NCBI RefSeq assembly: GCF_000189635.1
Contig: NW_002476370.1
Location: 744,001 to 808,000, forward strand
From: Tetrahymena thermophila SB210
Taxonomy: Eukaryota; Ciliophora; Oligohymenophorea; Hymenostomatida; Tetrahymenidae
DNA length: 64,000 nucleotides
Direction: 5' to 3'
Of the stretch, positions 1 to 64,000 are shown piece after piece. The notes under the pieces are model-generated. The model did no database searches, was not told where the DNA came from, and saw only the letters and a list, made by a program, of their open reading frames with translations. Positions within the stretch are counted from its first letter, which is position 1, and each line of letters opens with the position of its first letter. Position numbers and translations under genes: made by a program.

Positions 1-1162
1 GTTTTTATTTTAAATTTATTTTTAAAACACATAAATTCTTTTTCAGTAACTCATTTTTTTCAAGTAAAAATTATTGTTCTTTTCTTTTAAAAATTCTTTT
101 AAATAAATTTATTTTAATTTTTAAAACTAAACAATTTTTTATTTCATTAATGTTTTAAATAGAGTTCAAGAAGAATACTATTGCTATACAAGAATTTTAA
201 AAATTTATTATTTAATTAAAATTTATAATTGTTTATTAGAATAAAATTTCTTTTTTTCAAATTAATTAATAGTATTTAATTATTTTTTAGTGACTCAAAT
301 AAAATTTTTGAGACTTACTTATCTCCTATATTAATAGAAAACTATTTAAAAGCAATATTGAATATTAACGTGTTAAATAAACATTATAAAATATTAAAAT
401 TCTTAAAATACATTAGTGGATACTCAATTTGTATCTTTTTTTAATGGAATGGATTATAATTAAATAATTTTTTATTTTATCAAATTACTTAATTTATAAT
501 TCAAAAATAAAAAATAATTTTGATCAGCATCATCTTTAAAAATTAGTTACTGAATTAAACTTTATTAATCCTTCTAAGTTTAAAATTTTTTATTTTATTT
601 TAAGTTAATTAAATTAACTTATTTTTTAATTTATTAATTTAAAGGTTTTATTCAAATAATTAATTATTCAAGAATAAAAAAATGTTGATTGGCACTAATT
701 TTAAATATTTAATTAGTTATTTAATTAAAATTTATGAATATTTCTAATTTTTATTTTCAATTTAATAAATTGTATTCAATTATTTTTTATTTAGTCAAAT
801 AATATTATGGAGCTTATTATATATATTTATTTTGAATTTATTTTTAAAAGGAATATCTAAAAGTGATATTATTAAGTACATGTATATATATTTTTTTAAA
901 TATAAAGTATTATAAATCTTAATATATTAGTGGAGACTCAAATTTAATTTTGTTTAGGTGAATAATTAAGCAAGCAGCTTAAAACTCATTAAATGCCTTT
1001 AAAGATTAAGTTTGATAGAAAATTATCAAATTAAAATTGAATATCTTCTACTTTTAATTATATATCTACATTATTTATTATACAATTTGCTTGCTGATAA
1101 ATTCGTAGGATCGCAAAATCTATCCTAATTAACTAGTAACTTTATTTATCTAACTATGCACT
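1..1162. other. AT-rich stretch without a recognised gene
   Basis: This stretch lies downstream of the minus-strand NUDIX gene. Apart from the diverged duplication it is A/T homopolymer-like sequence. A short inverted pair (AGCAAGCA near 970 and TGCTTGCT near 1090) flanks a slightly less AT-rich patch. No coding or RNA gene was recognised. Confidence 0.5.
180..945. repeat. diverged direct duplication, about 510-base offset
   Basis: Two blocks, roughly 180-440 and 690-945, share the same order of landmarks. Each has a tract near TTTAATTAAAATTTAT, then ATTATTTTTTA followed by TAGT(GA)CAAATA, then a long A/T stretch, then ATTATAAA, and finally ATTAGTGGA(T/G)ACTCAA. The copies have diverged by many substitutions and small indels, so this is an old duplication. 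No coding potential was recognised in either copy. Confidence 0.5.
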
Positions 1163-2328
1163 TCAAACTTAATCAAACTATTGAAGCCTTTTTTGGTAAT
1201 ATACTTTTTTTAGTAGTAGGGATAACAAAGAGTTATGAGGAGCAAAATGAAATGTTTGAATCCTAGATAGCTTTATCATTTCCTAAAGCTATGTTAAATG
1301 ATCATATTATTCAAAGGTTTCTTAATTTTTAAGATACATAATCCTAAGCATGTAAGTAGTTACATAAAATGTCAAACCAAAAAGCTCCTCTCCATTCAGC
1401 TTCATATGGCATTATTTCATGTACTTATAATTTTTGAATGCAAGAAATTCTATCATTTTTTAAACATTTTTGTTAAGGGAGAGCACATTGTTTGGTCTTC
1501 TGTGTAATTCCTTATAATACACACTGCCTGGTTACGGATAAATAAATTTAGAAAGTGGAACCCAAAACGTATTTGAAACTTCATCAGGGTTTAAAATTTA
1601 CTATTCTTCCTATACATCTGGGGAAAGCAAGAATATATTCACAGACATCATTATTTTCTATCCTTTTCTAAAATATGCAAAGACGTTTAAAGGTAGCTTT
1701 CCTAAATAAATGTAATTTTATTTAGAATAAAGATTGTAACCTATTTCTTCTTAAACTTCTCTTATTGCTGCTTACAAGTCATTTTCATCTCCATCTGCTT
1801 TACCACCTGGAAAAGCAACTTACCCACTGTGTAAATCACTATCCCTAATACTTCTTTTCATATAAAGTATTTCTATTGCATTCTCTCTTATATTCGAGCT
1901 ATCTAAATGTTTTGTTATTTCCTCTATTCGGTCTATAGCTAGATTTGTATTCCTATTAATGATTTACTAGATAGCTTATGTTGAGGTGATCATGTTTGGT
2001 TACATCTATATATAAATAATAAAATTTTATCATTTAGCTCATACTATATTTAAATTGAACTTATTCAAATCTTTCGTTTAAAAAAGCTCAAAAAAATAAG
2101 GTAATTTGAGAGCTTAAAGCTTTTATTTACCTCCTAGGATTCTTTAGACATACCCTTTACACATTAAAATATTTGTGGATGGGTGTCAATAAATGAATGA
2201 GTAAACCTTAAAAAAATAGAAACAGAAGATTATCTAACCATATAGGAGTTCTTATAGAGAGGATAGGATTCTAATGAACTTTGTTAAATGTACTTCAATA
2301 AATTCTACAGTCCTCTAAGCTCAATCAT
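1163..2328 (-). CDS. NUDIX hydrolase, CoA-pyrophosphatase (NUDT7/8) type
   Basis: Two exons are proposed: 2328-2207 and 1952-1163, joined across a 254-base GT...AG intron, giving 303 residues and ending in TGA. The NUDIX box is clear. SGQVAFPGGK is followed by a run ending REVQEEIGY, matching GX5EX7REUXEEXGU with all the metal-binding glutamates. The preceding HSGQVAFPGG is the form seen in the CoA diphosphatase branch, which hydrolyses CoA or acyl-CoA to phosphopantetheine and ADP, usually in peroxisomes or mitochondria. A shorter unspliced model could start at 2005, but the upstream exon supplies RQSSVSIFLR, a good first beta strand of the NUDIX fold, and the phases agree, so the spliced model is preferred. 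The C-terminal third (about residues 190-303) is not recognised. No clear peroxisomal targeting signal is seen at the C-terminus. The subfamily assignment is inferred from the box sequence. Confidence 0.85.
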
Positions 2329-2908
2329 CTTATCGCTTTTATGTATTTTTTTTCAAAATAATTATTAATTTTAACTTCTTTAATTAATTTGGTGGATTTA
2401 TCTGATAATAATTACTAATGTGCGTAAAAAGCTAGACTATTTACGTATTAATTTGAGTAGATAGAATGATTTGCTAATTTATAAATCAAAATAATAAAGA
2501 GAATCACAAATAATTAATTACTTATAGATTTTGTATTCTTTGTCAGCACTTTTTTTCTTAAATTCATTGAATATTGCATCATTTTTGACTGAAAGTCATT
2601 TAGACTAAAAAATGAGGTGAAAATTTTAAATTCTAAGTCTATTCAAATTTTTGATTGAATCCTTTCCAAACAATTTAATATTTGCTAAGTTAAAAATGTA
2701 GAAAATTAAAACATGCATTTACATTAATAAAATATATCAGATACTCTTGTTTATTTTCTTTAAAAATTCAAAAATTAAAAAAATTGTTTGGCTAATTTGT
2801 TAATTGAAAATCAATACAGAATAAGAGGCAAAATTTAAATAAATAACTTTGTTTTTATCTAATAGAATTAAAATAAAATAATTTTGAAAGTCATCAATTA
2901 ATTTTAAA
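2329..2908. other. divergent intergenic region
   Basis: This lies between the NUDIX gene (-) and the LRRC46-like gene (+). It is AT-rich, should contain both promoters, and shows no recognised motif or extra coding exon. Confidence 0.5.
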
Positions 2909-5051
2909 ATGGATCCTAAGTCTTTATAGGTAGAATATTCAGATGATTAGATAGAAGAAATCACTCGTTAAATTAAAAAAGAAATGCAAGAAAGAGAGTA
3001 GATGAAAGTAGAAATTGTGACAGACGAAATGGTTGCTTAAGAATCAAAATTAAAAATAGTAAAAATAAAAGGATATCTGCGTATACCTAAAATAATTATT
3101 TTTTATTGTAAAAGTTGAAAGAAGAAAAGGCCCAACCAAAATAAATATCCATCTTTTTAATTGCTAAAACTAGCATTGACTCAGACATATAAAAGTCATT
3201 TACTGAAGAAGAAAAGTAAAAAAATATATAAATCATATATGAAATTTCATTTAATATTTGTGAAAATAGAGAAAATTAATTAAATTTATATTAAAAAATT
3301 AGATATGAATGGCTCATGAACTTAAGCATTATCCACTTAGAATGGGAAAATATTTGTAATGCTTTTATAAAATGGATTTCATATGTTATTTACCTAATTT
3401 ATAATGTTTTTCAAAAATCATTAACAAAAATTAAACCTTTGATTAAAAATATTTCTTCTTTGTATTAATTAATTAATATTTTTTTAAAAATAAGATAAAA
3501 TAGAAAAACTTGATAGTTTTTAAAAATTACAGGTCCTCTATCTCCAGCATGTAATCAATTTTTAATTTTCATAACAATAAAAACTGTGTTATTAATTAAT
3601 AGAACAATATATCGAAAATTGAAAATTTGAATACATTAGAAAACTTGGAATACTTAGCATTAGATCACAACAAAATAACTACTATTGAGAATTTATCACA
3701 TTTAAAAAATCTTGTTTTCCTTAAATTAAACAACAACCTTATTGAAGAATTTAATGTAACAGAGATTCCTACCAATATTGAATACATTAGTCTGTCTCAA
3801 AACCCACTCAAAGTATTTAGATGTTTTTATATTTAAAATCTATTATGCGTTGTATTTTTATTTTTCTTATTATATTTGCAACAGTCTTACTGCTTAAATT
3901 TTCTTTGATATAACTGAAAATTATTTCTTACATTTATAAAAATAGAAAAAGGACTATAAAAAAATTCTTGTTTAAAACCTTCAGTTTGTTGACGTGATCG
4001 ATGATGAGGAGCTTACAACTGAAACAAAATTTAAATTGCTTGGAATGTAGATTAATTATTATCAAAAAAGTATCCATTATAACCAAATTCAAATTAATTA
4101 GCTTTCCAACATAATACGAATCTTACAGCAAGTCATATAAAGAATTCTAAGAAAAAAGCCAATAAACTAAAAAAGAGAGATCATATTTAGATAAAATAAA
4201 GGAAGCAACATAGAAAAAGTAAGATGATCTTATATCTCTAAAAAAGAAATTCAAACAACTTGATGTGTATAATAAAGAAGTAATTATAACCACTTTTTAT
4301 ATTCAAAAAGCTTAATTTAATTATTTTTTTTTGTGTAATTAGGAAGAGATAATTTAAGAAATGAATCTGACCACAAAGAACATCGTATTAAAATAAAAGC
4401 AAAAGACTATTGAGGTAAATGAAACACTCTCAATCTTATTTTTTAAAAAAATTTTTTGTTTATGTTATGAAAAAAAAAAATTAATTACGTCTCAATTATT
4501 CTTTCATAGGTTTGTTTTAAAATTTGGTATTAATTTTATTATAACTCAGGAAATAAAGCTAATAAAAATAGCCTAACGCTATTACGATTGCAGATAAATT
4601 TTTTAGATTAGTGAAAAAATATCTTTTTAATTGCATTAAAATAAAATAGGCCTTAAATGACACCATCTTAGAAATGAGTGATTATGCTAAAATGCATGCT
4701 AAAAGAATAGAAATAATTCATAAAAATGACCCTAATCAAAAAGGATCACTTTCTAACTCTCTGCTACTTTAAAATTATATAGAAAGCAGAGAACAAGATA
4801 TGAGAAATAATGAATATGAACTTGAAAAAATTAAAATGCAAAAAGTCTTTATTTAGTAACCATTAACATCAGACTTGAAAGAGATCAAAGAAGAGAAAAA
4901 TTAAAATATTACAAAGGAAAAAATGTAATTAGAAAACAAAGAAGAAGAGGAATATGAAGAAGAGAGTGAATATGAGGGTGAAGATGAAGAGGAAGAAAAT
5001 GAGACTGATCAGACATAGTCTACTTCTATACAATCAAATAAAAATTAATGA
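2909..5051 (+). CDS. LRRC46-like leucine-rich repeat protein
   Basis: Ten exons join in frame to give 453 residues: 2909-3058, 3115-3215, 3303-3355, 3495-3550, 3603-3812, 3946-4046, 4102-4279, 4343-4414, 4572-4610 and 4650-5051 (TGA). The central exons hold SDS22-type leucine-rich repeats read across splice sites, for example NIYKIEKLDSFQKLQVLYLQ, then SKIENLNTLENLEYLALDHN and TTIENLSHLKNLVFLKLNNN. They close with ISLSQNPLK and a cap containing LQFVDVIDDEE. The repeat number, the short N-terminal lead-in and the capping segment resemble LRRC46, an axonemal protein. The remainder is Lys/Glu coiled coil, ending in a very acidic tail (about 420-445) and a Gln/Ser end. A role in the ciliary axoneme is inferred from the family. 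Introns are 40-160 bases and very AT-rich. The exon 2 to 3 junction (87 bases, divisible by three) could be retained without breaking the frame. Confidence 0.75.
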
Positions 5052-5872
5052 GTGAATAATTATTTAATGTTAATAAAAAAGTATATGTTTTTAAACATTT
5101 TTGGTAAATAATAGTCAGAAATTTTTATTTCTTTCTAGACAACAGCTTTCCTTCTTTAATTTCAATATAATTTATGTCAAAAATACTATTGAAATTTTAA
5201 GATTAAATCAATTAATACTCATTCTGATTAATAAATGATTAAAGGCGTTATAAAATTAGGTTATAGTTTTTGTTGTAAATTGATCAGCCACTATATTATT
5301 AAGTTTTTTAATGTTATAAAAACATACGCATTATTCACCTATTTCATTTTTATTCGTATTTTAGCAAAAATTTAATGAATACTTTAAAAAATACTTTTAT
5401 TAATAGAAACATTTAGTTTATAGAAAAAAAAAATACTTTAGGTTTAATAGGATAAATTCATCTAAATTAGTTTATTTAAAAAATGATTAATATTTTTTCT
5501 TGTGACAAAATTTTCACTATTTCAATTATAAATAAATAATTTAATTGCTATGTAAAGTACTTATGTATTTATAGAATTATTTAGCTCTTCTTGTCTTAAA
5601 ATAAACTCAATCCAATTTAGAAATTACAATAAAAATATTTGGTAACAATTATTCTATAACCAATAAGCTGAAATTTTTAATAAATAAAGTATTTTCACAC
5701 ATATTTTTTCAAATGTTAGAAATATATGGATATTATTTATTTGTGTTGTTTCCAAAGCCTTGTTAAACGATCTTTCTCTCTTCTATTAATAAGTTGGTAT
5801 AAATGATTAAAGTAGGATTTTTATATGATATTATATTATTAATTAATTAGTTAAAATTTTAAGTGCCTACTA
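5052..5872. other. intergenic, nothing recognised
   Basis: AT-rich spacer between two genes on the plus strand. No RNA gene, repeat or coding exon was recognised. Confidence 0.5.
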
Positions 5873-7525
5873 ATGATCGTAACATAAATTAAATAGCGTG
5901 TTAGTGAGAATGAATACAAATTAATTAAATCTGAAACAGAAAAATAAAAATTGATTTATATAGGCATCATAAAATCAATAAGCATGAGCTGGATAGAGCA
6001 TGCTTGTAAAGATGAGGCTAGAAATATCAATTTTTCTTTTTTATTAAAAGCTGTTTGAAATTTAACAAATGAGAAAATAAAGAGATAAATAAATATAATT
6101 GCTTCCAAAAGTAAACTAGCCTACTACTGTTATGAAACAATTTAATTAAATGAGTTCAGGTTTAAGATTGACTTTGCAGATAATTCAATCAATTTAAAAA
6201 AGAGTATAATATTTAATTTGTATAAACAATTAAAAATAATAACAAACACTAATTAAAAAAAAATAAAGGAAATAATCAAGGCTTATATTATTTTCTATCA
6301 TTAATTGCTTATTGGTAAATACTAATTCAACTGTTTAAGAAATATTTGAAGTATCTTAAATAATATATTCAAACAACTATTTTCTAATACATCTAACCTT
6401 GATAATCAGATATGCATAAAATTATACAACTAACACCCTAAGAGCAGTAAGATGCTGAATTAGCGTTTGATTTGTTTGCTGAAAGCCAAGAAGTAACTAT
6501 TATTAGCAGAGAAGATTTTTTGTAAGCCTTCCAGTTCTTTTGTGGCCTTTATACTGGTATATTATAATTAAAATGTTGATTTAATAATTCAATAATAGGA
6601 TGCAATTTAATCAAACCATTTATTTGATTTTTGTAATTTGTCTGAAAATTCTTTAATTATATAATTAAATGAATCAATCATTAATTTATTGATTGATTTA
6701 TTTATTTATTTTTTCTCCCCACAACACAAATAGGAATAGAAAATAAAAATCTGTTCATTACTTTAATTTTGAAGTTATCAATAAATTGATTTTTAATAAC
6801 ATAAAATTAGACATTCTTCACAGTGCTTAATAAGAAGTTGAAAGTACTATATAAAAATCCTAACAATCCACCTTAAACTCAGTATTTTTTGTTAACTGTG
6901 CCACCAAATTAAAGAATTTGAATCGTACATTAGAAAAAAAAGAAACAACTCACCTTAACAATAACTTCATAATGAACCACTTGGATGAAAAAAACATAAT
7001 GCATTTAGATAGATGCTGGGGAAAATTCGATAAATATAAGCTTGGATATATCAAAACCTAAAAGTTAAGAGATGTTGTGAACTTGGTTCTTTCAAAATAC
7101 AGTAAATAAATTAATATTTTAAGTGCAATATTAAATAATAATTAAATAATTTATTTTAAAATCTAGACACACAAAAAATTTACCTTAATCCAGAATAATA
7201 AGATGAAATAAATACAATATGCTCTCCTTCTTCTAACAATTAAAGATCCTCAGATTATAACAACAGTGATGAAATTAAATAATCTAATTTCACTACCTAC
7301 ACTTAAAAACAAGACAAGTAGAAAAAAAAAGAAAAAGTGAAATAATAAATATAATTAAAAGACCCCTAAGAGAATAGTGAACTTTATGAATGGATTACAG
7401 AAATAGAGATAAAGAATAAAGCTATTTCTTTTGAGATTTTTACAAATTACATGGCTAATGTTATTGTCGTTAATAAACTTAAGCTTAAAGTTTATAAGAG
7501 TCAATGTGCTTGTACCATATTTTGA
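5873..7525 (+). CDS. EF-hand-like calcium-binding protein (one splice junction unresolved)
   Basis: Four coding pieces are visible. Exon 1 (5873-6005) joins in phase, over a 404-base intron, to an exon starting at 6410. That exon reads IIQLTPQEQQDAELAFDLFA then ISREDFLQAFQFF, the entering and leaving helices of a calmodulin-like EF-hand. A second EF-hand-like segment follows: HLFDFCNL (about 6600-6645) splices to NRKQKSVHYFNFEVINKLI (from 6734). The exon with DRCWGKFDKYKLGYIKTQKL (up to 7100) and a final exon (7167-7525, TGA) look solid. The join near 6557-6598 leaves the reading frame off by one base, so either the splice sites differ from those chosen, an exon is missed, or there is an indel. 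The EF loops lack most acidic ligands, so calcium binding may be lost. The C-terminus is Lys/Gln-rich and unrecognised. Exon 1 is less certain than the rest. Confidence 0.5.
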
Positions 7526-9518
7526 AAATCAGATATTTTTATACTGAAATTTACTTTTAAAATAGTAACCAATAATAATAACTTTTAATTAATTATTAAC
7601 ATCTTTTAATCAAATAAAATAATATTCAATATAATAAATTTAATTTAATTTAAATGCATAGTTTTATCTAAATTCATGTTTTTAATAAAGCCTCTCTCTA
7701 CTTCTACTGTAATATTAAAATAAATATATTTATTATTACTTTATAAATTAATTAACTCTAATAAAATAGCTAGAATCATCATTTAAACATTTTTAAAATT
7801 AATTTGTTAAATAGTTTACTCTTTAAATCAAGAAAGTATAAAGAAAAAAATTTTATAAAACGAAATTTATTAAAAATTAAATAACAATTTACATTAAAAA
7901 AAATTATTTTGTTCAAGTTTATTTTTAAAAATGTATTTTTCTGGTATGAAACTGCTTTAAAGTTATCAATATTCATGAAAACTTCTATACATGAAGCACT
8001 TAAAATTTTTAAAGATTAACTTACTCAAATAAAAAATGTGTAAATATTTTTCAAAATAAATGATTTTATATTTGAATTCTTAAATTTGAATAGTTTTTAG
8101 AAAAAAGATGAACGGAAGACTGAGTTATTAATTAGTTTAAATTTTTGTTATTAAATAAAATTTTAATTTTACTACTTTTTATTAAAATCATATTTAGTAT
8201 TTAAATAAATTTACAACTCTTTATCTTATTTAGAATAACTTAAATAAAATTTTTAAGTATTCAATTAAATTTATTAGTTTCTATTTAGTATAAGAAGGTG
8301 ATATCAATAAAATATAAGAAAGAATTAATTTACTCATTTAGATGAATTTTTAATTAACCTTAAGTATAATATTATTTCTGTTTGCTAAACTTCTAAATTT
8401 AAGGTAAACTACTTACAATCAAAAAAATTTGCATAAAATATATCACAATGTGAACAAATTTAGCATATTTATTATAAATTACAGTTCTTTAAATCGTAAA
8501 ATAATAATATTTATTTTAAAACTAAGAAAATTTACCTCTTCAGAATAAAAGATGCTTTTATTTTCTAAACAACCCCTTTGTAGTTCTAACATATATCATT
8601 AAAATATATCTAAATTATTATCCTTGATTTTTTCTAGTAAAATATCCCATTTAAAAATATTTTTATTAATTAATTCTAGCAGTATATTTTAATATTTTAG
8701 ATAAAAGTCTGAAAATTTAAAATTAAAAAAAAAAATACTATTGAATAAGACAACGGCAATATTATTAATCAAATAAAACAAACAAACATATAGCTCCAAC
8801 CAACATTTTATCCTATACAAATCTTGTTTGATATATTTATAATTAAAATAATTTTTAAAAATTCTCAAAATTTTTACATTCTGTTCAAATAAATCTTTTT
8901 TAGATTAAAATTCTCAAAATTTTATAATTTTTTTCTAATAAATCTAATTTAGATTATAAATTTAATGTCAAGTTGGTATCAAAATTATTTACATAATTTA
9001 TTACTTTCAAATAAAGATTCAAAAATTATTTTTAATCGTTTCAACAGAACAACTGTAAAATAATGGTAAAAAGTTGTTATTTTATGAATAAAAAATAATA
9101 TAAATAAATATCTCAAATAAATTTACCTTTATAATTTTCAAGCAAACAAAAAATACTGAGACACGTAATCTTTTTTTGTTAATTAAAATAATCAAAGAAA
9201 TTAATTACTTTCTTTCTTTCTCGATTGGAAAGACAAACACGCTGTTGCTATTATTTTTTGATAAATTTTCATATCTTGTGTAGAGTTTGATAATAACTTT
9301 ATGAGTACTTATTTGATTTGTTTGAATATCTTCTTGTATTAAAAATTAATTAAAAGCAGATTATTTAATAGATTGAAAATTTGCCTTTCAATCTTAATTA
9401 TGAATGATAAACATTTTATTTAAGAAATTAATTAAATTAAATAAAAAGTAAAATTCTTTTTGTTGTTCTAAAATTATTAGCTATTTCAAAAAGAGTAAGT
9501 AAATAAAATAATTAGAAA
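7526..9518. other. 2-kb AT-rich intergenic region
   Basis: No gene was recognised on either strand. Near 8860-8960 the motif ATTCTCAAAATTTT recurs at short spacing. The promoter of the downstream coiled-coil gene should lie at the right end. Confidence 0.5.
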
Positions 9519-12500
9519 ATGAGAATAAAACATATTAGATTAGTGTCTAAAGGACTCATAGTTATTACAATTTTTGCCTTGTGTCTTTGCTTAACTTAAG
9601 CAGATGACTCGTAAAAACCTGAAGATGTAGAGGCATTTTTAGATCCACAAAATTCAATATTTAATGAGCAATCAAATGAAAATTTATAACCTGATATTTT
9701 AAATAGACCTTTGCCTCCAAATCGCAAGCCTCCCACTCTTCCAAAAAGGCCAAATAGCTAAAACTAATAGAAAACTCTTACTGAATAGCAAAGAGAGCTT
9801 TAATTGAAAAAAATCGAATAGGAAAAGCTAAGTATTGAAACTAAGATGTAGTAAATTGAATAAGAATTAAGAGAATAATAAAATATTGAAATTCTAAATT
9901 AGTAAGAATTATAATAACTCCTTTAAGAAGAAGAATAAACTCTTAATTCTTAAACTGAAGATGTTGAAGACATTTAAAAATAATAAGATGATTACATTTA
10001 ACAACAAAAGAAGATCTTTGAAGCTGAATAGGAAAGGTTAAAAAGGCTAAAAGAATAGGAAGAGCTACTTAGAATATAACGTGAGCAAGAAGAATAACGT
10101 ATAAGAGAACAATAGCAGGAAATTGAAAGGTAAATTGAATAAAATCGCTTAGAATAAGAAAGAATAAAACGTGAAAAGGAGGAATAAAACCGTAGAAAGA
10201 GAGAAGAAATCCAAAGAAAAAAAGATGAAATTTAAAGAAAATAAGAATAAATGCGTTTAGAATAAGAATAAAGATTAAAGTAGCAAGATGAACTTTAGAG
10301 AAAAAGACAGGAATAGGAAAAGAAGTTTAATGAGCAAAGAGAGCTCTTAGAGAAGTAGCGTTAAGAATAGGAATTGCTTAAAAAATAGAGAGAAGAAGCT
10401 GAGCGTAGGAGAAGAGAGCAAGAATTATAACGTAAAAAAATGCTTGACGATCTTTAGCGTTAAAAAGAAGAACAAGAAATCAAAAAGAAGGCCGAGGAGG
10501 AAGAAGCTGCTCTTAGGCTTTAAAAGCAAAAAGAAGAATTAGAGTAAATCTTAAAAAGGCGTGAGGAGATGAGAATAGAGCAAGAGAATTCTGATAGAAT
10601 ACGCTAATAATAAGAATATTTGAAGAAACTGCAAGAAGAAGCTGAGCAAATAAGATTATAGCAGATGGAAGAATAGCAGAAATTGGAAAAGGAAAGATTA
10701 AACAACCAGTAAAATAACGAATAAAAAGAAGAGCTTGAAACATAATAGTAGCATGAAGAGCTAGAAAAGTAAAAGAGAGAAATAGAAGAAAAGTAAAGAG
10801 AAATTGAAATCTAAAAGAAATTGGAAGAGGAAGAATTACAAAGAAAGAGATAAGAACATGAGCTAAGAGTTTAAAAATAAAAAGAAGAGATAGAAAGATT
10901 ATAGCTTGAGGAGTAAGAGAGATAGAAAAAGGCTGATTAGGAAGAGTAACTCCGTTAAGAGTAGCTTCAAAAGCTTTAATTTGAAAATGAGTAGTAAGAG
11001 AGAGAGCAAGAAATATTAAGATTACAACAGATGTAAAAAGAAGAAGAGTTGAATCGTCTGAACAATGAATTATAACAATAAGAAGAAATTATTAGAAGAG
11101 AGAATGAAGAATAAGAAAGACTACAAAAAGAGCAAGAACTTCTTTAATAATAATAATAAATTGAAAAATAAAGGGAAGAATTATTAAAAAAAGAAGAAGA
11201 AGAACTTAATAAATCTAACTAAAACATTATTATTGATGATCATGATCATCACCATGGACACGACCATCACCATCATCACGGCCATGGTCATGGTCACGAT
11301 CACGATCATGATCACTCTAATATTTAAGTTAACTTTGGGGATGATTAAAAAAAGGAGGCTAAAGATGAAGATAAAATTCAATAGCCTGAATAAAGTTTAG
11401 GAGAAAAATACTAAGAAATCATGAACGATTTTATCTAGTTCATAGAATATAGCATGAAAAATATTATTCATCCTGGTTTTAACTATATTAGAAGTCATGA
11501 GCCTTTCAATTACATTTGCTTTACATATGCACTAATCATCCTAATTAAATTCATTTCTAAAAAGTTATTCTCTTCTGGAGGTATGCAGATTTAGGGTGGA
11601 GCTAAATTTAATCTCTCTGCTGAAGCCGAAATGGACTTTACTGACCTTACTAATTAGCTTGAAGCTCTCAGCAAGGAAGTTAGATAATTAGAATAAGTTA
11701 TCAATTCCAAGAGCCCAGCTTCTTCTGCTGTATAACAACCAATTTCTAATTAAAAGGCTTAAGCTGTGATTCCTGATACTCGTAAAATTAATGAATCTCT
11801 GATTTAGAAAATAGAAAAGAGCGAAGAATCTGTCAAGCAGTTAACAAATCAATTTAATTCTTTGAAGTAGTTTTAAGTTTAATTCTAATAAAGTATTTTT
11901 GATACCTAAAAAGAAATTATCAAAGAAGTGCATCAATTAAAATTGCAAAGAAAGAGAAGATAACCAAGTAGTGTAACAGATGTGGCATTAACTGGAATAA
12001 ATAACCAAAATGGTACTAATTTGAATGATTCTTCTCGTATCTCTCGTAAGTCATCATATAGCGAAATTAATAACAGCACATCTGAAGTTTAGTAGTAATC
12101 AGTCTCATAAAAAAGTGAAAGACCTTCATATAATAGCAATATAGAATAAAAGGCAACTTCATCCAGAAACTAACATTAAAAAAAGCAACACAATTCTAAA
12201 AAAGAAGGTTTAAATAACTCTGTTTCTTAGGAAAATCTTTCATAGTAAGCATAGTCTGATAGTGTTTAAATAGTAGAATCAGAAAATGCACAGAATAATT
12301 ATGGAAACGAAGCTGCAGAATTGGAATAACAATAAGATAATTAATAAACTGTGTAATATGAATAACAATAATAACTTAATCAATAAGATTTATAAAACTA
12401 AGAAAATAACCTCTAAGAAGATCAAGTAGCTAGATCAGGTTCTTAAGGACGTAAGGGAAGTGCTAGATTAATTGAGGAGCAATTTTAAAGTTCAGACGAA

Positions 12501-13169
12501 AATAGCTTCTTTGATTAGCAAGTTAATTAATTGAGCAATAACTTGCACTAGAAGAAACAATAATAATAAGAATATTAACAAGTCGAGAGCTAAGATAATC
12601 AAGAATTCCTTTACTAATAATAAATGGAAATGAATACTTAAAGCAATTAGCAATAAAATCTTCATTAACATCATCATTAGCAGTAATAACACCACCATCA
12701 CCATCATGGACATCATGAAAATAATACTCATTAGCATAGTAATTATCCATAACAGTAACAATAGTCGAATTAACACCATAGCAATAGCCAATAAAAGCTA
12801 GGATCCCCTAATTTAACTTAAGTACCTCCCCCAAGTATGTAGAGCTAAAATATCACTAGAAATTCACCATTTTAATAAGGAATGGCTCCTTAAAGAAATA
12901 AGAGCAATCAAGGATTTTCTTTAAATACTGATTAAACAGGTGAAAATCATATACCTGAAGATGCTACTGTAGTTATGACACCAGATTAACACAGCTAGCA
13001 AAATCATAATCCTTTTACTATCCCACGTCCTGTTGGATAAGTTGGTGCAAAAGTTCCAACTACTGGTCGCCGTTAGCCTCCAAATGCTTTTGCAAACTAA
13101 TTCTAAAATAAGCATAATCCAACATAAAAGTAATTTACTGCTTTTCCTTCTAACTAAACTTAGCAGTGA
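9519..13169 (+). CDS. large Gln/Glu-rich coiled-coil membrane protein with His/Asp clusters
   Basis: A single uninterrupted reading frame of 1216 residues from ATG at 9519 to TGA. The N-terminus is a good signal peptide: a basic start, then LIVITIFALCLCLTQADD. After a proline patch (LPPNRKPPTLPKRP, about 63-77) comes a roughly 480-residue coiled coil of repeating EQERLKR-like heptads, with Gln mostly as TAA/TAG. At about 574-598 lies a dense His/Asp cluster (DDHDHHHGHDHHHHHGHGHG and more), a likely Zn, Ni or Cu ligand. One hydrophobic segment, ICFTYALIILIKFI (about 665-682), suggests a type I membrane protein. The predicted cytosolic tail is Ser/Gln/Asn low complexity with a second His-rich patch (about 1044-1065) and a C-terminal Pro/Gly/Arg segment. 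No family was recognised. The lack of introns is notable beside the intron-rich neighbours. Trichohyalin-like resemblance is compositional only. Confidence 0.8.
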
Positions 13170-14228
13170 AGAGAGTGAGTGAGTTATTAATAAAGTAATT
13201 AAGTAAGTAAATAATATTTTTTCTGCTTTTTAGCCAACAAATTTAGAACAATTAATATTTGTTAAGTTAAACTAAAATATAATTCTATTCATTTTTTATT
13301 TTATCAGTAAATATCTTTTTTTGGATTTAAATTTGCTTATATAGATAGATACTAAAATTATTTTATTTCATCTTTTTAAACAGAAATAACTATCAATTTG
13401 ATGAATTAAAATTGATTTCAAATACATTTATTACAATTAAAAATATTAAAACTTTTACTTGATCCTTAAAAAATAATTAATATACTTTTAAACTATTTTT
13501 TTAATTTGAAAAGCGAATTTATTAATGGTAAATCTATTTTAAATATGTTTATTACAAAGTAAAAAACTACTTTTTTTATTTAATCATTAAAAAAGATTAC
13601 AAAAAAAATAAAAAAATAATTTTTACACTTTTAAACTATTTTTAATTTGAAAATTGAAATTTAATAGTGTTAAATTTATTTTAAGTACACTAATTACATT
13701 GTAAAAAAATTAATTTTTTTATTTGATTGTTAAAAAAGAATGCAAAAAAAAAAAAATTATGATTTTCTATGCTATTTTTAACAATTAAAAATTTATTTGA
13801 AATTATTTTTAGTTTTAAAGTGAATTTTCTTAGAATTGAAAAACTTTATTTTAAAATATTTTTTTAATTTGATTTTTTGGAAAATAATTAAAATAAATAA
13901 AAACAAATCTCATATTTATTGAGAAATTTTTAAAAATTTGTACTTAAACTCATTTATTGTAAATAAAGTAGTTTTGACAGCTTGTCATCCTATAATTATA
14001 ATGTTATTTTATGGCCACAGCTATTCCAATTAATTAAATTTTAAAAATAATTATTCTCTCAACAACGAAATAATAATTGGCACCAATCAATTAAACAATA
14101 TCAATAGTAGAACTAAATCATAAAATCAATAAAAAAGAAAGAAACACAATATAAAAATTCAATTTTTAAGCAATCAATAGTTACGATAAATAGGTAAATA
14201 CTATAAGATATTTGAAATTTATAAAAAG
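13170..14228. other. intergenic region with tandem AT repeats
   Basis: No coding exon was recognised. The middle is occupied by the degenerate tandem repeat listed separately. The right end should hold the promoter of the next gene. Confidence 0.5.
13385..13880. repeat. degenerate tandem repeat, about 140-base unit
   Basis: Three to four units share the order: AACTATTTTT(TT)AATTTGAAAA, then GAATTTA...TTTATTTTAA, then ATTACA(A/T)(A/T)GTAAAAAA, then TTTTATTTGAT or AATCATTAAAAAAGA, then TGCAAAAAAA or TTACAAAAAA. Clear copies start near 13487 and 13627, and weaker ones near 13388 and 13770. Units differ by many substitutions and indels. Confidence 0.5.
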
Positions 14229-15825
14229 ATGATTAAAAATTTCTTCAATAATTTACCACCTGTTAAAGATTACTATTACTCTTAGTCTAAAAGTATCAAT
14301 AATAGTGATTCAAAATAATTATCTAAAATAAATAAAAATAATATTTCCACAAACGACTCAAAATTTGATTAGGACTCTGTTATTTAGAGTCCTTTAAGTA
14401 AGAGCAATGAAAGATTATTTCAATCTTTTAGTAGTTCCTAAAGATCATTCTTTTCATCACTTTAGCAAAGCTAATCTGGTTTTAGTAAAAGTAATGATGA
14501 TTCTATGAGATCATTTTAAGATAAATACATGCAATCTTTTGTAACAGAGAGATAAAAAAGAATAATTAAAATATAAAAAACGTAAGAATAAAAGAATAAA
14601 ACCCTCTTAAACTTCTCTTAATTCAGTTAAGAAGAAAGTGAAGTTACTTATGAAAAAATAAATATAGTGAATAGGTTAAGCAATTCTATAAGATTAGGTG
14701 GTTAGTTAAACAAAACAAAATCAGATACAGCATTCTAAATTAACTAAGAAAGTACCCACACTTTTAATCAAAAATAGCAAGAACAACACATAAGTAATTA
14801 AAAAAATTAGTTAAAATAAAATTAATTTCTGCAATTTACTTTGCAATTAAAAATAATTTTATTATTTAGAAAATAAATAGTTTTTTTAATCTACATTTTT
14901 TATTTAGATTTAATTGAAAACATAAAGCAAACAATTGAAATTACTCCTAAAAAATATATTTATGCAAGAATTAACATTTCGAATTAGCAACTTCCTCTTA
15001 GATTCTCTTGTGAAAGTGATAAAGAAGATTATTCAATTTATTTTAGCTTTTATGACTAATATCCAGATAAAAATAATTCTATCACTATTCCAAAAAAGAG
15101 AAAATCTCATCTTTATAAGGTTGGAAATGAAACAATTCAAACTAAGTACTTTTATTTCAGCTTCTACTCTGAAATTAAAGTTTAAGTTATCTTAAAGGTG
15201 TGGTTTAATGGTATTTTATTTTTAATTATTATGAATGAATAAGTACTCCCTTTTTCATTTAATATAAAATTTTATTATAAATACATGATAGAGAAAATAT
15301 TTGAAAGCTTTAGACATACAAAGGAGTCCAAGATTGGGATAAAGGCTTAATAAAAAGAATTTTAAAGACAATTAATGAAAAAAATTATGGATGATAAAAA
15401 ATTGTAAATTTAAGAAAAAGAGAAAGCTAAATTTATGATGCTAGAATAAATCAGGGAAGAAAAGTTTCAAGGATAAGAAGTTGAAGAATAAATACTCAGA
15501 TTTTATTTGAACTGTAAAATTATTTGATAACCTAATTGATTTGCTTAATTGTTTACTACTTTTATTAAAGAAAAGCTAAAGGAATAGTAAAAACAGGAAT
15601 ATATAGAAAGGAACAAACTGGTTATATAAAATACCCAAGTAAAAGGAATGTGGGAAAGTAGAGAACAGAAATAAGAAATATTTTAATAGCATAGAAAGAA
15701 ATTAGAAGAAGCAAAATAGCGATATTAATTCATATAAAGCTTAAATTTCAAAAATAAAGTTTAAACCATAGTTTAAAAATAAATCCAAAAGTAAATAACT
15801 CTAGACTAGGTAAACAATTATCTAT

Positions 15826-15872
<47 letters not shown>

Positions 15873-17450
15873 TTATGACAGTTTAGTATATTTGCCCTTT
15901 AAATTTTTAAATTATTTACAATAAACTTTACATAATTATCTATTCTCAAAATTAATTTCAAATTAATATTTTCAAGGTTAAATAGCAGGTTAAAGAGAAA
16001 AAAATTTAAGAAACATGTTTGAAGTGGCTGTAAATTTTGAATTTGATCAAATTTATGAATTAAATTGTCCATAGAGTATAAGTAAATACCAATCACATTT
16101 TAGAAAATATTACAGTTTATTTACTTTCTTTAATGAATTCTTTATCCTAACTATAATTTTTCTTGCCTTCAATTAAATATGAATATAAATAAATAAAATA
16201 TTCAGTACAGTAAGATTCTCAAAGTTTTCAGCACCAAAAATAGGTAGATCAGTCAGAAAATCAAAAAATAGCATCAAATTTCTCTTATAAAAGAACCAGA
16301 AAGTTACCATTTAAGAATGTTAGTTAATATCAAAAGGTAAAATATTTATAAATGCTTTTTACTTTACATTATAATTTTTTAATAATCTTAAATTTAATAG
16401 GAGCTTGAATCTATTTGCTAAAACTGTTAAAACAAAATCTAATTGGAGTGCAAAGAATTTAATATTTTAGTTTATTAAAAATTCATAAGACATATTAATA
16501 CTTGGATAAATTTAGCAAAAATCCTAAAGATTTATCTAAAAATGTAATAATTATTTTAAGATTTATAATAATTATTTATTGAAGTTAATTTAATTGTTTT
16601 TAAATTTTTAGTCAAATTTAACTTTTTAATTTTTAATTAATACATTTTAGTAAATATAATTAATAACAGCTACAAGCTTTTATAATTTAAAAATATTTAC
16701 TACCTGTATAAATTCTTATATTTTAGCAACTTTTTAGTCCTTTATTTTTGATTTAGATAGCATATAAAATAAAATTTTTAAATTAAAAAAATTTTTTCAA
16801 CATGTTAAAAATAAAAATATGTATTAGATAAAGATTATTTTCTAATAAAATATACTTTTTATTTTAATAACTAGTAATTGTCATATAGAATTTCTTTAGA
16901 ATTTAATTTTAAAGGAGGCTCATGATGGTAAAGATTTTATTTGAAAAGGGTTTAGAAAGTTTAAAATAGTAATAGTATCAGTCAAAAAAGCTTGTTAGAG
17001 GATAGTAAGTTAAACCAAAGATAGATTTTTCGCTCCTTCAGTTTATCATTTATCTAAAATAGTAATTAACTAACTGATTTTCTATAAAATTATTTGACAT
17101 TTAAAAAGCAATTTAAGCTTAAAAGGATATTGAAAAATATACTGAATAAAATGTATCATTTTTTCAATGAAAAAAATGTCAAAAATCACATTTTTATTTT
17201 TATTTATAAGCTTATTTTATATTTAAATAGATCAGCAAAGAATGGAATTTGCAAGAATTACATATATCGCTAATTAAGAGATTTAAAAATGAGATTACGT
17301 GAAGCAAGGAATTAGAAATAAGAATATTAAAACTCTTTAAGGCATCTTTATCTTGTTAAAGAGAGATAATAACTGATGGATATATTGTTATATGAATTAG
17401 AATCATTAAAAGAAAGGTATGGCTCTGAATAAAAGATCAGAATTTCTTGA
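14229..17450 (+). CDS. coiled-coil protein of unknown function, eight exons
   Basis: Eight exons join with consistent phase to give 642 residues: 14229-14793, 14908-15197, 15294-15513, 15571-15809, 16211-16336, 16401-16543, 16915-17040 and 17231-17450 (TGA). The N-terminal 190 residues are Ser/Asn/Gln-rich and probably disordered. Exon 2 encodes a compact, mostly beta segment (KYIYARINISNQQLPLRF, later DYSIYFSFYDQYPD and YFYFSFYSEIKVQVIL) that looks like a folded domain of unknown type. Exons 3-4 are Lys/Glu/Gln coiled coil (for example KEFQRQLMKKIMDDKKLQ). Exon 6 has a possible CXXC pair (ICQNC), and the C-terminus is helical (LRDLKMRLREARNQ). No family was recognised, and the mix suggests a structural or scaffold role. 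Exon 6 to 7 and exon 7 to 8 boundaries are the least certain. The intron after exon 4 contains a TTTA microsatellite. Confidence 0.65.
15823..15874. repeat. (TTTA)n microsatellite inside an intron
   Basis: About twelve near-perfect TTTA units lie in the 401-base intron (15810-16210) of the coiled-coil gene. Length variation between strains is likely. Confidence 0.9.
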
Positions 17451-19759
17451 TTTGTAAAATTACCAATTAATAAATAAAGTTAAGTAATTTAGTATATTAA
17501 TTTTGTAAAAGAAAAATATATCTACCAATTTTTATATACAATTAAAGTATTGTTTGTCTATTCAAGTACCTTAGAACTAAATACCTAACACATATAAATT
17601 TGGCCAATTTTAGCAAATTTAATAATTTAAGCAATAAATTTATATCTTGTTATTAAGGTTCGTACCTGTTTCTATTTATACTTACAAATTTATCAAACAA
17701 AATAAAATCATTTATTTATAGTTTTCTTCTTTAAAAGTTTCTGCCTATCACATAAATTAAACTATTAGCTTATTTAAAATATAATAAAAAAATGAGATTT
17801 ATGGTATGCTATTAGCTTTTATCATAAAAATTTAGTTAATTTGTAATTATGAGAGTAAGCAAAAGTAATATAATTATTTAAAATTTGAAATATTATACTT
17901 AAAAAGATTATAAATAGATTATTTTAGTAATATGATGTACTTTACATTAAATACAATAATCTATGAACTGGAAACAATTAGAAAAATAAAACCTCACCGC
18001 TTATTGGTTCAAGTAGTATTTTTCTTAGATTATTAGAAAAATTTGCCAATCAATCAATGCAATATTTTTAAATTTAAAATTTAAAGGTAAATTTCTTAAT
18101 TTTACCTTTTTTACTTTTTAATTTTTTTATTATTTTCTATTTTGATTGGCTTTTTTTAAAAAAATTGTGAATCAAAATAAAAGCAAATAATTAATTTTGA
18201 TTATTTGTGTTAAAAATAATATTTTTGGGTAAAAATAAACTAATTGAATTAAATGCAATTTTCAAATTTGTTTTTTAAGCATTCGAACTTAGAAAATAAA
18301 TTATCAATTTCTATTTTTAAAGTAGACCTGAAATAGATAGAGTTAATATTTTTTAAAGACAACATTTCAAAACTAAATCAATCAATCAATCAATTTGGGT
18401 TGGTTGGTTTGTGTTAAAAATTTTAATTATTTGAAAATACCCTTTTATTCAAATTTTTCTTTACAGTAAGATTGAATATTTATTAAAGTATTAATTTTTG
18501 TTAGTTAAAAAATATTTCAATGTGCATACAATATTTGTAAAATTTTTTCTCCAATATTACTAATTACAATAAAAAAATAATTCATATTATTAAGCATTAT
18601 CATATGAAAAATTATTTTAGCTATCAATATGTCTTTTATATTTAATTCAAAAAAAACTATTTAGAATTATAGTAAATATTGTTATCTTTAACGATTGTTT
18701 ATTTGAATGCTGTTTGATTTTTTTAATTATTTTGAAAGTAAATTAAATACATAAATTTTGAAAGTAAATTAAATAAATTTTCGAGTAACAAATATTTTAA
18801 GATAAGAAGAGTACAAAAATAGATTAAAAGAGTAAATTTATTTTTTAAAACATTTAGAAATTCAGTGGCTAAGAATTTTTTGGAAAAATGTTGTGGTAAT
18901 ATATTTTAGGGTAAATATTGCTTGTTAGAAAAATGAAAGAATTATAAAATTGTAAACACATAATGTGATTGATTTTTTAAGGTTAAGGAAATATTTGAAA
19001 TAGGTCGATAAAGATTTATAATGAGAAGTTTACTTAATAGCGTTTATATATATAAATTAGAAACATGAAGGTGAAAAAGAGAGCATTAAAGATATATATT
19101 AGATTAAAGTGATTAAGATGAATTAGAGAAGAAGTTATTGATTTCATTTCAAAGTTTATAATTAATTTGTGAAATTTTTATATTTTCTTTTTATTGTGAG
19201 ATAAATTTTTCTTTAGGTAATTGATAAATAAAAGTTAGATTTTAAGATGGATCTATGGATAGATCGAAGGACTGATAGTTGATTGGTTTGTTAAATTGAA
19301 TGATTATTATTTAAATTATGAAAAGTTTTTTTTTAGTTAATTTATACATATATAATTTATTTTAGATTAGGCTGTATTTAAATTGATTCTTATTCTTTAA
19401 TATAATGAGAAGCAAACTCAGCTTGATTATTTTATTTATTTAATTAGGATTCTTCATTTATTCTTTTATTTTTTTGCATATCTATTAAATAAAGATTTTA
19501 TTAAATCAAGCTAGCTATGTTTTTTAATGAAAAGAATTCAGCCTCAAAAGTAAATTTTTTCTTAAAATTATGGTTTACTGACTATTTAAATAATGTGTGG
19601 ATTTAAATGCTTTATCTGTGCAAATAACGCATTACTATCAAAGTATTTTGTAAATATTCAGTTTATTTTTGTTAAGAAGTTGAGATCTGTTTTAATTTAG
19701 TTTTATGTTATATATTTCATTTTCTAAGATATTCTGTGTAACAAATACAATTTGGTTCC
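17451..19759. other. 2.3-kb intergenic region between convergent genes
   Basis: AT-rich spacer between two 3' ends. It holds a short AATC tract next to GGTTGGTTGGTTTG near 18380-18412. From about 18890 to 19330 the plus strand is richer in G than the surroundings, which may reflect the 3' untranslated region of the minus-strand gene. No gene was recognised. Confidence 0.5.
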
Positions 19760-21637
19760 TCAGAATCTCCTAATAATAACTCCTTAGTTTAGTGATTAGA
19801 TGCCTTTTAATGCCCTTTGAGTATATGCTTATCTCATATTTTATCTTTGGGATTAGTTTTATAATTCCAATGACTTGGAAGAAGAGCTTTTACAACTTTT
19901 CTTTTTTCCTTCTAAACTGTTTTCGTTGCTTTCACTAGCCATAGGTTCAGACTCAGAGTCTTGGTTTTTATTAGAGTCTTCCTGGTCTTGGTATACACCA
20001 AGCATGTTTGAATTCTATACTATCTGGCAACAGAATCTCTTTATGATATTAATGTATTGTATTTTTTCGCAATTTATTTATATGAAAGAGGAGCAATCAT
20101 TCTAATCAAATTAATTAAGGTCTAAATTGAAGCACAATTTATGAAGATAAATAGAGAAGGGACTGTGGATTAAGTATTTTAAGGTACGCTCATTCAAGTG
20201 AAGGAAGAGCAAATTATAGTGATCATGAGAGAAGAATTCTGTTTTCTTATTGTAGTTTTTCATTTCTTTAGTGGATTGCTTGAGACGCATTATTAATTTT
20301 AAGAGAATGCCGTGAAGGTATTGAGGGACATCTAATTCGATTAAATTTTTTTGCTAGAAAGTAGCTAACAATTTATACATAAAGAGCTTGTTTAAGTTGT
20401 GGAACTTAGAATTGACTTTTTAAGGATTTCCTTGGTTATCATCTTCCTTTCCGTTATTAAGGTGACGTCTATTCTTTCTGTATTCTTTGATTTTAGAGAA
20501 AACTATATCGTCATTTTTGCAAAGAGATTGCTTGAGCTTGAATTATTTTCCGTATTAGGGAGAAAAAATTAGTTCTCCATTTTGGCAGAAAGTTGAAGTC
20601 TGCATTGTTTTAAGGGCTTCTTCAAGGTCTTTACTGAGTTAGTAAGAGCTTAAAGGTTGCTCTATGTTGGATTCATCACAATCACTGCTGAGGAGCTAGT
20701 GCTCAATTTAGCTTTAGCTTTCCATCTATTCGTCTTCTTATTAGAAATCGTGGATAGCCTCTTGTTTGATCTTAGGGATAATTTGAGCGCTTTCATTTGC
20801 TGAGAAAGTTGTGGAGCGAGATGTAGATACAGAAGAAGAAGTAGGATTGTTAATAAGTTTTAAAGATGTAGTCAGTGAGGGAGTGCTATAATTATTGCTA
20901 TTAATATTGGATAGTTACTCTTTTTATTAATTCGAGTGCTCTACTTTTTACAATTCATTAATAGAAAATTTAGCGCAGCTGGAGTAAATTTACTAATTCT
21001 ATACAGTATTGTTGGAATTCAAGTGATTACCTTAAATGTGCTAAAATTCTAAAGGTTATTAGTATTGTATGCCGCAATTCATCTACTCTCTTTATTACTG
21101 TTGAGGACTTTCAAGAACTTAGAGGGTGTTCTAGAAGTGAGCTTGTTATTAATTTATTAATTGTTAATTTTACATTTTTAAGAGATCATTTTATTAATTA
21201 TTTAAGCCATTATTTAAAAATACTGTGGAAAAGCTGTCACGATTCAAATTTACTTGCTGTTATTGCATAGGGAAAAAATCAAATTCATTATTTTCATAGA
21301 CTTATTACTTTTAGTTTTAAGGAATTAATATTTGTAATTAACCCATTTGAGGGGCTTGGCTCATAATTTAACCATTTTAGACCCATAACTAAGGTTATTA
21401 TTGTTGGTTTTAAAGTTATTACAATTATTAAAGAGTAATTTATTAGGCAGGTTAGGCAATACTGGGAACAAGAAAATTTGTTTAAAGGCAAGAAGCAGGG
21501 ATTATTAAAGGAGTTAATCCGCAACCTTGGCTTAAGTATTAGGATAGAAGTGCCTATTCGACTGGGTATTATGAAACTAATTGATATGAAGGGTTCAAGT
21601 TAGCTTAAGGATTGTTAATAATAAATTATGGATGCAT
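19760..21637 (-). CDS. Gln/Asn-rich protein of unknown function
   Basis: One open frame of 625 residues on the minus strand, from ATG at 21637 to TGA at 19762-19760. The first 320 or so residues are Gln/Asn-rich low complexity (for example ITLQQLQQLQNQQQQPQ) with hydrophobic islands. A Ser/Thr stretch follows (NNPTSSSVSTSRSTTFS). Residues about 345-540 look folded: a basic patch KIKEYRKNRRH, helical KLFMYKLLATFQQKNLIELD, and HDHYNLLFLHLNERTLKYLI. The C-terminus is acidic then Ser/Lys-rich (GKKKSCKSSSSKS). The composition resembles transcription co-regulators or RNA-granule proteins, but no domain was recognised and that is only an impression. The gene is less AT-rich than its surroundings and has no intron. 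Confidence 0.8.
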
Positions 21638-22316
21638 TTTATTTAGATTATCAAATTATAATTTTTTAATAATTAATTTAATTATATAATTAATTTATGA
21701 AAGGTGCTTAAGATTTATAATCTTGTTGATGTATATATAACGAATTATTAATTACTAACCAGTTTTTGGTTTTTGTTTTATGATTATTTATTTTCCTATG
21801 GGATGGATTATTTGATTTTGCCTTATGTTTATTAATTTCAATTTTTAATTATTCTCTACCCTAAAAATTAGACAGAAAATCAATAAATAAATTAAAAAAT
21901 TAACTTCTTTGACTATTAATTATAGTTATTAGTTTGCAAATATTTTTATATCTGTGAAAAAGTAAATAAGTGCATGAACGTAGAATACATTCAAAAAATT
22001 TACTTTGTATTTCAAACTTTATATTCCAATTATCGATTACTGATGACTATTTATAATTTCAAGTGTTTCAATCAAGGATTTTCTTTCCATCTTAAAAAGA
22101 ACTACCAAATAGGGTTATTTTAGCGTAAGAATTTATCTCCTAGTTTTGTGTAAAGAAAAATTTAGCCACAGTTTGAGTTACCCGAAAATAAGACAAATCA
22201 TAATTTATTAGACTGAATTATTTTTTTGTAAATGTGCTCATATTACATCAAAAATTAAATTAGTTTATAAGAGCCAACCCGTTCATCAGCTAATTATTAA
22301 ATTATTAGTATATCTT

Positions 22317-22909
22317 TCATTTAATCTTTGTTTTTATATTAAAAGTATTAAATATAAAATTATAAATTGAAACATAATAAACGTTTCCTCGTAAATCACC
22401 ATATTTCAAAGCAAAACCAAATTTTTGCTTTAAAATAAGTACTGAATTACTTTAGAATTAAAGAAAATAGAGCTATAATTCTATACATAAAGATAAACAA
22501 AATTTACCTAAAAATGCAGTTGCAAATAATGTAAGAATCTAGATAAAGGCCTATTTAAATAAAGCAAATCTATTTTAAGATTATTTAAAAGCAGTTCTAT
22601 TTAAAGCTTCTAGCAAGTCATTGTATGTATCGCATATAACTTGATATGGGTTTTTTACGCAAATGAAAAAGCTATGAAAATGAAATTAAATAATTAATTA
22701 AAAATATTTATATTTAATATTTGATTATCAATTCTTAAGTAAGCAATATATAGATATATTTGCGTTATTAAATTAAGTTACTCCACTTTTAACATTACTA
22801 ATAATTAAATTATTTTTAAAAAGAGCAGTTAGTACTTGTTAATAATAATTATTAAATAGAGAACTTATGTTCAAAATATAAACATCAATTCGAGCGCCTT
22901 TTCATTCAT
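22317..22909 (-). CDS. possible small three-exon protein, unknown function
   Basis: Proposed exons 22909-22884, 22671-22508 and 22441-22317 join with matching phases into 104 residues ending in TGA. The middle exon is the convincing part: KNPYQVICDTYNDLLEALNR followed by FKQSQNRFALFKQAFIQIL, an amphipathic helical stretch with ordinary codon use. The third exon adds FGFALKYGDLRGNVYYVS. The first exon is only 26 bases and the first intron is 212 bases, so the start is weak. No family was recognised; a small mitochondrial or membrane-associated protein is one guess. Divergent from the plus-strand candidate at 22937. Confidence 0.4.
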
Positions 22910-22936
22910 GTTTAGTAAAATAAATTAACTCTTTAT

Positions 22937-23700
22937 TATTTAGGATTAAGCTGATGCTTTTTTATTGATATCAATGAAAAATCCTAAAGAAAGAATTCTT
23001 GAATTAAAAAACTTCGCTAGAAAGGGAGATGCTAAATAGGGATTTTTAATTCATTCTTACTATTAAAATACGGAGCAATTTTGCATTATTTTATTTAGAT
23101 TATTTATTTTGACTCTAACGTATTCTAATAAAAAATGAAATAAAAACGAGGCAAACAGGATTTACATTATTTAAAATTAGAAGACTCAGGTTTATATAAA
23201 ATTTAATTAATATTTTTGAATTAGTTTTCATTAATTTAATCAATATAAATTATAAAAGAAAGTATTTAATTAATTCATATTTTTTTATAAGTCAATCAAG
23301 AAGGTGAATAAAGCAATTCTTTAATTAAATATATTAAATACTGATGAATAAATATCAACCGAAATGAATGAAATATTTTTGAATTTTACTATTAATGTCA
23401 CACAGTAAATCTTAATTTCATTGGTAATCGTAAATACTGAATATAATAATAAAAAATTAATTAATATATAATAATATATATTTTAATTAAAAACCCTTAA
23501 CTCTATTTTTCAATTGTTAGTTTCCTTTATTTTTAATAAGAAAATTCGAGAAGAAGGACTTTCATTCAATTTATAAAGAGAAAGCAAAAGCAAATATAAA
23601 ATCTAATAAATGAATAATTTTTTCAGCATGCGCTAATAAATATAAATGGATGGATGCTATTCAGATTTTCTAATTAAAATATTTAAAATCAGCTATTTAC
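22937..23700 (+). CDS. possible small spliced gene, structure unresolved
   Basis: Several coding-like pieces on the plus strand lie in sequence less AT-rich than the flanks. One reads ADAFLLISMKNPKERILELK then NFARKGDAKQ (about 22940-23040). A second reads KKVNKAILQLNILNTDEQIS then TEMNEIFLNF (about 23300-23390). A third begins KIREEGLSFNLQRESKSK (about 23541-23600). They may be exons of one helical protein separated by AT-rich introns, but no complete set of junctions or start codon could be fixed. No family was recognised. Confidence 0.3.
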
Positions 23701-23889
23701 TTAGTTACTTACATAAATATAAACAAATACTTTACTTTATAAATAGTCATTATAAATATTATTAATTTTACTTTTTTTTTATATCTATAAAATGGATTAT
23801 ATGTTGATTGATTATTAGTAATTATTACAGCAAAAAATTTAAAAAATACATCTTTTTCATTTCGATATTCTTTAATCTAAAAGCTGTTT

Positions 23890-24165
23890 TCACTTTTAAT
23901 TTTCTAATGCTTCTCTGAAGCGAGCTTGTTCAGTAATAACTTGCTGTAAAGAGCCTTGCTTTTAAATAAAGCATTTATTTAAGCATACTTTTTCTTAATC
24001 TGACAGATCAGGACTTTTTAATTGTTTCAAAATGCATTTTTCAGTACAATTTTTGTAAATAGCCTCTAAAGTTAGCTCACTAACATTAACTATCAAATTC
24101 TTTAAATATTAATTTTACTATTACTTATTTATTTTTTGTTGAAGTAAAAATTCGTTTTAAGACAT
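23890..24165 (-). CDS. small Tim (Tim8/9/10/13 family) intermembrane-space chaperone
   Basis: An intronless 91-residue frame starts at 24165 and ends in TGA at 23892-23890. It carries the family hallmark, a twin CX3C motif: CTEKC, 16 residues, then CLNKC. The spacing and total length match small Tim proteins. In other eukaryotes these form hexameric chaperones in the mitochondrial intermembrane space that carry hydrophobic precursors to TIM22 or SAM, with the cysteines in two disulfides. The flanks are helical (ILKQLKSPDLSDQEKV between the motifs, VITEQARFREALENQK at the end). Which of the Tim8, 9, 10 or 13 branches it belongs to cannot be judged by eye. Confidence 0.9.
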
Positions 24166-25718
24166 CTTATTTTTTATTAGTGGAATATTCTAAAAAGGAT
24201 ACAATCTTTTTAAGCTTTATAATTTGAAAATTTATTAATTAAATTATTTATGATCAAGTATGCTTTATTAATTGATTGATGGATGAGTGATAACTAAGCT
24301 TTTTTGGGTCATAAATCTGTACTCTTTATTTATTTAATATATTTTTTATATAATTTTATTTCTACTTCAAATTTAATTTTGAATAATTTATTTATTATGC
24401 AAAAAAAAAAAATTCATTTTAATTAAAAAATTTTAACAAAATAAATAACCCTTGTAATGAGCATATTCATTGTATTTAATAAAGTTAATAATAAAAACAA
24501 AAATTATATTTTATAAAATATTATTAAATACTTAAATAATGAAATTAGATATATTTTTTATCACAATTTTAAAAATTATATTTGAAGTGATAAGATAATT
24601 TAACGCAATTAAATATTTATTAAATTAAGCCAGCTATTCTCAATAAAAAGTTCTTTTTAATTAGGCCAGCCTAAATATTTTTAAATGTAGCTTTTATTTT
24701 TGGACAAATTAAATTAAAACATAACAAGTAAATATCATAATATCATCTTTAATCAAAGTTCTTGAATCTGTAACATTCAACATCATTTATATGTTCACTG
24801 CATGTAAATTTAGTAAAATAAAAATATTTCCTTAAAATACTGAAAGCAAATATCCGTTCAGTAATTTATTTTAAACATATTTTAGGGTAAATTTAATGTT
24901 CTGGCTTGCATATAAATATTTTAAGGTAAGCCACATAATTAGTCAAGGTTCATCAGACATTTTTGTTTTTTTCATAATTAAATCTCTTAATTTTTTTTGA
25001 TATAAATAATTAATAAGAAAACAAATACTTTTTTAAAAAAATAAACAAAATTGATAGTAAATTTCTAAAGTTAAAATAAAATATTTTTTTCATTTTATCT
25101 TTATATTTATGGAATTCTTAATAATAATTAGGCTTTATTCAACGCTTATTCATTATTGAGTAAATAAATTTCTCATAGTTTTTTCTAGAAAATCTCCTTT
25201 TCTATTTTACACTTATAGAAGCCAGCATTCTCTTTATCTTTTCTTAACGGAGAAAAAAAGATGGTTAGAACCTTATTATTTAGTTGTATATCAAAAAAGG
25301 AATCTTTTGAAAATAACATATCATCAATAACTAAAAAAAATATTTAAAAAATTGAAAGTATGAATGAATCTATTATGATTAAGTGATTGCTTATAAAAAT
25401 GAACGAACTCTACAACAAATAAAAAATATTACTAACTTAAATTAGTTTTGATAATATTTTGAAATTTGTTGAATTAGCAGGAAGGAAGGAGGGAGTTAAT
25501 TGATATAACGAAAAAGATATTTTTAAAAATGCCAATGATGTGGATAGATTATTACATATGAGATATATTTATTTTGACAACATATCTTCATTTACCTATT
25601 TATTGTATGCAAGGTTATTAGTTTAAATATATTTCTTTTTGTTAATTTAATAAACTCATAAATAATTATATTTGAATAATTAATATTCATTAAAAATCAC
25701 TGTTACTTTTAGAGAACT
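24166..25718. other. intergenic region, nothing firm
   Basis: AT-rich spacer upstream of both the small Tim gene (-) and the lipase gene (+). A GGAAGGAAGGAGGG tract lies near 25490. A 29-codon minus-strand frame near 25155-25245 (ASISVKQKRRFSRKNYEKF) is too short to call. Confidence 0.5.
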
Positions 25719-26870
25719 ATGAAGAAGTTTTGCTTGTATTCTTTTCTAGGATTTTTGATAGCCTGTGTAGCTGTCTACTTTATTGACACTGAAGATGAAA
25801 TATTTTGGCTAAAACCTTTTAGCGAAAGGATGGAAATCTAAAATTATCCTCATTAAACTCACTTTTTTATAACAGAAGATAAATGGAATATTACCATTTT
25901 CAGAATAGCTGCAAAAGGTTCTCACGAAACAGCTTTCAAAAAAGGCTATAGAGCGAAACCCATTATACTTATCCCTCAGCTACTGAACTGCGTAGACTCT
26001 TATGTCATCAATGATGAGGAGTTATCTCCTGCTTTTATTTTGGCAAATGCTGGATTTGATGTTTGGCTTGTTACTAATAGAGGTTCTGAGTATTCACCAA
26101 ACTTAGATAAAGTTGAAGAAGAATATTCTTTCCACGAAATGGGTTATTATGATTTACCTATGGCTTTTGAATACGTTCATAATATAACTAATTAGAAAGT
26201 AAGTGGTTTAGGTCACTCTTAAGGCGCCAACGTCATTTTAGTTGCTCTTTCTGAAAAAAGATTAAATTATGTGGATAAAGTCTTCATTATAGCTCCTGGT
26301 ACTCACATAAAATCTGCTTCGTATTTTACTGATTGGCTAGCAAAATCAAATCTTCCAGAAGATTTATATAAGTCTTAAAAATAAGTTGGAAGCAAAACAA
26401 GATTTGGAAACAAAATGAGTAAATACACACCTTTTATTTCTCGTACAATAACACTATTCTTTTGTGATGGTTGGGAAAGCGAACTCAACATGAAAAATGT
26501 ATTTAGAATAGCTTCCCATGATTTATAGCCTACATCTACCAAAAACTTATTGCATTGGGCTTAATTAAAGAGACTTGGAGGTTTCTTTAAGTTTGATTAC
26601 GGAAAGGAGAAAAACTTATAAATCTACAAATAAGCTAATCCACCAGAGTATGATTTATCTAACATAACAGAAAGTATTCATATTTTCCATGGTATTCACG
26701 ATATCTTAACAACTAAAGAAGAAATGATGGAGTTATACAATACTTTTAAAAATGGTAAAGCCAAAAATGTAACATACTAAGAGTATGAAAGATCTGGTCA
26801 CATAAGTTTTGTGTTAGGAAAAAGTGCAGAATACACTAAGGATCTCATAAGAATCTTAAATGACGACTGA
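25719..26870 (+). CDS. acid-lipase-family alpha/beta hydrolase
   Basis: An intronless 383-residue protein starts with a signal peptide or anchor (FCLYSFLGFLIACVAVYF), so it is secretory or lysosomal. The order of motifs follows the lysosomal acid/gastric lipase family. ILIPQLLNCVDSYVIN sits where the family has the oxyanion loop, then FILANAGFDVWLVTNRGSEY (family form DVWLGNNRG), then the nucleophile elbow GLGHSQGA with Ser near residue 166. The probable acid is in FHGIHDILTT (Asp near 327) and the His in RSGHISFVLG (near 360). Length fits the family. Oddity: the usual HG of the oxyanion segment reads PQ here, so activity or substrate range may differ. The likely reaction is hydrolysis of neutral lipid esters, inferred from the family. 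Confidence 0.9.
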
Positions 26871-29800
26871 TTGAAATATTCAATTACCTACATACTGATT
26901 GCTTGATTTGTTGGTGTAAATGTTTAAATTTGTAGTCAAATTGATTAAGTAATTAATGTGTATTTATATAGTTAAACTTGAATTTATGTATGATTTGCGT
27001 TTAAAGTAAATTAGGATTTTTTTAATTATTAATAAAAATATTTATTTTAATTAAGATAAAACAAATAAAAGTGTTGATTAATTCTTCTAAAACGATAATA
27101 AATTTTTATTTTTCAATTAAATATTTCTGTGTAACAAAATTTGATTTCTTTTTTTAATTATCATACTTCCTTCCTAGAAAGTCTTTCATAACTTTCTGAA
27201 AAAAAGTTAGTCACCTTATAACTTACAAACCAAACAAACTAGAATGAATATCAGATATATTTGATTTAAATTAAGTAAAGTAATAAAATTCATACATAGT
27301 TAAAATTTGTAAATAGTAATGTTTTGTCTACTAATTAAGATTTACAGAGCCATTTTTACTTACTTACTTGCCATCCTCTAGATCTATTAGTTATATAAAT
27401 TATAACTTAGCTAAAATTTATAAAAAAATAGCCTCTGATTCAGTTAACATCATGATAGATTACATCTAAATAAATTAAGTATATTGGAAAGTATAAAACT
27501 AATATACCATTAAAAATTATTGAATTTTGAAAGAATAAAAATAAATGAGATTGATACATTTTTCAAAAAAATAAAAATTCATAATAAAAATAAGCTACTA
27601 ATTCAGTAAAAGATATTCAAATAATTGAATTAAAGTGATGTATTATTAGTATTGTTATACTTACTTTTTCTAATGAAAATAAAATTAAAAAAATCTATCA
27701 TTCATCAATAGCAAATATCAAATGGATTAATTGAATAAAAGAATTCATTAAAATAAAATAATTGGTTTATAAATTTGAAGTTATTTAGAGGATTAGTACT
27801 TAAAATCCAATTTCAAAAATAGTAAAAATCATTGAATTTTTAGATAACCAAAGTGTCAGCAAGTATTGTAACAAGATAAATGAAGGGGATAAATAAAAAT
27901 ATTTAAAAATAGTAAAAATTCAAATTAGAAATTTTTTGTAGTCATTAATTAAAAACGTTTTTGTTGTAAATAAAATAAAAGTTTTAACAAATAATTGTTT
28001 TACATTTTATCTTTATAAGGGTTATTTCTCTTTATAATAAAAGTCATTCTCAAAATTTAAGAAAATTTACTTGAAATTGTATTCATTCTTAAATAATTTA
28101 TAGGCTTAAATTATTTTTTATATATTTTAAAGCCTAAAAAAAAAGTAATTTTTACAAGTTGATAATATATAGAACAACAGATATAATTTTAGGTTGTGTA
28201 AAGACTTTGAACAGCCATCCATATATTTGAAATGAGAATTCTAAGTTATTTAATCAGGTGGTCAGAAAGAAATAGATTATTTTTGATACAAAATTTATTA
28301 TTTTTTATTCAAGAATTAATTAATTTATTTATTTGTCTGTAATTGTTATTTTTACTGATTGATAATTAATTAGTTGTTAATAAAAAATCAAAGGGGTAGG
28401 TTTGTATTTTTAATTTTAATAAGCTTAAATAATTTAGTAATACACTATTCGTTTAATTTACCCAAAAATTAATTTTAATTTACAATTATCTATTTTAATA
28501 GTTTATTAAAGAGGTGAGGTTACAAAGAAAATAAATATTATTAGAAAATATGTTAAAATAGTCACAAGAAACTTACGTACTATTTTTAAAATACAATTAC
28601 CCTTATGTGATTTACTCTTAATCAATGTATTACTACCTTATTTCATAGTATCAATTTTTTAATTCAATAAATGAATAAAAGTCTTTCAAGTTAAAAAGCA
28701 AAATACTTGCTTAAACATTAAGCAAATTTTTACAAATTATTTTAAGAAAGCTTTTTTTGGTAGTATTTGTTATATTTTTTGAATTTTACAAGAGTTATGC
28801 ATTTTATTACATCTAAAAACCACATTGTTTGCTACTTTCTGATTTTATTAAAGTAAATTTTTCTTACTGATAAAATTTATAAAATATAAATAAAATTGAT
28901 ATAAAATTAATAAATCTATTCGGAATCTATAGTAAATAATGTAATCAAATTAGTTAGATAAGCATCATAAAATATATAAAAGATTTTATAACATCAATTC
29001 ATCTGCTCATACTAAATAATATACAATCATATGATTTTATAAGTAACTCATTATTTCAAAATTAAATAAAATAATCCAAGTAATTTTTTGTTTTCAAAAT
29101 ATTTTTGTGACATAATCTTTGCGTTTCACATATTTTGAATCGCTTTGATGATTTTTTAGCAAAATTAAAAATGAAGCCGATTTGGAAGAATTGATTTTAT
29201 TTTAGTACTACTTCACTATAAAAACTGATAAATTTTTATTATCTTACAAATAAATTAAATTTATTTTAAGGCAAATAAAAAATAACGAAAAATAAAAATC
29301 TATAATTCTATTCAAAATACAATCTAAATAGTTAGAATAGCTTTCAGTAACTGCAAGAAAGAGTAGTGGGAGATATATAGACTGTTAAATACTTTATCTT
29401 AATACTAGTTTTAACATTTCAAATGAAATCTTTCGTTTTATCTTAGCAAAATATATAGAGTTTTTAAATTACTTTTAATTAAGGAAAAAATAAAAAAAGG
29501 AAAATTTCATTTCAAAAAAACACTTATTGCAATATATATTTTAAGAAAAATTTGCTAAACAATTAGCAAAGTAACATATTTAATATTTCAATGAAGAATT
29601 ATAAACATTTGTAAATATTCAACATAGTTTTGAGTATTTATTTCAAATCTCACTAATTTGCTTTATTTTTGCACCTAAAATTCAATTTCAGCTCAAAAAT
29701 CTAGAAATATAAAAGGAATACATTTTACATGATAAACTTTTATTGTTATAATAAACTTTAATGGACTATTAAATTACTTAATAAAAATAAATTATAAACA

Positions 29801-32747
29801 TAAAATCTATTATTTATTTAATCAGCAGGTTTAGAATTTTCAAAATATTTGCAATAAAAAACTCTTTCATACTTATTTTTTATTGAAAAAAAATATTGAT
29901 TCATCAATTAAATATTAAATAATTCAAATATTAGTTAAGCAAATTTTTACTTTCTCTTAATTAATATAAGAAATATCTTTTCCTTGAATTTTTTCCCTAT
30001 TTTCAGCTTGTTTTGATTAAAATCCATTTTAAACAGATTTGAAATTTAAATACATATTTTTTTAACTTAAATATTTCATAAAAAAAATTTAAATTTTACA
30101 AATCTTCATTTAAAGTTTTATTTTAAGATAGATTTTATTCATTGATAAAATTTAAATGACCCTAAAAATCAAGGTACATACATACATACCTATCTACATA
30201 CATGCATAGCAGTAATTTTAATAAAAATTTGTAAGCCTATCAATACGAAAAATAAATAATTCGTATACGTATGTAATATTTAGCTCCTAATATTTTAGCA
30301 TTAAGCTTAGTTTTATATCACTAATAAGTCTAAATTTAAATATTATAGCACCTATGAAAAAATTATAACTGGATTTATTAAAATACTACTTAATATGAGT
30401 AAAAATAAGAAATATTACCAAGCACTTACTGTGAATTTTAAAATAATTCAGTCGAAGAATAATAATTTGTTTATTTTACATAGAATATTACAAACAGATT
30501 ACAATAAAAATGAGTAAATCTAAGAATCTTTAACAATAAACTTAGTAAAGAAAATTCATAAATTTATAAGCTAAATAACATTACTACAAATATAAATAGT
30601 ATCTGCTTATTAAAGATAAATATTTTTCAAATTTTTAATTTTATTTTTATAAATTTATATCTAATTGCTATTGAATAAATATAAATGATTATAATTTTAT
30701 AAATATTTCCAAAGCCTTAATAATTTCTAATTCAATATATTTTGTTGTTGTTTATAAAGTAATAATATAAAAATACTCTTATTTATTACAAAGAAAATAA
30801 ATTCTGAAAAGTAAAAAACAAAATACTTAAATTAATCATAAAATAATGTTTGTATTCAGAAAAAATTAGATAGACCTATGTACTCACTCGTACTTCTTTT
30901 GTGGTTTAAAGTTGGATATATATACTGTAAACTAATTTTTTACATATTATTTAATTATTTGGAACATTTAAAATTAAATAAATGCTCTTCGATTTTATAG
31001 GATTCTTATTGCTGAAATTCATAAAATTTACATTTTATTTAAGCTTTTCTTAATTAATTTATTCTGTTTACAAATGTTTGCATTTAAATTCCTAAATGTC
31101 TCTTTAAACAACTTAAATATAAATTACATACTAAATTATACATCTTTAATTATGATTTACATACCTTAATAAAATTATTTCTTTTTTGTTTAATTTAAAC
31201 TATTTTTTATTTTTGTATAAAAACAAGTTTTTAAAAAGAAATTTTAATAGATGAGAAAGAAGCTTTGTTACAAAAAGTAATAGTACCTTTTTTATATATA
31301 TTTATATTAATTAAGCTAAATAAATTATTATTACTTTTTTATTAGAAGTATCTTAGCAAAAATTATTTTGAGTTTTTGTATTTCTCTTAAAGTTGCTTTA
31401 TTCCTTTTTGTTTACGTGTTATTTAATTGTAATGATATAATTGATCTTGATTCTATCGTTAGATAAATTTAATATTTTTTATTTATTTTTATAATCTATT
31501 AATCATTTATTATTAAATAATATTGACAGGTACATATAATATATTTTATAATCAATCATCATTATTAATTTATTTTTTTCCTTTTATTTTAAAATATTTA
31601 TTAAAATTTTGATTAATTTTGAAATATCTTAAACTCATATGATCTTTCTATCTAAAAGATTTTGCTATTTAATTTCTTTAAAAAAATATTTCTGAAAATA
31701 ATTTCTATTTCATTATTAACAATAAAATTTAAGATATATATATACCATAATCCCCCGATACCTAGAAATTCGTAAATAAAAATGTGAGGAATGATTGTGC
31801 TTTAAAAAACCTAAAAATTTTCCTTTCCACTGATTCTGATTCATACACTAGTATTGAGGATTTACGGTATCATACAAATAAATCATAAAAATAGATAAAA
31901 ATTAATAGGTTAAGATAATTAATAGATAAAAATAATTGATAAAATATATATATTCTAATTAATTATTTAATAAATATCTAGTGAGAATAAAACTTAAATA
32001 TTTATTTGATGATTTTATCATATTATAAATTAGTATACGTATTATATTTATTCTATCTAAATATTATCTTTCTAATTGATTTTATTAAATTCTTTTTAAT
32101 AAAAGTAATATATATATTGTTTATCATTATTTACATGTAGATTGATGATTTGATTCTTTAATAAAATATAAAGAGGAAAGAGCATAAAACATATTTTATC
32201 GTTAAATCAAAGAGTAAATAAAAAAAATATTTTAAATGTCCTTTATTATTTTGTTTCTTGTTGAAATTTATAAAATAATTTGCTAATCAAAAATTTCTCT
32301 TTTTTTATTATTTATTTATTCATGTAATTTAGATTGAATTAAATGCATTTATATAAAATAAATAAAATGATAAATTAAATAATAAATTTAATTGAAAAAT
32401 GATGTAAGTTAGAAATTTATTTTTGGTTACTCTTCTTTTCTTTTTGATATTATAATAGTTTTTTTAGTAAAAATACTTGAAATTAATTTATAAAAGAAAA
32501 TAAAAATAAGTCATAATTTTATTTTTATCTATTTTTATATATTCAAAATATTCATACGACTGACTGTTTACAACAAATAAAGTGATATTAAATTATTTCT
32601 TACTATTTAGTTTTATTATCAATAAATAAATACATTTGATTCTTGTATTTAAATTTTTTTAAAATATATGGCTTCATTTTCCATGATTTTACTGTTAACT
32701 TGTCATTAATTAATTAAACTTTACCATATTTCAGATTCACTACATTC
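26871..32747. other. 5.9-kb gene-poor AT-rich region
   Basis: Both strands were read with the ciliate code. Long TGA-free stretches occur, as expected in AT-rich DNA, but they lack normal amino-acid composition and no recognisable protein was found. Features seen are a CATA/CATACATAC microsatellite near 30178-30210, several GC-poor patches near 28190-28260 and 29100-29200, and the candidate RNA at 31742-31870. The left end should contain the 3' flank of the lipase gene. Confidence 0.5.
31742..31870. ncRNA. candidate structured RNA closed by a terminal stem
   Basis: A patch of higher GC sits in very AT-rich DNA. Its ends can pair: ATACCATAATCCCCC (31742-31756) with GAGGATTTACGGTAT (31856-31870), about eleven pairs with one mismatch and one bulge. 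A second alternative helix is CGATACC (31757-region) with GGTATCA at the right end. On the minus strand AATTTTTAGG resembles an Sm-protein site. No tRNA, U1-U6, telomerase RNA or SRP signature was recognised, so strand and identity are open. Confidence 0.3.
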
Positions 32748-34274
32748 TCATTTAAGAAGTAGAGATTATTTGCTGCTGTCTATTTGCTAAAGTTCTGGTA
32801 TATCTTATTAGATTGGTTGACCTATGGTTTCTTTTAAAAATAAGGCAGCCACGCACCCAGAAAGTGTTAGAACTCCTAAACTTACCATAGGATTTATACC
32901 TATTCTATTGGAGGTATCAACAACATAGGGAGCCAAAAAACTTCCAAAATATCCATAGGCAAAGCTTAGACCAAATCCAACCGATCTCAATGTTGTTGGA
33001 TAACTCTCACCACACCATATGATAACCACACTAAAAGTAACAGAAACAACACATCTAGCAAGCGCTAACATGACAGATTAGAAGATCTTTTACCAACATG
33101 TGTCTGATTCACTGCTACAAGAACTAGGTATTGAGTAGAAGTAAAAAGAAATGCTTATTAAACAAGTAACTAAGATAGTAAAGAATGTTCCTAATTTCCT
33201 TGGATATTTATGTGAAATTAGATTTGAGATGAAGTATCCCACTAACTCGCTAATACCAATTATTAATGAGTTATATCCAAATGAAGAACCAAGTTAATCA
33301 AGAGAAACTTAGATTCCGTAATACAAGACATGAGGGGTAACAAATAGTATATTCAGCAAGATTGTGTTAACCCTCTGGGATTTATATCTAAAGAGATCTA
33401 AGTAGCTATAAATCTTATCATATTTAATGGCAACATCCGTTAGCTCCTCATTTGATATTTATTCCTTCTTGTTAACCTTGGCAATATAATTCAAAGTCTT
33501 TAAGCATTTTTATCTGTTTTTCGAGTACAAGAACCTTGGTGAGTCATGCAAAAAAGTGAAAGGATAGATATTAAGGATGCAGAAAGGAAGAGTGAAGAAA
33601 AAGAATGTGCACCATTTCCAATTAGGGAGTACATCAATCATCCAAATATATTAGATTTCATTCAAAGACCAAACTACTTAGAGCAATATTACTCCTACTA
33701 CTCTAAATTTTCCACTCGAGAGTTCGCTGCTGTGGACAAGAAGAAGGACTCCTAAAGGCTAAACACCTAGACCTAGACCAAAAGCACCTATCATTAACAT
33801 TGGTATATTCACTGCAAAATTCAAAATGAGAGAAAAGATACTACCTATTGTCCAGCAAATTTGAATCGCTAGAGTTCTACCTTTGTTGTCGGACAAAAAG
33901 TTAAAGGTTAAAGTACCAAGAACACATCCAAAGAATGGCATACTTTAGATGACTGTTCTCCATATTCTCTTACTGCAGTATAAATCTAGCTCAGCTGATA
34001 TACTTCTGTTTTTCTCATACAATAAATGAGAGATAACATTTGAATCACAGGCTCCACTATCTTCATCACATGAGGACCAAATACCATCTTTAAAACATTC
34101 AAAAGCTGGAGGACTGAGGTAGTAGGTAATCATCATGAATGAGTAGGCAACAAGGAATAATCCAAGCATTGAAGCAATAAGCACAATCTTTTAGTACTTA
34201 TGACTTTAACCAACTTTCTCCATAGCTTCCTCTATATCTATTTCTTATTCCCTAATAGACTGCTCTATACTCAT
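32748..34274 (-). CDS. SLC22-like organic ion transporter (major facilitator superfamily)
   Basis: An intronless 508-residue frame runs from ATG at 34274 to TGA at 32750-32748. It has the hydrophobic profile of about twelve membrane helices. After helix 1 (IVLIASMLGLFLVAYSFMMI) comes a long Cys-rich outer loop (CFKDGIWSSCDEDSGAC) ending in LDLYCSKRIWR, the place and form of the SLC22 family's large extracellular loop. The loop between helices 2 and 3 carries the MFS signature FLSDNKGRTLA, and helix 11-12 contains GESYPTTLRSVGFGLS, the usual E-x-Y-P-T-x-x-R motif of organic ion transporters. Substrate is unknown; organic cations, anions or zwitterions are typical. The N- and C-terminal tails are short, cytosolic and Gln-rich. 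Divergent from the choline kinase gene, with a hairpin between them. Confidence 0.88.
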
Positions 34275-34863
34275 TTGTTATTATTTTTTAATCACTTTTT
34301 TTTTTTCAAAAATATCTACTATTTTTTATATATTTTAATATTGATATATTCTAACTTTAAATTAAAAGTATAGGAGAAAATAGTCACATTTTGTCACTAA
34401 CAAATGGATCAGTCAGCATATTTGACTCATTTTTATATTAATCTTAAATATAAAACATACCTTGAATTATCCAAATATATATTTTCATTTATCAGTAAAT
34501 TTTAATTCAAAAATATTTTTACTAAGTTCTATGCTACACGCCCTCCCTTAATGAAAACCCCCAAAAATTAGAAAAAATATTAAATATTATATTTGAACAC
34601 TTTTTATACTCTTTATTTATATAGTAAATTCAATTTATGAATTTTATTGAATAGTTATTTTACTTACTTCCCTTTTCATAAATATTTTAATTTACTTTTT
34701 TTATTTTAAATTAAACATAATCTAGGTATTAAAATATAATGCTATCCAGTTCATCATATTTTAATACCTGGATTAGCAATAAATTTGCAATTATTATTCA
34801 ATTTATCTTTATATCATTATTTTAAATTAGTAGAAGATTAAATAAGTAACATAAATTAGCAAT
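34275..34863. other. divergent intergenic region
   Basis: Between the transporter (-) and the kinase (+). It should contain both promoters, and it holds the 19-bp inverted repeat listed separately. A C-rich CCCTCCC patch lies near 34540-34560. Confidence 0.5.
34719..34774. repeat. 19-bp inverted repeat (hairpin), 18-base loop
   Basis: The left arm 34719-34737 (AATCTAGGTATTAAAATAT) and the right arm 34756-34774 (ATATTTTAATACCTGGATT) are reverse complements except for one position, which can still form a G-T pair. It lies 90 bases upstream of the kinase start. It could be a cruciform, a dimeric-protein binding site, or the remnant of a small mobile element. Confidence 0.8.
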
Positions 34864-36021
34864 ATGGAAAATATTGATTTTTCAAAGTTTGATTGGAACT
34901 TGATCAAAAATGAAATATATGAATAGTGGAAGGACCTCTAAGAGACTGACTTTGAGGTTAAAAGATTGAGTGGACTTTCAAACTACGTTTACTCAATTTC
35001 TGTCCCTAAGCTAGCAGATATCACTAAACCAATAGTTTATAAAATTTTCACTAATTATTTTATAACAATGTAAGATAGAGAAAGAGAAAAGAAAGTAGCA
35101 AAGATGTTAGAATCTTAGAAATATGGTCCAAAAGTATACTATGCTGATAACAAAATTAGAGTCGAAGAGTTCTGGCCATTTGATCACGTTTAGGTAGAGG
35201 AAATGACTCAACCACAAAAAATGAATTAAATAGCACATTTATTTGCTTTTTTCCACTCAAATAAAATTTTAAAAGAAGAAGAGGCATCAGCGAAATTTGT
35301 CAATCATTTATAAAGAAAGTAAGTTCTTGAAGCAGTTTAGAATTCTATTTAAAATAGCGATTTACAGTTGCAAGAATAGAAAGAAGAGTTGTTGAAAATG
35401 GTTGATTTTATCTTTTCCACACAAATGATTGATTATATTTTGCAGTCAATGGATAAAGCAAAAACACCTTTAGTTTTCTGCCACAACGATACAAACTCAA
35501 CAAATTTATTGTTTGATAATGAAAATAAAAGAATTTATTTCCTCGATTATGAATATGCTGGCTACAACTACAGAGCTTTTGAATTTGGAAACTTTTTTAA
35601 TGAATAGCTTTGGGACTATGAAGTCAAAGAACCTCCCTTCTTCGCTCTCAAAAAAGAGCTCTATCCTTCAGATTCATAAAGATACAGCTTTTTTGCCAAC
35701 TACATAATAGCAACCATATTATAAAAAAGGTAAAGTGAAGAGAGATTTAATCTAAGCAAATATTCTGATCTTAGTCTCTAAGATCTCTACCAAACAATCC
35801 TGTAATTAAAAGATGAGAAGTTCTAATCCAACGAAGATATCATTAATGAAATTAAGCAATATGATAACGAAGCAAATGCTGGAAAATTACTTTCACATAT
35901 TTGTTGGTTCTTGGTTGCTGCCTTAACTTTCTCATATAAAGACCTTCACTTTGATTGCTACAGTTATTGTAAATTACGCTTCAACGAAATCAAATAAATT
36001 GTAGGAGATTTCTCAAATTGA
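34864..36021 (+). CDS. choline/ethanolamine kinase
   Basis: An intronless 385-residue frame, ATG to TGA, with the family's defining motifs. RLSGLSNYVYSI is the glycine/serine nucleotide loop. VYKIF plus a downstream Glu is the lysine region. VEEFWPFDHV precedes the linker. The catalytic loop is FCHNDTNSTNLLF, matching HxDxxxxN. The choline-kinase signature is YFLDYEYAGYNYRAFEFGNF, whose first Asp corresponds to the DFG-like metal ligand. The C-terminus contains HICWFLVAALTFSYKDLHFD, the usual hydrophobic end of the fold. The enzyme phosphorylates choline or ethanolamine with ATP, the first step of the Kennedy pathway to PC and PE, in the cytosol. The motifs do not separate choline from ethanolamine preference. 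Confidence 0.93.
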
Positions 36022-37104
36022 GAACTAAATATAGTTTAGTTTTAAACAAAATGTAGATTAAATCTATATAATTATATTAATAAATTATAAATATAAGCAA
36101 ATATATTAAACAAATTATTTGTATAAAATGTGTACATCTTTTATAGATCTTTAAATACTTTCTTATTTAATTGTTTAAATATTGAGTGTTCTTTCTTTAT
36201 TTTCTATCATAAATAATTTGAAATTTTAAGTTATTGGAAATATTTTTATAACTATTTTATAAATTTAGATATTTTTTAAACTTTTTTTTACTAATTCAAT
36301 CAAGTTCAGCTTTTATAATTTTATTTTTAATTGAAAAGCAAATATTTTTAAGCTTTGAATGCTATCTCTGAAATTTTATATGAAGAGTACTAATTTAAGT
36401 TGAGAAAAATATGTAAACTTTAATATTCTATTGCATTGTTAAATATCTTTTGAAATAAAATCCCTTCAATTTAGAATACAAATATAATAACTATGTATTT
36501 AATTTCAGATATTAGAAATATTTTTACATAAATAAAAATTAAAAAGATATTTGGCAAATTAAATGAAGGGAAAAGCAATTTTTATGGAATATTTCAGGAA
36601 TTCTTAATCTTATGAAATCTTAAATTTGTTAAATCTAAAAAAGAAAAACATTTAGTTTTATTTTAATTGAGATTAAATAAGAATAATAATATTTAAATTT
36701 TAATTTTTGATAAAAATTGAAAGTTTAATAAAAAAAGAATGCTTATTTTAAAGTTTTTAAAAAAATAGATTTGAAATAAAATAATTTAATATTAAAATAT
36801 AGTTTTTTAATTTAAAATAGATCTAACCCGTATAAGGTAATAGCACTTTAAGATCAGAAAAAATTAGTAAAATAGATAATAAGCATGCATGATTGTATTA
36901 TGAGAGAAGAAATGCTTTATAATAAAGAATATAATCTTTAGAAATACTCTGTATGCATGTTTGTATGTATATTATTAGAATATTTAATTAATTAGAAATT
37001 TAAATAAATTCATCAAAAAAAATTAAATTATAGAATAGCAGAAAGAGTTAACATTAGTTTTTACTTTAATTTTTGATATAAAAAGTATTAAAATTAAAAT
37101 TATA
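36022..37104. other. intergenic region, nothing recognised
   Basis: AT-rich spacer between two plus-strand genes. A slightly less AT-rich patch with GCATGCATG near 36880 and GTATGCATGTTTG near 36950 shows no coding or RNA signature. Confidence 0.5.
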
Positions 37105-38608
37105 ATGAGCGCATAATAACCAAATGACTAGTTTCCTGCCAAATGGCTTAATGATAGTAACCTGGAAGATAATTAAAAGGATATAAAAGATCTCCATTTA
37201 ATGAAAGAAGGGTTTAAAATAGTAGGTAAGCAAAATTAGAAGTATAAAAACATATCTAATATATAATAAATAATTTAGATAAATAAGGAATCGTATATAG
37301 AGATTTGTAATTTGAAGAAGAAAAAAAGCCATTATCTGAACAGACTAAAGAAGCACTAACCACTGGAGCAAAGCTTGTAGGAAGTGCTGCTATATAGGTG
37401 GCAGATGCTTCTAAATATGTAAATATAAATTAGTGTAGTATAAGTTTTAATTAAGTTTTCAAAAAATAATAAATTAGGGCTTCATGAAATTATTTGGATT
37501 CCTTTAAAAGGCAGGAGATAAAATAATAGGAAATCTTTCTGCTTTTTAAGAGACTTATTTGCAATATAGATAAAAATAAAAAGAGTTACAAGAATAAGAA
37601 AACAAAAGTTAAATTTAGGAAAATTGGGAAATTATTGTATCTGATGATACTCCTTAAGAAGAAATTGATTAGATTAAAAAATAGATAGAAGAAGATGGAG
37701 GTGTTTTGAAAATAACCAGAGTGCAAAAAGCAGTAAAGTAAATAAATATTATGCTAAATTTAACAAAAAAATAAACTAAAAATATTTAAATAAAATAGTT
37801 TATAAAAACTTGGTTCCAACTTGCGTATTATTTAATTGCAGAATTCGAGTGAAAGTTTTTGCAGATTTATTGAAAATTAACCATCAAGAATAAGATAGGA
37901 ATAATTTGGTTTACTTGATTCAGAAAATATTGGTAATAAAAATTTATTAAAATAGAGAGAAAACTTTGATTTAATGTTAATATAAAATATTAAAATAATT
38001 AGAAATGAGAGGGGCTCTTTAACTGGATGATTCTGAATTTGAATAGATGAAAAAATATTAAGAAGAGCTTGTAAAGGATTAATATGTAAATTAATTATAA
38101 AATTTAAAAACAAATATAAAAGTGTCTTTTATTTAAAAAGTTTGATTGGAGTAGGATTTTGAGCCCAAATTAAAATCTACAGGATGAATAAAATCAGCAA
38201 TAAAATAATATTTCTGATTCAAGCGAATGTTATGTTTATCGTATTGATAACGCTACCATAAGTTAGCAATCTTAACAAGTATTTGATGCTAACTAATACA
38301 ATAATTTTATGAAAGTATTAGTACCTTCAATTAACCCTTAATAAGTTAATCAAATGCCTTAAGAATATCAAGAAAACTATGCTAACTAAGGATATTAAAA
38401 TAATTAAAATTAAAACTATGATAATTAGAATAACTATTAACAAAACATTGATTAAAACAATTAATATCTATAAAATTATTATTATAATTAAATGAACCAA
38501 GCTCAATATAATAACCATAATTAAATGAACCAACCTTAATATAATAATTATAATTAAAATTAAAACTAAGATGAAGATAAATAATTAGAAGAACCAATGG
38601 CTAATTGA
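37105..38608 (+). CDS. protein of unknown function with Gln/Asn/Tyr-rich tail
   Basis: Six exons join in phase to give 382 residues: 37105-37225, 37288-37418, 37478-37732, 37842-37932, 38003-38085 and 38141-38608 (TGA). Exons 1-3 encode a soluble region with a helical, alanine/glycine-containing stretch (KEALTTGAKLVGSAAIQVAD then GFMKLFGFLQKAGDKIIGNL) that could be an amphipathic membrane-binding helix, followed by coiled-coil-like RQKQKELQEQENKSQ and EIIVSDDTPQEEI. Exons 4-5 are acidic (LQLDDSEFEQMKKYQEELVK). The last exon ends in a roughly 90-residue prion-like tail of Asn, Gln and Tyr, with two near-copies of YNNxNQMNQ(P/A)QYNN. No family was recognised. The amphipathic segment and low-complexity tail hint at vesicle or condensate association, which is inference only. 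Confidence 0.7.
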
Positions 38609-38821
38609 GAATAAATATAAAACTAAACTTTAATATTTTAATTAATTTTGTTTTTAATTAATAAGTTTATAGAAATTGTATTAGACTTTATTAATTATAT
38701 TCATTGTTTTTATCAGTTATGATAAAAAATAATAATTTTTTTAAATTTTTGTGTTAAAATTAAAAACTTACAAGTCCTTTTAAAGATACCCTTGAAATTT
38801 TTTGTTTCAAATTTTAGAATT

Positions 38822-38893
38822 AGCAGGGTGGCGAAGTGGAATCGCGTTGGGCTCATAACTCAAAGGTCGGAGGATCGAAACCTCTCTCTGCTA
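38822..38893 (+). tRNA. initiator tRNA-Met (CAT), copy 1
   Basis: 72 bases fold as a full cloverleaf. The acceptor stem AGCAGGG/CTCTGCT begins with the A1-U72 pair typical of eukaryotic initiators. The anticodon loop is CTCATAA, and the T loop is ATCGAAA instead of TTCRANN, again an initiator trait. The sequence closely resembles other eukaryotic initiator tRNAs. No intron. The 3' CCA is not encoded, as expected. Confidence 0.95.
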
Positions 38894-38905
38894 AAATTTT
38901 TATTT
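38894..38905 (+). terminator. RNA polymerase III terminator for copy 1
   Basis: A run of five T directly after AAA downstream of the tRNA 3' end (AAATTTTTATTT). Confidence 0.7.
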
Positions 38906-39110
38906 AATAAATGTCAAATAAATTTGCCTAACGTTAATTATCTAAACATAAATTTTTGATATTTTAATTAATAGAGTATTTATTACTTAATTTTTTTTCA
39001 AAGAATTTAATTTTAATATGATATTTTTTTAGTATTTTATACATTTATTAATATTTTTTAGAATATTTAAATATCTTGGCTTGATTTCGATAGCCTTTTG
39101 CTTTATAATT

Positions 39111-39182
39111 AGCAGGGTGGCGAAGTGGAATCGCGTTGGGCTCATAACTCAAAGGTCGGAGGATCGAAACCTCTCTCTGCTA
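39111..39182 (+). tRNA. initiator tRNA-Met (CAT), copy 2
   Basis: Base-for-base identical to copy 1 over all 72 positions and on the same strand, 217 bases downstream. Only the immediate 5' ATT is shared; the rest of the flanks differ. Recent duplication or gene conversion is inferred. Confidence 0.95.
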
Positions 39183-39192
39183 AATTTTTCCT
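39183..39192 (+). terminator. RNA polymerase III terminator for copy 2
   Basis: A run of five T (AATTTTTCC) immediately follows the tRNA. Confidence 0.7.
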
Positions 39193-39454
39193 CATAACAA
39201 AAAAATAATAAAATGAAAAAATGTGGATAAGAAATTGTTTGATTGAATAAATTATCCTCTAAGAAAAAAATAAGCTAATTGCAAAAATAAATAAGAAACT
39301 TGAAGAAAAAGAAGAAATTTATTTAGTTATTATCAATTACAAAAAATTTTGATAAATTATTTGTTTTAAGATTGCGAAATTTCTTTATTATTTTGATTTT
39401 CTTATTACAATATCTGATAAGAGCTCTTGCTAAAATTTTTAATTATAATTAATT

Positions 39455-39703
39455 ATGAAAATTTAGTATAAAAGTTTAAGATATTTTATTCAAAAAACTA
39501 AGGTTAGGCTTCTCTATAGGGATTATGTGAAGGCCATCTATACATTATAAGATCCTACAGCACGAAACGAATTCTTATAGCAGGTGAGGAATGAGTTTTT
39601 AAGCTAAAATTAAGTAGAAGATGAAGGAAGAATTGAATACTTAATTGCGATTGGAAGAAAGCAATTACCAATGGTAAAATAAATGATAAATATGTCCTAG
39701 TGA
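39455..39703 (+). CDS. LYR-motif mitochondrial protein
   Basis: An intronless 82-residue frame, ATG to TGA. The LYR tripeptide lies in KVRLLYRDYVKAIYTL (residues about 16-31), followed by the usual arginine, charged helix VRNEFLSQN, and the conserved later part IEYLIAIGRKQLPMVKQMIN that completes the three-helix bundle. Small LYR proteins act in mitochondria as assembly factors or subunits, often binding acyl carrier protein and the Fe-S cluster machinery. The size and the RNEF...Q spacing resemble LYRM2 or closely related short LYR proteins, but the exact orthologue cannot be fixed by eye. The basic N-terminus could be a targeting sequence. Poly-III and poly-II genes are only 272 bases apart here. 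Confidence 0.85.
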
Positions 39704-40254
39704 AAAAGCAAAAATAACGAGAGTAAATAAATGATGCCAATTAAAACGATGAAGTAAATATTACTTTTTTAAGTAATATCTATTGAATTGCTAAAAATAT
39801 TTAAATTCTATATAAAATAAATATGTACAAATAAATGATGATAAAATATCTACTGATTTAGATTTTTCAATTATTAATTCATAAATTAACTCAGATAAAA
39901 TAAGAAAGAAGATCTTTTTGTGATATATATTCTTTGTTCTGCATAAATAACTAACTTTATTGTTTCTTTCCATGCTTAATAAACCAATTAATTATTTAGA
40001 ATTTCTAAATTACACTTACATAAAAAAATAAACATTTTTTATTTAATATTTGATATTAAATTTATGGGAAATTTAACATAAAATAAAAATGATTTTTTTT
40101 TTTTTTTGATGTGTTATTTTTTGTTTAATTTGTTTTTTTATGATAAGCATTCTATTTAATAAAATAAAATTTATATTATTTAGAATACTTGAGAATATAT
40201 AATGACACATAGTTATTTTTACTATTAAATTTTATTAAAGCCAAATAATTATTT
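39704..40254. other. intergenic region between convergent genes
   Basis: AT-rich, with a run of 14 T near 40090-40105. No coding exon was recognised. Confidence 0.5.
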
Positions 40255-41785
40255 TCAAATTTAAGAGTAATTGCTATTTTTATCGATAGATTGTAAAGAT
40301 AAAATCTTTTTTCTTTGGAAGAAAATATAACCTAGAGCACCAACAAACAAAACGCTAACTATTACTATAACTACGATAGCCCATGTAGGAGTTGAAGAAC
40401 TGTCAGGACTAGAAACATAAATAGGGTTGTCACATTCTTTATCAAAATCAGATACAATAGAGTAAGAAATTGATTATGTGAATTAGTCAAGATAACAGAA
40501 TGTGTCAGCAGTGCCACACAAGGGTTATGCAGTTCCATTGTAGAGAGCTTTGACGTATGGTTTCTTGTTATTATCCTCATAGAGTTCAAAAATGATGTTA
40601 GATGCAAAACCTGGATATGTGTAAATGCAAGGAGAGCTAGGATTTGAAGCAAAAGTTTGATTTTTAACTTATTCCATGCATTACCAGCTAGTTAAGTTAA
40701 GTCCTTGAGCAACCATGGCTATAGTAGTATCGTGAGCAGAAAGCATGATCCACTTGAAAAAAGGATTTTAAGTATCCTTAGCACTCAAATAATTATTGAA
40801 ATAAGCTAACAATTCATTGAAGAAAGGAGTAACTGAAGTTTTCTTTTATTGCTCAGTCTTGAAAAGGGCTAAGTGAAGTTAGATAGAGTAGAGTAAGTTC
40901 ATTTAGACCCACATAACATTAAAATTATTGGGATTCATCATTTCATCAAGAGGTAATAAGAAACCTTCTATTTATGCGGCAATTAATGTATTTTATGCAT
41001 CATCTCCAGCCCATTTAATTGCAATAAGAGTATCAACAAGTTGAGCTATGGTATCCAAATCAGGATTAGCAGGTAATTGGAAGAATTTGTTGTTAGCCAA
41101 TTTGTCAATCAAAGGTTAGAATTCACCCTTTATTCTATTCCAGTCTGAATCGTCTTTATTTTTTTGGCTCCATTTAGGAGAATTATTACAAGCATCGCCG
41201 TAACCAAGTAACTGTTTCTCATCTTTTTGTTCTTTAACATGAATTGGGATGGGTTGTTATCCACCAGCTAAAGCATACTTTTACTAGCCAATATCAGCAA
41301 TTTTAGTAAAAGGAGGAACCATGAATTAGGTGTTGATATTTTCAACATCAATGCCTTTATTTAAGGGGAACATACCAGCAAGTTAGCTGTAAGCAGACAT
41401 TATTGTTCTAATTATTAAAAGAAAATAATTTAGATCACTATGAAGAATTTGAACATTTATCACAATTTAAAAGTAAAAAATTTTACCTATTTACGTTAGT
41501 AGACTTGGCATAAATAAAGGTGTGATCATATTTATCAGGGAAGTTAAGACTTTGAGCATAATTTTATTGAAGGGTTACACCTAATACATAGTGCATTCTT
41601 TATCCTTCAGCAGTTAATTCTCCATAATTAATTTAATTGTTATTAGGATAAGAAGAATTATAAATACGGTATCTGGCTCCGTGTCTAAAAGTTTCTACTA
41701 CCTAGAGAAGCTTGCCTTAAGGATCTTAAGCAGCTAAGATAGCCTATGTAAATGCTAAGAATGCTAAGACGAATTTTTTAATCAT
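40255..41785 (-). CDS. membrane-anchored histidine acid phosphatase
   Basis: Two exons, 41785-41487 and 41407-40255, flank a 79-base intron and encode 483 residues. The start has a signal peptide (FVLAFLAFTQAILAAQ). The phosphohistidine motif is VVETFRHGARYR (RHG at about 34-36; the usual RHGxRxP lacks the proline), the second catalytic motif is MLSAHDTTIA (HD near 324), and KSTNVNRTIMSAYSQLAGM is the family's conserved R-T-x-x-S-A region, split by the intron. Cysteines in CMEQ, PCIY, PLCG and FCYLD are placed as in secreted acid phosphatases. A hydrophobic helix (WAIVVIVIVSVLFVGALGYI, about 440-460) and a short basic tail give a type I membrane protein, like lysosomal acid phosphatase. Hydrolysis of phosphomonoesters in phagosomes or lysosomes is inferred. 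Confidence 0.92.
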
Positions 41786-44222
41786 TTTGTCTAATTTAAG
41801 ATTATTTATTAATTAAAAAATTATTGATTTTAGATATTATTTAGAAATTTTAAAATAGGTTGAAAGTTTTGTTAATTAATATGGTCAGTTGGTTTGTTTT
41901 TTTTGAGCTTAATAGTTAATAATAAAAAATAATTAGCTTATTGGTGTTTCCTTAATACTTGACGCTAAATTTATTTATTTTTTAATTTATACTATAAAAA
42001 TTCCGCGATTTAAATTACTCATTTTAGTTGAGGGTCAAACTTAGTAAAGAGATTTTTAATGTAATCTTAAATAGAGAAGTTTAAGTATTAGTTTGAAATA
42101 GCTTTAAACCAAATAAATTATATTTATTTTAATGTTTATATTTATGTTTTGGTAAGAGTATTTATTTTATAAAATGGCTGTTACTACTCATTTACCACAG
42201 GATTTTTTTCTTGTAATTTGAATAAATCTTATTAATTTATGCTTGCTTTTATCATAAAAGAATTTATTTACTTAACCAAATCTAATAAAAAATAATGTAA
42301 TTTTCCTATTCAGCTGTAATATAAATAAATATCAGGTATTAAAAAAAAAATGTATAATCCCTATTTTTCAGCTTAACAAATTAAAGGGAAAATAAAATTA
42401 ACTAGAACAAACTATATTTAATTTTCTCTATTTTCTCATTAAATATGAAATAAAAATCAATTTTTAAATATATAATTTTATTCCTCAATCTCATCTTGAA
42501 AAAAAGTTTAGTTTAAGCTATTAGAAGAATATTATTATTTTAAAATTCTATCTGTTATCTTGAATAAAATTGTTAGCAATAAAAGGTTTACTCATAAAAA
42601 ATATTATTATCTGATTTAAAATCATCAAAAGTTTGAAGAAGATCTTTAAAGCCATGAAAATATTTCATCTATTCAATTTTTAATTTGTCTTAAAAACAGT
42701 AATATTATTTTAATTTGGAGTTTATATTAAATTACCCAAGCTAAAAAATATCTTTTTATAATAAAATAAAGTTAAAATAGATGAGTGATAATTTTATCCT
42801 TTTTTCTTGTTACTTTTATTATTAATTGAATGCTTAAGTTAAATTAATAATAATCTTAATTTGTGATAATAAGATTAAGGTTGGGAAATAAATTTTTTTT
42901 TTACTACTTATTTTATTAAAGGGAAATAAACATTCAAATTATAATAATCTTATTTTTTATATAAAAGCTTAGGAAAAGCAACTATTTTTTCATATTCTTT
43001 TACTTTTCTTTTTTTATGATTTTTCTTGAGCAAATAAATAATAATATCACTTTTAAAATAAATTTGTATTCATTTTAAAATAAAATTTTGATTGATTATT
43101 TTATTAAAGAAATAAAAAAAATTATTTTATTTTTATGAAATTATGTAAAAAAAAATAATATTTTAGATCTAGAGATTATATTCATAATAATTTGATTAAT
43201 CAAATTTTTTATTTTTAAAAATGAAATTATTATAAATTCTGTGAAGATAATTAAAATGATTAATAAAAGAATATGAATTATATATTGATTATCAATTCAA
43301 AATAAACCATCTTAAATTGAAAATATCCTTATTTTTTATATATATTTTTATGATAACGAAATATTTTTTATGTTATTTAATTTTTTTATAATATTCCTTA
43401 ATTTACAAATATATCACTCTTAAAATACAATTTTTTATTAAATATTTAATTTTTTTAACCCTCAAAAATAAAATTTTTAAATGAAAATTTACAAAAAATA
43501 TATGGGATAAAATAAGGTACCTATTTAGAGAGATGCTAAACTTATCAAGTACTAAAGTTGGCAAGTAAAATTGTATATTTAAATAAATAATTATTTTTTT
43601 TTTTGTATTCATGTGTTAGAAGTTTAAATCTATTATAAGTAAATACACATACATATATATATACATTTATGCTAATTGGTTATTTATTTTTTATTTCGTA
43701 TGTGTTTTATACTTAAAAATAATCATCTAACCTACATGATATTTTTACTAAATTTCCTTGAATTCTCAATTAAAATGAAAATATACAATCAAATTAGTAG
43801 CCATTTAAATATTTTTCAACATTTAGAAACATTTTAATAAAAATAAGCAACAAAAAAAATACTTTCAAAAAATTTAAGTAAAAATAAATTAAAAAATTAA
43901 GCGAAAAGATAAGTTTTCTGTTCAAAGTGTTTATTGATGGTGAGATAAATTTAAAGTTCTCAGTTGAAGGTAAACTTGAAGTAATATGTTATTTGAAAAA
44001 TTATAAGGATCCATTCTTGAATTAGTATTTATATTCAAGATTGATCATTTAGCATCACTACAAATAAAATTTAAAATTGTAAAAAATATTTAATGTCATA
44101 GTCGCCAGTTTTTTTTAGGAGCTGCATCTAAAATAGTGAAGTAACATGTAATTTATGAAAATTAAAATTAGTTATTATGAAATGTGTTAATTATTATAAT
44201 TATCAAAAAGACTTAGGCTGTA
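41786..44222. other. 2.4-kb AT-rich region upstream of the phosphatase gene
   Basis: No gene was recognised on either strand. It includes many long A and T runs, a TATATATATA tract near 43650, and a TTGGTTTG motif near 41890. Confidence 0.5.
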
Positions 44223-44441
44223 ATGAATGACGTGGATATGAAAAGAGAAGCTATTTACTTAAATAACTAATTATGACGAGGGAAAATAGGTATTTTAAGT
44301 TTTTTTTTAGGTTTTGCTCTTATATTAGCTTATCTTTCAACAATTGATGGAATCTTGAGTGCATGTACTTCGTTTTATGGTACTCTAGTTAAAAAAAGTA
44401 CCAAATAAAGAATATAAAAGTTTTTTTTTGGATTTTAGTGA
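44223..44441 (+). other. short hydrophobic frame interrupted by one in-frame TGA
   Basis: From ATG at 44223 the frame reads MNDVDMKREAIYLNNQL, then TGA (44274-44276), then stays open for another 54 codons with a good membrane segment (ILSFFLGFALILAYLSTIDG) before TAG TGA. It could be a short gene with a stop, a decayed gene, two unrelated frames, or a UGA-selenocysteine reading. No SECIS-like element was recognised by eye downstream. Confidence 0.25.
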
Positions 44442-44460
44442 GTTAGATAAGATTATATGA

Positions 44461-44661
44461 ATGTCAGACTTTAAAAATTTAGAAAAGGATTTAAGTTAAG
44501 TTGAAGTAGATTTTCATACAAAACAATATAAATCTTAATAAAATGTAAAAGTTAATTGGTAAGGAACTAAAAATGCATTCATGAATAAAATTCAATAACT
44601 TACTATGTTTTAAAATAGCTTTAGCAGTATTTTTAGAAGTTAGAAATTTCTTAAAAAATAA
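44461..44661 (+). CDS. possible short helical protein
   Basis: A frame opens at ATG 44461 with MSDFKNLEKDLSQVEVDF then NVKVNWQGTKNAFMNKIQQL and FSSIFRSQKFLKKQ, an amphipathic helical composition close to the N-terminal region of SNARE-like proteins. Beyond about 44660 the composition turns into the A/T-driven residues typical of intergenic DNA, so the 3' end or a splice site is not found. Function unknown. Confidence 0.25.
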
Positions 44662-46663
44662 ATGAAAATAATGTTTAAAATAATAAAAATTTAATATTTT
44701 TTTGTTTGTGTAATTTTTTAGTTCAAAATCTAGATAGATATGTACTTACTTGATCAATTTATAAAGAATTTTTTAAAAAGTTTTAAAAATTTACAACAAA
44801 TTTGTTGCATTTGTATTTGTATTGTGTATTAATATTCAAATGTAAATTAACTATTTGTTTTCTCTCTTTACTATATTATTGAGAATAAGTATAAAGAAAG
44901 AGTATCTTTTTTTATTTAATCACAATTTTTATTTCATAAATTAATCATGATTACTAAATTTTTTTAATTTGTATTTTATTTATCATCAATATTGGGGTTT
45001 AAAAATTCAACCAACCTATTAACTGAAAAATAAAAATTTAAATTATAACTAAATTGTCTGGCTACATATTCTTTATCTTTACTTCATTATATTGAAGTTT
45101 TACTATTTTTCTTCCATTTTCAAGCATAGCTTTAACATTTTATTTAAAAATATGCATGCCATAAAATATTAAAAATTTAATTAAATAAATTATTTAATTT
45201 CTATTAGGTTTTTTTTTGATATTTGTTAACTTGATTTTTGCACTTATATTACTTATGTTGCTTCAAAAAAGTTACAAACCAAGAAAATTATGAAGTAAAA
45301 AATTCAATTTTACAAATCGATCATATATTTTAAATTAAATTATTTATCTAAATACTTATTGAAATTGCTTTTATTTAATATAAATATGTATGTATGTTTT
45401 CTTATTGAAGAGTTCTTCTAGACTTATGTTTTTTTTTTTATATTTTTTCAGTTTTTAGTTTTTTTAAACATTTTGAAATAAAGTTAATTTAAAATAATCA
45501 TCAATTTTCCTAATTTCTTCTTCTTCTTCTTATTTTTTTTTTAAGTGCTTTCATTTAATAAAATTCAATAGAGCGTAAAACAAATACTTATTGTAAATAG
45601 TAAAATAATAGCATTTAAAAAAAAGTTAAAAGAAAAAGATAATAAAATAGAAGTTTTTTCAAAAAATGAATGAAGCTAACAATTATTTTAGAAAAGTAAG
45701 AATAAAATATATTTAAAAAGTTAATTTATCATTTTAAATTTACAAAATTTTTAGACATTCAAATCAGATAAAAGTAATTTGCTTTTATTAAAATTAATGT
45801 AAACAGTAAGTATTAAGAGTATACTATTTTTTTAGTGTTTATATATTATTACAGTTTTTATTTATTTTTTCTAATTATTATATTTCCGGGATAAGCCAAG
45901 ACTAAGAAGTTTATTTAACTAATAAAATAGCAATTTATCTAGTAAAATTTAAATCTGATTGATATATTTTTTATTTTTGATTAGCAAAGAAAATTAAAAA
46001 TGGGTAATTATTTTGTTGGTGATAATTCCAATCATATTAAAACTCTTTTGCATTTAAAATTATTTGCCATTTTATAATTTTATTTTAAATTAATGTTACA
46101 AGTAAATAAATGATTGAACCTAATTTTTATCTACTGTATCTAATTTTTTTTGCCTGAATTCTCTTTTATTTTGGAATAAGAATGTCTTATTGTAAGAACC
46201 AATCAGCAGCTGAAAAAAAGACTGATTTACATTGATTAATGAAAATTTATGTTATATAATATGGTTGCTAAAATAAAAAAAAATAAATAAATAAACCTAT
46301 ACACGTTTTACTAATATAAAATAAGAGAATATTTTTAAAAAAAGAAACTAGTTTTTGAGTTGAAATACTCTATATTTAATATTCTGTAGCATAATGACCT
46401 TTAAATTGAATTATTTTAGTAAATTTTTTTATTTATTTGAATTTCTATTATGCTAAATTCTTAGCATTTAAATAAAAATGTTGACTTTTATGTTTACTTG
46501 CAGTTATTTTTACTTAAATTTACCCAAAAAAAAAATTTATTATATTTAAATATACAATATTAAATTTATTTGCTTGCTATTTTCACTTTAAAAAAGGCGA
46601 CATTAATTAAAGAAATTAGAAATAAGTAATATAACAAAACTTAAAATTTTGAAAAAAATAAAA
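44662..46663. other. AT-rich region; one weak spliced candidate
   Basis: Mostly without coding signal. A short plus-strand start, MNEANNYFRK (45667-45696), has a good donor and splices in phase to TFKSDKSNLLLLKLMQT (45755-45805), but no convincing continuation was found. The right end is the promoter region of the 12-exon gene. Nothing else was recognised. Confidence 0.4.
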
Positions 46664-49600
46664 ATGATAATGTATATGAAATTTTAGTTGCTATTAATTT
46701 CTTTGAACTTGGTGTTTTCAAGTGATTAAGCTTGCCCATAAGGATAAGGATTTGATCCTTACTAAAACTAATGTTTTAAGTGCTCTTAAAATTGCGAAAC
46801 TTGCTAAGTAGGATTGAACCCTTCTTATAACTCATATTCAGAATAATATTAAACTTGCTAGCAATGCTAATCTGCTTTTTATCTAAGTGAAGATTAAAGA
46901 AGCTGTCTAAGTGATTGTGAATATTATTTTGACCCATAACAAAACTAGTGCTAATAGTGCTAATTAGAAGGATGTCTTCTGTGCACTACTTAAAATACTT
47001 GCAAAGTATGCAAAGAAAATTTTTAGCTAAAAGATGGAATATGTGTCTCTGATTGCTTAGGCTAGTAGTAATTTCTAATTTAAGATAGTCAGTGTTCCTT
47101 TTAGTGTGGGTTAGGACAAACACAAAATAACCAGTTTTCAACATGCTAAACAATAAACAAATGCCCTATTTAATACTCTGAAAGTAATTATTGTCACACA
47201 TACTAAGTAATATACAAGTAGACTATTTTATCAATTGAAAAATATATTGATAATAACTCATAAGAAATAATGGTCAGCTATGATAATATAGGAAATATAA
47301 AGTTTTGGAGATATATTACCCCTGTAATAAGTTTCCTTTCAGAGATTCAACCAACTTTAAGTAATCCTGATAACTCATTGTTTTGCAAATTATCTCAAAG
47401 TAATTTAATTTTGAAACTCAATTAAAATGTTAATTTCAAATTCTATATTTCTTACTATTTCATATAAATTTTTATCAATTATTTAAAATATAATTTTTAC
47501 AAGTAATTTTTTGAATGATTTTTTTCATAAATCATCTAAAATATACTGTAAATATTCTAGTATAAGCCGCACCTGTTTTAGAAAATAAAAAATTTTTTGT
47601 GGCCTAAGAAATTATTTGATAATTAAATAATTTATATTTTGTTTTAAAATAATTAAGCATATTATATTATAAAATAAAAATCAATTATAAATTTAAAAAT
47701 TTAATAACTATAAATACATAATTAAATTTAAAAATCACAAAATAAATATTTATGATAAAAATTAAAATAAAAAAAATAATTTATTTAATTAATCTACTCA
47801 ATTAAATTCTTACTTTCCATATTCATAAGAATTTAATAACTAGCGGTGCTCTTAATAAGATTTCGTTTTGAAAAATAAACCCTCTTTTAAATGATTAATT
47901 TTCAATAATATTCTTTTTTTTTAAAGAAACTGTAAAAAATTTTATTAATAATTAAAATTTATAAATAGAAAATATTTAAATTTTTATTAAATATTTAAAG
48001 TAATCTAAATCTTTTCTTTTTATAGCTATTCTCTAATAATTGTTTTGATAGTAATAAATATTTATTAAGTAGAATAATAAATATTTATTTTTATAAATTC
48101 AAATAAATTTAGAAAATATTTGTTGTTCTACTAAATAATTATTTCCTTTTCACATAATAATAATTTAAGTAAAAATATAAGATTAAAATTATTTATTTTT
48201 TTAAAAGAATAATTCTATCTCTGTGTATACCCTTAATATATTTAAGCATTTGACCTAAAATCACCATAAATATAGGAAATACGTGCTCTATAATAGTCAT
48301 CTAATGGCATATTATCTCTTTTAGACTTTGTTTCTTATAATGGAACTGATTATATTTGTGTAAACAGTGAATAAAATGTTCTACTTTTTAAAGTAGTAAA
48401 TATCTTTAATAATAACTCCTCATTGGATTGGTCTAAAAGCTCTATACAGTTTCAAGCAGATAGTAGCTACTATATATGCATTGTGTAATTTACTTAAGAA
48501 ATTTTAATATACAAGTCAGCAGGTATTTTTAAAGATAATTTTCAAATTTATTTATTTAATAATATTTTTTAAAAAGAAATATGGATCGACAGCAGTGGTA
48601 AAAATTAAACTGGAGTTTTATATAAGCAATAATAAGCCATATGCTATCTTTATAACAATTATAATGCAATATTCAGAGCCACTGAAAAAATATACATTTT
48701 AACTGGAGCAAATAACTATGCTATTCTAATCCTGAATGAAAAATCTGTTTAAAACTGTTAAGAATTTATCATCTAAAATATGGATACAAGTAATTACTTT
48801 GTAAGCTTTATGTCTTCTGAGACTAAAATCATGTTTATTTTACAGAATTATTAAGTTTCTTATAATAATTTATCTTATAAATTATTCAACATTACTTAAA
48901 GCATAGACGGCGACTGTTAAGTTAGCGAAATAGTAAGCTTTTAGTAAAATACTGAAATGATATAAAATTAAATATTTGGAGATATAGTATTATATGCCAA
49001 TTCGTTCTAATCTAATTACATTTTCAAATAAGATTTAAATCTGCTTACAACCAAGTAATACTTTTTCAATTCATATATCTATAGTATTCATATTGTGGAC
49101 AGAGATATTGTTATTACGACTGAAGAGAATAATATTGCTTCAATAACCTTAAATGATAATTAAAGTTATAAAATAGATAAATAAACTATTTGCAAGACAT
49201 AATATAATCCATATTAACATTTTGGAATGCATGCTATAAATATATATGATTCTTAAGGAAATAAATATGGCTTGTAAGGATTTCAAGGAAGCTTATAATT
49301 GAGAGATATGAGAAATGGAGAGATAATTTTGAGCACTAATTACATTTTATTATTTAATCCTTTATAAAATAAATTAAAAAATAAAATATATCTTTTTTTG
49401 AATGGAGGAATTTTGATAATAGATTTTACTAAAGACCCTTAAAATGAATCAGAGTTTCTAACTTAAATAGTTACGCCAAGAGCATCTTCAAATGGTATTC
49501 CCTTTTTTGATGACGATGAAAATTTTTACATATACAATTTTGATTACATAAATTGGAAATCAGTTGTAGCATACACATCAAATGGGTAAATTATAAAAGA

Positions 49601-52600
49601 AATACCTGCCAGGTTAGATCTAACATATGTAAATAATTAACAGTAAATATAATTTTTAATTTTTAACTAAATAACAGAGTTAGGCCTATAGATTTTTTTA
49701 TTAAGCTAAAAAAATTGTTTGTCTTGTAGATTAAACAGATGCAATACTTTCTTACTTTGATTTCATAAATTTCACAACTTATGATTTTAAGCTTTTTAAT
49801 GGTCAATAAGCAGAAAATCTTCTTTATGCTAATTAAATTATCGATGAAAATATAATATGCATAACAGCAAATAATATGTTTATTATAGATTTTTTAGGTA
49901 AAATAATAAAATAAACAAAATATACAATTGAATCTACCTCATAATTTATCTACTATCAAAGCCAACAATTGATTATAATATTTCAATAGAATTAAATAAA
50001 TTTTATAGATAATAACTTAATTCCCTTGTAGGTTTAATACTCTGCTTATGGAAATGTTATTTACTAAATTGTTTATGGTGACTTTATTTTAGCTTCATAT
50101 AATTTAAAAAAGATCTAAATTATACATTATCCATCTTCTTCTGAGTCAGTTATATAATGCTCCTAGTCAGTTAGCTAAATAATTACCTTTTATGATTAAA
50201 TTCATGTAAAATTTAAATAAAAAAATTAATTAGACCATCGAAAAAATATTTTATAATTTTCTCTTCAATCAAAAAATAAAATTTTCTCAGATATTTCTTA
50301 AAACCCAATATTCTCATTAATAAAGGCTATTTTTCAATAAAATAAAGTTTTTTAAATCAAGTAGAGCAATTATTATAAATAAAGTTTTAAAGTGATCTTA
50401 ATTTAAGAAAAAAAATTGTTTTAAATTATATTTCTGATAAATTGGGTTTATTTTTAATAATTTGAAAAAAGCTAAGATTTTATTGATTTTTTAATTTATA
50501 TATATATATAGTTATTTAATTATTAATAATAGTTTGGATTCATATAAGGATTAAATTTGAACGTTTATTCTTTATCTTAAAATCTAATTAAATAAGTATT
50601 TTAGATATAATTACCTTCTATATCATGTGAATAGTAAATGATTACTTATTTTTCGAGTAACGAATTAAGCCAAGAAGTAATATATCTAGATTAAGATAAT
50701 TCTGGTATCTGCAGCATTTATGGTAATATAGGAATAAACGAGTAATAATTTTTAATTATAAATTATTCTTATTTTTAAAACATTCAATATTTAGTTATTA
50801 GGTACAAATGAAGGTACCTGGATAAATGTATCTTGATTATATATCACTTTCAAAACTAAATTATATCAATTTAGTCTCTTGTATTGATATATCTGCCAAT
50901 AAAATATATCTTGTTTTAAGGGATTCATAAAATAATATGTTTTTAGGTTCAACTTTATATAAATAGCAGCTAAATGTAAGTTTGTTTTTATAAAATTATT
51001 GTTTTTAGAAGAATAAATATTGTTTAAATAGATTAATATAATAGCATAAATTAACTAACCAACTCTCATAAATATTCAAGGTATTTAATCTTATGGAAAC
51101 TATTAAACAATATATTTTGATAATGGTTTCATAATTTATAAGAATGAGTCTATACTTTAAATGATTGATAACATACCTTCTTACATTAATCAGTTCATTA
51201 TTGATTTCTAAGAAGATATTTTAGTAATATCAAACTCACTCTGCTAATGGTTTGTTTTTAAGTTTTCTACTGGTTAGTTTATGTATGATATGCCTCAAGA
51301 TTCAAATTATAATCCTTTGCTAAAATGTACCTCGTCTTTTGATAGAGTTAACAAAAATATTCTGTTTAAATAAACTACATAAATAACAAGTTTTTCGTAC
51401 AGCTAAAATACAACTAATTGGTTTTTAACAACTCAAATATTAGGAAATACTAATATGGTAAACTTGTATAGTTTGGATTAGTTAAATTTGTTATATTTAG
51501 TTACAAATCCGTGTATCGCTGTAGTATATACTGCACCATCTTTTAAGAAATTTAATTACTTTGCTATAGTTTTCTAAACAACTACATTTGTTAAATAATT
51601 CTATGATAGCTATAATTAAAGAGTTATTTTATGTAATTAAGACTATGTGCAATGCAAGATCTATAGCTCATAATTCAAACTTATTAAAACTATATCATTC
51701 ATAAGTGTAAGTTTAATTTTTTAACTAAATTTTTTAAATATTTAAATACCTTAAATACTCACATAATATATTACAGTATAACTGTTCAGAGTTTATTTTT
51801 TTTTTTTAAAGAGTTTACTTTATTTACAAAATTCATTTAATATTAATAAAGAATTAAAGAGAAATTATGGTATTAATAAATTAAATTAAATTTATCTTAT
51901 TTTTAAAAAATACAAAAATATCTCAATATTTATTATTTATCTATCCATTTTTTATTTATTCAGTTATTCTATTTAAACATTAAACATTTGATAAAACTAG
52001 GATATTGATATTGATCAAATTTTTTATTATGAACACCCAATAAATGCTGTTGTCTCACCTAACTAAAAATTATTAATTCAAATAATGTATCTTGATGATA
52101 AATATACAACTTCAGATACATAGGTTAGATCAATTGACATCTCTTAGTACTCCTAGACTTTTTCATAATATAACTAGTAAACTAAATTTACTATAATCGA
52201 AGATTTTTAAAAGGATATACTTATTATAGTATTTGCAGATAATATATTCTTTATTAAAATTTCATAAACTTAAATAATTCATTATCTCAACTTTTAAGAA
52301 AATTTAAGTTAATCCAAAGCTGACGGATAAATAACATATATAAGTCTTGATAAGTAAAGTAATATACTAGCATGTACCACATAAGAAAACATCTTAATTT
52401 ATGACTACTCTTCAATTGTTTTCTATGATTATTAGAATTTTTATTTAGGTCCACAAAATGCAGATTTAATTAATTACATCACATAAGGAAGGAACTAAAA
52501 TGATAATTTAATTGCATTTGCAAGAGAATTCAATTACAATAAAATTTCTTTTTATTAAGTCTCTTTGTAAAATTAAACAATAACACCATTTTTAAGCTTA

Positions 52601-55600
52601 GATGTTACTGAATACTTAGATTTATAATTTACATTAAAAGGAGGACCACTTGGATAAACATCAAATATAAATAATAGCACTAAATATAATTATAGAATTA
52701 TACAAATTTAAAAATAAGTTACAAATGACTTGTAGTAATATATAATTATTTAACATCATATATTAAGGTACTGTGTATATCAACTTAATAATTAAAATAT
52801 TAATCTCCTTAAAATATATTATTTTTAATCTGTTAGTTATCAATATTACGCTTTGCTAGAAGAACTAAGCTTCTTTCCTATTCTGATACTTTAAAACACC
52901 ATTGCTTCTACTTTATATCTATAAATTTTAGACTATGAAAGTAAGATGATAAATTTAATATCTAGCTAATTCTAATAAGTTATGAACGATTGTAATATTC
53001 GTAATTAAACTGTATATTGCTTTGATTAATAAGGAATAAACTTAATAGAGATAAGCATTTAAGACCCAAAGAGCTTCAAGATTACATAGATAAGTTAGTT
53101 AGATTAGCAATTAAGTAAATAAAATATAATATTTGGTTAAAATATTATTTAAAATACTTTTAATCTACCATTAGTATTTTATTGCAATAATATTGTTTTC
53201 AGTTGGAATCCTAGTCAAAATAAATTATCTAAATTTTAAATGGTAAATAATATTTAATAATTAAAAATTGGCAACTAATACATTTTATTAGAACTCGAAT
53301 ATACTTTTGATATAACATTAGTAGCTATTAATCAAGATGGTGCTTTAGTAAAATCTCTTTATAACTTGATATAGCCTGCTTAAAAGTTGAGAGACTTGTC
53401 TTCTTCTAACCAAATTCCTCACTTTTATAATAAAAAATATGAAGAGTCAAAGATATCTGAATAAATTTCATAGTTTTTAGTCCTACAAACATTTGGATAG
53501 GCAAATATTTATTCTTTAATTGACTTTTCTCTATATCTAACTATTAGGTCTCTTAACATTACAAATATTTAGTAAATTTAAATTTTATCAAAATCAATTA
53601 TGCTTCTAGCTTCTAAAGCAGAAATTTAGGTATACTACTTTTCTAAAAATAACTATAATCTATTATAATCATTTTAAGCCAGTTTACCTATAATTGGTTA
53701 TGCCACTTTAAATAGTTTATAGTAACTAAATATATTTTAGTTGTCAATGGTTATCAGCTCTAATAATGATATTAGATTGCTATAATATACTTTAACTACA
53801 GATTAAAATGTTGATTCTTAAATATATACTTCAAATTAATAGTGTGTACTAACCTTCAGTGACTATGTTTAAGACTTATCCTTACTTTAATATACTGTAA
53901 AGATATAAGCTATTTAAGATTAATTTGTATCAAAAAACTATGCCAACATTTAAGTTATAGAGATATATTTTATACCACAAACAAGTCTGTATTTAAGATA
54001 AGATATTTTTTAAACATTAACGTCATCTAATTTTACCTTAAGACTATATTCTGATTCTTAAAATGCACTTGTCTATCTGATAAATTAAAATTATAATAAT
54101 ATCAACGCCATTTTTAATCCAAGCATAGTTTATTTAGAAATTTTGAATATGATGCTTACAATTCCTTAGTAACCATAAAATAAACAGTTAATTACTCCTA
54201 TTGCAATTGATATAAATAATAGCAAAAGCCTTTTAAGCATAAGTATGACAAATACCATAGTTGATTTGGATAGCTAAGTATGTATTATATTTTAAAATAT
54301 GAATGAGCTCATATTTTCAAATTCAGAATTTATCACTTCATAACATTTAATAACTAGCAGCTCATATAATACCTGCATGATTTTAATTAAAAATGTCAAC
54401 TTTGTTTATTTAGATAGACTTACGTTTAAAAACTTTACTATTTAAAATAAATCTTCATCTTTGAAATATGTAATTGCATTTGACAGCATCTAAAATTTAA
54501 GCATATCAAATATTGCTATTTTAAAGTCAAATCTCCAAATAAACAGTATATTTAACTTTTAAAACATTGGAAATTTAACACTAAATAATATATTAGTGAA
54601 CATCACTAAGTCAAGTGGTTCTATAATCTCTTCATCAAATATCAATAGTTTTTTTATCTAAAGTCTGTAAATTTATGATTCTTAATTTGAAGGAAAATCG
54701 TACTCTTTAATATAAACTATGGGATCTTTAATAAATAATTTATAAAATATTACAGTTAAAAATATTTCAGGACCTTCTCTTATTTAAATTTAAGAACAAT
54801 TTTATAATAAAGTAATAGTCATAGTTTCTTAAGTTACAATTAATGATTTATCAGTTATAAATAGTTAATTTAACGATTAACAAAACCCATCAATCTACGT
54901 ATCAAGCTTAAATACAGATGTAGAAAATATGAGCATTTAAAATGGAATATTTAATAGTGATGTAATTTAGCTTTATTCAAACATAATACAAGTATAAAAC
55001 TTAATAGTAAATAAAAACTAGATATATAGTTCAATAATATTCTTAAATAGCTTTTAGCATAAAAATTTAGACTCTCAATTAGACTCTTAAAGTTGTTTGA
55101 TATAATAGAGTTAATTTAATAATAATAATCTATAAACTGGATAAGTGATTTATGTTTTTTAACATAGCGAAGTTACTTTTAATTACTTGATAGTTAATAT
55201 GAATTAACTCTTAGAATCTTTTTATGGAACAGTGTCGTTTGATACAACATAAAATATAATAATTAATAATTCCCTATTTTCTAATAATACCGTTTAAAAG
55301 GGTTGTGGTGGGGGAATATATATTACTAATAGCTAAGTTTAGCTAAATAATTGTACAATTTGCTATAACTATGCTGTAATAGGAGGTGGTATCAGATACT
55401 AAGAAATGAACTCTTCTTTAATTTATAAAGATAAATAGTATAAATATCGCCGTCTTGATATATAATAATCTTAAATTTTTAATAACAAAGCTCTTTTGTT
55501 TGGCTAATAAATTACCTCTTATCCAAAATCATTCAAATTTCATAAGAATTATACTTAAATGTTATCTTAAGTGGTATCTGGAAGTACCTTGAGTTAACCT

Positions 55601-58485
55601 CTTATATTTTATTTAGTAGATGAATTTGAAGAAGTCGTAAATTACCCTTTAAATATTGAAACAAATAAAATTCATTAACTGATAATTTAAGAATTTCAAG
55701 GATATGATATTCTTATTGTCAACTAAGATGAGTCGAAAATGCATATTTAAGGAGGAATTTAAATTTATAATAATTATATTACATTTTAACCTTAAATAAC
55801 ATCCAATCCTTCTAGCAAATAATTTTTATAAATTTAACTTTCTTCAAAGGTACCAATTTACGATTTTTAATAAAACTATTTCAAAGTAAGCTCAATAGAA
55901 AGTATTATTTACTTAAAATTTTTACCATGTTAAGCTGGGCAAATTCCTAAATAAGAATTTAATCTCATTTCATGCTATGAATGTCCATAAGGTAAAAAAA
56001 TGTTTTGTTATAAATTTTTTCTATAATTTATTAATATTTTATGCTTCTCTTTTTTTCAAAATCAAATTTTATAAGTTCATATACATAAAAATTTAAAAAG
56101 ATTCTAAAAAATATATTTTAAAAGAAAATATTGAAAGGACTTTTTAAACTATTAACAAAAATAGGAACATATTCTTTTATAAGCAGTTTTTCTAATTCTG
56201 ATACTTATCAATGTAGCCATTGCCCTGAATAAGCTAGTTATTGTGAAAAAGATATAATAGTGCTATAAGATGGATACTGGAGATTAAATCCACAATCGAG
56301 TAAGGTATTTGCATGTTCTAATCCATCTAATTGCATATAAACATAAAACTAGTAGAATTATAATCTTTCTTCTATAATGCCTTAAGGTAAATACTTAAAA
56401 TTTGATAATATTAATTAGAAAATTTTTTTATAGAATAATTTGAAAAATCAATTTGCAGTGTTGGTCACATAGGAGCTTTGTGTGAAAGTTGTGACATTAA
56501 TAATTAATTATGGGGAAATTAATATTCTAAAAGCAGCAATCTTAGCTGTATTAAATGCAAAGATAATTATATAGATATTATTACTTATTTCTTACTATAT
56601 TTAGCGATATTGGGTTATTTATCATTCAGTTTTAGGAAAATATAAAGATTCACTACTCAAAAATGCCTTTTTTTATATATCAAGAGATTAAATTTTATTT
56701 GTATTGGGAAATCATCAGAGTCTGATTAGAATACAGTTGCTACGAAGATATTAATAAATTATGTTTAAATTATTACAATTATATTCTAATTTACAAATTT
56801 TTCACCTTATCTCAGATAAATAATTAGTATTTTTGGAGACTCCTCATCTGATTCAATGTAATTTATTTTTAAAAAAATATAATTATTTATCTTATTTAGT
56901 TAATTTACATATTAATTCACCATAATATAAGTTGAAAAATTTTTAAAGTTATTTGTTTTATTAATTTTTGGATATATACTATTCTAATTAATAAAAAATA
57001 AAAGAAATTATTTTTATACCCCCTTATAAAATTAAATATTATTATATTAATTTAAAGGTTGTCTATAGATTGTATTCTGATTAATACTTTAGGTATAGGT
57101 AATATATTAACAAGGAGATCAATTTTAAGGATATTGGTTCCCTTAACTTTCTTATTTATATTCTCTATAGGCATATTTATACTAAATATAAAAAGTAAAT
57201 AGCATAGATTTAAAATTTATAATATAAAGTGCTCATTTATTTTCTTATGGCTTTTCTTTTCTCCAAGCCTTATAAATTATTTTGTCTAATAACTTAGCTG
57301 TGTCTAAATTGGAGATTATTCTTATGTTATTACAGATAAATAATATATCTGCTTTGGACATGATCATAAATAAAATATATTTTATATTTTGATTCCTTCA
57401 TTAGTGTTACTCTATTTACTTTTACCTTTATTTTTCTTTAAAAAGCTTAAATAAAAAAGAACTTGCCTTACAAAAATTGAAAATATAAAAGTTTATGGCA
57501 TTTTATTTTATGAGTATAGAAAAGAAAAATACTACTGGGAAATAATAAAGACAACTCAAAAATCCTTAATTTATCTTTGCACCTTTGTTGATAATATTGG
57601 ATAAAAAGCTTTAGTTTCTTTATCAATATTATTTCTTTACGGTATAGCATCCTTCTTTAGTAGACCATATAATAGTATTTAACTAAATAATCTTGATTTA
57701 ATGGCTACAATTCTATAATTTAATTCTATCGTCTTAGCAATAATAATCAATCTTATGGAAAATACAGTTTGGGAAAGTATTTCTACTACAATTATTTTCT
57801 TTTTCAACTTTATGTTTATTGTAAAAATTATGATGAAAGTAATTTTGAGGGAAATACCTTTAGATATTAAATAAAGAAATTTCTTTCACTGGTTGTTAAT
57901 AAAAATAAAAAATATATTTCCTAAATTTTTAACTGCTTAAATAATCATATAAAGCTCTAATAAATTTTAAGTAATGAGAAGATGGAGCAAAATTTAAAAA
58001 GAAGTATTTAAATATATGAAACTTAAGAAAAGAAATTCCAATAAACAATAAAATAATGACTAAGCTGATGAAATTATTGAAGAAGATGATGAAAATACAA
58101 ATTTAATTATAGAGATGAATTAATAAACATCTCTATTCGGATTAAGCAACTCTGTTTTAAAATCTCAAAACACTTCATATATTAGTCTTTAAAGTAAGAA
58201 TATGAATTTTTTTTATATTAAATTTTTTAAAACTAAAAAGGTAAAATAGATGGAAAATTTTCAACTGAGAAAGATAATTTAAAAAGTGAAAAATTTTAAC
58301 TCGTTAAGACAGATGATGAATTTATAAGTATGAATTAATATAATCATTAATATTTTGTTCATTAATTTTATAAAAAAGATTACTTTGATGAAAACAGCGT
58401 TGCAAATTCTCCAACTAGTTTTTTAGCAAAAAAGTAATCTAAAAATATGAATTTTTTTGAGCCTCAATAAACTCAATACAAATGA
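46664..58485 (+). CDS. giant Cys-rich, propeller/beta-helix surface protein with C-terminal membrane segments
   Basis: Twelve exons join without a phase error to give 3237 residues: 46664-47399, 48208-48522, 48577-49628, 49678-50205, 50533-50741, 50795-50975, 51032-51706, 52001-55991, 56165-56386, 56434-56857, 57058-58193 and 58241-58485 (TGA). A signal peptide (MKFQLLLISLNLVFSS; ATG at 46676 is equally possible) precedes a furin-like Cys repeat region (CFKCSQNCETC, CQQCQLEGCLLCT). A long ectodomain of short beta strands with WD or PQQ-propeller-like texture follows. From about residue 2030 to 2400 there are parallel-beta-helix-like Asn/Ile/Ser repeats (for example NLTLNNILVNITKS, GCGGGIYITNS). 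A second Cys-rich module (CYECPQ, CSHCPEQASYC, CESCD) leads to about seven membrane helices, then a cytosolic Lys/Asp/Gln tail. Families of this build are frequent in ciliates and their roles are unknown; a surface receptor or adhesin is inferred. Confidence 0.8.
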
Positions 58486-59437
58486 ACTTTTTTTTGATTT
58501 AACAATAGCTAAATGCATAATATTTATATAAATATATTATTTAGAAATTTTATGTTGGAATTAAACATATATTGTTTTATTTGTATTTGATATTTTATAC
58601 TTATATATGTGGTTTTTTTATGAGATATTTGATACGTTATACTGTAATTTCTAATTAATACTTTCCAAAATATATTTAGTTCAGATTATAATATTATCTA
58701 TAAATTTAACCCCTTCTTATACACAAAGAGGAAGTGCCCATTGTTGTTACTTGAAATTATATAATATATATATCAAATTATTAAAATTGAAATTTATATA
58801 ATTAATTAATAGTTAAAAAGTAACTACATGTTAAGGTATGTATTAATATATTTATTGATACTTTAAAAGATGCTAAAAACCTCTATCTTTTTTGATTTAA
58901 AAACCAATAATGACTTTATAAAATGAATGACAGTAAAATTTATATGACAGAATTGATTTCCTCTAATCCTATATTTAAAATTTACCTCATACTTTTCATA
59001 AACATAATTCTCCTCTTTCTTTTTTAATCATTATTTAATTTTAATCAAATTTTACAATATTTATTTAATTTCAACTTCAATTAAAATAAATTGAAAATAT
59101 AATATTATAATAAGTAAATAAAACTTTAAAAATAAATAACTTAATTTAAAATTATAAGTTTAATTTTTAAAATAATAAATTTAGGCTGAAACCAATATTT
59201 AAAAAATTATTATTTTTTATATTAATCTTTTATTATTTAAATATTATATATTAAAATAAGATCATTTACATATTTTTTTAATCTGAATGAATATGTTCTA
59301 AATACTTATATATTTATAAATAAAATGTTTTTATCACATATATATTAATAAAATGTTGTCATCATTTTTTGGTTCAGAGAAAAATTTTATTTTCTCAATT
59401 TTTTTATGTAATTTTATATTTAAATCCATCCTCTCAT
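58486..59437. other. intergenic region between convergent genes
   Basis: Holds the 3' flanks of the giant surface protein gene (+) and the Dicer-like gene (-). AT-rich, no gene recognised. Confidence 0.5.
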
Positions 59438-62400
59438 TCATACTTACTTTCCTTAGAATATTAATCCTAGATTTGATTATTGTTTGATGAAAATGTGATC
59501 ATAAGCATCTTAGAAGGCTTTTTTTTCAGCTAAAGTTTCAGAATAATCTATTCCTGTTCCTACTTTGATTTATTTAATTAGAATCGTAACTTTGACTTTA
59601 TATTATCCATCAGTGTCTTTGACTACCTCTGTAATTTTTCCTAATTATTCATAAGTTTACTAGGCAACTAATTAAACTTTCTCTTTCACATTAAAAATAA
59701 TTTTTTAGTAAAATGTAACGAAATGAATAATGTATGGAGCATATAGTTTTCCATAAATTGAAACAAAAGTTGAAATATCAGAATCCATTATGATTGCTCC
59801 AGCAACTGACTCCCATAAATCACCTAGAACTTTGGGAGAATTAGCTTGATGCGACACTGACTCTTTAAACTTAGTATTTAGGTTGCAATCCTCTATAAAT
59901 TAGATAATTTCATCTTACTAATATTTACTTATATTCAAAGCATAATAATGAAATTTATTAAGGATAGCCATTCTAGACATAAAGTCATTGCTGAGCAAAA
60001 GAGACTTCATTTCGCAAAAGAAGTAAGGAGAATTTATTTTTTTTTGCCTATTTCTTGAAATATGATAACCATGAGAAACAACTAAAATCTCTATTAAGGC
60101 ATCTCCCAAAAATTCCAATATCTAATAATCTTAAAAGTAATGCTCAAAGTTGCTGTTTGAATGACAATTTAATGCTTTTATTAATAAAGATTTGTCTTTA
60201 AAAGTGTAGTTCAGTATTTTTTCAAAGCCACTTATGGCTATGTCCAGTGTTTACTCATGAAGCTATTTAAATTTTCTATATTCAGACCTGTCCTTCCTTC
60301 TCTGATTAGGACAAGTATTATTTTAAAATTCTACTTCATACTTATTTTTATAAAATAATTCATCTTTAATATAAAACTTAATAAGATTCCATATAAATTG
60401 TGTATTTTCTTCATTTTGAATTATTTCATTCTAAATCTTTTCTTCAAAGCACTATTCCATTTTTTTATTTGCCTAAATTTCAAATTCTTTTTATAAAAAT
60501 TTCTTTCCTTATAATTAAAGTTCATAGTAAGTCATTTCCTCATCTATCTCCATCAAATCGATAATATCATCACTCAAAACGAAGCTCCCATTGACCTAAT
60601 TCTAAAACTTATTTAGGAGATATTAATCTATCTAGAGTCCTAAATCTTTGATTAGCTAAATACATGTATTCAAAGTAAATTAATTGCTGGCATAAAAGCA
60701 CCCAACAACTGATTCAAGGGTATCAGATAAATTTGAGTAAGATAGCTAAAAAGATTATCTAAATTCAAAAAATTATTTTAGTATAAAATTTGTTGAAAAA
60801 TAAAATAATTTACTTTTAATCTTGCGGTGCTTCAGTGAAAGAATTCAAATTGAATAAATTAAATCTCCAGTCATAAGAACTTGGTCTTTTAGTCTGAACA
60901 TAAAATTAGAGACCGTTTCTAAACGCTGAAATTCCTAAATATTTGTTGTTAATAAAAATAGTGCGTATCATTGTAAGGGCATTTTCGCTTTAATTTGGAA
61001 GATGCAAATAAAGATAAAGAGAAGAGATGTATTTGATTACAACATCACCTATTACCTCAAGCAATTCTAGGTTTTTAGTTTTACTGTAAGAGATCTACGA
61101 AAATGACTCAATAAGTAATTCTAAATCTACATTATTTTCTAAAAAGTAGTTACAAGCAAAATCTCTAACAATCATGACATCTTTAATTAAGGCAAAGATA
61201 GAAGGAGCTTATAAGTGAGAGTTAATCAACTAAGTATTTAAAACATGTTATTCAAAATGCTCTAAAGGTAAAAGCGACATGTTAATCTTGTTATCAGAAA
61301 AGTCTTTTTGTAAGCAAGACTGGAAAACTCCCTTGTTATTTTTAATATGAGCATCACTAAGGAAATCGAAATTTTTCAAATGATTAATCTTTCTACAAAG
61401 TACTAATGGATTACGGCGATTAAATTGATGGTATTGGGAAATTTAATTTGTATTCTAATTATATTTATTCTAAGTTTATTGATTAGTTTAAATATTATTA
61501 TTTGCTATCAATTGTTGCTAATAATCTTATATGTATTATTAAATTTCTTTTTTTTAAAAATTTACAAATTATTTTCTAATTGCAAAAAACATTTATGCTT
61601 TGTCAGTAAGGTATTTATCTGGTTAGCTATATATACAGTCATAAAGAGTATCACTTTGCAAGTCTTTTTATGTAGCGTCTTACTTTAGAAAGAGTTTCTA
61701 TTTGATACTGTCATAGCTCATACCTGTATGTTACGATAATGACTATATAAACTGATCAATAGTAGTATTTGATGGATCAAAAATCTCAACTATTTGATAA
61801 AGATCTTAATTTAAGAACAAATGGCGATAAATATTAGATTAGTAAGCCAATCTAAATTTTTCATTTTTCAAAGTAAGTGAAATATTATTAAGTTTTTCAC
61901 TTTCTTAAAATAAATCTCCATCTAATTTAACTCTTGGTTTTTATTATTAATCTTAATTGGTGGGATCTTACATTTTCATTTAATTTTCAGGAATTTAATC
62001 TTATTCACTTTGTTAGATTTCTTAAAGTTGTTTATTTTAATCATTTACCAATTCTTGCTTTTGCCCATTTTATTCAGTTACTACTACTGAACTACAAGTA
62101 TTTTCTTGTTAATTATTTGAATCAACATCAATTTTTTTTAGATCATGAAGATTTTAAGTGATTTCTTGATCAGAAATATCATTTATTTTATTTTTTTCCT
62201 TTTAAAAAGTCAAATTAAATTCTTCAATTTATTTGGTTGGTAAAATTATTACTTCATCTTATAATTTATTTTCATTTTCAATTAATTAATCTTTTTGATT
62301 CATCGTTAAAGTATTTTCATTAATTAATTCAATTATTGTTACATTTTATTTGTCCAAATTATCTGATTTTGATGTTTCATCAATCATTTGCAAATCTTAA

Positions 62401-63320
62401 CTAAAATTTATAAATGTTGTTGCTAAATTTAATTTATTATCTAGAATACTTTTCTGTTTTTTCTAAAGATTAAAGTTATGTATTAAGTCAAAATCTATGA
62501 ATTAATATGGGTTCTCATTTATCTCTTTTTCCATATCACATTTTTTACTATCAAAATTTGTTAAGACATGATTATTATTGAAATTATTTAATTCTACTTC
62601 TATGTATTTTTGAGTTAGTAGAACTTAAAGAAATTTCACAGAAATTGTAGACTACATGAAATACTCAAAGATGTAGCTTGAAATTTAGTTTCCTTCCTAC
62701 TAAAAATCCTTAAAAAATCCAGTATTGAAGTTATAAATTGACAAAAGCTCTGAGGATGATAGGCTTATAGTAGAAATAAACTTCAGCTAATAAATGCAAG
62801 GATTAACTTCAGATTTATAATCTTCAAGATCTTTTCTTAAAAATAGTTCTAATTCTCTTAACTCTGGTAATTTTACACTTGAAATGAATCCAAAAACGTA
62901 AGCAGGGTTTTCAGTATTATACACTTAATGTAAATAGACCTCATAAATTTTGCTTTCTTCATCACTTTCATTGTGTGTATCTTTCTTTTATTTAATTTCT
63001 CTAAATGGTTGCTAGATATAAGTGCACTAGGATATTTATTCTAGATTTTAACTCAACAAGTAATCTACTGTTTTTTGACATTAATTCTTAGCATCAAACT
63101 GAAAAGCTAAATTCTCTGCTTCTGGTATTTAACTTAGTTGCATGTCCATTTTTATATCATAACCTTGCTTTTATTTAATAGCTGTCAATCTTTTTTTTGA
63201 TTATCCTTTATCTATTTTTTTTTGTTTAGTTTTTTTAATTGATGAGTACTATTTTTTAATGGAATGGCAAATGATTTTAAAGCCCAACTTAGCACTTTTA
63301 ACTTTAGGTTTGTTTCTCAT
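59438..63320 (-). CDS. Dicer-like endonuclease without a helicase domain (DCL1-like)
   Basis: Two exons, 63320-60814 and 60758-59438, flank a 55-base intron and encode 1275 residues. RNase III domain a (about 700-870) has NLELLEVIGDVVIKY and SDTLESVVGCFYA. Domain b (about 1000-1170) has QILEFLGDALIEILVV and KVLGDLWESVAGAIIMDS. Both keep the acidic metal ligands (E...D and D..E), so both sites should cut. A dsRNA-binding-like end follows (KVKVTILIKQ...SETLAEKKAFQDAYDHI). Upstream, LKFISTISLSSSELLSIYNF matches the Dicer platform segment, and a PAZ-like region probably lies near 480-600, separated by a Gln/Asn/Glu low-complexity insert (about 290-480). No DExH helicase motifs occur in the 290 residues before the insert. 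A poly-T AG just upstream of the ATG could be an acceptor, so a further 5' exon is possible. In Tetrahymena, a helicase-less Dicer (DCL1) makes scan RNAs in meiosis; the orthology is inferred from architecture. Confidence 0.9.
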
Positions 63321-64000
63321 TCTAATAATTTCCTCTAAAAAAAAAATTGTCCCTCTTTTATTTTCTTAAATTTATAAAAATATATATTTCAATTAAAAAT
63401 AAGATATCAATATTCAATTTAATTAAGGATAGCTTTGAAAAATATTCAGTATATTTATAAATTTTTGCAAAATATTAGCTAAGCTACATCTTTCTACTCA
63501 CACTATCAACAAAATCATGAGGTAGAATTTGTAAAATAAATCATAATCAAATTCATTTTTTAAATCTAAAAAAATAACTAATAATTAAAATATTAGAAAT
63601 ATTTTTTAAATTTAAGTTTTAGATTTTTAAAATATATAAAATAATTCTTATAAATTATAAATAGATCTATTATCTATACGTAAAATTAAAAAAAAAAAAT
63701 TAATTAATAAACTAAATTAAATTAAATTCTAAACCATTTTTTTAAATTTTTAATTTGAAATTTTTAAAAATATTAAACAATAAATGCTATTATATAAATT
63801 TATTAAAGAGAAATGAAAACAATTAAACAATAAAATGAAACAAATTTAAAAATTAAAATATGAGTAGAAATAGTAAGTAAATTATATATATATTTTATTT
63901 ATGTTATAAAATAGTGTCAGATAATAAAATATACATAGATACATACATTCATTCATTTAGAAAAATAATAATTTTATGTAATCTTCATTTTTTTTTGGAA
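63321..64000. other. upstream flank of the Dicer-like gene
   Basis: AT-rich DNA to the window edge. It should hold the promoter of the Dicer-like gene and possibly an unseen upstream exon. Nothing with coding character was recognised. Confidence 0.5.

Follow-up and report, generated by a model that had tools for sequence, protein, structure and literature searches.

The window, by which we mean the whole stretch of 64,000 nucleotides that was analysed, contains on its minus strand a gene for a predicted Dicer-type enzyme. Translated with the ciliate code (table 6), the gene runs from an ATG at position 63320 to a TGA ending at position 59438, and its spliced translation draws on two stop-to-stop frames (63413-60765 and 60844-59438). 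Its features, and the neighbouring frames in the window, are the following:

59438..63320, minus strand: Dicer gene without a helicase, two exons, 1275 amino acids; stop-free spliced translation, Pfam RNase III found twice, Dicer relatives in the PDB
62466..62948, minus strand: candidate platform, approximately residues 125-285, placed by eye only
61857..62438, minus strand: Gln/Asn/Glu-rich stretch, approximately residues 295-488, from a composition count
61401..61856, minus strand: candidate PAZ-like stretch, approximately residues 489-640, placed by eye and position only
60683..61064, minus strand: RNase IIIa, residues 753-861, from PF00636, DCL1 and Drosha alignments and alignment A1
60759..60813, minus strand: predicted intron of 55 nt, GTAAAT...TTTAG, within RNase IIIa
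59768..60196, minus strand: RNase IIIb, residues 1024-1166, from PF14622, Dicer alignments (3c4b, 2eb1 and others) and alignment A1
59495..59683, minus strand: dsRBD-like end, approximately residues 1195-1257, from the best TIGR02191 stretch and the 7eld and 3c4b alignments
25578-26867, plus strand: alpha/beta hydrolase frame
32751-34412, minus strand: sugar transporter frame
34651-36018, plus strand: choline kinase frame
40258-41781, minus strand: histidine phosphatase frame

The intron at 60813-60759 is a sequence-only prediction, placed from its borders and from the domain that its removal restores. Splicing it out adds the half of RNase IIIa that contains LSDTLES, and the PF00636 match then covers residues 753-861 and profile positions 2-101 of 102. 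Directly before the ATG, at around position 63339, a run of T is followed by AG, a possible splice acceptor of an intron in the 5' UTR.

The Pfam search matched PF00636 to two stretches of the 1275-amino-acid protein (98.5 bits, E 4.5e-28) and PF14622 at 38 bits, above the threshold of 35 for that family; besides these RNase III families nothing scored above its cut-off, one LRR_4 line being listed at E 0.072. The presence of both RNase III domains on a single polypeptide agrees with Dicer, the class III RNase III. In alignment A1, which compares both domains with those of a second Dicer of this genome (C212, see below; its sequence consists of pieces joined by eye across introns), the residues E, D, D and E are invariant in all four domains, so that the quartet is intact in RNase IIIa (E755, D759, D848 and E851) as well as in RNase IIIb (E1051, D1055, D1149 and E1152). 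We take these four acids to be the catalytic positions, as known from RNase III structures. The closest relatives in the PDB are Dicers, namely the DCL1 of 7eld (E 2.3e-25) and mammalian Dicer (approximately 2e-20). 7ELD is tabulated as Arabidopsis DCL1 in a published review (PMC10328071). With RNase IIIa alone, the DCL1 of 7eld (1.1e-12), Drosha and DCL3 were retrieved; the second acidic motif is weakly aligned in the DCL1 and Drosha matches, and PF00636 covers both motifs. RNase IIIb and the tail together matched Dicer 3c4b (1.8e-19) up to residue 1242. A preliminary description of this DNA had credited the gene with two RNase III signatures that keep their acidic residues, and the Pfam matches and both quartets bear this out.

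The same description had named a dsRBD-like end, and the C-terminus agrees with it. The best stretch of the NCBIfam model TIGR02191 covers residues 1135-1257 and extends across the dsRBD, up to position 218 of the 219 in the profile; the score, 72.9 bits, lies below the cut-off of 166.25 of this bacterial RNase III model. The 7eld DCL1 alignment extends to residue 1254, and that of 3c4b ends inside the dsRBD; the Pfam dsRBD model gave no match in the protein. Together, these alignments support a dsRBD-like domain at the C-terminus of the enzyme, a feature expected of a Dicer.

RNase IIIa, RNase IIIb and the dsRBD-like end were thus recovered in the order described previously, whereas the platform and the PAZ-like region named ahead of them obtained no relevant sequence match. 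Searched up to E 10, both regions gave weak, unrelated matches only in Pfam; against PDB sequences, the platform stretch gave a single irrelevant match (E 2.9) and the PAZ stretch no match. A genome scan with the PAZ family PF02170 returned 13 matches, 12 of them over the cut-off and none at the Dicer gene. As a separate observation, C125:49751-69080 carries five PAZ matches on one strand in approximately 19 kb, which probably mark Argonaute/Piwi-type genes arranged in tandem. The similarity of the window protein to a solved Dicer, the DCL1 of 7eld, starts at residue 678, presumably the connector just after PAZ. If so, a PAZ domain would be expected N-terminal of residue 678, and its position makes a diverged PAZ at approximately residues 489-640 plausible. 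In some fungal Dicers, PAZ is hidden by low sequence conservation, as stated in a published review (PMC10328071).

The Gln/Asn/Glu insert of approximately 190 residues between the two candidate regions had been called unusual, a view that we do not share, as the insert is ordinary for this window. Its richest segment of 190 residues (325-514) contains 38% Q+N+E, and two of the 36 other frames of at least 300 amino acids exceed this value, the one at 9408-13166 with 59% and the one at 22237-19763 with 47%; many frames of this comparison set, which was drawn from the window and not from the whole genome, are shadow frames. An open frame on the plus strand at 9408-13169 codes for 1253 residues; a segment of 190 residues in it reaches 59% Gln/Asn/Glu, and Pfam at E 0.001 assigned the frame to no family.

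A second Dicer lies elsewhere in the genome, at C212 (approximately 110534-117326; L007:534-7326). It has several exons and combines a ResIII/DEAD helicase, a Dicer_dimer domain and two RNase III domains, and we infer that it is DCR1 or DCR2. The two Dicers have the same catalytic acids in two RNase III domains, and their RNase III parts are approximately 20-32% identical, but the helicase and Dicer_dimer domains of the C212 enzyme have no counterpart in the window gene. Excerpts of the literature speak of three T. thermophila Dicers, DCL1 with products of 27-30 nt and DCR1 and/or DCR2 with products of 23-24 nt (PMC8138440). One review passage mentions a single Dicer (PMC2287173), a statement that we set aside because two Dicer loci are seen in this genome. 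Family, protein and pattern searches of limited reach did not recover the third published Dicer, which may have diverged, be interrupted by introns or be absent from the assembly.

The reach of these searches can be judged from their results. PF00636, searched in the genome with E up to 10, gave four matches at two loci. PF14622 gave two, both at C212, and missed the window gene although the whole protein passes the cut-off, and the window protein found itself twice and missed C212. The helicase stretch of C212 gave three matches, among which that on C291 (E 0.0058) had not come up before; C291 was rejected as a third Dicer because it reads as a helicase gene, in which the RNase III motif was not found, and we take it to be a FANCM/Mph1-type helicase. 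Of the five matches to C212 RNase IIIb, one pointed to a further locus, C323 (E 0.055), which was likewise rejected since the profile detected no RNase III there. The codon pattern E-F-[L or F]-G-D, which would miss the RNase IIIa of the window gene (EVIGD), occurred 32 times in the genome as against 36 times for the reversed control, and among the 30 of these 32 loci that were scanned with the A1 profile only C167, the contig of the window, and C212 matched. An argument for DCL1 by elimination is limited, because individual searches missed C212 or the window gene.

Canonical Dicers have an N-terminal helicase and Dicer_dimer. Neither a helicase (ResIII/DEAD) nor Dicer_dimer (DUF283) was detected by Pfam in the 1275-amino-acid protein, and the same search returned ResIII, DEAD, Dicer_dimer and two RNase III domains for the C212 Dicer, which served as a positive control; genome-wide, Dicer_dimer matched at C212 only. 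The absence of an N-terminal DExH helicase, as claimed in the preliminary description, thus holds for the protein, and it extends to the adjacent upstream DNA that was scanned. If a helicase-bearing Dicer had been cut short here by missed upstream exons, these would have to lie in or beyond the 985 bp that separate the ATG at 63320 from the stop of the next gene on the same strand (L005:5406, window 64306). This gap has a GC content of 8-20% in 200-base steps and could not accommodate a complete Dicer helicase, and no Pfam family was found in any of the 12 upstream minus-strand frames of at least 130 amino acids on the flanking stretch L005, nor in the three of eight listed minus-strand frames that were scanned on L006 at the contig end. 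The contig terminates 8.7 kb upstream of the Dicer gene, and its end frames, which read GVGVG and PQPQP, point to a GGGGTT-type telomere repeat. Even with the oligo-T/AG acceptor-like site before the ATG, which would permit a short upstream exon or an intron in the 5' UTR, missed helicase exons have next to no chance of being the explanation, and the upstream helicase exon that would have spoken against the earlier claim would have scant space in the AT-rich gap and was not matched by Pfam in the frames scanned. The protein and its surroundings support a Dicer-type enzyme that is predicted to lack a helicase and to have two intact RNase III centres. The contig end itself (L006, C167:812901-816060) carries, besides the GGGGTT-type repeat, a ribosome-binding GTPase frame near it.

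We consider it highly likely that this helicase-less Dicer gene is DCL1 of T. thermophila (TTHERM_00284230) or the orthologous gene of a near-identical relative; the gene would then be already known, very probably as the studied Tetrahymena scan-RNA Dicer. The assignment to DCL1 is made by inference, because the species matches, because the other Dicer found (C212) has a helicase, and because DCL1 is presumably the helicase-less Dicer of T. thermophila, with DCR1 and DCR2 carrying a helicase. Work of 2005 by Mochizuki and Gorovsky and by Malone et al. is said to describe DCL1 without a helicase. In its presumed make-up, DCL1 resembles the window gene in having two RNase III domains and a C-terminal dsRBD and in lacking a helicase. 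The species was set from a single locus, a telomerase exon that is identical over 102 of 102 residues to PDB 2r4g, presumably the telomerase of Tetrahymena thermophila. At least one Dicer-like protein of T. thermophila combines helicase and RNase III, according to an excerpt of published work (PMC3566956). The portions of the literature that were searched contained no statement that Dcl1p lacks a helicase and no DCL1 primer sequences, and neighbouring locus tags of the TTHERM_00284 series yielded no synteny link in the literature.

As three Dicers are published, two loci were found and the assignment uses domain content alone, the window gene could be DCR1 or DCR2, itself short of a helicase and serving some purpose other than making scan RNAs. 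This is unlikely, given that both presumably carry a helicase and that C212 shows the helicase-bearing kind to be present in this genome. It is very unlikely that the gene encodes a Dicer that lacks a helicase and differs from the published DCL1; if it did, it would be a second Tetrahymena enzyme of this shape, with an as yet unassigned small RNA product. That the DNA comes from a close Tetrahymena relative with an additional helicase-less Dicer, non-orthologous to DCL1, might be argued from the single exon that sets the species, and is exceedingly improbable in view of the complete identity of that exon and of the searches made, which found no second helicase-less Dicer.

If the gene is DCL1, its function can be taken, by analogy, from the published work. 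In the excerpts available, Dcl1p (TTHERM_00284230) is conjugation-specific and cleaves germline dsRNA to 28-nt scan RNAs (PMC2636879), it acts in the germline nucleus to generate the early scan RNAs (PMC5666084), and it is located in the meiotic micronucleus (PMC2636879; PMC5666084; PMC4331008); the scan RNAs are approximately 26-32 nt long and loaded onto Twi1p (PMC4331008). The link to the meiotic scan-RNA Dicer drawn in the preliminary description is consistent with the helicase-less architecture and with the helicase of the other Dicer found, its functional part being borrowed from this literature.

We propose that the DCL1 Dicer would cleave long dsRNA, which arises in the meiotic germline nucleus through transcription of both strands, to scan RNAs of approximately 26-32 nt. 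These would be loaded onto the Argonaute Twi1p and direct the elimination of germline-limited DNA. For the cleavage, both RNase III domains would come together in one intramolecular processing centre, in which each domain cuts one strand. The N-terminal half may hold the RNA end and measure the length of the product, with the putative platform and PAZ as the ruler, and the dsRBD may aid substrate binding. Lacking a helicase, the enzyme would not be driven along the RNA by ATP, and scan RNAs could arise from end-measured cuts on germline dsRNA. The conservation of the catalytic residues supports the predicted catalytic part of this mechanism; the remaining steps are suggested by the family and by published DCL1 work.

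DCL1, described in primary papers of 2005, is an early case of genome editing that is guided by RNA through a comparison of germline and soma. Its recovery here would add a gene model, with coordinates, close to the end of a macronuclear chromosome, and no mechanistic insight. Dcl2, Dcl3 and Dcl5 of Paramecium are presumably helicase-less as well. In the parts of the literature that bear on them, these Dicer-like proteins make the scan and ies RNAs (PMC7599177; PMC7374600), and Paramecium is described as splitting the labour among several enzymes, whereas in Tetrahymena a single enzyme serves for both the early and the late scan RNAs (PMC7599177). The Giardia Dicer was absent among the PDB sequence matches listed. 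According to a published review, it resembles the window gene in that the helicase base is absent, but, unlike the window gene, it also has no C-terminal dsRBD (PMC10328071).
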